Virus record (IMG/VR): IMGVR_UViG_3300047547_000112 | Coordinates: 1-38,545 of that record | Source of the DNA: a virus | Length of the DNA stretch: 38,545 nt | Reading direction: 5' to 3' (one strand) | In this document: positions 1 through 38,545 of the stretch, one piece after another | How positions within the stretch are numbered: position 1 is the first letter of the stretch | How the letters are laid out: each line of letters opens with the position of its first letter | Position numbers and translations under genes: made by a program | The notes under the pieces: model-generated | Seen by the model: the letters and a program-made list of their open reading frames with translations, nothing else | Told to the model about the DNA's origin: nothing | Database searches by the model: none

Positions 1-1
1 A

Positions 2-943
2 GACAACACATTAAAAAAGAGATATTCTATTTTTCCAATTCTACATCCAGATTTGTGGAAGCGCTATAAAGAAGCTGAAAAACAAACTTGGGTGGCTGAA
101 GAGACACCGCTAGACAAGGACAAATACGATGAATTACGAGATAATGAAAAACAATATTTGAAAAACATATTAGGGTTTTTCGCAATATCTGATGGTTTGG
201 TAATTGATAATTTAGCAACCAATTTTTTACGAGAAGTAGAAATTTTGGAAGCTCAATACTTTTACGGACACCAAACATTTATCGAACAAGTTCACGCTAA
301 TGGTTATTCGTTACTGATTGAAACCTTTATCAAGGACATCAATGAACGAGAAGAATTGTTTAACTCAATGGAAAGCAACGAAGCTGTATCAAAAAAGGCG
401 TCATGGGCAGAGAATTGGATTCAACACCCATCATTCCCACAAAGATTGTTAGCATTTGCTTGTGTTGAAGGTATTTCGTTTAGTTCAGTGTTTGCTGGTG
501 TGTTTTGGTTTAGAAGTCGAAACAAAATGCCAGGTTTGGCCAGTATGAATGAATTGATTTTGAGAGACGAAACCGCTCACTATGATTTTGCACTTAATCT
601 ATACAAAAACTATTTGAAAGACGAATACAAGTTATCAAAAGATGAGATTAGAAAGATTGTGTTGGGTTGTTATGAAGTTGAAAAAGTCTTCATCGAAGAA
701 AGTATGCCTGATGGTCTGCAAGGGTTGACAAAAGAAGATATGATTAAGTATGTAAAATTTGTTACCGATATTGTTTTAACAGACTTTGATTGCGAACCAG
801 AGTTTAAAACTAATAACCCACTTGACTATATGTCACGTATTGGGTTGAGCGCAAAAAATAACTTTTTTGAAAATAGAGTTGGAGAATACACTAGAGTTGA
901 AATTCCAAAAACAATGGATGGTGTGTTTGATGACGATTTTTAA
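2..943 (+). CDS. nrdB: Ribonucleoside-diphosphate reductase small subunit (class I NrdB/R2), 5' partial
   Basis: R2 carries the di-iron centre and tyrosyl radical that starts ribonucleotide reduction in the large subunit. The frame is open from the first codon of the window. The 17 codons before the TTG at 53 encode the family's usual N-terminal block (RYSIFPILHPDLW), so the true start lies upstream and about 313 residues are present. Visible family motifs include EAQYFYGHQ, then HANGYS at 293-310. Its His is the expected iron ligand, and the Tyr four residues later (codon 305-307) is the expected radical Tyr. VEGISFSS and LILRDETAHYDFA carry further iron ligands. The C-terminal tail DGVFDDDF resembles the R2 peptide that docks on R1. 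The large-subunit gene follows after 12 bases, so the pair is co-transcribed. The family call is firm; only the start is missing. Confidence 0.95.
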   Translation, partial: DNTLKKRYSIFPILHPDLWKRYKEAEKQTWVAEETPLDKDKYDELRDNEKQYLKNILGFFAISDGLVIDNLATNFLREVEILEAQYFYGHQTFIEQVHANGYSLLIETFIKDINEREELFNSMESNEAVSKKASWAENWIQHPSFPQRLLAFACVEGISFSSVFAGVFWFRSRNKMPGLASMNELILRDETAHYDFALNLYKNYLKDEYKLSKDEIRKIVLGCYEVEKVFIEESMPDGLQGLTKEDMIKYVKFVTDIVLTDFDCEPEFKTNNPLDYMSRIGLSAKNNFFENRVGEYTRVEIPKTMDGVFDDDF

Positions 944-955
944 TCTAATTTAATC

Positions 956-3118
956 ATGAGAATCTTAAAAAGAGACAAAACAACACAGGCTTTTATGCCT
1001 AACAAAATTTTGAGCAGAATCAAAACACAAGCCACTGGGCTTAAGGTTGATTGTGACTCACTTTTCCAAGAGGTAATCCCTCTTATTAGCGACAATATAA
1101 CAACAACTGAGATTGATGAGTTAATCGCTTTTAAAGCGGCTGATAAAATCATCCAACACCCAGATTATTCCCTATTGGGTGGTCGTATACTTCTAAGCCG
1201 TCAATCTAAATTGATTGGTAAAGAACTACAACCAGTCGATATGACTTACGATTTTTTTGCGGCTACAACATTTTTGCAAAAATATTCTAAAAGGGATAAC
1301 AATAAAATTCCTATGGAATTACCGTCATGTATGTACGAGCGTGTAGCATTACATTTACATGGTGATGACGAAAAAGCTAGAAAAGAATTGGTGAAAGAAC
1401 TCACTAACAAACACATTAACTTCGCCACACCAATTTATACGAACGCTGGTATTGAAAAGAGAGGTGGCATGATTTCTTGTAATCTAACACACTTGGAAGA
1501 GGATTCTTTTGAGGGTATTGAAAACACACTTACAAAGATTGCGTCAGCATCTAAAGAAGGTTCTGGTATTGGATTATTAATTGACCCGCTTAGAAGCAAA
1601 GAGAGTATTGTAGAATCGTTCCAAGGTAATGCAGGTGGTGTTGTAAGACTTGCAGATATGGTTCAGTCAAAAATGAGGTTTTATAAACAAGGGTCTCGCT
1701 CTGGTAGCTGCGCACTATATTTGTCTGTTTGGCATAAAGACATTTTTGATTTCTTGGATTTAACATTACCTATTGGTGATGAACAATTGAGAACACGTGA
1801 TTTGTTTACAGCTGTTATCATTAACGACCTTTTCATGCAAAAACTTGAAAATAATGAACCTTGGTATACATTCTGTCCAAATGACATCAAAAAAGCTGGA
1901 TTAACTCCCCTACATTTACTTTGGGGTGAAGAGTTCAACGCTGAATATCAAAAAGCGGTTGATTTGGGTCTTGGTGTTGAGGTTGACGCTAAGAAAATCT
2001 TAGACTCAATTATTAAATCACAAGTTGAAAGCGGTAGACCATATGTGATGTTCAAAGATAATGCGAACAAGCGAAACATGCAAGATAATATTGGTTTGAT
2101 ATTACAATCAAACTTGTGTATCGAAGTCTTCCAAGCTTCAAAACCTAGATATACGCCTCAATGTACATTAGGTTCAATAAACCTAGCTGAACATGGTGGT
2201 CTTAAATCAATAGATAAATCAGTTAGAGTTTTGGTTAGAGGATTGAATGAAGTCATAAGTAAAAACAAATGGAGTGATGAATGGAGCGCTGCTGCTGGTA
2301 TGGACCAAAGAGCTTTAGCTATTGGCGTAGCTGGATTGGCTGATTTCTTTGCTAAAAAGAAAGTTTCTTTTGAATCAGAAGAGGCCAAAAAATGGAACAA
2401 AGATATTTTCGAAACCATGTATAAAGCAGCTTTAGAAGAATCAATGAAAATAGCTGAAGAGAAGGGTGAAAATTACCCATCATGGGAAGGTAGTAGATAT
2501 TCTAGAGGTGAAACATATATCGAAGGATGGTCGCCAAAACCAGAAGGGGAACCAATACCGCTTTACAATAGTTTGTTTTTGGGCCTAATGCCAACTGCTT
2601 CATCGGCAATTTTGTTAAGCGTATTTGAGTCATTTGAACCAGTAACTGCTAATTTATTTACAAGAAGAGTTGGTCAGGGTGAATTTTTGGTTGTCAACAA
2701 ATATCTAGTTAATGAATTACTTGAGTTAGAACTTTGGGACAATGAAATGATTGACAAAATTATCAAAAACCAAGGCAGTGTTCAGAACATAATGGAGATA
2801 CCTGAAGATATCAGATATAGATATAAAGATGTGTATGAAATTCCTCAGAGAACGTTGTTAGATTTGTCGATTATTCGAAACAAATACGTAGACCAGTCAC
2901 AGTCATTGAACGTTTATTATTCAGACGCCAAATACTCAAGAATAGCAAGCGCACTTATGTATGCGTGGAAGGGTGGTCTTAAAACTGGTGCTTATTACAC
3001 CAGAACAAAGTCTAAATTGAACGCTAACACTAAATTAGCTATGTCTCAAATAGCAACTGAAACATTACCTCAGAAGCCAAAAGACAGCCAATTTGAGTGC
3101 TTTGGTTGTACAACTTAA
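956..3118 (+). CDS. nrdA: Ribonucleoside-diphosphate reductase large subunit (class I NrdA/R1)
   Basis: R1 holds the active site that reduces NDPs to dNDPs, supplying DNA precursors for phage replication. The protein has 720 residues. Residues 1-90 look like an ATP-cone allosteric domain. The active-site cysteine pair is C175 (GGMISCNL) and C403 (PQCTLGSINL). The thiyl-radical loop is N386-C388-E390 (SNLCIEV). The radical-transfer tyrosines are Y680-Y681 (KTGAYYTRTK). The C-terminal redox pair is C715/C718 (ECFGCTT). PTASSAILL and ESFEPVTANLFTRRV are the usual phosphate- and substrate-side motifs. All expected catalytic residues are present, so it should be active. It lies 12 bases after nrdB and is followed by an intrinsic terminator. 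Confidence 0.96.
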   Translation: MRILKRDKTTQAFMPNKILSRIKTQATGLKVDCDSLFQEVIPLISDNITTTEIDELIAFKAADKIIQHPDYSLLGGRILLSRQSKLIGKELQPVDMTYDFFAATTFLQKYSKRDNNKIPMELPSCMYERVALHLHGDDEKARKELVKELTNKHINFATPIYTNAGIEKRGGMISCNLTHLEEDSFEGIENTLTKIASASKEGSGIGLLIDPLRSKESIVESFQGNAGGVVRLADMVQSKMRFYKQGSRSGSCALYLSVWHKDIFDFLDLTLPIGDEQLRTRDLFTAVIINDLFMQKLENNEPWYTFCPNDIKKAGLTPLHLLWGEEFNAEYQKAVDLGLGVEVDAKKILDSIIKSQVESGRPYVMFKDNANKRNMQDNIGLILQSNLCIEVFQASKPRYTPQCTLGSINLAEHGGLKSIDKSVRVLVRGLNEVISKNKWSDEWSAAAGMDQRALAIGVAGLADFFAKKKVSFESEEAKKWNKDIFETMYKAALEESMKIAEEKGENYPSWEGSRYSRGETYIEGWSPKPEGEPIPLYNSLFLGLMPTASSAILLSVFESFEPVTANLFTRRVGQGEFLVVNKYLVNELLELELWDNEMIDKIIKNQGSVQNIMEIPEDIRYRYKDVYEIPQRTLLDLSIIRNKYVDQSQSLNVYYSDAKYSRIASALMYAWKGGLKTGAYYTRTKSKLNANTKLAMSQIATETLPQKPKDSQFECFGCTT

Positions 3119-3136
3119 AATAGCACATATATTTTT

Positions 3137-3162
3137 AAAAGGGCCTTTTTAGGCCCTTTTTT
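3137..3162 (+). terminator. Intrinsic terminator after nrdBA
   Basis: A perfect 10-bp stem, AAAAGGGCCT (3137-3146) with AGGCCCTTTT (3151-3160), encloses a TTTT loop and runs into a T-rich tract. It starts 18 bases after the nrdA stop and separates the reductase pair from the virion operon. The A-rich left arm could let it act in both directions. Confidence 0.9.
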
Positions 3163-3197
3163 ATTTGTTTATTTACTTACAAAAATGTTTTAGTATC

Positions 3198-3213
3198 ATA
3201 TTTATGATAAAAC
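3198..3213 (+). promoter_or_regulatory. Candidate late-promoter element upstream of the baseplate operon
   Basis: The sequence ATATTTATGATAAAAC lies just before the ATG at 3215, in the only gap between the reductase terminator and the virion genes. A promoter is expected here, but no TAnnTTTG element is present. The core TATTTAT recurs in the gaps at 21170, 25572 and 25602. The motif may be a late promoter, but in such AT-rich DNA this is only a suggestion. Confidence 0.35.
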
Positions 3214-3214
3214 T

Positions 3215-3601
3215 ATGGCAAAAGGTAAATACATAAACATTAACTACCCATTTAAGGATAGTCATAAGGGGTTCTTTTTGGATTTGAATGCTGATGATAA
3301 CTCAGCAATTAAAGCCGATTTGATGCACCTGATTTTAACACTAAAAGGTCAAAGATTATATAACCCAGATTTCGGTACCAACCTATTAAGGTATATTTTT
3401 GAACCAGAAGACGGTTATACTCTTGATAAAATCAAAACAGAGATAAGCACAACAGTTAAAAAATATCTACCAAAATTAGTAATTAATGACGTTAGCGTAA
3501 CTCAATCAACAGAAAATGACTACGCGGCTGTTGTCCGTATAGACTACCAAATAACTGATGATGTTTTCACAACATCTGACTTTGTAATCATCAATATTTA
3601 A
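3215..3601 (+). CDS. Baseplate wedge protein, T4 gp25-like
   Basis: This small, 128-residue protein matches the gp25/W family in size, layout and position. Family members join the baseplate wedge to the first sheath ring and initiate sheath assembly. The typical core is visible as LILTLKGQRLYNPDFGTN at about residues 45-62, followed by a region equivalent to the family's LLF-E element (LLRYIFEP) and a C-terminal beta region (VRIDYQIT). It is the first gene of the virion block, and the gp6/J-like wedge gene starts one base after its stop. The same pairing occurs in many contractile injection systems. Although the family is sometimes called lysozyme-like, I see no catalytic site to support enzymatic activity. 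Confidence 0.85.
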   Translation: MAKGKYININYPFKDSHKGFFLDLNADDNSAIKADLMHLILTLKGQRLYNPDFGTNLLRYIFEPEDGYTLDKIKTEISTTVKKYLPKLVINDVSVTQSTENDYAAVVRIDYQITDDVFTTSDFVIINI

Positions 3602-3602
3602 T

Positions 3603-5423
3603 ATGGCAAACCAAGGTATAAATTATACTTCCCGTAACTTTGCGGATATCAGAACTGACCTTATCAATATGGTCAAAAAATATTACCCAGACATCTTTAA
3701 CGACTTTAATGATGCCTCAGTTGGTATGATGCTTTTAGAACTAAACGCCGCTGTTGGGGATATGTTATCATTTAATACTGATAGGATGTTCCAAGAGACA
3801 CAAATTGACTACGCTCAACAAAGGAGTTCAATTTTATCAATGGCTAGAACGTTTGGCCTTAAAGTTCCAGGTAAACACCCAAGCGTAACCATTGTTGATT
3901 TTTCAGTCACAGTACCACCGTTTGGTAATAGCTTTGACGTTGCTTATTGTCCTATAATAAAGGCTGGGTCTCAAGTTTCTGGGGCTGGTAAGGTATTCGA
4001 AACATCAAACGATATTGATTTTAGCGACCCATTTACAATTGGTGGTATTCCTAATAGGTTGGTAATCCCTAACTTTGATGCCAATAACATCTTGGTAAAC
4101 TATACTCTAACAAAAAGAGAAATCGTTGTCAATGGTTATACCAAAATCTTTCAACGTGTTATTACAGCTAATGATGTTAGACCATTTTTGGAAATAGTAT
4201 TACCTGAAGATAACGTAATTTCAATTCAATCTGTTATTTCACTACAAGGAACCAACTATACAAAAGTTCCATCACCATCTCAATTCTTAGATGAAGACCT
4301 TAAATGGTATGAAATGGATGCTTTAGCTGAAAGTGACATCTTTATACCAGATAACCTAACATTGTCAGACAATGCTGGTATAAAGGCTGGTAAATGGATA
4401 AAAACAACCAAGAAATTCATCAAAGAATATACTGATTTAGGGTTCACTAAACTAATTTTTGGTGGTGGTAGTCAAGATATCAGTAGTTTATCAAGCTTTA
4501 GTGTAAACCCAGCTCTTGTATCACAAATTGGTGATTTTATAAATAACATGTCGTTAGGTGAAACACCTACTGCTAATACAACTATGTTTATTAAATATAG
4601 AGTAGGTGGTGGTTCAGAGTCAAACCTAGGTCCTAACGTACTTACCAATATAGGTACGCTACAATTAGCCCTTAATGGACCTAACCCAGCTATGAATAAC
4701 GCTGTTAGAGCATCATTAACGGTAAATAACCCACTACCAGCACTAGGTGGTAGAGATGAACCTAGTGTAGAAGAGCTTAGAAACTTGGTTAGATACAATT
4801 TTGCGGCTCAAAATAGGTGTGTAACGATAAAAGACTACCAATCTAGAATAACTTTAATGCCAGGTGAGTTTGGTGTACCATTCAGAGCAGGTGTTTATGA
4901 AGAACAAAACAAGATTAAGGTCTATATTTTAGGTTTGGATGCTAATGGTAAGCTAGATAATACATCAACTAGCACTATGAGAACAAATATTTCTCATTAT
5001 TTAGCTGATTATCGTATGTTGAATGACTATGTTTATGTCACAAACGGTAAAATAATCAATTTAGGTATTGATGTTGACCTTTATATTGATAAAAAAGTAC
5101 CACAATCACAAATTGCGGCTCAAGTTATCAATGCAGTGCAGACATTTATGGACATAAACTCCTATCAAATGGGTGAAAACATCTACTTATCAAATTTGGT
5201 TGAACAAATTAACAACGTAGGTGGTGTTTTAAACGTAATTGACTTGAGAGTATATAACAAAGTTGGTGGTGGATATAGCTTAAATGAAATATCACAACCT
5301 TATTTGGACCCTACTACTAGACAAGTTGACATATCTTATGACTATACACTATATGGTGAACCAGTAAGTATGTTTGAAATCAAATATCCTAATACAGATA
5401 TTAAAGTAAGAGTTAAAGGATAA
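3603..5423 (+). CDS. Baseplate wedge protein, gp6 / baseplate-J-like
   Basis: The 606-residue protein fits the gp6/J family, which forms the wedge ring around the baseplate hub. The N-terminus (residues 1-70) has the usual wedge pattern, with YTSRNFADIRTDLINMVK, SVGMMLLELNAAVGDMLSF and a downstream helix YAQQRSSILSMARTFG. The conserved baseplate-J core is GGRDEPSVEELRNLVRYNF, then RCVTIKDYQSRITLMPGEFG at about residues 380-425. The C-terminal half has the beta-rich pattern of the family (VYILGLDANGKL and IDVDLYIDKKVPQSQI). It is close in length to T4 gp6 (about 660 residues). The upstream gp25-like neighbour strengthens the assignment. Confidence 0.88.
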   Translation: MANQGINYTSRNFADIRTDLINMVKKYYPDIFNDFNDASVGMMLLELNAAVGDMLSFNTDRMFQETQIDYAQQRSSILSMARTFGLKVPGKHPSVTIVDFSVTVPPFGNSFDVAYCPIIKAGSQVSGAGKVFETSNDIDFSDPFTIGGIPNRLVIPNFDANNILVNYTLTKREIVVNGYTKIFQRVITANDVRPFLEIVLPEDNVISIQSVISLQGTNYTKVPSPSQFLDEDLKWYEMDALAESDIFIPDNLTLSDNAGIKAGKWIKTTKKFIKEYTDLGFTKLIFGGGSQDISSLSSFSVNPALVSQIGDFINNMSLGETPTANTTMFIKYRVGGGSESNLGPNVLTNIGTLQLALNGPNPAMNNAVRASLTVNNPLPALGGRDEPSVEELRNLVRYNFAAQNRCVTIKDYQSRITLMPGEFGVPFRAGVYEEQNKIKVYILGLDANGKLDNTSTSTMRTNISHYLADYRMLNDYVYVTNGKIINLGIDVDLYIDKKVPQSQIAAQVINAVQTFMDINSYQMGENIYLSNLVEQINNVGGVLNVIDLRVYNKVGGGYSLNEISQPYLDPTTRQVDISYDYTLYGEPVSMFEIKYPNTDIKVRVKG

Positions 5424-5468
5424 GGTTTCCTTAAAAAGTTATAGGTAGTATATTTAAAGAAAAATACT

Positions 5469-5840
5469 ATGAACAAAATTTATATGAAAGAAAAAATAGT
5501 TGAAAAAACTGGTGACGGTAGCGATTGCGGTTGTAAAAGCGGTCCATCAACTAATGAAATATTAAACGAAACATCTAAAAAAAAGAACATTGGTTTGGTC
5601 AATGGATTTTTTAGAGTATTAACCTTTTCAATCTTTTTACTTTTGGTGCCATTCATAACCATGTATTTTATTTGGGCGGCATTCAAAATGATTGTTTTGA
5701 ATAAAAATGTTGATATAAAGAGTGCCCTATTAGCAATAACCAAGGGCAAAACAGAAATGGCGGTAAATGAAGACGATGATGATTATGATGAACTTGTAAT
5801 GATGGACGTTGAAGATATAAGCGAACAATATAGGAAGTAA
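5469..5840 (+). CDS. Small membrane-anchored protein in the virion operon, unknown function
   Basis: I do not recognise this 123-residue protein. Its N-terminal 40 residues are hydrophilic and include a tight Cys motif (CGCKSG, about residues 18-23). Residues 44-77 form one long hydrophobic stretch (FSIFLLLVPFITMYFIW in its middle) that could be one or two membrane passes. The C-terminus is strongly acidic (NEDDDDYDELVMMDVED). It starts after a 45-base gap containing an AT-rich element (TATATTTAAAG), and its stop is one base from the start of the large hydrophobic-segment protein. An alternative start is the Met at residue 6. It could be a virion- or membrane-associated partner of the next gene. 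There are no holin or spanin landmarks beyond the membrane segment. Confidence 0.75.
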   Translation: MNKIYMKEKIVEKTGDGSDCGCKSGPSTNEILNETSKKKNIGLVNGFFRVLTFSIFLLLVPFITMYFIWAAFKMIVLNKNVDIKSALLAITKGKTEMAVNEDDDDYDELVMMDVEDISEQYRK

Positions 5841-5841
5841 C

Positions 5842-8800
5842 ATGTCAAATAATATAAGAATAAAAACCACACCTAACGGAACGGACAAATATCTTAAGGT
5901 TAAATTAGAACAGGATTTCGATTTTATCGAAATTTTGTCTTTAAAGATATCCCAAGAAGACGCATACAGACGTTTTTGTTCTGATTATGGTGCTGTTGTT
6001 GGTAGAGTTGTAGTGAATGGTGGCTTTGGTATCCCAAATGCCAAAGTTAGTGTGTTTATACCTATTGATGAGGTGGATAAAGACAATCCATTAATTAGTG
6101 GTTTATACCCTTATGAGTTAGTTACAGATAAAGATGATGAGGGTATACGTTATAACCTATTACCTAAAGAGTCTGAGACAAATAATCCATGCTTCACACC
6201 AATTGGTACATTTCCAAACAAACGAGAAATTTTAGATAATGACGTTATGATGGATGTGTATTGTAAGTACTACAAATTCACAACTACAACAAACTTTGCT
6301 GGTGACTTTATGATTTTTGGCGTACCAGTCGGTACACACACTATTCACGTTGATGTCGATATGTCAGATATAGGTCCTTTTTCACAAAGACCTTATGATT
6401 TAATTAGTCAAGGCGCACCAAAAAAACTTTTTGATTCATCAACTAAATTTTCTGCAAACAAAAACTTAGATAAACTTCCACAAGTAAAAACTGCTAACGT
6501 TGGGGTTAACGTACAACCATTTTGGGGTGACTTAGAATCTTGCCAAGTTGGTATTTCTAGAATTGATGTTGACTTAAACTACAATTTAGTGCCAACAGCT
6601 ATTTTCACTGGTAGTATTTTTGGTGACCAAGATAAAGATAGCATAAATAAAAACTGCGCCCCAAGACAAGGCATGGGTGAATTTTGTCAACAAGTAACTG
6701 GTAATGGTACGATAGAAATCCTTAGAAAAACATTTGAAGGTGAAACAGAAAACTTCTATGTTGAAGGTGGGCAAGTTATTGATGAAAACGGTGTTTGGGC
6801 TTTCCAAATTCCTATGAATTTAGATTATGTGAAAACGTCTGAAGACGGTCAGTTAATCCCTTCAAATGACCCCAATATCGGTGTGCCTACTAGAACTAGA
6901 GCTAGGTTTAGAATCGGTATGGATGAAACAGGTGACAATGGTAGACTTAGAACAAGAGCGAAATATTTGGTCCCTAATAATCCACAAACAGACTCTCAAA
7001 TTGACTACTCGTTTGATGAAAATACAAAAGATACTAGTTTCAGAGATATGTTCTGGAACAAGATATACACAGTAAGCAATTTTATTTCGAGATATCAAAA
7101 GGTTAAGATTAATACACCTGGCTTAGTCAGCACCGTTGCTGAGACCACAAGCCCTATTGGTGGTTTCCTTCCTAGTAGGGGTAGGACTAGAAACTTTATT
7201 GGTATTAAAAATGTTGATGATTGTGCTGGGGTAAATACACCATTCCCATACAATAGGGTTAATACAAGGACAAATCCATTGTTCTTTGTGATTTGTTTAT
7301 TATTAAAATACATTATTTTTATCATCGCATTATTGAATTCAATTTTGATACCGCTTATAAACCGAGTGATACAAGCGATAAACTTTGTAATTTCAATAAT
7401 CAACACAATTATTGATGCGGTAAACACATTGCCGTTTGTAAACATAGGACACGTACCAGAAATAGGGTATATACCTTGTATAAAGATAGAGTGTCCAAAT
7501 GGTAGTGGGGTTTATTTTGCTCCAGGTTGTAGCACACAAAACGTATTGGATGGTGGGTTAAGTTTTGACGCCACAAGCCCAGCACCTAATTTTTATTGTG
7601 ATGGTAGTTGTGCTTTGTTTGACTCTGTAGGTTTAGACGATTGTATCGCATTTCAACTAGCTAGTGAACTAAACATGTATGAGTTTGATTTCTATAATGA
7701 TTGGATTAACGGTACATTGTATTCATTCTTACTTAAGTACAAAGCTAAAAAGAATGGTAAAGAAAAATATTGTGATTACGATTGTGAAGATTTTGATTCA
7801 TCATCCGATGTTGATTGTAACAATCAATTGTTGGTAGATGTTATGTTACCAGAATTTGGTAATGCTAATTCACAAGACGTAGTTGTTAATACAGGTGTTG
7901 TAAGAGAAGGGGTTGTTAAAAAGGTTGATGAAAATCTATATTATGCCGCTACTCAACATAATGCACAAGCTAAACTATTTGCTACAGAAGTAATTTGTTT
8001 AGGTTCTGTTTTTGATTGTGATTGGCAAGGATTACCTAAAATAGCACAATATTTTAGACCTAGTTCTTATCAAATACCACCAGTTGTTCCAGAATTTAAT
8101 GATGATGGAACAATAATCGAAGAAACAGGTATTGTGTCTTTGAACGACCAAGCTGATGGTTTATTCTTTAAAATAAACTGTTCTGGTTTACACGTAAATG
8201 CACAACAAGCTTTGAATATTAGACATGCTTGTGAGATATTTGTCGATTTAGATGTGACTAGCGATACTGGTATTGCACCAGATGGTGTTATTGGTAGTAA
8301 TGATATCACAGATATCGGTACAGATGTTAGGGATATTTTTGTTAAATTAAATTCTGGTACAACAGGGCCAAACATAAACTTTAACAACGTATCATCGTAT
8401 GACGCCACCCCAATAAATACAGCATTTAACCTACCAAACATTGGTGAGTATGACTTTACTTCACCAGTACAAAATGGTCAGGAATATATTGATTTTAGAG
8501 GATATTACACTTACAATACCGACACATACACTCAACCTAAATTCCATTCGTTCTTTACCTATTTTGGTCTTATACCAAACCAAAGCGCTATGGATATACT
8601 AAAAAGAAACTACTTAGGTGTTTGTACACCAGTAGTTAAAGCTAGGTTTGTGATTAGTACTACGGTAACACCAGACGTATTAAACTTAAATGAAGGTATT
8701 ATAGAATTTACGATATTGGGTAGTGTCGGTCCATATACTTACACAGTTACAAATGGGTCAGGTTATGAATCAACTGGTACAATAGGTGTCACACCACCTA

Positions 8801-9927
8801 CCGTAACGATAACTGGATTAGCTGTCGGCACATATACAATAACAGTTTTAGATGCTTTGGGTAATCCAGTAACAACAACCGTTTCAATCACAGGTCAACA
8901 ACCATTATTTTGTGATGTTTATGTATCACAAACAGATACTAGTGCTAGTGGAGATAACGGTCAAATAACTATAGCTAGCGTTGGTGGCGGTGTTGGTCCA
9001 TATAATTTTGAAATAACAGATTCATTAGGTAATCCAGTTGGTTCACCTTCTAGCGGAACAATAACCTCATTACCTTTAGTGATTAATAACTTGGGCCCAG
9101 AACCAACAGGCTATATTGTAACAATAACAGACACGACTGGTAATGGTTGTGTGACAGAAAACCTAACAATGTCTGGTGTTTATCCGTTGTCATTAGTGGT
9201 CAATCAAGTTCAACCAACATGTTATGAATCAACAAATGGTGAAATAGAATCTGTTGTTACTGGTGGGGTTGCACCTTATACAATTCACGTAACTGGCCCT
9301 AGTACTGATGAATATAGTAGTAGTGTGATAGGGTTAGGTATTGGTACGTATAATATCACAGTTGTTGACTTCTTAGGTAACACCACATCAACAACAAGTT
9401 CATTGACATCTGTACACCCATATCTTCATATAGAACCTGCGAATGCAACAGAATTGGCTATGCAATGTTCATCGACACATTATTACATTAAGTTTTATGT
9501 TACATCAGGCATAGCACCAGGCTCAAATGCTTATGTAACTTATCAATTAGATAATGGGGTAACTTATAACACTACATTACCATTTGTTGATAATGCAACA
9601 CCACTTGTATTACAAGTAGCTGATGCCTTATTAAACTCAAATGTAAAAATTTCAGTGAGCGATTCAGCAAACCATGAATGTTATAGTAACCAAATACAGA
9701 TTTATGAAAACCAAATCAGTCTACCTAACCAAGCTTTAACTGCAACGATTACAACAACACCTAGTGGCAATATGTTCAACCCATATCACCACGTAATAAA
9801 TATAAATGGTGGTTTTGCACCTTATGTGATTTCACCAATAAATGATGATGACTATATAGACAATAGCCCTACATCAACACGAACAATAACCGATAGTGTC
9901 GGTTGTTCAATAACGGTAACTGGATAA
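5842..9927 (+). CDS. Giant virion protein: transthyretin-like N-terminus, hydrophobic segment, Cys-rich core and SprB/Ig-like repeats
   Basis: The protein has 1361 residues, and position and composition suggest a structural role. Residues about 50-175 look like a carboxypeptidase-regulatory/transthyretin-like beta fold (GRVVVNGGFGIPNAKVSVF, then GDFMIFGVPVGTHTIHV). Residues about 476-535 (nucleotides about 7270-7445) form an unusually long, almost purely hydrophobic Ile/Leu/Asn stretch. A Cys-rich region spans about residues 545-720 (CIKIECPNGSG, YCDGSCALF, YCDYDCEDF). From about residue 940 to the end there are roughly five Ig-like units of the SprB/adhesin type, with recurring GGVGPYNFEITD and GTYTITVLDALGN patterns. 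The SprB-like fold is typical of Bacteroidota surface proteins. The hydrophobic stretch may insert into a membrane during DNA entry; this is inference. The stop overlaps the next start by one base. Confidence 0.85.
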   Translation: MSNNIRIKTTPNGTDKYLKVKLEQDFDFIEILSLKISQEDAYRRFCSDYGAVVGRVVVNGGFGIPNAKVSVFIPIDEVDKDNPLISGLYPYELVTDKDDEGIRYNLLPKESETNNPCFTPIGTFPNKREILDNDVMMDVYCKYYKFTTTTNFAGDFMIFGVPVGTHTIHVDVDMSDIGPFSQRPYDLISQGAPKKLFDSSTKFSANKNLDKLPQVKTANVGVNVQPFWGDLESCQVGISRIDVDLNYNLVPTAIFTGSIFGDQDKDSINKNCAPRQGMGEFCQQVTGNGTIEILRKTFEGETENFYVEGGQVIDENGVWAFQIPMNLDYVKTSEDGQLIPSNDPNIGVPTRTRARFRIGMDETGDNGRLRTRAKYLVPNNPQTDSQIDYSFDENTKDTSFRDMFWNKIYTVSNFISRYQKVKINTPGLVSTVAETTSPIGGFLPSRGRTRNFIGIKNVDDCAGVNTPFPYNRVNTRTNPLFFVICLLLKYIIFIIALLNSILIPLINRVIQAINFVISIINTIIDAVNTLPFVNIGHVPEIGYIPCIKIECPNGSGVYFAPGCSTQNVLDGGLSFDATSPAPNFYCDGSCALFDSVGLDDCIAFQLASELNMYEFDFYNDWINGTLYSFLLKYKAKKNGKEKYCDYDCEDFDSSSDVDCNNQLLVDVMLPEFGNANSQDVVVNTGVVREGVVKKVDENLYYAATQHNAQAKLFATEVICLGSVFDCDWQGLPKIAQYFRPSSYQIPPVVPEFNDDGTIIEETGIVSLNDQADGLFFKINCSGLHVNAQQALNIRHACEIFVDLDVTSDTGIAPDGVIGSNDITDIGTDVRDIFVKLNSGTTGPNINFNNVSSYDATPINTAFNLPNIGEYDFTSPVQNGQEYIDFRGYYTYNTDTYTQPKFHSFFTYFGLIPNQSAMDILKRNYLGVCTPVVKARFVISTTVTPDVLNLNEGIIEFTILGSVGPYTYTVTNGSGYESTGTIGVTPPTVTITGLAVGTYTITVLDALGNPVTTTVSITGQQPLFCDVYVSQTDTSASGDNGQITIASVGGGVGPYNFEITDSLGNPVGSPSSGTITSLPLVINNLGPEPTGYIVTITDTTGNGCVTENLTMSGVYPLSLVVNQVQPTCYESTNGEIESVVTGGVAPYTIHVTGPSTDEYSSSVIGLGIGTYNITVVDFLGNTTSTTSSLTSVHPYLHIEPANATELAMQCSSTHYYIKFYVTSGIAPGSNAYVTYQLDNGVTYNTTLPFVDNATPLVLQVADALLNSNVKISVSDSANHECYSNQIQIYENQISLPNQALTATITTTPSGNMFNPYHHVININGGFAPYVISPINDDDYIDNSPTSTRTITDSVGCSITVTG

Positions 9928-11681
9928 TGGAAAAAATAACACAGAAACTAAACTCACAATCTTCGGTTAACAGCGTTAACACAGACACGTTTGTTAAAGT
10001 CAAACTAGACAACACAAACAAAATTTTACCTTCAGATGTAATAAATGAAGTGGTAAATGCTGGTGAGCGTTTCAATACTGAACGACAACGTTCTAAATAT
10101 TACAGAATCCTTGGGACAATAAACCCAACGATTAGTAATCCGTTGTTCAATCTTTCAGACACTCAAATGTCTGACCTATACACATGGAAAGGTTTTAATT
10201 TCTACGATACAAACACTAACTTGTATAGGTTTAATTCACCATCGTATCCTTCAAACATAGATAAATATCTAAAAGAAAAGGATGGATGGTTTGGTTATTT
10301 TGACCCAGATACAGCAAAAGCTGGTTTCTGTTTATTTTACGACATGGAGCCAAAGCGTCAACGTTTCTCATTTTTACCAGATAATGACCCATACCATGGA
10401 AACGCCACAACTGTTGATAACTGGGAACTAACCATAACATACCCAGCATCTATTGATAGCGGCCATACAATGGTATTAGGTGGGTTAATGATGATTGAAT
10501 CAACCCCTGCTGTTGTTGGTGGAAGAAATATGACAGCATTTGGTTTAGCCTGTCAACATAATTTGAATATTGGTGATATTGTTAGACTATCAGGCACAAC
10601 AAACTATGATGGCGACCATATAGTTGTTAGAACTGGTTTAGATGATGGTAACTATAAGCCTTACTATTTTGTTTTAGATTTGGACCCAACGGCTGGTTTT
10701 GTTGGTGCTAATGCTAGAATGACAAAAATGATTGGGGACGTTGAATCTCGCTATTATTTCAGAAAATTCAGAAAGGTTAAAACTAAATCAACCAATGTCA
10801 TAAATCAATATGATTACGAAGTTTATAAATTAGGTTTTAGTGAAAACGTATTTAATGACGATGTTACACAATTTATGTTTAATCAAGATATTGACATAAC
10901 AGATTTGGTGGATAACTTAGGCAGACCTCTAAGTGAACTTTATTTGACCTTTATTAAAACAAACAGCAATAATTTATTCACCAATGTCTCTTCTGGTATT
11001 GAAACACCTGCAATTGCTAAATTAACAACCAGTGATTTTAATACCTTCTTACAAGACATACCTGTAATAAATAGAATCCATAATTCAACAAATGGTTCAC
11101 CATTCACGTCACATATACCCCTTGAGAATAACGTAACATTCAACAACTCAAATACTGATTTTTACGGTGATTTGGTAGAATATAACACTAATGTGTTAAA
11201 AGAGACGGTTTTGGCTGAAGTTTACTATAGATTTAATACAATTAACAGAGAAGATGATACGCAAAGCGTATCTTATCAAGTTTTTGAAGATGGTGAAGTT
11301 TACACAATAGATTTGGGCCCAAGACATGAAGGTTATTACTACAAAGCGCATCATTTGATTCGTATTAGAAATTTTTCAACATATATTGAACAAGGAAACT
11401 CAAGCACTGTTGATATGCCTAGTTATGTTACAGCATTTCCTGATGGTAGATATTTATGGAGAGACCTTATAGATATAGGTTCAATACAACCTAATTCCGA
11501 AGTTCTTGACTACCCATTTATCAACGGTAGTCATTACATGTATGACAATTATTGTTTTACTGTAAAAAGACAAGACCCATTTGATTTCTGGGGGTTATAT
11601 TACGCTAACTTCCCAGCTGACCCTATTGGTCAATTGATAACTGATAAATACGATGTAAATACATCAGACGATGTTTGCTAA
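9927..11681 (+). CDS. Virion structural protein, unknown
   Basis: This 584-residue protein is not recognised. I chose the ATG at 9927, which overlaps the previous stop in a TAATG. The frame is open back to a TTG at 9903, but that start would place eight low-complexity residues before MEKITQKL. The N-terminus has NTDTFVKVKLDNTN, loosely like GTDKYLKVKLEQDF at the start of the preceding protein, so the two may share an attachment module. The rest is beta-rich and aromatic (YYRILG, GWFGYFDPDTAKAGFCLFYDMEP), without an enzyme motif. The centre of the virion operon suggests a baseplate or fibre-network role. Confidence 0.8.
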   Translation: MEKITQKLNSQSSVNSVNTDTFVKVKLDNTNKILPSDVINEVVNAGERFNTERQRSKYYRILGTINPTISNPLFNLSDTQMSDLYTWKGFNFYDTNTNLYRFNSPSYPSNIDKYLKEKDGWFGYFDPDTAKAGFCLFYDMEPKRQRFSFLPDNDPYHGNATTVDNWELTITYPASIDSGHTMVLGGLMMIESTPAVVGGRNMTAFGLACQHNLNIGDIVRLSGTTNYDGDHIVVRTGLDDGNYKPYYFVLDLDPTAGFVGANARMTKMIGDVESRYYFRKFRKVKTKSTNVINQYDYEVYKLGFSENVFNDDVTQFMFNQDIDITDLVDNLGRPLSELYLTFIKTNSNNLFTNVSSGIETPAIAKLTTSDFNTFLQDIPVINRIHNSTNGSPFTSHIPLENNVTFNNSNTDFYGDLVEYNTNVLKETVLAEVYYRFNTINREDDTQSVSYQVFEDGEVYTIDLGPRHEGYYYKAHHLIRIRNFSTYIEQGNSSTVDMPSYVTAFPDGRYLWRDLIDIGSIQPNSEVLDYPFINGSHYMYDNYCFTVKRQDPFDFWGLYYANFPADPIGQLITDKYDVNTSDDVC

Positions 11682-12522
11682 CAAGATTAAAATAAATATT
11701 GGTACCGTTTTTTCTGGTTCCTCTGGTAATAACATTATGTTACCATTAACCACGTCATTTCAACCAGTGGACCAATCAGAGCTAATTGATAGGGTTTTTG
11801 TTGAGGTTGAAACCGAGAAAGCGATTAACCCAATCATAGACTACGAAAAAACAAGATACACACCTATCGACTCAAATAATTTACCTATTGAGAAGATTGT
11901 TTATGTTTTAGATTTTAGCGGCCAAACTACCTATGGTCAAATAGGGTACTCAGATGATGATATCAAATACAATAAATCAAACTTCACAAATTCTTATTTG
12001 AATTTGAATTTTTACGATTCGGACAATCCGCTTATACAAAATTTGGTGGGTAACGTTACTTTGTTTACTCAAATAAAATCTAGCGATTTGTATCAAAGTG
12101 GGTCAACAAACGTATCAATTGGGAATGTTTTACCAGCTTCTCAGATTCCAGTGATGTTTGTCCTAGAAAACCCAACAGTTAACAGACGAGGTTTTGGTGA
12201 GGGATTCCATCTTTATGGGTACAAAGATGAGTTGAACATCAACGAATCAAAATATTTGTATATGAGGGCTAGTTATAACAATGCCAAATCTGGTTCATCT
12301 ACTAATTTAATGGTTAAAACAACTCCACAACCTATAGATTTATTAGTACATGAATTGTATACTAGGTATATACTAACTAGGACAAATGATGGGTTTTACT
12401 ACAAAATAGATGATACCTATCAGGGTAATTCTGGTGTTACAGGTACAAATAACGTATCATATACTACAAATACTGGATATAACACAGTAACAATAACACT
12501 TAACCAGATATTGGCCTTGTAA
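11671..12522 (+). CDS. Virion structural protein, unknown
   Basis: This 283-residue protein matches no family I can name. It overlaps the preceding gene by 11 bases, and its stop overlaps the next start (TAATG), so the three genes are probably translationally coupled. The sequence is beta-rich and Ser/Thr/Asn-rich, without membrane segments or Cys clusters. A central stretch (VMFVLENPTVNRRGFGEGFHL) looks like a structured core, and the C-terminus is rich in Thr and Asn (YTTNTGYNTVTITLNQ). It is likely a baseplate or tail-associated component, from position only. Confidence 0.78.
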   Translation: MFANKIKINIGTVFSGSSGNNIMLPLTTSFQPVDQSELIDRVFVEVETEKAINPIIDYEKTRYTPIDSNNLPIEKIVYVLDFSGQTTYGQIGYSDDDIKYNKSNFTNSYLNLNFYDSDNPLIQNLVGNVTLFTQIKSSDLYQSGSTNVSIGNVLPASQIPVMFVLENPTVNRRGFGEGFHLYGYKDELNINESKYLYMRASYNNAKSGSSTNLMVKTTPQPIDLLVHELYTRYILTRTNDGFYYKIDDTYQGNSGVTGTNNVSYTTNTGYNTVTITLNQILAL

Positions 12523-13400
12523 TGGAAGTATTAAAACGCAAAATATTACTTGAAAATAGCATAGATAGGTCTCCAAACAGTCAAACTTGGGGGACTTTGA
12601 CCGCTGAAACCTTCTTCATCAATGTTTTTTTAACTCAAACATATGATGATATGGGTATTTTTACTGAATTAGACTTTATTTCAGCTGATACAATCAACCC
12701 ACAGACCGTTGACTACACAATTTTGAACAATAAATTGCTTTCAAGTGGTCTAACATTCTCATATATGACCGACCCAACGGTTTATTTTACTGGAACAACA
12801 TCTGATTTTGAAAATTTTACCCTAAGAGACCCGTCAAAAATAGTTTCAGACTACTACAACTACCTTTATTTGTCCCTTACTGGGTCAACGGATAGCAAAA
12901 TTAGTGAATTAATGTCGTATAACGCGACACAAATGTATATACCAGGGTTTGATATTGTGCAAACCAACTATCAAAACTATGAAAACATCTCTTTAAGCGC
13001 CGTTAGTCGGGTCACAGTACTTGGTGAACCTAACAAATATGTGTTTGATACAATAGTCGATACCAATATAGGTACCGATAACCAGATATATGGGTTATAT
13101 TATCAGGACTATACTGGTAAAACCAATACTGTCAATATTAATGGTATACCTACAACAATACCTCTGACAGTTTTTACCTTCGTAGGTGAGGGTCAAAATG
13201 AAACCAACACCTCACTATCTGCCATTACCAAAGAAGAGTATTTATTTGGTATAATTTCTAAACCAGAAGTTAAAAATGACGTATTTATAGACAGAGGTGT
13301 GACATCAGTATTTGAACCACATTTAAGGTTATCTGAGATTAAAACATTAGGTGAACTTACAAGATATGGTAATGGTTTTTATAAGATTGTTAGACAATAA
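12522..13400 (+). CDS. Virion structural protein, unknown
   Basis: This is a 292-residue protein of unknown family. The start overlaps the previous stop by one base (TAATG). The N-terminal helix (MEVLKRKILLENSIDRSPN) is followed by a mixed region (TWGTLTAETFFINVFLTQTYDDMGIF) and a C-terminal segment with regularly spaced hydrophobics (SVFEPHLRLSEIKTLGELT). There are no Cys clusters, membrane segments or catalytic motifs. It belongs to the run of co-translated structural genes that begins at 5842 and ends here, before the 43-base gap at 13401-13443. Confidence 0.78.
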   Translation: MEVLKRKILLENSIDRSPNSQTWGTLTAETFFINVFLTQTYDDMGIFTELDFISADTINPQTVDYTILNNKLLSSGLTFSYMTDPTVYFTGTTSDFENFTLRDPSKIVSDYYNYLYLSLTGSTDSKISELMSYNATQMYIPGFDIVQTNYQNYENISLSAVSRVTVLGEPNKYVFDTIVDTNIGTDNQIYGLYYQDYTGKTNTVNINGIPTTIPLTVFTFVGEGQNETNTSLSAITKEEYLFGIISKPEVKNDVFIDRGVTSVFEPHLRLSEIKTLGELTRYGNGFYKIVRQ

Positions 13401-13443
13401 AATGTACTTTTTACTGTCAATACCTTAAATTTAAAGGAAAACC

Positions 13444-13860
13444 ATGAAAAATTTAGACATCAAACATTTTGAATCCAAAATTGAACCCAAAAAAAAGGAT
13501 AGGTTTATTATTAATCTACCTGAAGAATTGAGGATTCCATCATATTTGATTAAAAGTATTGAATTTAAGGAGGTCTATAGTTCACTGGCGCAAAAATTTG
13601 AATTTGAGCTTGAAATATATGAAACAACTGATATATCTGTTTTACAAATATTAAAAAACAAAATGGCGTCACAAATAAATGACTATTCTAAGTTTAATAT
13701 AGAGGTTTTTTTGATTGATGCAGTTGGTGTGTGTTTAAACACATGGAAGCTTAATGGGTGTTTTATAACTGAAGTATCGTTACCTTCATTGAGTTACGAA
13801 AATTCTGACCCAATCATGATAAAAATTAAAATAAATTCAGACTATTTTGAAATTGAATAA
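13444..13860 (+). CDS. Small tail protein with a possible tail-tube-like (gp19/gp54) fold
   Basis: The 138-residue protein has features of tail-tube-type beta-barrel proteins, though the match is weak. The opening (KKKDRFIINLPEELRIPSYL) is a polar strand region followed by an IPSYLIKSIEF segment resembling 'ip...v.si' in tube proteins. The central EFELEIYETTD and closing pattern (WKLNGCFITEVSLPS, then IMIKIKINSDYFEIE) match the usual W-x-L-x-G ... final beta-strand layout. T4 gp48 and gp54, which cap the baseplate and nucleate the tube, share this fold. The start follows an A-rich leader (AAAGGAAAACC). Confidence 0.72.
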   Translation: MKNLDIKHFESKIEPKKKDRFIINLPEELRIPSYLIKSIEFKEVYSSLAQKFEFELEIYETTDISVLQILKNKMASQINDYSKFNIEVFLIDAVGVCLNTWKLNGCFITEVSLPSLSYENSDPIMIKIKINSDYFEIE

Positions 13861-13871
13861 TAAATAAACTA

Positions 13872-14795
13872 ATGGCAACTGGAACATACGGCATAGTTAG
13901 ACCAGCGGATATCACACCTGATGACGTTGAAATTTTTTACCATTTTACTCCTTCAAGAGATAAAATAGGTAACAATACTTTATTGAAATTAAACCCTAAT
14001 GATGTTTTAATAAAAACAGATAATCCTAATAAAACACAATCTGGCGTTGTTGGTACAGAACTGTTTGGTGGTCTTTACACACTTAAATTACCTGCCGCTA
14101 ATTTTGCAACAAAGGGTATCTATACCATCATAATAAAACCAGTGGAAATTAGAACAAAGATTGTTGATGTTGGTGTATTATCGGCTTTTCCAGACACACT
14201 AGGATTGTTATTCGACACAACATCAATCTCACAAAACTTTTTAACAAAGTTTGAAAATAATGGATTGGTTGGTTATCGTGTTGAATATTTGAATACAACA
14301 GGTAACGTAGCTGATGCTAAAATAAATAATTTTTACAGAGTAATCACCTCGAATAATCGTGCTGAACCTGTAAACCAAAATTTAACAAATTCAAACCAAA
14401 AAGCTATCAGATATCGTTTTAACGACAACTCTAGTTTGGTATTTTGTACCGTTTCACCGTCTTCAGCATCAAACGTAAAACCTAATGCTTTACCATTTAT
14501 CGGCCAACCAAATCAACAGGTTATTATAACCAATACGTTTGTCAACCCATTGATGATTGAGGTTGAAATGGTGGAACACGATATTGAAACACTTGCTTTT
14601 GCTTTGTTTGGAAATCAAACAAAATCTATCGAAGACGGTATTTACACAATATACAACTTTAACAATGATATCTATAAACAGTACGACTTGTATGAAATTA
14701 AAGATAGATTCACTGGTAAACCATTGTTTGATGTTAGAGAACTTCGCACATCAATTGATTTTAATAAAACATTTACAACTATTACAACTGTTTAA
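13872..14795 (+). CDS. Virion structural protein, unknown
   Basis: This 307-residue protein starts 11 bases after the tube-like protein and ends six bases before the gpI-like gene. The N-terminal third is a clear beta sandwich-like region (DVEIFYHFTPSRDKIGN, LFGGLYTLKLPAANFATKG, IYTIIIKPVEIRTK). The C-terminal part (GIYTIYNFNNDIYKQYDLYE) contains an aromatic-rich segment. I do not recognise a family. A tail/baseplate accessory role is suggested by position alone. Confidence 0.78.
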   Translation: MATGTYGIVRPADITPDDVEIFYHFTPSRDKIGNNTLLKLNPNDVLIKTDNPNKTQSGVVGTELFGGLYTLKLPAANFATKGIYTIIIKPVEIRTKIVDVGVLSAFPDTLGLLFDTTSISQNFLTKFENNGLVGYRVEYLNTTGNVADAKINNFYRVITSNNRAEPVNQNLTNSNQKAIRYRFNDNSSLVFCTVSPSSASNVKPNALPFIGQPNQQVIITNTFVNPLMIEVEMVEHDIETLAFALFGNQTKSIEDGIYTIYNFNNDIYKQYDLYEIKDRFTGKPLFDVRELRTSIDFNKTFTTITTV

Positions 14796-14801
14796 TAAGC
14801 G

Positions 14802-17510
14802 ATGAACAATAAGATTAAGGTAGCTGGTTATGCTAAAAAGATACAATATGGTGAAAACATAGAATATACTAATTTTTCACCAGACATTGTTGGCTTTCAA
14901 TTAGCCAGCAATGGCGGTACCCCTTTGTTTACATTGGGTAGCTTCAACATCACCACCAATCTTGACCCAAAGCTTGATAAATACTACAATATAGCCAAAT
15001 TTTCAAACTATCTAACGCTAGACGCTTTAAACGTTTCATTAAATGATAGTATAACTCTTTTGTCAGATAATGCTGGTGTATACCTTAATTTGGATAGAAC
15101 AAATTTGGATTACTACGCATTGTTTGGTTCATTATCTGAATATATAAGAGTTGCGTTAGAAGATATCATCATAAATTGGCCAGCATCTCTTTATGTTACA
15201 CCTACAAACTCAGACGTTCAAGGTAATTTGGTAACTGGTATTACTTTTACCGATTATGCTTATGATGCTTTGTACGAAATAGCAACGTTTAAGATTGACA
15301 CAGACCTTATTGTTAATAGATATGGTATAAATTACCTAACAAACGGTACTATTATCAACACTTTTAGTGAAACCAATGACTTAAGAAATATGACAGTGAA
15401 TTATGATTCATATGTTGTCTTTTTTAACGATACTGAGTTCCCAATCCTTGATTTTACGGCGGCTACCGATACAACAAACAATTACATACATGTAAAAGTA
15501 CAAGGTGACCCATTTTCATCACTTACAAGTTTTACTCCAACATATCACGTTAAACCTAAGAAGGTAATTGAAGAAACGTTTTTCAATTCATTACCATCTT
15601 TTCAAGCTTATTTGTTGAATAGACAAATAACACCAAAATATACCGCAACATTTAAGTATCCAACAAAAACTGAGACTGGTGTTGTATTATACATAACTGA
15701 TACATTAACATGGCCAGTATCCGATGGTTACAACATTGATTTTGATACTGACGACTATGTAAACTATGCTACTAGATTATTTGATTTAGCAAATTCAAAT
15801 GATTTGTTTTCTAGTAAGCTTTTGAATAGATTTTTAGTTTCTGAGTCAATAACATCATTTGACACAACACCAGTACACGTTTCTGATTCACAACAAGACA
15901 CTTCTGGTGGTAAAATGAATAAAACGCTTCAGGTATATGGCGTTGAATTTGATAAAATAAACGAATTTATCACAGGTATTCAATTTGCCAATGTTGTTTC
16001 TTATGATAAACAAAACAACACACCAGATGCTTACCTTAAAAACTTGGCTAGAGTTTTAGGTTGGGAATTAGTAACATCTGTATTTGAAAACGATTTATTG
16101 GCTAACTATGTAACAACAGCTCAGTCAACATACTCTGGTCAATCAGTTGGGTACACACCAGTTGAAGCCGATATCGAATTGTGGAGAAGAATTATACTTA
16201 ATTCACCATGGATTTGGAAATCAAAAGGCGCTAGAAAAACAATAGAATTCTTTTTAAGGTTTATTGGAACCCCTGAAGGTTTAATAACTTTTAACGAACA
16301 CATCTATAAAGCCAACGGCCCTATCAATGTAGATTTGTTTCAACAAATATTGCAATTACAAGGGTTAGATGATGATATTTCACTATATCCAATAGATTCT
16401 GATGGTTATCCTAGACCTTTACCAAACACCGATTCCATGTATTTCCAAAACGATGGTTTATGGTATAGAGAAACAGGTGGTACTGGCTCAACAATAGATA
16501 TTTTGGACGGTAATAACCCACACGTTGGCCCGTATGACGGCGGTAACAGGTATATGAACCAGTTCAGAAGACTTATACCTAATTTTAGTGCGGTAACTGC
16601 CACAACAATCACAACAAATACAAGTGATGTTAACCTTTACAATAACTATGATTTTGGTACGTTTAACGTGGATACTGGTACAACAGTTTCTACTGTTCAA
16701 ATAACAACACAAAGTGGTGTTGACTTTAGCGATTGCGTTATTTTCACACCTACAATTGAGGCTGACCCAAATCCAGTGACAGTTTATAACGAATGTGGTT
16801 GTGTTGACGCTAAAGACGATAAAATTATGAGCCTATGTATAGAGCGCATAATCCCACCAACTGGTTATACATGTTCTAATTTGCTTTCATACTATAATGA
16901 TGACACTGACTTAGGTATGTATGAATTTTCATTCTACCAATACGATATCAATGGAAACGTATATGTTGATAGCAATAATGAACCAATATACAACAATACG
17001 CCGTATGTACCACAAGAGTGTTGTTTAGCAATAGGTGGTACACCACAATACTACATAGATTACCAAGGGCTATCAAGTACTGTATTGAATAGCGGGTATA
17101 TATGTTGTGATACAACTAGTAGGTGTGGGTGTATAATAGCTTGTGGCTGGATGGTTGACCTATCAACGATTATGTTACCACCACTTTCAGAAACATATAG
17201 TGGTCCACAATCACAATATTTGCAGTTTTTGACGCAAGGTGGTAGCTCAGCAATAGTTACTCCAGATGGTTGTAACTGCATACCAAACTATACAACACCA
17301 GTACCTAACGTATATGACCCATATACTGGGCAAGTTGGTTACGGGTGTCAATTGACACAACAAGGTGTTGATGATATGGCGCTAGGTTTAGATAGCTATA
17401 TTTATCATTACTATTTGGAACGAAGCAACAATAAGGCTTCTTGTTTCGATGAAGGTGATGTAACAATTACGATGAATAACATTGTTTTACCTAGCGGTGA
17501 AACTTTATAA
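14802..17510 (+). CDS. Large baseplate protein with a P2 gpI-like helical motif and a Cys-rich C-terminus
   Basis: The protein has 902 residues. Around residues 454-492, ADIELWRRIILNSPW followed by KSKGARKTIEFFLRFIG strongly resembles the conserved helix-turn-helix block of P2 gpI-type baseplate wedge proteins (R..I..sp.i...KGt..ai...l...g). The preceding region (DAYLKNLARVLGWEL) matches the gpI 'LA..lgw' signature. In T4-type tails the comparable wedge component is part of gp7/gp53 assemblies. The last 250 residues are rich in Cys (ECGCVDAK, QECCLAIGG, YICCDTTSRCGC, DGCNC). This suggests a disulphide or metal-stabilised fibre-connecting domain. The motif QECCLA recurs as EQCCLA in the next gene. 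Confidence 0.8.
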   Translation: MNNKIKVAGYAKKIQYGENIEYTNFSPDIVGFQLASNGGTPLFTLGSFNITTNLDPKLDKYYNIAKFSNYLTLDALNVSLNDSITLLSDNAGVYLNLDRTNLDYYALFGSLSEYIRVALEDIIINWPASLYVTPTNSDVQGNLVTGITFTDYAYDALYEIATFKIDTDLIVNRYGINYLTNGTIINTFSETNDLRNMTVNYDSYVVFFNDTEFPILDFTAATDTTNNYIHVKVQGDPFSSLTSFTPTYHVKPKKVIEETFFNSLPSFQAYLLNRQITPKYTATFKYPTKTETGVVLYITDTLTWPVSDGYNIDFDTDDYVNYATRLFDLANSNDLFSSKLLNRFLVSESITSFDTTPVHVSDSQQDTSGGKMNKTLQVYGVEFDKINEFITGIQFANVVSYDKQNNTPDAYLKNLARVLGWELVTSVFENDLLANYVTTAQSTYSGQSVGYTPVEADIELWRRIILNSPWIWKSKGARKTIEFFLRFIGTPEGLITFNEHIYKANGPINVDLFQQILQLQGLDDDISLYPIDSDGYPRPLPNTDSMYFQNDGLWYRETGGTGSTIDILDGNNPHVGPYDGGNRYMNQFRRLIPNFSAVTATTITTNTSDVNLYNNYDFGTFNVDTGTTVSTVQITTQSGVDFSDCVIFTPTIEADPNPVTVYNECGCVDAKDDKIMSLCIERIIPPTGYTCSNLLSYYNDDTDLGMYEFSFYQYDINGNVYVDSNNEPIYNNTPYVPQECCLAIGGTPQYYIDYQGLSSTVLNSGYICCDTTSRCGCIIACGWMVDLSTIMLPPLSETYSGPQSQYLQFLTQGGSSAIVTPDGCNCIPNYTTPVPNVYDPYTGQVGYGCQLTQQGVDDMALGLDSYIYHYYLERSNNKASCFDEGDVTITMNNIVLPSGETL

Positions 17511-17525
17511 TATTAAAAAGGTAAA

Positions 17526-20500
17526 ATGCCTCAGTGTTTAGATTTACAAACAATACTTAACAATGGTGTTCTAAATGAAAACCAAGACGGTACTGTATCG
17601 GTATATATGCCTAACGGTAGTGTGTTGGGACCAGTCACATTAACTGAACAATGTTGTTTGGCTTTAAGTGATACCTATACTTGGGATAGCAATGCACAAG
17701 CATGTATGTGGAATGGCGGGGCTTCATGTAGTATTGAAACCGCTTTTAAGATAACCTTAAACCCTAATGGTAACGAGGCTGTCCTATTTGCGACTGAACC
17801 AAATAAAACATGTGTTCTTAATATTGAATTTGACTACCTTTTCAAAATAAAATGTGAAACGCTTAACAACATTTTGTTGTTGACCCAAAACCCTAACGGA
17901 CCATCCCCATATGCCGATATATTGGCAGAAATTGCGCTAGTACAATCACTCATAGAAACTCAAACAGTAAACTGTGAGGTAATCGCTAACGAAATAAGCT
18001 CAGTTGAATATTCAATTGAAAATACTGATTATTCAGTAGAATATGAGGTACCTAGCGATATAGGTGGTATTGTGAAATCAAACAAAGTCAAGGTCACTTC
18101 AACCAATACAAGTAGTTTTACAAACACAGCTTTTAGTGCTAAAGATATATCTGACAGAGATACAAAAACTATCCCTGCTAAAACGAAACCAATAGATAAT
18201 ACTTTAAAAGGTACACCAGCCCCATTAGTGTCATCACAACAGACACTAGGTGGCCCAACTACGTTAACTTATTGTATCGTTAACCCACAAGGTTTAGCAG
18301 CGTGGGAGACAATTTTAGGTTCACTGAACTATCAACTGTTCTTAAACGGTGACCCAGATTCATATACTGGTGCTGATGTTGAGGCATTGTTGGCACAAAA
18401 CGAAGCTAACGTAAATGCCAACCCACAACAACCACAATTAATATATGCATGTACAACACCTTTTGGGACACTTACCGATTTATTAAACCAATTGGATGAG
18501 TTACAGATTCAACAAGAAAACTGTCAAACGCAGCTGCTTGCTTTATACACACAATTGAGCGATTTACAAGCTCAATTAGGTGCCTTGTTGGGTAGTGGTT
18601 GTACATCACCAGTTAATTTCTTTGAAACCTTAGATGTTTCGTTGAATGTTGATGTTGTTACATCTTCAGGTACAACCGTATCTGTATATGAGGACACAAC
18701 TTTATTCCCACAAATAGGTTTAGGTAACCTTTATAACTATTTGACAGCGACTGGCTCAACTTTAAACACCGCTACAGGGTTTTATGTATGTGGTGGTTTA
18801 GACTGTGAACCAATGTATATAAATTCAACAACGCCAAACACTTGTTTAACTGTGTATAATTCTTTAATGGATGCCCTATACATTGAATCAGGTCTTAGCG
18901 GTACTAGTGGTTATACTGAGTTTTTAACAACATTGCCAAATGAATCATTTGCATCAAATTGGGTACATCATTCAGTTACAATTACTGATGAATCAGTATT
19001 AACAGCGTTAACCAACCAAAATATTACTGTAAGTTTAAATTTGAATCATTCATGTGGTGACATATGTATTTTATTGGATAATCTTAAGATAAATAAAGAA
19101 TGTTCCGTTATAAACGAACAAACATTATTTGTTACTGAATCACCAGGCTTTGAATTAGAGCGAATTCATGATAACAAAAAATCATGGCTTAAGAGTGAAG
19201 CGTATCAAGATAGGTATTTTGAATTAGCAGATGTCGATGATACAAACCCAATTAGAATCACACACTACGATGTGAATGATGAGCGTTTGATAATAAACTC
19301 AAAAGAAATTGACTTGGACATCAACATTGCTGGTGCCATTTTAACTGACATTTGGAACTACGTTCAAAATAATCCATGTATCCTTACTGGTGAGACAAAT
19401 TGCGACCCATGTGTAACATGTGATTATAAGCAGTTCCAAGATGATGCGTATTTTGAATTCCAAGACGATGAATCATATGATTTCATGGACAGCCCATGTG
19501 AAGATGTGTTGAACTTAACAGCCTCAACATGTTGTGGTGATAACCTTATAGACTTTAACGCATTGTTGACAGAACCGTTATCTGGTCTTACAACAATTGA
19601 AGATTTTGAGTATTACTTAACATCTGAATTAATTGACGTAAAAAACAGACAAACGATAAGCGCTTATGCTACGTTAAGAGCTCTTTACGATAGATACGTA
19701 AATAGTAGTTGGTATTGCGACAACCAAAGTGCTGCTTACAATTACCTAACCATGGACCAATTCGCTAATTTATTAGGTGATTATTGGGTTGACATTATTG
19801 AACAAGTAATTCCATCAACAACAATTTGGGGTAGTGTGAAGGTTTATTCAAACACAATATTTGACACACCTAAATTTAAGTATAGAGGTTATTCATCATT
19901 GTTCTGTAATAACCCATTCATAGGTGAACACGTTGTAAGCCCAATTAACGGTACACAAGGGTTTTCAGCTGATGTTGAAACACAAATGGTAACATTAACA
20001 CCATCATTGACATCATCAACAGTAACTGTTTCAACAACATCAGTATGTGATGTGGTTTGGTTAGCACAAATGAACTCTGCAAATGAATTCATAGGTAGTG
20101 TAAGAGTTACCGATTCAACATTCTGTGAAGATGTAACAGATGGTCCTATTAGTGAATGTACATTACAAGTGGATGTTCAAGTTAGTGGATACTCAGCAAC
20201 GGCTTATTTGGTTGGCGCCGCTACGCCAGTAATTTATAGTTGGTCTAACGGTCAATCAGGTCAAACCGCAACATTTGAGACATATGGTGATTACACATTA
20301 ACAGTAACTGATGCTAATTGTTGTGTTGTTGAAGTCAATGTAACGATACCACCAGTTCTAGTAGCTTGTTGGTATACACTCCCAGATAGTCAAACATTCG
20401 TAGATACTGGATTCAGAGGTTTCTCAACACCTGTATATGTTTACAATATGCCGTCAATGGTGGTAAATGGTTCTGAAATAATAACTGATACATCACCAAC

Positions 20501-20831
20501 GTATTTATTGGATTCAAGTAATTTCGATACTGTTTCAACACCTGCTGGTTTAACTTATACTAACTTCGTTACGTTTATGAACCAAGCTTTTGCTCAAATT
20601 GGTGCAACTAATTACACAGCTCAATTGGCCCTTAATGGTCAAACAGCTGGTGAAAACCCAAATCAAGGTTTCTATATTATTAGACCTCTTGATGATACAT
20701 TTACAATTCAAGTAAGTGAAACAAACACTGGTGACTACTACTTTACTGAAAATGACATGTTAGGTGGTGGTACTTACTTTGACGTTGATTGTGACGGAAT
20801 AACAGTTGAAAATGGTGTTGTAGTAGAATGA
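17526..20831 (+). CDS. Large Cys-rich virion/fibre protein with coiled coil and an SprB-like domain
   Basis: This 1101-residue protein is unrecognised as a whole. The N-terminus has a Cys motif (EQCCLALSDTYTWD, then CMW) related to the C-terminal Cys region of the preceding protein. Residues about 315-360 form a coiled coil (LLNQLDELQIQQENCQTQLL, followed by LYTQLSDLQAQLGALL), suggesting oligomerisation. A further Cys cluster lies near residues 625-670 (CDPCVTCDYKQF, TASTCCGDN). Residues about 875-945 contain an SprB/PKD-like unit (YSWSNGQSGQTATFETYGDY, then LTVTDANCC). The size, repeats and position before the SHAEG fibre suggest a fibre or fibre connector. The stop TGA overlaps the next ATG (ATGA). 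Confidence 0.8.
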   Translation: MPQCLDLQTILNNGVLNENQDGTVSVYMPNGSVLGPVTLTEQCCLALSDTYTWDSNAQACMWNGGASCSIETAFKITLNPNGNEAVLFATEPNKTCVLNIEFDYLFKIKCETLNNILLLTQNPNGPSPYADILAEIALVQSLIETQTVNCEVIANEISSVEYSIENTDYSVEYEVPSDIGGIVKSNKVKVTSTNTSSFTNTAFSAKDISDRDTKTIPAKTKPIDNTLKGTPAPLVSSQQTLGGPTTLTYCIVNPQGLAAWETILGSLNYQLFLNGDPDSYTGADVEALLAQNEANVNANPQQPQLIYACTTPFGTLTDLLNQLDELQIQQENCQTQLLALYTQLSDLQAQLGALLGSGCTSPVNFFETLDVSLNVDVVTSSGTTVSVYEDTTLFPQIGLGNLYNYLTATGSTLNTATGFYVCGGLDCEPMYINSTTPNTCLTVYNSLMDALYIESGLSGTSGYTEFLTTLPNESFASNWVHHSVTITDESVLTALTNQNITVSLNLNHSCGDICILLDNLKINKECSVINEQTLFVTESPGFELERIHDNKKSWLKSEAYQDRYFELADVDDTNPIRITHYDVNDERLIINSKEIDLDINIAGAILTDIWNYVQNNPCILTGETNCDPCVTCDYKQFQDDAYFEFQDDESYDFMDSPCEDVLNLTASTCCGDNLIDFNALLTEPLSGLTTIEDFEYYLTSELIDVKNRQTISAYATLRALYDRYVNSSWYCDNQSAAYNYLTMDQFANLLGDYWVDIIEQVIPSTTIWGSVKVYSNTIFDTPKFKYRGYSSLFCNNPFIGEHVVSPINGTQGFSADVETQMVTLTPSLTSSTVTVSTTSVCDVVWLAQMNSANEFIGSVRVTDSTFCEDVTDGPISECTLQVDVQVSGYSATAYLVGAATPVIYSWSNGQSGQTATFETYGDYTLTVTDANCCVVEVNVTIPPVLVACWYTLPDSQTFVDTGFRGFSTPVYVYNMPSMVVNGSEIITDTSPTYLLDSSNFDTVSTPAGLTYTNFVTFMNQAFAQIGATNYTAQLALNGQTAGENPNQGFYIIRPLDDTFTIQVSETNTGDYYFTENDMLGGGTYFDVDCDGITVENGVVVE

Positions 20832-21166
20832 GGATAAAAAATAGAGATAGAGTTGAAAGAGGTAAACTTAAGAGTTTTGACGACCTACCAGAATCTAAAA
20901 AAAACATTTTTTTGGATATTAAAAATGAGGTTTCAAGATTCTTCAGTCACCTTGGTGATGAACCAGTATATGTGTACGGTAGTCATCTATGGGGAAATTG
21001 GGATGAAGAATCAGACTATGACGTTTACGTTAAATCAAGATTTATTGAAAATGTGTCCGAATTTTACCAAAAACTGGAATTTTTTAAATCTTACTTGGAA
21101 ACAAAATTAAAAGTTAAGGTTGATATAGTTATGATGAGAGATGACATAGGTATTTTAATACCATAA
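20828..21166 (+). CDS. Small nucleotidyltransferase-fold protein (MNT type, DNA polymerase beta superfamily)
   Basis: This 112-residue protein carries the complete catalytic signature of the minimal nucleotidyltransferase fold. G51-S52 starts GSHLWG, D63 and D65 lie in ESDYDVYV, and the third Asp is D99 (KVDIVMM). Spacing matches the GSxxxG...SDxDxxV pattern exactly, so activity is plausible; known relatives transfer AMP or other nucleotides to proteins, RNA or small molecules. It overlaps the preceding fibre gene by four bases (ATGA) and lies just before the SHAEG fibre. Its location among late tail genes is unusual, and no HEPN or other toxin partner is visible beside it. Its target is unknown. 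Confidence 0.85.
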   Translation: MRIKNRDRVERGKLKSFDDLPESKKNIFLDIKNEVSRFFSHLGDEPVYVYGSHLWGNWDEESDYDVYVKSRFIENVSEFYQKLEFFKSYLETKLKVKVDIVMMRDDIGILIP

Positions 21167-21168
21167 AT

Positions 21169-21185
21169 ATATTTATATAAAAACA
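21169..21185 (+). promoter_or_regulatory. Candidate late-promoter element upstream of the SHAEG fibre
   Basis: The 24-base gap before the ATG at 21191 contains ATATTTATATAAAAAC. The core TATTTAT (21170-21176) matches the gaps before 3215 and 25614. The stretch from 21164 is also part of a 14-base AT palindrome (ATAAATATATTTAT). No TAnnTTTG host-type element is present. Support is only recurrence and position. Confidence 0.3.
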
Positions 21186-21190
21186 AAACA

Positions 21191-23890
21191 ATGAAATTAA
21201 CCGATAGAACAATATTAACAAACTTAAATGTAACCGATTTAATCCACGTAGTGGTAACTGGTGATACAAGCCAAAACCCAGCTGGGTCTTCATTTAAAAC
21301 ACCATTATCTAGCGTTGTGTCTTTATTAGGGCAACAATCAGGTAGTTATTGGACCTCTGGTTCAACGTGGAGTGGAACAAACTATCCTATCAAGGCTAAT
21401 AATAACACTGGTTTGGATGCAACTGGTAATTATGCAATTGCGATGGGTTCTGGTACAACAGCTAGCGGTAATTATTCATTCGCTAGTGGTGTTGGAACTG
21501 TAGCCGCATACAATTCTTCTCATGCTGAAGGTAGATATACAACAACTGGTGGTTTAGCTTCCCATGCTGAAGGTTCAACCACTATTGCTGATGGTGACTT
21601 CTCACATGCTGAGGGTGAACTAACATATGCATCATATATTGCATCACACGCTGAGGGTACAAACACATCAGCAACAGGTGAAGGTTCTCACTCTGAAGGT
21701 TCTGGTACAACAGCTGTTAGTACAGCATCTCACGCAGAAGGTTATTTAAGTGTTGCTTTAGGCAATTATTCACACGCTGAAGGTAGACAAACAACTGCAT
21801 CAGGCGTTACATCACATTCCGAAGGTTGGTCATCACAAGCTAATGGTATTGCGTCACATGCTGAAGGTTATCAAACTAAAGCTAATGGTGTGCAATCGCA
21901 CGCTGAAGGTTACCAAACAACAGCATTGGGTAATTACTCACACTCTGAAGGGTTTTTGACCAAAGCACAGGGGTTACAATCACACGCCGAAGGTTCTTCA
22001 AATATAGCCAGTGGTGATACATCACACGTTGAGGGTTATCTAACAACAGCATTTGGATATGCATCACATACCGAAGGTCAATCAACAACTGCATCAGGCG
22101 CCACATCTCACTCAGAAGGCTCTGGCACAACAACATTAGGTCAAGCAGCACACTCTGAAGGTTACCAAACTATAGCATCGGCAACAACATCTCACGCTGA
22201 AGGTTATCAAACAACAGCTATTGGTTTGGCATCACACGCTGAGGGTCAATTAACAAAAGCTAGCGGTGCAACATCACACTCAGAAGGTTATGCAACAACT
22301 GCTGGTGGTGTTTATTCACATGCTGAAGGTTATTTCACAACAGCCAATGGTGATTATTCCCACAGTCAAGGTGACAGAACCATTGCAAACGGAATTTATT
22401 CACACGCTGAAGGTTCGTTAACAACTTCGACTGGTGGTTTTGGCGCACATGCTGAGGGCTACAATACGACAGCAAGTGGTAACTACTCACACGCTGAAGG
22501 TGCTTACACAATCTCATCAAACAGTGCGTCACACTCAGAGGGTTTATATACAACAGCATCTGCTCAAGGTGCCCACGCTGAAGGTTATACAACGACAGCA
22601 TCAACGCTTTATGCGCACTCAGAAGGTGCTTATACATTAGCTTATGGTACAGCAGCACACGCTGAAGGTAGTAATACATCAGCGGGTTATTTTGCACACT
22701 CAGAAGGTGCGTATACAAAGGCTATTGGTAACTACTCACATACTGAAGGGTATTTCACAACCGCTAATAATGATTTTTCACATGCCGAAGGTACTGGAAC
22801 AACAGCTAGCGGTGTAGGTTCACACTCACAAGGTCAATTAACTATTGCCTCAGGTCAAGTTTCACACGCTGAGGGTTCTGGTACAACCGCTAGTGGTATA
22901 GCATCACATGCTCAAGGTACTTATACAATAGCATCTGGTAATTATTCTAATGCTGAGGGTAGAGGTTCTTTATCATCTGGTGTTTACTCACATGCTGAAG
23001 GTTATTTAACCACCTCTAATGGTATTTCATCACATGCTGAAGGTGACCAAACAAGGGCTAGTGGTTTAACATCACATGCTGAAGGTTATCTAACTATTGC
23101 TGGTGGTATTCAAGCTCACTCAGAGGGTGCATATACAACCGCCACTGGTGATTATTCACACGCTGAGGGTTATGGTTCTAGAGCGTTAGGTATATACTCA
23201 CACGCTGAAGGTAGAGGTACTTTAGCTAATGATTACGCACACGCTGAGGGACACGATTCAACAGCATCTGGTACTAACTCACATGCTGAGGGTTCTTCAA
23301 CCCTTGCATCATCCGACTATGGCGCACATGCTGAGGGTTATGGGTCAACTGCGGCTGGTTCTTATTCACACGCTGAAGGTGGTTTTACAACAACATTAGC
23401 CAATGGTTGTCACACAGAAGGTTTGTATACAATTGCCATGGCAAATGGAGCACACGCTGAAGGTGGTTATACAACATCTTCGGGTACTTATTCACACTCT
23501 GAAGGTTCTGGTACTACAGCATCAGGTGCGTACTCACATGCACAAAACTTTGCAAATAAAGCAACTGGTATTGCATCACATGCTGAAGGTAGTTATACTA
23601 CCGCTAGCGGTGTTGGCGCTCACGCTGGTGGTTTAACAAATATTGCGTCTGGTAGCTATAGCTTTGTACACGGTACAGGTTCAACAGCAAGTGGGTATGC
23701 TACAATAGTATTGGGTACAGACATTACTGGTACAATACCACAAGCGGTTTATGTGTCACCATTGATTTTAGCTAGATTAACAACGGCTCAAAGAACAGCA
23801 TTAACAGCAACCAACGGTATGATGGTATATGATACTGATGAAAATAAATTTAAAGGCTACGAAAACGGAGCTTGGGTTAACTTGATATAA
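21191..23890 (+). CDS. Tail fibre with about 50 tandem SHAEG (YadA-head-like) repeats
   Basis: The 899-residue protein has an N-terminal attachment region (MKLTDRTILTNLNVTDLIHV), a very long repeat region and a fibre-type C-terminus. Residues 110 to about 830 consist of about 50 tandem units of 13-15, mostly 14, residues: SH(A/S)EG-x-x-T-x-A-x-G-x-x. This is the period and Gly/His layout of YadA-head left-handed beta-roll repeats, which form trimers; similar SHAEG runs are known in other phage fibres. The C-terminus (RLTTAQRTALTATNGMMVYD, then KFKGYENGAWVNL) is a common end module of Bacteroidota phage and surface proteins. It probably forms a long trimeric receptor-binding fibre. Nearly every repeat carries one His and one Glu. 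Confidence 0.92.
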   Translation: MKLTDRTILTNLNVTDLIHVVVTGDTSQNPAGSSFKTPLSSVVSLLGQQSGSYWTSGSTWSGTNYPIKANNNTGLDATGNYAIAMGSGTTASGNYSFASGVGTVAAYNSSHAEGRYTTTGGLASHAEGSTTIADGDFSHAEGELTYASYIASHAEGTNTSATGEGSHSEGSGTTAVSTASHAEGYLSVALGNYSHAEGRQTTASGVTSHSEGWSSQANGIASHAEGYQTKANGVQSHAEGYQTTALGNYSHSEGFLTKAQGLQSHAEGSSNIASGDTSHVEGYLTTAFGYASHTEGQSTTASGATSHSEGSGTTTLGQAAHSEGYQTIASATTSHAEGYQTTAIGLASHAEGQLTKASGATSHSEGYATTAGGVYSHAEGYFTTANGDYSHSQGDRTIANGIYSHAEGSLTTSTGGFGAHAEGYNTTASGNYSHAEGAYTISSNSASHSEGLYTTASAQGAHAEGYTTTASTLYAHSEGAYTLAYGTAAHAEGSNTSAGYFAHSEGAYTKAIGNYSHTEGYFTTANNDFSHAEGTGTTASGVGSHSQGQLTIASGQVSHAEGSGTTASGIASHAQGTYTIASGNYSNAEGRGSLSSGVYSHAEGYLTTSNGISSHAEGDQTRASGLTSHAEGYLTIAGGIQAHSEGAYTTATGDYSHAEGYGSRALGIYSHAEGRGTLANDYAHAEGHDSTASGTNSHAEGSSTLASSDYGAHAEGYGSTAAGSYSHAEGGFTTTLANGCHTEGLYTIAMANGAHAEGGYTTSSGTYSHSEGSGTTASGAYSHAQNFANKATGIASHAEGSYTTASGVGAHAGGLTNIASGSYSFVHGTGSTASGYATIVLGTDITGTIPQAVYVSPLILARLTTAQRTALTATNGMMVYDTDENKFKGYENGAWVNLI
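21518..23700 (+). repeat. Degenerate tandem repeat array of about 42 bp (14-codon) units
   Basis: The DNA encoding the SHAEG repeats is a tandem array with a mean unit of 42 bp. Units of 39 and 45 bp also occur (around residues 415, 500, 680 and 710). Units share the codons for S/A-H-A/S-E-G, while the other nine positions vary. The array creates long shadow frames on both strands. I counted 51 units by eye, and the last ones (AHAGGLTN, SFVHGTGS) are diverged. Confidence 0.9.
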
Positions 23891-23891
23891 C

Positions 23892-24134
23892 ATGCCACAA
23901 TTATTAAAGAAAATAGAGGGTAGTGTTGATTCAGGTATTTCTTCAAACACATATTTTGTTAAAGAAGTGTCTGGGCTCATTCAACAAGAGGATTATATTG
24001 ATGTATCCTCTTTTGTTGCTTACCTACAAAATTTTTCTCAATGTGAGTTCACCAGTGGTTTGTCAAAACCACAGCTATTTGGTTTGAGTAATAGCTTTAA
24101 CAAACAAGTTCAAACATTAAACATAAGTTACTAA
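23892..24134 (+). CDS. Small hypothetical protein of the fibre block
   Basis: This 80-residue protein is unrecognised. It begins one base after the fibre stop (TAACATG) and ends one base before the next gene, so it is almost certainly translated from the fibre transcript. The sequence is mixed helical/polar (LLKKIEGSVDSGISSNTYF, SFVAYLQNFSQCEFTSGL) without membrane segments or catalytic motifs. Small genes just downstream of phage fibres often encode chaperones or fibre-tip/attachment proteins, but nothing in the sequence allows a choice. Confidence 0.7.
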   Translation: MPQLLKKIEGSVDSGISSNTYFVKEVSGLIQQEDYIDVSSFVAYLQNFSQCEFTSGLSKPQLFGLSNSFNKQVQTLNISY

Positions 24135-24135
24135 A

Positions 24136-25554
24136 ATGAGGTATCAAGAACCAATATATATTCAAAACGAAAATTCAGCAGTTAGAAACAAAGATGCTTA
24201 CAATGTAAACATGAGTTCTGATATGTATGTTTTTGAGGCACCAGTTTTTACGATGAGCGGTGCTTCAAAGATTGATTGTTCTGGAAATTCTGAATCACAC
24301 ATTGTTTCAACAGCTACAACTATTCCGTTGGTTTTTGATTTTACTGGGAATACAGATACCTTTACTGATACGTTAAACTCATTTTACTTTGAAGTTTATA
24401 AGTACAGTCCTAGTGCTACTGTATTTACAACACCACCTGTTTATAAATCTCAATTGGTTTCATATACAGCAATAACTGGTACAAGTTCATATACTGAGAA
24501 TGTACCAATATCGGCATTAACCTTAGATGGTGAGTATCTAATAAAAGGATACTATAAGGTAGATGCTCAAACATTTTTTTTAAATCAGCTTGGTAAGACA
24601 TATGATACCATTAATTTTAGATATGGTTCTGAATACGGTCTATACAATCCAGATTTAGACTTCTACTTCATATCAATGTATGAAGCCTCTAAACCATTAT
24701 TTGCTGATACCGCCGAATCATTACCACAAGGTCAATTAGGGCAACAAGTTATATTACCAGAAGATGGTGATACGGTATTTGTGGTAAAATACCCATACGG
24801 TGGACACGTAATGGTTACTTTAAACGGCCTTATATTGGCTAGAGATGAAGATTATACCATCTCAGGTAGCGTAGTTACGTTTTTAGCACCGACCTATAAA
24901 GGTGATGTGGTTACTTTTGTGTATTCAGTATCCGCGAATAGAGGTTTGGTGGGTGATAACATACTAATTTCATCACCAATTACTAGTGGTGCAACCGATA
25001 ATGAAGGTACAAACCTAGTTTATTATAACACGGATAGTGATAAATTTGAAGTTTACACTGAATTAGAACCAAGTTCTGGTGGTGCGATACTAGTAATGGT
25101 TAATGGTGTCACGTTAGCAAACAATATTGACTACTATAAATCAAAAACCAACAATAAAAGAATCATTCTTGAGGGTGATTTAATTGTTGGTGACATGATT
25201 ACATTGGTTTATTACCCAGTAACAAACCTTTCTAGGGGTATAAACACGAATTATCCGTCTGTTTTATGGACCATAGCTCGTTCACCACAGACAAATAACG
25301 GGTATTTTACATTAGAAGTGTCAAGAAGCAACACATTTTCCTCTTTGACATACTCACATACCCAACAATATGTGTCAGGTGTATCTCAATACACAGACAA
25401 TTTTGTTGCGAGTGGTACGGTTGGTACTACTTACTACTATAGAATAAAAAATGATAAGGTTTTTGACCCTATTTGTGGGCCGTCATTAACCTCTACAACA
25501 TATAGTGATACTATATCAATTGTTGTTGAAAGTAATGCGATAAATTCGTACTAA
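24136..25554 (+). CDS. Fibre/adhesin-like virion protein with a duplicated beta domain and an Fn3-like C-terminus
   Basis: The 472-residue protein contains an internal duplication: VMVTLNGLILARDEDYTISG, closing with GDVVTFVYSV, and VMVNGVTLANNIDYYKSK, closing with GDMITLVYYP. Such 'v.vNG..l..g.DY.....i.f...l..GD.v...Y' modules occur in phage fibre proteins. The C-terminal 90 residues (TIARSPQTNNGYFTLEVSRS, then TVGTTYYYRIKND) resemble a fibronectin-III-like fold. The start follows the previous stop by one base. There is a 59-base gap after it that contains two copies of a putative promoter motif. Likely part of a host-recognition structure, but not assigned to a known phage protein. Confidence 0.78.
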   Translation: MRYQEPIYIQNENSAVRNKDAYNVNMSSDMYVFEAPVFTMSGASKIDCSGNSESHIVSTATTIPLVFDFTGNTDTFTDTLNSFYFEVYKYSPSATVFTTPPVYKSQLVSYTAITGTSSYTENVPISALTLDGEYLIKGYYKVDAQTFFLNQLGKTYDTINFRYGSEYGLYNPDLDFYFISMYEASKPLFADTAESLPQGQLGQQVILPEDGDTVFVVKYPYGGHVMVTLNGLILARDEDYTISGSVVTFLAPTYKGDVVTFVYSVSANRGLVGDNILISSPITSGATDNEGTNLVYYNTDSDKFEVYTELEPSSGGAILVMVNGVTLANNIDYYKSKTNNKRIILEGDLIVGDMITLVYYPVTNLSRGINTNYPSVLWTIARSPQTNNGYFTLEVSRSNTFSSLTYSHTQQYVSGVSQYTDNFVASGTVGTTYYYRIKNDKVFDPICGPSLTSTTYSDTISIVVESNAINSY

Positions 25555-25569
25555 TAAACTTTACAATTG

Positions 25570-25609
25570 GATATTTATAACTAAAATAAAGGTAAAACAG
25601 ATATTTATA
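25570..25609 (+). promoter_or_regulatory. Tandem candidate late-promoter elements
   Basis: The gap before the ATG at 25614 contains GATATTTATA twice, at 25570-25579 and 25600-25609, exactly 30 bases apart. The core TATTTAT is the same as before 3215 and 21191. The downstream copy ends five bases before the start codon. The exact spacing and short gap support a regulatory role, but no experiment or host consensus does. Confidence 0.35.
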
Positions 25610-25613
25610 CGAT

Positions 25614-27764
25614 ATGAGTTACATAATTAACAGTACAAACCCCTTCGTTAGCGTAAAATTGACTGAAAAAGGTAGAGAACAGTTGGCATTAGGCCGACTT
25701 AATTTTTCATTTTGGGCAGTTGGCGATTCCGAAATCAACTATGATAGAGAAGCTATCGTTGACGCTAACCCATTAGACGTTACCTTATCGGCCACAAGTA
25801 AAGTTTTGAGGCCAGTTGATAGACAACCTAACATAAAATATTTCATATATCCAAGTATTTCAACATCACCATATCAAAGCATGACAAATGCCAATATGAA
25901 TGTTGTTAAAGCTGTGGTGAATAATGAAGCAGTTGAAAGAGGGTTTTTTGATAATCAATTGACAGCTTTCACAACAAATTTAAGTTCAGATTTAACCCCA
26001 TATCAAGAAACTATTTCAAACACTTATTTAAGTGGTGGTACAATCTTGACAATGACTGGTACAACAATACAAGCTGGTAATTTAGTGCTGTTAAAACCAT
26101 CTAACTCTGTATTGGGTAACGTAGCTATGAGCTCAACAACTGAAGCAATACCTAATCTTTGGTTCCAAATACAATCAGTATCTGGTAACCAATATACGGT
26201 AGATAGAAACCTACCAGTTCTTTCAGGTGTTGGTAACTCAACAAATATTATAGTTTACCGTCAAGGCGAAGTTTATGACACAATATCAACAGGTAACACA
26301 ACCGCATATTGGGATTCAGGCACCTTATTATTCAATTCAAACGTAAACATTACATGTCATGACGTTCCAGTATGGAACATGAATAATGTATGGTGTGAGA
26401 ATATGGCTGGTATGACAGCCGATACAGCTTACGAAGACTATACTAAGTTTGGTTCTTACCCTTATTTAGGTACCAAAGCGCCATATCTTGAATACTGGTG
26501 TACAAGCACTGGTTCAACGTCTTATAATTGTAACGGTCCAGGTATTAGTTACCCAGATGATGTTCATAAAGCTATTTCAATCATACACTACACCAACAAT
26601 GCAATTTCTAACCTATATGGTGAGTTTTTCTATGTTGACGCGACAAACAACAAGTATGTTCAAGTACACATGCCTAATTTGATGTATCATAGAGCTGGTT
26701 ATTCAACTGGTACTGGTACTGTGATGGGTATGACATTTATTGCTTCTGGAGACATACAAACTATTGGTAGTAGCGAAATACAATACATTGATTTGGTTGA
26801 ACACCCAGATTTCATTTCTTCGGCTAACACAACATCACTTGTTGTTGGTAAAGTTTTACCACAATATAAGATGATTATTATTGATAACGAGGAAATAGTT
26901 GCCGCTATGTCATACAAAGCCAACAGAAACTGGACCCTTCCAGAATTGGCAGCAAACATCATAGCACCTAGCGGTGCGACAACTAGCGGTATTCTAGGTG
27001 TGAATGAAACGATTTATTTGACATACACATTAGATAATTCTGGTAGCACAACAGGTTTGACAAGTAGTTTACCATGTCAAAATTATGTTAAGGTCACAAA
27101 TACAACTTCATCATCTAAAGACATTGCTTTTAGAATAAACGAAACTGACTTGTTACCATATATGCGTAAAATAGAAGACTTATCGTATGACGGTTATGGT
27201 TGGTACGCACATAAATTCAAGTTACTTTATCAAGTTGTAAGCGGAGATACTGTACGCCCTGACCCAAGCGCTTGGTTACAATATGATTACACAACAACTG
27301 GTTTGACTGGTACCGCTGGTGCTACTATTGACCCATTTGCTTTGGAGAATCAAACCCCAGGTTCACAGGACTGTGGTGTAACAATTGGATTTGTGTTAAA
27401 TGACCAGATTTATTCAGCATCAACATTGTTTAACTTGTATCCAGTGTTGAATATGGCGCCAACTAACCAACCAACTTATCTACAGTTTGGTGATGAAAGA
27501 TTCTTCTACGGTAATATTGAAACATACATAGGTGCTACAATATACAAAACAATATTTGACTTAAGTGTTAATGGTTCACAGTTTGACATCACAACAAACC
27601 CAACTAGAAGCACAGACCCAAACACCAACCCAGCAAATCTAAGAATTACGGATGTTGGTATTTATGATAACGCATATAATTTGGTTTGTATAGGTAAATT
27701 GAGTAAACCAGTAATACTTCAAACAAACAACACAATAATGCTTGAATTAAGCATGGATTTTTAA
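25614..27764 (+). CDS. Fibre-type virion protein, paralogue A
   Basis: The 716-residue protein has an N-terminal module, NPFVSVKLTEKGREQLALG ... FSFWAVGDSEINYDRE, that is shared with the next gene (LTLTAKLTPFGRQKLVST ... SFSLGDSDANYN). It also shares the closing module (RITDVGIYDNAYNLVCIGKL). The shared ends suggest two proteins that attach to the same structure, separated by unrelated central domains. The middle is Ser/Thr/Gly-rich and beta-like. The start follows two TATTTAT elements. It is probably a tail-fibre or adhesin component that faces the cell surface. No enzyme motif is evident. Confidence 0.8.
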   Translation: MSYIINSTNPFVSVKLTEKGREQLALGRLNFSFWAVGDSEINYDREAIVDANPLDVTLSATSKVLRPVDRQPNIKYFIYPSISTSPYQSMTNANMNVVKAVVNNEAVERGFFDNQLTAFTTNLSSDLTPYQETISNTYLSGGTILTMTGTTIQAGNLVLLKPSNSVLGNVAMSSTTEAIPNLWFQIQSVSGNQYTVDRNLPVLSGVGNSTNIIVYRQGEVYDTISTGNTTAYWDSGTLLFNSNVNITCHDVPVWNMNNVWCENMAGMTADTAYEDYTKFGSYPYLGTKAPYLEYWCTSTGSTSYNCNGPGISYPDDVHKAISIIHYTNNAISNLYGEFFYVDATNNKYVQVHMPNLMYHRAGYSTGTGTVMGMTFIASGDIQTIGSSEIQYIDLVEHPDFISSANTTSLVVGKVLPQYKMIIIDNEEIVAAMSYKANRNWTLPELAANIIAPSGATTSGILGVNETIYLTYTLDNSGSTTGLTSSLPCQNYVKVTNTTSSSKDIAFRINETDLLPYMRKIEDLSYDGYGWYAHKFKLLYQVVSGDTVRPDPSAWLQYDYTTTGLTGTAGATIDPFALENQTPGSQDCGVTIGFVLNDQIYSASTLFNLYPVLNMAPTNQPTYLQFGDERFFYGNIETYIGATIYKTIFDLSVNGSQFDITTNPTRSTDPNTNPANLRITDVGIYDNAYNLVCIGKLSKPVILQTNNTIMLELSMDF

Positions 27765-27775
27765 TATAAACTAAA

Positions 27776-28978
27776 ATGGGATTTATATCTACAGCAAATA
27801 CTTTAACCTTAACAGCTAAACTTACACCGTTTGGTAGACAAAAACTTGTGTCAACAAATAATGCTTTGATTACGAGTTTTTCATTGGGTGACTCTGACGC
27901 TAATTACAATACATCAGAATTGCTTACAACTGGAGAAGTACCTGCAATATCAGGTGATTACGGCGCCAATGCTTCATATAGCAATAGCACAGCTGTATAT
28001 GTGAATATGAAATCTCCATTGATATATAATTCAAGCGGTGTTTTACGTAAACCAGTAGAGAAACAATCAACAATCGTTTCAATAGAGCAAGTGAATAATG
28101 GATTTACAACAATAAGCGGTAGTAACCTAACACATTTTGTTGTTGATAGAAATAGCACAACAGATAGCTATGTAAACTTGTATCAATCCTTCGGTTTACC
28201 TCTCAACACAACTCAAGATTACAAATACACTGGTACAACATACGCTAAAGGTGGTTTTTCAGATACAGCTATGAGTGGGTTAGCGCAAACAAAGATTCTT
28301 GTAGTCTCTGCGAAAGCTTCAACAGCTGGTGAATGCTTGGACGGTAAAGCAATAAAATTGTATCTACCAACATCTGCTGGTACATATACTATTTATTCAA
28401 CATTTAGAAAAACTGGTATTTCATCAGCCGTACAAGATGCTAACATAAGAGATACATCATTGGATAATAACGGGTTTGATGATAACGTAGCAGTATTGGT
28501 TTGTGATGATATCATGAAACCTAATGGTGGGTCATCAACATTGAGTTGGGCAACTGGTTTTGGTACAACAAAACCATTTAGTGTTGGTGGAAAATATTTC
28601 TATAATTTACAAACAAGTGCTAACCTAGGATTAACAGCTGATACGGTAGTTGGGTTAGCTTATTTGAATAAGGGTATATTGGTAATCACCAACCCAACAA
28701 TTGTGAATAATTATACATCAAGTTCGGCCACCACATCAGGGTACATGACTTTTGATAGCGTATCAACAACAGTATATCAAAATATCACATGTATTGCAGG
28801 TAGAGGTGAATTCGGGGGTTCAACAAACCCATCTTTTGGGGCTAGTGACACACCTAGAATAAGTGAATTGGGTTTATATGATATTAGCGGTAATTTGATA
28901 GCGTTGGCTAAGACTGACAGACACGTCACCAAGAATATCAATGAATTTAAGGTATTTAACGTAAAAATTTCACTATAA
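27776..28978 (+). CDS. Fibre-type virion protein, paralogue B
   Basis: At 400 residues this is the shorter partner of the preceding protein. It shares the N-terminal module (KLTPFGRQKLVST, SFSLGDSDANYNTSELL) and the C-terminal module (RISELGLYDISGNLIALAK, then ending in KVFNVKISL). The central region differs and is shorter, which suggests duplication followed by domain replacement or loss. It starts 11 bases after the previous stop and is the last virion gene before an inverted repeat at 28989-29010 and the DNA-metabolism block. Its likely role is fibre or adhesin. Confidence 0.8.
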   Translation: MGFISTANTLTLTAKLTPFGRQKLVSTNNALITSFSLGDSDANYNTSELLTTGEVPAISGDYGANASYSNSTAVYVNMKSPLIYNSSGVLRKPVEKQSTIVSIEQVNNGFTTISGSNLTHFVVDRNSTTDSYVNLYQSFGLPLNTTQDYKYTGTTYAKGGFSDTAMSGLAQTKILVVSAKASTAGECLDGKAIKLYLPTSAGTYTIYSTFRKTGISSAVQDANIRDTSLDNNGFDDNVAVLVCDDIMKPNGGSSTLSWATGFGTTKPFSVGGKYFYNLQTSANLGLTADTVVGLAYLNKGILVITNPTIVNNYTSSSATTSGYMTFDSVSTTVYQNITCIAGRGEFGGSTNPSFGASDTPRISELGLYDISGNLIALAKTDRHVTKNINEFKVFNVKISL

Positions 28979-28988
28979 ACTTTACCTT

Positions 28989-29010
28989 TTAATTTACTAG
29001 TGTAAATTAA
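28989..29010. terminator. Inverted repeat closing the virion operon (terminator or regulatory site)
   Basis: Two perfect 9-base arms, TTAATTTAC (28989-28997) and GTAAATTAA (29002-29010), flank TAGT. The repeat starts 11 bases after the last virion stop and ends 16 bases before the resolvase start. It is AT-rich and lacks a clean U tract, so termination is only one option; an operator for the following gene is another. Confidence 0.5.
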
Positions 29011-29026
29011 TTGAAAAAGTACAATT

Positions 29027-29662
29027 ATGAGTAATTACATACTAGCATTAGACGTTTCAACATCAACCATAGGCATCGCCTTATTCGAGGATTTGGGCAC
29101 CAAAGGTGAGTTAAAACTGTTACACCATGTTAGCCCTAAGGTTAAACCAAAACCTAGTGATAAAATGGAAGAATTGTTTAAAAAAGTTGAAATTTTTCAA
29201 ACTGAGTTTTTAAACAAATACATTGGGTTTGGAATAACTAAAGTAGTTATTGAAGAACCTTTGTTACAATCTAACAATGTCTATACCATAGCAACCCTTT
29301 TGCGTTTTAATGGTATGATTTCAAAGGCCGTTTATGATACATTGGGTATTATCCCAGAATTCATATCTTCTTACGATGCTCGTAAATTTGCCTTCCCAGA
29401 ATTAATGGCTGTAAGAAAAACCAAGAAAGATGGTACAGCATTAACTGAAAAACAGATAGCTAAAAATGAACCAGTTTTGTTTGGTGGTTATCCGTTTGAT
29501 GTGGATAAAAAGTATGTACTTTGGGAAAAGGTTGCTGATTTGGAACCACAAGTTACTTGGTTTTACGACAAGAACAACAAACTTAAAAAAGAAACGTTCG
29601 ACACCTCTGACGCATATGTTGCGGCTCGTGGATTAATGAGGAAGAACGGGTTATGGGAATAG
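29027..29662 (+). CDS. RuvC-like Holliday junction resolvase (RNase H fold)
   Basis: This 211-residue protein has the RuvC-family layout. D9 lies in ILALDVSTSTIGIALFE, the standard first acidic residue with the glycine turn. E76/E77 in KVVIEEPLLQ give the second acid. D192 and D195 in TFDTSDAYVAA complete the catalytic set. The family cleaves four-way junctions; in phages it resolves replication and recombination intermediates before packaging. It heads the DNA-metabolism block, directly before primase and near gp46/gp47. No host-type promoter is visible in front of it; it could be read from the virion operon or from the gap at 28979-29026. Its stop lies in a small hairpin. Confidence 0.85.
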   Translation: MSNYILALDVSTSTIGIALFEDLGTKGELKLLHHVSPKVKPKPSDKMEELFKKVEIFQTEFLNKYIGFGITKVVIEEPLLQSNNVYTIATLLRFNGMISKAVYDTLGIIPEFISSYDARKFAFPELMAVRKTKKDGTALTEKQIAKNEPVLFGGYPFDVDKKYVLWEKVADLEPQVTWFYDKNNKLKKETFDTSDAYVAARGLMRKNGLWE

Positions 29663-29671
29663 GTATCCCAT
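29653..29671 (+). terminator. Short hairpin over the resolvase stop codon
   Basis: The arms ATGGGA (29653-29658) and TCCCAT (29666-29671) pair across a seven-base loop that contains the TAG stop (29660-29662), followed by TTAAAAT. It lies just upstream of the primase promoter. It is a weak terminator candidate. Confidence 0.4.
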
Positions 29672-29690
29672 TAAAATAGCATACCCATAC

Positions 29691-29721
29691 TTGCAAATAC
29701 GGAAGTTTTAGCGTATATTTG
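29691..29721 (+). promoter_or_regulatory. Bacteroidota-type promoter for the primase gene
   Basis: TTG at 29691-29693, a 20-base spacer and TATATTTG at 29714-29721 match the Bacteroidota -33/-7 consensus. The primase ATG lies only five bases after the -7 element, so the transcript is predicted to be leaderless or almost so. TTGCAAATA and TATTTGCAA (29691-29699, 29716-29724) form an inverted repeat that overlaps both promoter boxes. Confidence 0.85.
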
Positions 29722-29725
29722 CAAT

Positions 29726-30688
29726 ATGGCTCACTTTTCAATATCTGATGTACTAGAGAGTTTCCTTGGTGAACATAGGAAACACAATGAAGATACGGGG
29801 CAAATCTCTTTTGATTGCCCCGCTTGTTCATTAGATAAAGGTATGCCAGATGGTGATGGTAAAGGTAACCTAGAAGTCAATTATAATTTAGGTAAATTCA
29901 GGTGCTGGGTTTGTTCTGAAACAAACCATATGCATGGTAACGTAACTCGTTTAATTAAAAATTACGGGACCCAAACCAATCTAAGGGATTATCTTTTATT
30001 GAGACCAGACCAAGCGGCTTCAGTATCGACTGAAGAACGTGAAGAAATAGTGGTTACCCTACCTGTCGGTTTTAAAGAACTATCTAAATGCACATCTAAG
30101 GACTACAAGTCTGACTTAGCTAAAAAATATCTATATGATAGGGGTATTACTGATGAAATCATTAAAGACTACCGTATAGGGTATACCATACGTGGAAAAT
30201 ACTTTAATAGGATAATAATACCGTCCTATGATGCTAATGGAAAGCTGAATTACTTTGTTGGTAGATGGTTTGTTAAAGAAAAACCACTCAATAAGTACCT
30301 AAATCCAGACGCTGAGAAGTCTGAAATCATCTTCAATGAAGGTAAAATCAATTTTGACACAACAATATATCTTGTTGAAGGGGCTACTGACCATATTGTG
30401 ATACCTAATTCTATACCACTACTAGGAAAATACATTTATCCGAAGCTTTTAGAACTACTTCACGACAATGCTATGGCGTATATCGTCATAGTTTTGGACG
30501 ATGACGCATGGGAAGACGCTGTTAGGTTGTATAAAGAACTTAATTTTGGTGATTTAAGAGGTCGAATAAGGATAGTTAGGTGTCCTGAAGGGTATGACCC
30601 GTCAAAAGTTAATGAAAAATTGGGTAGTAAAGGCGTTGCCAAGCTATTAATGAGTGCTAGACAATTATCAGAACGAGAATTGTATTAA
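29726..30688 (+). CDS. DNA primase: zinc ribbon plus Toprim domain
   Basis: This 320-residue protein has the primase arrangement. A zinc ribbon uses C31-C34 (FDCPACS) and C60-C63 (RCWVCS). It is followed by a linker and the Toprim core with E218-G219 (VEGATD) and D258-D260 (VLDDDAWEDA), the acidic residues that bind Mg2+. It should make RNA primers for lagging-strand synthesis, acting with a helicase that is not in this window. The domain order resembles T7/DnaG-type primases more than T4 gp61 by eye. It starts directly after a host-type promoter. Its stop overlaps the stop of the convergent minus-strand acetyltransferase. Confidence 0.9.
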   Translation: MAHFSISDVLESFLGEHRKHNEDTGQISFDCPACSLDKGMPDGDGKGNLEVNYNLGKFRCWVCSETNHMHGNVTRLIKNYGTQTNLRDYLLLRPDQAASVSTEEREEIVVTLPVGFKELSKCTSKDYKSDLAKKYLYDRGITDEIIKDYRIGYTIRGKYFNRIIIPSYDANGKLNYFVGRWFVKEKPLNKYLNPDAEKSEIIFNEGKINFDTTIYLVEGATDHIVIPNSIPLLGKYIYPKLLELLHDNAMAYIVIVLDDDAWEDAVRLYKELNFGDLRGRIRIVRCPEGYDPSKVNEKLGSKGVAKLLMSARQLSERELY

Positions 30689-31104
30689 CTCTTGAAGTTA
30701 TTTCTAGTAATTACAAGTGTTCTTAAGTAATGATTTCCAGGCATAAGCTTATTTGTAACCTCCACACCACCTATTTTTTTCCAGAAAGGACACGCAGTAT
30801 CAAAACATTGTAGAATAATGTTCTCTATTTTAGGTAATTTGGAAAATAAGAACTCTATACCTAGTGTTCCGTAGCCTTTACCTTGTTCTGAAGCGTTATA
30901 ACCGCCTTTAAGATATATACTGTTAGGGTAAGATTTACCGTCAATAGTGACGTTACCTAATTCACCAATACCAAAAGTAACAATTGGGTTGTTGTCTAGG
31001 TATATGGTATTGGGACCATTTTTATTTAAACTGCCATCATTGAAACGTAAACTAGAAAATTTACTTAATTCTTCTGTTAACCTTTGTTTGATAAAATCTT
31101 TCAT
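30685..31104 (-). CDS. GNAT-family N-acetyltransferase
   Basis: This is the only minus-strand gene in the window. From the Met at 31104 it encodes 139 residues; the frame is open further upstream, but that part crosses the nuclease promoter and start and is unlikely to be used. The acetyl-CoA pyrophosphate loop is visible as EQGKGYGTLGIEFLF (Q74, G75, G77, G79), and motif B as CPFWKKIGGVEV (105-116). GNAT proteins transfer acetyl groups to amines of proteins or small molecules; the target is unknown. The stop codon overlaps that of the convergent primase gene (TTAA at 30685-30688). A minus-strand promoter is predicted at 31130-31161, overlapping the nuclease promoter. Confidence 0.78.
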   Translation of the reverse strand: MKDFIKQRLTEELSKFSSLRFNDGSLNKNGPNTIYLDNNPIVTFGIGELGNVTIDGKSYPNSIYLKGGYNASEQGKGYGTLGIEFLFSKLPKIENIILQCFDTACPFWKKIGGVEVTNKLMPGNHYLRTLVITRNNFKS

Positions 31105-31126
31105 TGTGTCATTTCTAGATAAATAC

Positions 31127-31157
31127 TTGCAAATATGAACAAAATGTCGTATATTTG
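31127..31157 (+). promoter_or_regulatory. Bacteroidota-type promoter for the PD-(D/E)XK nuclease gene
   Basis: TTG at 31127-31129, a 20-base spacer and TATATTTG at 31150-31157. The ATG at 31163 lies five bases after the -7 element, so the message should be nearly leaderless. Its boxes and start closely match those of the primase promoter. The arms TTGCAAATAT (31127-31136) and ATATTTGCAA (31151-31160) are a perfect inverted repeat, which overlaps a promoter for the opposite strand. Confidence 0.85.
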
Positions 31158-31161
31158 CAAA
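31130..31161 (-). promoter_or_regulatory. Candidate minus-strand promoter for the GNAT gene
   Basis: Read on the minus strand, TTTG (31161-31158), a 20-base spacer and CATATTTG (31137-31130) fit the host consensus with one mismatch. The GNAT start codon is 25 bases downstream. The element shares its arms with the plus-strand promoter: each strand's -7 box abuts the other's -33 box. Confidence 0.55.
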
Positions 31162-31162
31162 T

Positions 31163-31945
31163 ATGGCTAAGATACAAAAATGGGTAGGTCCAGTATACCT
31201 AGAACCCATTCAACATAAATATCACCATAGAGAAACAGGTAAGATTTACAAATCAGTAACTACCACCCTGACCTCTATTGAACCGCATTTCGATGCGGAA
31301 GCTGTTTCTTTGGCCATAACCAAGCAACTTGATTCTGTAAAACAAGAGCGATACATTGGTATGAACCAACAACAAATCTTGGATTATTGGCAAATGCTTA
31401 ATGATGAAGCCAACATATACGGTACCAAGGTTCACGATATTGTTGAACGTTATCTTTTAGCTAATAAGTGGTATTTCCCAGAGGATGATGAAGTTGGTTT
31501 ATTTGAACAGAAAGTCATTAAAGGGTATGATAACTTAAAAATCGAAGAGGGTGTCACCATGTGGCCTGAACGCATATTGTTTTCTGAAGAATATGAATTG
31601 GCTGGTACCTCAGACTTGATTATCGACATAGACGATGTTTTCTTTGATGTAGCCGACTATAAGACCAACAGAGTGTTCAATTTCTATAACCCATACGGTT
31701 ATCAGACTCTACACAAACCATTTGACCACTTGCAAGCGTGTCAATGGTCAATATACACACTTCAGTTAAGTGTTTATGCTTACATGTATGAACTTGAGTT
31801 TCCTAAGCGTAAATGCCGTCAAATCTATGTTTTATATTGGAACAAAGAAACTGAGTGTTTTGAAAAAATACAGATAATGTATCTTAAGCATGAGGCTAAA
31901 AAGCTAATTGAGATGCACCATTATAACGTAATGAAAAATGCATAA
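31163..31945 (+). CDS. PD-(D/E)XK nuclease, RecB/exonuclease type
   Basis: The 260-residue protein carries the RecB-like nuclease motifs in order. H91 and E95 lie in GTKVHDIVERYLL, D151 in AGTSDLIIDID, D165-Y-K167 in VADYKTNR, and Q201-Y205 in LQLSVYAYMYE. These form the Mg2+-dependent active site of nucleases that degrade DNA ends, produce single strands for recombination or process replication intermediates. It lies between the primase and gp47/gp46 recombination genes, which fits. It is driven by its own promoter with an almost leaderless start. The next small gene overlaps its stop (ATGCATAA). Confidence 0.87.
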   Translation: MAKIQKWVGPVYLEPIQHKYHHRETGKIYKSVTTTLTSIEPHFDAEAVSLAITKQLDSVKQERYIGMNQQQILDYWQMLNDEANIYGTKVHDIVERYLLANKWYFPEDDEVGLFEQKVIKGYDNLKIEEGVTMWPERILFSEEYELAGTSDLIIDIDDVFFDVADYKTNRVFNFYNPYGYQTLHKPFDHLQACQWSIYTLQLSVYAYMYELEFPKRKCRQIYVLYWNKETECFEKIQIMYLKHEAKKLIEMHHYNVMKNA

Positions 31946-32150
31946 TTTTGTAGGACACCCAGAATGGAAACAATATCCAATTGACGATATCGTTGCCGAA
32001 CTATTAACCGAAGATATAAAGGTTTTAGTATTGCGACCAATATTATTTTTTCACGCAGAAGAATACACAACAATGGCTAGGATAAAGGCTAATTTCACTG
32101 ATGAGGCCATATCTAAGCTGATACATGATAAGTTTATAAAAATTATCTAA
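31938..32150 (+). CDS. Small hypothetical protein
   Basis: This 70-residue protein overlaps the end of the nuclease gene by eight bases and is likely coupled to it. The sequence (HNFVGHPEWKQYPIDDIVAE, FTDEAISKLIHDKFIKII) is helical with several aromatic residues and no recognisable motif. It is included because the overlap and gene-dense setting are typical of real phage genes. Confidence 0.6.
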   Translation: MHNFVGHPEWKQYPIDDIVAELLTEDIKVLVLRPILFFHAEEYTTMARIKANFTDEAISKLIHDKFIKII

Positions 32151-32201
32151 AGTTTTACACAGTTTGGCTGCGTGAATGATACTTATAGTAAAAGTTCATT
32201 C

Positions 32202-33239
32202 ATGAAAACCAAAAAGATTTTATTCATCACATCTGACAGAGTTAAGGATTACTACGGTATTACCTCTGGGCTATTCAATTCTGCATCGTTCGTAGTATCT
32301 TTTTTGAAAGAAAAAGGTATGGATGCTAAATTAGTCTCTGTCACAGATTCGAATTCAATCGACAGGGTTGTAACAGAATTTAACCCAGATATTGTTGTCG
32401 TAGAAGCCTTATGGGTCCCACCAGCAAAGTTTGCTGAGTTACTTAACATCAAACGCCATGAAAACAGAAGATGGATTGTTAGAATTCACTCTAAAGCTCC
32501 ATTCTTGGCTATGGAAGGGTTAGCAACCAAATGGATTAGTGAATACACGCTAATCAAAGATGGCTTGATTGAAATAGCGCCAAACACAAAAGAACTCACA
32601 GAACAACTTCAGACTGCTTTTCCGTTCGGGACTTTTATTTACCTTCCAAATGTATATCAATTTAAAGATATAGATATAGAGAAAAAACAGTTGGATGAAA
32701 CACACATTGATATCGGCTGTTTTGGTGCGATAAGACCAATGAAAAACACCTATCAACAAGCTTTGGCGGCTATTGAGTTTGCTGAGCGTATAGGTAGAAA
32801 ATTAAGATTTCATATCAATTCATCACGTCTAGAACAAAGCGGTAACAACGTTCTTAAAAACTTGATTTCACTTTTTGAATATTCACCACATGAATTGGTT
32901 CAACATGGTTGGTACCACCACAAAGAATTTTTGGAAGTGTTATCTAAAATGGATTTATGTATGCAAGTTTCTTTATCTGAATCTTTCAATATTGTAACAG
33001 CCGATGCGGTTGCTGTTGGTCGCCCAGTAGTGGCTTCACACGATATTGACTGGGTTCCTTGGTATGCTAAAGCAACGCCAACATCACAAGAAAGTATTGT
33101 TAGAACCATGAACTTGGTTTATGCATACCCTAATTTTGCTGCTAAGTTACAGAAATGTTATTTAAAAAGATATAATAAAAAAGCTAAACGCATTTGGTTT
33201 AACGAGGTAACTGAAGAACATTATGGCAAGACTATTTAA
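32202..33239 (+). CDS. Glycosyltransferase, GT-B fold (GT4-like)
   Basis: The ATG at 32202 gives a 345-residue protein; a GTG at 32172 is an upstream alternative, but the family start is MKTKKILFITSD. The N-terminal half has a Rossmann-like region (KKILFITSD, DIVVVEALW, RWIVRIHSK). The C-terminal half has IDIGCFGAIRPMKNTYQQ and the nucleotide-sugar site SESFNIVTADAVAVGRPVVAS, a GT4-type E-x7-E motif with Asp in place of the second Glu. The acceptor is unknown: it could be phage DNA bases, a virion protein or the host surface. Its position within DNA-metabolism genes makes DNA modification possible, but no base-modifying enzyme is beside it. Confidence 0.85.
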   Translation: MKTKKILFITSDRVKDYYGITSGLFNSASFVVSFLKEKGMDAKLVSVTDSNSIDRVVTEFNPDIVVVEALWVPPAKFAELLNIKRHENRRWIVRIHSKAPFLAMEGLATKWISEYTLIKDGLIEIAPNTKELTEQLQTAFPFGTFIYLPNVYQFKDIDIEKKQLDETHIDIGCFGAIRPMKNTYQQALAAIEFAERIGRKLRFHINSSRLEQSGNNVLKNLISLFEYSPHELVQHGWYHHKEFLEVLSKMDLCMQVSLSESFNIVTADAVAVGRPVVASHDIDWVPWYAKATPTSQESIVRTMNLVYAYPNFAAKLQKCYLKRYNKKAKRIWFNEVTEEHYGKTI

Positions 33240-33393
33240 CATATTTAAGAAATTCAATCCATTCGAAGCTCAACGCAAAGAAAACAGACGCCACGAAGAA
33301 GAGCGTGACAGACATCGTAGAGACTTTGAAGAAAAACATTACGGTAAAGATGACCGTGATTGTGATGGCGGGTATTGGCATTATCACGACTAA
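33223..33393 (+). CDS. Small, strongly charged hypothetical protein
   Basis: This is a 56-residue ORF that overlaps the glycosyltransferase end by 17 bases. It begins MARLFNIFKKFNPFEAQR, continues with an Arg/Glu-rich helix (NRRHEEERDRHRRDFEEK) and ends in an aromatic/His tail (CDGGYWHYHD). The composition is not random, and it stops five bases before the TTG box of the gp47 promoter. It could bind nucleic acid or form a coiled coil. No family is recognised. Confidence 0.6.
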   Translation: MARLFNIFKKFNPFEAQRKENRRHEEERDRHRRDFEEKHYGKDDRDCDGGYWHYHD

Positions 33394-33397
33394 AAAC

Positions 33398-33428
33398 TTG
33401 CATTTTCACCGATTATTTCGTATATTTG
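33398..33428 (+). promoter_or_regulatory. Bacteroidota-type promoter for the gp47-gp46 operon
   Basis: TTG at 33398-33400, a 20-base spacer and TATATTTG at 33421-33428. The gp47 ATG lies 15 bases downstream of the -7 box, leaving a leader of perhaps 10 bases. Confidence 0.85.
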
Positions 33429-33443
33429 CAAAAATACGGATTA

Positions 33444-34256
33444 ATGGTAAAAAAGATAGTACATTTAGCTGATATACACATCAGAACCTTCAGACTCCAT
33501 CAAGAGTACAAAGAAGTTTTTGAAACCCTTATCAAAGAATTAAAAAAACTTCGTGAAGAATACGAGAGGGAAGAACTACGTATTGTGATAGCTGGTGATT
33601 TGGTTCACCAAAAAATAGTTATATCAAATGAACAACTGGTTTTGGGTACGTCTTTTATATTAGCCCTAGAGAAAATAGCGCCAGTCATCATCATCGCTGG
33701 TAATCATGATTTGTTGGAAAACAATAAAGATAGAATGGATAGCATAACTCCAATGGTTATGCTTCTACCAGATTCAAACGTCAATTATTTTAAAGAAAGC
33801 AAATGTTATCTTGATGATAACATTGTTTGGTGTGTTTACTCAATATTTGAAGAAAACAAACGACCAAATATAGAAGCTGCTAGACAAGAGTTTGGTGATG
33901 ACAAAACCTATGTCGGGTTATTCCACGCACCAATTATTAATGCCAAAACGGATATCGGGTATGAGTTTGACCATGGGGCCGAACTGGATATATTTGAGGG
34001 TTGTGACATGGTGATGCTGGGTGATATACACAAACGCCAATCATTTAACCATAAGGGTATACCAATTGCGTATGCTTCTAGTCTTATACAACAAGATTTT
34101 GGCGAAAACGTAGATAAACATGGGTACTTGTTGTGGGATGTTGAATCAAAAACATTTACAGAACATGATGTAGATAACAAATATTCGTTCTTTCAATTTA
34201 AAATCAAATCCATTGAAGATTTGGAGAACGATGAAGAAAAACTTTTAAATTTATGA
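33444..34256 (+). CDS. Recombination endonuclease subunit, gp47/Mre11/SbcD-like
   Basis: The 270-residue metallophosphoesterase starts at the ATG at 33444 (MVKKIVHLADIHIR); the frame is open back to 33375, but that part covers the promoter. Metal-binding motifs appear in order: D10-x-H12 (ADIHIR), D52 (GDLVHQK), N87-H88-D89 (AGNHDL), H161 (LFHAPI) and D194-I-H196 (LGDIHKRQS), the last having Asp where many relatives have His. With gp46 it should form the nuclease/ATPase complex that processes DNA ends for recombination-dependent replication. It is at the short end for the family and seems to lack a large C-terminal capping region. The next gene overlaps by four bases (ATGA). Confidence 0.9.
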   Translation: MVKKIVHLADIHIRTFRLHQEYKEVFETLIKELKKLREEYEREELRIVIAGDLVHQKIVISNEQLVLGTSFILALEKIAPVIIIAGNHDLLENNKDRMDSITPMVMLLPDSNVNYFKESKCYLDDNIVWCVYSIFEENKRPNIEAARQEFGDDKTYVGLFHAPIINAKTDIGYEFDHGAELDIFEGCDMVMLGDIHKRQSFNHKGIPIAYASSLIQQDFGENVDKHGYLLWDVESKTFTEHDVDNKYSFFQFKIKSIEDLENDEEKLLNL

Positions 34257-34504
34257 GTGAAGAAAGAGGTGGAATGACAATCAAACAAATGAGAGATTTC
34301 ATTGTGTCATTACCAAAAGAATTTGATGAATATTTCGTAGTAAACGGCGAAGTAGCGGCTGTACAAGGTCAATTCTATGTTAGAGTAGATAAACCAGTAG
34401 TGCAATTAAGTGTTGATGAGGACAGCGGAGAATTGCTCATCTTACATCAAACTGAAGATGAGATTAACGATATTACCAGCAATTTGAGCGATGACAATTC
34501 CTAA
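34253..34504 (+). CDS. Small hypothetical protein between gp47 and gp46
   Basis: This 83-residue protein starts in the gp47 stop (ATGA) and overlaps the next start by 14 bases. The sequence has a helix (MTIKQMRDFIVSLPKEFDEY), beta-like segments (FVVNGEVAAVQGQFYVRVDK) and an acidic C-terminus (DEDSGELLILHQTEDEINDI). No family is recognised. The translational coupling suggests a role with the gp47/gp46 complex. Confidence 0.65.
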   Translation: MSEERGGMTIKQMRDFIVSLPKEFDEYFVVNGEVAAVQGQFYVRVDKPVVQLSVDEDSGELLILHQTEDEINDITSNLSDDNS

Positions 34505-34844
34505 GGAGTTTAACGATGAAATATGGGAGTACTGTAGGGCCAATGGTATCACCAACATTGACGATTTTGTTATTGGTGTGCTAAAAAAAGGTTTCACTGC
34601 TGAAAAATTTGGTTCAACCCCTATGGTACAAAAAGTCGTGGAAAAAGTTGTTGAGGTACCAGTAGAAAAAGTGATTGAAAAAATCATAGAGGTACCAATC
34701 AATATCATTGATAAAGACCTTGAAGAGCGTTACAACAAAATTGTTTCAGAAAATTCTGAATTACAAAAAAAGATATCATCACTAGAACAAGAATTAGTCG
34801 ATGAAAAAAATAAAAAGAAGAAAGACCTTTACGGAGAATCATGA
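34491..34844 (+). CDS. Small coiled-coil protein between gp47 and gp46
   Basis: The 117-residue protein has three parts. An N-terminal domain (EIWEYCRANGITNIDDFV) looks helical. The middle has a Val/Glu/Lys/Pro repeat in which VEVPVEKV and IEVPINII are almost the same unit, with a GAGGTACCA DNA repeat 39 bp apart. The C-terminal end is a coiled coil rich in Lys/Glu (NSELQKKISSLEQELVDEKN). It overlaps the neighbours on both sides (14 and 4 bases). It may be an accessory subunit or clamp for gp46/gp47, but that is inference. Confidence 0.65.
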   Translation: MTIPKEFNDEIWEYCRANGITNIDDFVIGVLKKGFTAEKFGSTPMVQKVVEKVVEVPVEKVIEKIIEVPINIIDKDLEERYNKIVSENSELQKKISSLEQELVDEKNKKKKDLYGES

Positions 34845-37201
34845 GCGAAATAGCTACAAAAACATACATACCACCAACAGCTAAGGTTAAGGTTAAGTGG
34901 GAAGATAGACCTGAAAATTATTCTAAAGAGAATAAGAATTTAATCAAAAATCATTTTGCTAAAAAGTACGGTATAAACAAAAACAATATTACCGTATCTT
35001 ATATTCCAGTTAAGCTTAATAGTAAAGGCGAATTGGTGGAGATATCAGGTGCGAACATTGATAATATCATGGATTTGAATTATCAAAGAGCCCTTATGAA
35101 AGAGCTTATTGAACGAGATGGTAAAAACATTGACTTTGACAGAATCATTGCCTTGGACAACAAGGTGAACGCTGAGTTAACGATTGATATGACGGTATCA
35201 CAGCACAAGAAATGGTCAATCAAATGGTTGATGCTAGATAACTTCTTGTGTTTTGGTGAGCAAAACTATATACCTTTTAGCAAACTACAAGGATTAACTG
35301 TTGTGAATTCAGTACCAGCTAATCAAGGTGGTAAAACAACACTCACCATTGATGCTATCAAATTTTTACTTCATGGTACCACAACCAAAACCGATAAAAA
35401 CGAAGAGGTCTTCAACGATTTTAGTGGTAAAAATGAATTGGTTGTTAGGGGCATGATTGATATTGAGGGAGATGAAATAATCATCGAACGTAAAATGAAG
35501 CGTTCGGCGTCAAAAAGTGGTGGTTGGACTGTAACCAATAAGGTTAACTACTACGAGCTATTACCAGATGGTGAAGAAAAGGCTATGAATGAAGAAGACG
35601 CTAAACGAACAACGATTAAAATCAAAGAAACTGTTGGTAGTGAAAAAGATTTTGAACTATTGGTTTTGGCAACTGAAAATAATTTGGATGACCTCATCGG
35701 ATTAACAACCACTGAATCTGGTAAGATATTAACTAGGTTGATTGGTTTAGAAGTCCTTGAAATGAAGGAAGAAATTTCCCGTAAAATGTATAATGAGTTT
35801 GCTAAGAAAAAGAAAGCAAACGACTATGACGTTATTACGTTGACGAATGAAATCGAAGAAGACGAAGCTAAGATTGAACTTCAAGTTGAGATATCTGTCA
35901 TACTAAACGAAAAAATTGAAGCGAACAAAAAAAGAATTACGGAGTTAAATGAACTAAACGATTCACTACTTAACTCAAAAGAAAAGGTTGACATCACTAT
36001 TAGTGCTATGAACCCGTCCAAGCTTCAAGAAGAGATTAATGTCTTGACCATAAAGGGTAAAGACACGAAAGACCGTATGACCACTTTGAATGACGCGATA
36101 ATATCAATGGGTGAGATACACTTTGATGAGGACCGACATTATGGGTTAACAAAATTGATATCAAAGACAACAAGCGATAAGGCAGTTAAAGAAGCCGAGA
36201 TTAAAAGACTTAAAAGAGTTGTCACTGATTTAATAGCTGGCGGTATATGTCAATCATGTCATAGAAAATTAGACGATGTTGACAACACTGAGCATATAAA
36301 TAAACACAATGAAGATATAAAAACTTTAGAGGTTGAATTGAATGCTATTGAGGCGTTGTTAGTGGAGTATGGTGAGGAATTAACCGCGCTAGAGGCGGTA
36401 AAGGTTCAGATAGATAAAAAGAGCCGAATGGAGTTGGATAAAGATAGATTGGAAGTTGAAATCGGTAGCTTGAGAAATCAAGTCATCGCTAAAATGGCTG
36501 ATTTAAAGAAATACAACGCGAATCTTGACGCTATCGAACATAACCGCCAGATAGACATCCAAGTCTCTAAGGTTAAGACGGATATCGCGGTTGAGGAACA
36601 TACCAAAACCGAAACCATAACCAAAATCGAGCGCAATGCCAATGAATTGAAAAACCTAAGAGAAGGGGTTGTATTCAAGACAAAGATGATTGAAACCTTG
36701 AAAAAAGAGGAAGAAATTGATAAAATCTTTAGGGTCTACATAGACCTAGTTGGTAAAAAGGGTATCAGCAAATTGGTGTTGAGGTCTGTTCTACCAATAA
36801 TCAATGGCGAACTACAAAGATTATTGGAAGATGTAACAGATTTCGAAGTCGAGATATTTATAGATGATAAGAATGATGTTCGTTTTTACCTTAATAAAGG
36901 TAACAGTACGAAATACCTTAAATCTGGTAGTGGTCTTGAAAAGACGGCTGCTAGTTTGGCTTTAAGGGCTGTTTTGGGCAAATTATCAACTCTACCTATG
37001 CCAAACTTTATCACTTTCGATGAAGTTTTGGGTAAAGTGGCTGCTGAGAATATTGATAAACTAAAAGAGCTTTTTGACAAGATTAAGGACATGTACGACA
37101 TCGTGTTTTTGATAACCCATTACGATACCGTTAAAGATTGGGCTACTAACGTATTGACAGTAAATAAGGTAAATGACATTTCAAAATTGTCGATAAAATA
37201 G
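34841..37201 (+). CDS. Recombination ATPase subunit, gp46/Rad50/SbcC-like, with N-terminal extension
   Basis: This is a 786-residue SMC/Rad50-type ATPase. Residues 1-125 form an extension not seen in T4 gp46, which starts near its ATPase domain. The ATPase begins at WSIKWLMLDNFLCFGEQ. The P-loop is P159-ANQGGKTT, with Pro and Gln at two usual Gly positions. Coiled-coil arms surround a zinc hook, C470-Q-S-C473. The signature region is SGSGLEKTAASLAL (695-708) and Walker B is ITFDEVLG (D727/E728). With gp47 it should open and process DNA ends for recombination. It overlaps the preceding small gene in an ATGA. The stop TAG sits in the loop of a 17-bp hairpin. Confidence 0.92.
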   Translation: MSEIATKTYIPPTAKVKVKWEDRPENYSKENKNLIKNHFAKKYGINKNNITVSYIPVKLNSKGELVEISGANIDNIMDLNYQRALMKELIERDGKNIDFDRIIALDNKVNAELTIDMTVSQHKKWSIKWLMLDNFLCFGEQNYIPFSKLQGLTVVNSVPANQGGKTTLTIDAIKFLLHGTTTKTDKNEEVFNDFSGKNELVVRGMIDIEGDEIIIERKMKRSASKSGGWTVTNKVNYYELLPDGEEKAMNEEDAKRTTIKIKETVGSEKDFELLVLATENNLDDLIGLTTTESGKILTRLIGLEVLEMKEEISRKMYNEFAKKKKANDYDVITLTNEIEEDEAKIELQVEISVILNEKIEANKKRITELNELNDSLLNSKEKVDITISAMNPSKLQEEINVLTIKGKDTKDRMTTLNDAIISMGEIHFDEDRHYGLTKLISKTTSDKAVKEAEIKRLKRVVTDLIAGGICQSCHRKLDDVDNTEHINKHNEDIKTLEVELNAIEALLVEYGEELTALEAVKVQIDKKSRMELDKDRLEVEIGSLRNQVIAKMADLKKYNANLDAIEHNRQIDIQVSKVKTDIAVEEHTKTETITKIERNANELKNLREGVVFKTKMIETLKKEEEIDKIFRVYIDLVGKKGISKLVLRSVLPIINGELQRLLEDVTDFEVEIFIDDKNDVRFYLNKGNSTKYLKSGSGLEKTAASLALRAVLGKLSTLPMPNFITFDEVLGKVAAENIDKLKELFDKIKDMYDIVFLITHYDTVKDWATNVLTVNKVNDISKLSIK

Positions 37202-37221
37202 TTGTTTTATCGACAATTTTG
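37182..37221 (+). terminator. 17-bp perfect hairpin over the gp46 stop codon
   Basis: The arms CAAAATTGTCGATAAAA (37182-37198) and TTTTATCGACAATTTTG (37205-37221) are fully complementary around TAGTTG. The loop holds the TAG stop (37199-37201) and the TTG box of the next promoter (37202-37204), so arm 2 plus three bases form the promoter spacer. A terminator is likely, but it lacks a clean downstream U tract, so an operator is also possible. Confidence 0.75.
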
Positions 37222-37232
37222 GAGTATTTTTG
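37202..37232 (+). promoter_or_regulatory. Bacteroidota-type promoter for the 37249 gene
   Basis: TTG at 37202-37204, a 20-base spacer and TATTTTTG at 37225-37232, followed by the ATG at 37249. It overlaps the gp46 hairpin. Confidence 0.75.
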
Positions 37233-37248
37233 TATAAAAAGATAACTT

Positions 37249-37758
37249 ATGAGATTTAGAAATTATTGTGTGATTATCATGGGTAACACACAAGATGTAA
37301 ACGATGAGATTAGAAAAGTTGCAGAAATGGAGCCAAATTTCTTGGAAACCAAAGGTATTACCATTGCAACCTTTACCGCTTTTGTGTCACCATCTGAATT
37401 GAAAGAATGGTTTAAAGAACACGGCAGAAACGTCATAGTATTCGATTTGGATGAAAATTCTTCTGGGGTACACTTTATAAAGCCAGAAATTCAAAAAGGA
37501 TTATTTGGGTTTACAGAGCTCATTGATTTAGATGAGATGAATGAACAATTCTTAGAAAGTGTGGAAAAATCCATTGATAAGTGTGATGAGATAATTGAGA
37601 ACATCTCTGGCGACACCATCACCAATCTATTGAGTGAAAAATCAATAGAAAAAATGGATAAAAAACAAAAAGAAGACCTTCTTAATAAGTTGATTGAGAA
37701 TGGGTTAGAAAAACTAACAGATAGTGATAGAAAACTACTTCCTTTGTTGACAAAGTAG
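37249..37758 (+). CDS. Hypothetical protein, unknown
   Basis: The 169-residue protein is not recognised. The N-terminal 85 residues are an alpha/beta-looking region (RNYCVIIMGNTQDVNDEIRK, KGITIATFTAFVSPSELKEW, RNVIVFDLDENSSGVHFIKP), and the remainder is a helix-rich, Lys/Glu-rich tail (SVEKSIDKCDEIIENISGD, KMDKKQKEDLLNKLIENGLE). It has its own promoter and sits between gp46 and the sigma factor, so it might have a regulatory function, but no DNA-binding motif is visible. Another Met start (MGNTQD, residue 11) is possible. Confidence 0.78.
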   Translation: MRFRNYCVIIMGNTQDVNDEIRKVAEMEPNFLETKGITIATFTAFVSPSELKEWFKEHGRNVIVFDLDENSSGVHFIKPEIQKGLFGFTELIDLDEMNEQFLESVEKSIDKCDEIIENISGDTITNLLSEKSIEKMDKKQKEDLLNKLIENGLEKLTDSDRKLLPLLTK

Positions 37759-37759
37759 T
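37734..37759 (+). terminator. Hairpin over the stop of the 37249 gene
   Basis: The arms ACTACTT (37734-37740) and AAGTAGT (37753-37759) can pair, with the TAG stop (37756-37758) in the 3' arm and AAAAATT downstream. An inner alternative stem, CTTTG with CAAAG (37742-37746, 37751-37755), competes. This is a moderate terminator candidate. Confidence 0.45.
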
Positions 37760-37768
37760 AAAAATTAC

Positions 37769-37798
37769 TTGACTTTTTATGTTTTTTTAGTATATTTG
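37769..37798 (+). promoter_or_regulatory. Bacteroidota-type promoter for the sigma-factor gene
   Basis: TTG at 37769-37771, a 19-base spacer and TATATTTG at 37791-37798. The sigma-factor ATG is 44 bases downstream of the -7 box, the longest predicted leader of the group. Confidence 0.85.
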
Positions 37799-37842
37799 TT
37801 TAACAATTTAAAATAATAAAGTATGTAAGTGTTTAAGTATTA

Positions 37843-38545
37843 ATGAGTAAAAAATTTGTGAATTTCGATACTGACGATGTTGTATCAAAGTATTTCAAGG
37901 ACATCAGAAAGTCAGTTGTTTTAGCTCCGTTTGAAGAAAACGAATTGGCGAAAAAAATAAAAGCTGGGGATAAAAAAGCTTTGGATAAATTAATCAATGC
38001 AAACCTAAAGTTTGTGATTTCAATAGCCAAAGAATATCAAGGAAAAGGATTACCGTTAGCCGATTTGATAAATGACGGTAATCATGGATTAATAAAAGCT
38101 GCGCATAGATTTGACCATCGTAAAGGGTTTAAGTTTATTTCGTATGCTGTGTGGTGGATTCGTCAATCAATATTGTTGAGCTTATCGGAAAACGCTAGAC
38201 TTGTTCGCTTACCTGCAAATGTGATACATAAAATCTCTAAACTAAGTAAAGAAATAGCTAAGTTTGAATCTCAAAATGAAAGAGAACCAATTTTTGGTGA
38301 AATCGTTGATGATGATAATGAAGCAATATCAATGGTCATGTACCCTAAGCACACGTCACTTAATGAAGTGATTAATGAAGAGGGTGATGAAATGATTGAA
38401 TTGATTTTATCAGAAGAACCAGAAGAAACTAAATATGAAGTGACTGATGAGGTAAAGACTAAAATCAATGAAGCGCTTTCTATTTTAAGTGACAGAGAAA
38501 GAGAAATAATTGAGTGTTATTTTGGGATAAATATCGAATCGGAAC
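37843..38545 (+). CDS. Phage-encoded sigma-70-family RNA polymerase sigma factor, 3' partial
   Basis: The ATG at 37843 begins a frame open to the window end (234 residues seen). It is a primary-type sigma factor without region 1.1. Region 2 is almost host-like: LINANLKFVISIAKEYQGKG, LADLINDGNHGLIKAAHRFD, KGFKFISYAVWWIRQSI (residues 50-110), including the -10/-7-recognition and strand-opening residues. Region 3 starts with ARLVRLPANVIHKISKL, and region 4 begins with ALSILSDREREIIECYFGI. The gene has a host-type promoter. The protein is likely to redirect host RNA polymerase to phage genes, perhaps the late TATTTAT-type promoters; the target is inference. The end of region 4 lies outside the window. 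Confidence 0.93.
   Translation, partial: MSKKFVNFDTDDVVSKYFKDIRKSVVLAPFEENELAKKIKAGDKKALDKLINANLKFVISIAKEYQGKGLPLADLINDGNHGLIKAAHRFDHRKGFKFISYAVWWIRQSILLSLSENARLVRLPANVIHKISKLSKEIAKFESQNEREPIFGEIVDDDNEAISMVMYPKHTSLNEVINEEGDEMIELILSEEPEETKYEVTDEVKTKINEALSILSDREREIIECYFGINIESE

Follow-up and report, generated by a model that had tools for sequence, protein, structure and literature searches.

A palindrome lies between a nuclease gene and a divergently oriented acetyltransferase-like gene in the DNA analysed here, an IMG/VR virus contig of 38,545 bases (the window). A first-pass annotation read this palindrome as a bidirectional promoter carrying the elements of one promoter class on both strands, over which two polymerases would compete, or else as the binding site of a dimeric regulator. 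The question that the locus raises is whether the symmetry is what promotes transcription both ways. Our comparison with related phages suggests that it is not: two-way promotion is very likely, but the conserved minus-strand box lies outside the palindrome and belongs to a different class.

The phage and its relatives

By gene content the phage is a T4-like myovirus. The window encodes a ribonucleotide reductase, the baseplate proteins gp25 and gp6, a tape measure, a tube protein and a RuvC-like resolvase, together with a primase, the PD-(D/E)XK nuclease, SbcD/SbcC and a sigma-70 family factor. Relatives of the nuclease are present on 51 viral contigs, the largest of 368 kb, and those contigs that span the head region encode a T4-type gp23 and an S77 prohead protease, the latter found in six relatives. 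Searches against named phages gave no nucleotide match for the window region and a single weak tblastn hit for the nuclease. The host is probably a Flavobacterium-like member of the Bacteroidetes, because both the promoter type and a cultured relative, Flavobacterium phage immuto_2-6A, point there. The gene starts behind all distance counts come from a home-made gene caller, and the features discussed below are collected in Table 1.

Table 1. Promoter elements and genes considered in this work (window positions unless a contig is named)
Feature	Position	Strand	Remark
Class L box, baseplate gp25-like gene	3198..3204	+	upstream of the gene
Class L box, large structural-region gene (21191-23890)	21169..21175	+	upstream of the gene
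Tandem class L boxes (25571-25577, 25601-25607), gene 25614-27764	25571..25607	+	both kept in several orthologues
Class A primase promoter, TTGCAAATAC...TATATTTG	29691..29721	+	4 nt before the ATG; palindrome control (no divergent gene)
GNAT-like acetyltransferase gene, 139 aa, N-terminal leader MKDFIKQRLTEEL	30685..31104	-	
Leader peptide codons (MKDFIKQRLTEEL)	31066..31104	-	presumed T4 capsid-targeting-like
Candidate late (class L) box of the divergent gene, GTATTTAT	31119..31126	-	15 nt from ATG; just left of the palindrome
Composite junction ATAAATAC-TTG	31119..31129		late box abutting the -33 element; from the divergent versus codirectional comparison
Class A (Bacteroidetes sigma-A type) nuclease promoter: -33 TTG 31127-31129, N20, -7 TATATTTG 31150-31157	31127..31157	+	
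Palindrome arms TTGCAAATAT / ATATTTGCAA, 14-nt gap	31127..31160		private to the window phage
Putative TTG-N20-CATATTTG of the first-pass annotation	31130..31160	-	at most a weak, unconserved extra promoter
PD-(D/E)XK exonuclease gene (phrog_298)	31163..31945	+	probably leaderless mRNA
Class A promoter, SbcD-like gene	33398..33428	+	sequence upstream of the gene
Class A promoter, 19-nt spacer, sigma-70-like gene	37769..37798	+	upstream of the gene
Phage sigma-70 family factor gene (phrog_351, Sigma70_r2)	37843..38545	+	cut by the window end
242-aa sigma region-2-like protein	G013 66040-66768; G010 201972-202700; G021 19277-20005; G023 101308-102036		near gp23

A host-type promoter precedes the nuclease

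The rightward half of the first-pass annotation is borne out, both in its assignment of the gene to the PD-(D/E)XK nucleases and in its promoter. On the plus strand, TTG-N20-TATATTTG has zero mismatches to the Bacteroidetes sigma-A consensus, and a promoter of this type, which we call class A (TTG-N18-22-TAnnTTTG), precedes the nuclease in 35 of 42 distinct loci, with a 20-nt spacer in 34. Class A shares its -33 TTG and -7 TAnnTTTG exactly with the TTTG / TAnnTTTG promoters of Bacteroidetes sigma-A (sigma ABfr; PMC6847099, PMC9723704). Upstream of genes, class A copies are strongly biased toward the sense strand (58 sense versus 4 antisense in contig G013, 71 versus 4 in G023). Orthologue comparisons also assign a class A promoter to the gene at 37279. 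As a separate observation, a long perfect hairpin (37182-37232) stands straight after the SbcC stop codon and overlaps a class A promoter; no relative shows anything comparable at this gene.

In Flavobacterium johnsoniae and F. psychrophilum the -7 box occupies -12 to -5 and transcription starts 4-5 nt beyond it (PMC6847099, PMC9723704). Applied to the window, this geometry (4-5 nt after the G; PMC6847099) predicts that the nuclease transcript starts at 31162-31163. The nuclease start codon lies 4-5 nt past TTTG in the window and its nearest relatives, and since this distance equals the mapped Flavobacterium geometry, the mRNA is probably leaderless. Over all class A promoters, 42 have their TTTG 3-6 nt from the start codon, none at 7-11 nt and 85 at 12-21 nt, and others reach 40 nt. 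The empty 7-11-nt zone is consistent with a start 4-5 nt after TTTG, and fits a rule by which an mRNA either is leaderless or has a leader of at least ~8 nt. Class A copies with an ATG at 3-6 nt amount to 42 of 220, about one fifth, compared to 5.5% leaderless among the mapped mRNAs of F. psychrophilum (PMC9723704). The primase provides a further conserved leaderless arrangement, its promoter standing exactly 4 nt before the ATG in most relatives, where protein identity is 60-73% (29691-29726 in the window).

The palindrome is private to one phage

The inverted repeat is exactly where the first-pass annotation placed it. Its arms match over an exact 10 bp, and widening them to 14 nt leaves a 93% match over 31123-31164. 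The exact pattern has 0 occurrences in dinucleotide shuffles; the relevant null, though, counts every 10-bp inverted repeat whose gap is at most 40, of which the window has 5 against a mean of 2.6 in dinucleotide shuffles (range 0-6). As a bare inverted repeat, the palindrome is not above chance. It is the sole case among 212 class A promoters, drawn from the window and ten related contigs, in which all 10 arm positions match; random re-pairing of arms gives an expectation of 0.06.

If symmetry served bidirectionality, the palindrome would be expected to follow divergent genes. Divergent promoters instead average 3.53 arm matches of 10, fewer than the 4.08 of codirectional promoters, and the second-best palindrome of the 212 (9/10) belongs to the primase promoter, whose upstream gene is codirectional and which has the left arm as well. 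We therefore conclude that symmetry is not tied to bidirectionality. The left half, whose conservation the first-pass annotation had proposed as a check, is not preserved: relatives keep TTG(C), whereas AAATAT is variable.

These comparisons weigh on a palindromic promoter of a single class, active both ways, at which two identical polymerases compete for one site. The exact arms would suit it, symmetry-based bidirectional promoters are known in E. coli (PMC12825309), and the minus-strand TTG-N20-CATATTTG does exist, one mismatch away from TAnnTTTG. That mismatch, however, places C at -12, where T is otherwise invariant in 35 of 35 orthologous class A promoters, and no divergent nuclease relative apart from the near-identical contig L002 has a class A promoter on the minus strand. 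With the near-identical palindrome at the codirectional primase promoter also against it, we judge this explanation improbable, and by the measure of sequence conservation a promoter of the same class is not found on both strands. An operator for a dimeric phage regulator is very unlikely too: a symmetric 34-bp site over the promoter would fit, as would the 9/10 copy at the primase, but the palindrome is not conserved at the nuclease in relatives, 7 of the 212 promoters have 8 or more matching arm positions where 4.1 would be expected, and the shared letters are explained by overlap with promoter elements.

Arm re-pairing, the divergent versus codirectional comparison and conservation together lead us to reject the palindrome as functional symmetry. 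On these comparisons it is a peculiarity or accident of one phage, not the source of bidirectionality, and is best read as a chance elaboration: the -33 region TTGCAAATA and the -7 region TATTTGCAA are by coincidence reverse complements in this phage.

A candidate late box faces the divergent gene

The conserved minus-strand element is of another kind. Upstream of all genes, the top strand-directional word is ATATTTA, with 324 sense and 68 antisense copies, and we call promoters built on this box class L. Its distance to the ATG is 3-6 nt in 41 cases, 7-11 nt in 17 and 12-21 nt in 239, with the mode at 15-16 nt. The distribution is thus two-peaked (5-6 nt and 12-21 nt), parallel to that of class A, as expected if each box sets a start site. 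Class L has no strongly conserved position upstream, a -35 partner included, and the sequence downstream is A-rich. The window locus carries the minority variant GTATTTA, which shows no overall strand bias (35 sense, 37 antisense). Its sense copies nevertheless fall at the modal distances in 20 of 35 cases, the same share as for ATATTTA (215/394) and unlike TTATTTA (14/101). All 15 divergent nuclease relatives listed have (G/A/C)TATTTA on the minus strand, in most cases 14-15 nt from the start codon of the divergent gene. In the window, we predict a minus-strand start at about 31113-31114.

What class L precedes gives an indication of its timing. In orthologue comparisons it stands before baseplate and tail genes, whereas class A stands before the primase and the nuclease; the box lies 15-16 nt upstream of gp25 orthologues in seven of nine relatives. 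In phage immuto_2-6A a class L box is found upstream of the terminase, gp20, sheath and tube genes, and none directly upstream of gp23. Because the boxes precede baseplate and tail orthologues and the structural genes of immuto_2-6A, we read class L as a candidate late promoter of this phage group, its timing being assigned from gene content. Our literature search, largely confined to papers outside subscription, found no late promoter for Bacteroidetes T4-like phages.

Two side observations concern promoter arrangement. The tandem late boxes of the gene at 25614-27764, about 30 bp apart, are conserved (25571-25614 and orthologues), most relatives having the tandem arrangement. In immuto_2-6A (L151), at ~18000-24000, small genes have a repeated promoter-like block, TATATTTAGgTATCAATAATTAAAAC, ~28 nt before the ATG, which is unlike class A.

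The two boxes are joined at a fixed offset

The first-pass annotation had noted that the boxes of the two strands abut, and they do. The class L box, for its part, directly adjoins the -33 TTG of the plus-strand promoter. TAAATA, its plus-strand reading, followed by TTG within two bases occurs at all 14 divergent nuclease loci and at none of the 21 codirectional ones (Fisher 4e-10), and genome-wide TAAATA stands just upstream of class A in 15 of 40 divergent versus 12 of 222 codirectional cases (p = 2e-7), both values overstating independence because the relatives are phylogenetically linked. At one exact offset, the genome-wide contrast is 13 of 40 divergent versus 3 of 222 codirectional class A promoters. 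The fixed-offset junction also recurs at pairs unrelated to the nuclease (G021 11443, adjoining gp23; G010 14940, 147697 and 248778), and this recurrence at several unrelated gene pairs is evidence independent of shared ancestry. Short divergent regions most often join a class A with a class L promoter (19); those with class A on both sides are nearly absent (1).

The stretch immediately before TTG is A-rich in class A promoters, and TAAATAC before the -33 TTG might be a mere AT-rich upstream element whose TATTTAT reading is fortuitous. We find this highly unlikely, as such an element would not be expected to be confined to divergent nuclease promoters, to keep an exact offset mainly where genes diverge, or to stand at a distance from the divergent ATG that matches the class L mode. 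From the conservation, strand direction, spacing and association with divergent genes of the two boxes we infer promoter activity, and the region very probably promotes in both directions.

The divergent gene and its leader

The first-pass annotation of the minus-strand gene as GNAT holds as far as acetyltransferase-like: a Pfam search with the 139-aa protein gave no match, whereas the hits shown by Foldseek for its model, which is of modest confidence (pLDDT 60), are essentially all acetyltransferases, with a best E of 2.5e-4. A search of IMG/VR brought up no relative of the protein other than on a near-identical contig. The divergent genes of relatives differ in sequence, and four of them (L015, L021, L031, L032) reach the Pfam GNAT (PF00583) cut-off. 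Looking across the divergent neighbours of the nuclease, those of L003, L004, L022 and L040 as well as these four are acetyltransferase-like or have GNAT-like glycine motifs.

Nearly all divergent genes at the nuclease locus have in common an N-terminal leader, MKxFIKxxLREaL. Among 404 class L genes 26 match the strict pattern, against none of 268 class A genes and 6 of the 1250 remaining genes; the proteins that bear it have very different bodies, and several of their genes lie close to gp23. We take the leader to be similar in its letters to the T4 capsid-targeting sequence. By analogy, we hypothesize that it is a candidate capsid-targeting sequence of packaged or injected proteins, which fits the late expression proposed for leader genes. 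As proposed for the leader genes, those for the T4 internal proteins IPI-III and Alt, which have a capsid-targeting sequence, are late genes with a short common N-terminal leader (PMC9958956). The leader of the present phage group differs in being MKxFIKxxLREaL. T4 leaders are cut by the prohead protease, and an S77 prohead protease is encoded in relatives here as well.

Phage sigma factors

Sigma-70 region 2 proteins are encoded in 14 of 14 records tested. A sigma-A-like protein follows the SbcC gene, and a 242-aa one, the putative late sigma factor, is encoded near gp23 in contigs that reach the head genes. The latter is conserved: about 100 relatives occur in IMG/VR, and immuto_2-6A encodes another; the protein scanned matches Sigma70_r2 at E 2e-4, below the Pfam cut-off. 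We considered this protein as a homologue of gp55, the late sigma factor of T4, and found no support in any of the searches made: single-sequence comparison gave none, profile comparison a probability of 2%, PDB sequence search and PHROGs none, and AlphaFold2 followed by Foldseek, on a low-confidence model, no structural match to gp55.

Discussion

Taken together, these observations make it likely, in our view, that the 58 bp between the divergent genes are a class A and a class L promoter fused back to back into a rigid early/middle-late unit. Rightward, the host-type sigma-A promoter TTG-N20-TAnnTTTG would give a practically leaderless nuclease mRNA, transcribed among DNA-metabolism genes at early or middle times. 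Leftward, the (G/A/C)TATTTAT box would drive a late gene for the GNAT-like protein, whose leader hints at packaging into the head. The late box is set one base from the -33 element, a fixed spacing that puts the predicted starts about 50 bp apart, so that a polymerase on one promoter should keep another off the second. The mutual exclusion of the first-pass annotation thus survives in the sense that overlapping promoters could interfere, but conservation lends no support to identical competing sites. We would expect a time-ordered hand-over, early rightward and late leftward, rather than symmetric competition.

The bidirectional promoters of E. coli are alike in their divergent, overlapping starts and potential polymerase competition, but they arise from the symmetry of one class, whereas the window junction joins two classes at fixed spacing (PMC12825309). 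In E. coli, such competition is of consequence only if one of the two directions is highly active (PMC12825309).

Comparison with T4 shows both likeness and difference on the late side. Class L resembles T4 late promoters in its layout: one AT box of 8 bp, placed roughly a helical turn upstream of the start (a predicted one in class L) and lacking a -35 element, precedes structural genes and is followed by AT-rich sequence. The T4 late box is TATAAATA, whereas the sense strand of class L reads (A/G)TATTTAT(A), the inverse reading. T4 late promoters use the sigma factor gp55 with the clamp, have an AT-rich downstream segment and lack a -35 element (PMC2988020). Bidirectional promoters and phage late boxes are both known already; in the literature searched, we found no description of the inverted late motif or of the rigid fused module.

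Tentatively, and with slightly more doubt than confidence, we propose that the late promoter of a large and mostly uncultured T4-like Bacteroidetes phage group is the inverted-looking TATTTAT, that a standard bidirectional module locks this box one base from a host-type -33 element, and that the change from early to late transcription flips the direction in which this junction is read, turning on exchangeable genes for packaged effectors. If this is true, promoters of widespread large Bacteroidetes phages could be mapped in silico as host-type or late-type, and the cultured relative immuto_2-6A would offer a simple test. The compact junction, with its two promoters in fixed geometry, would suit the study of polymerase interference and of the early-late switch. 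The leader-bearing late genes, several of them acetyltransferase-like, would then be candidates for proteins injected into the host with the phage DNA.
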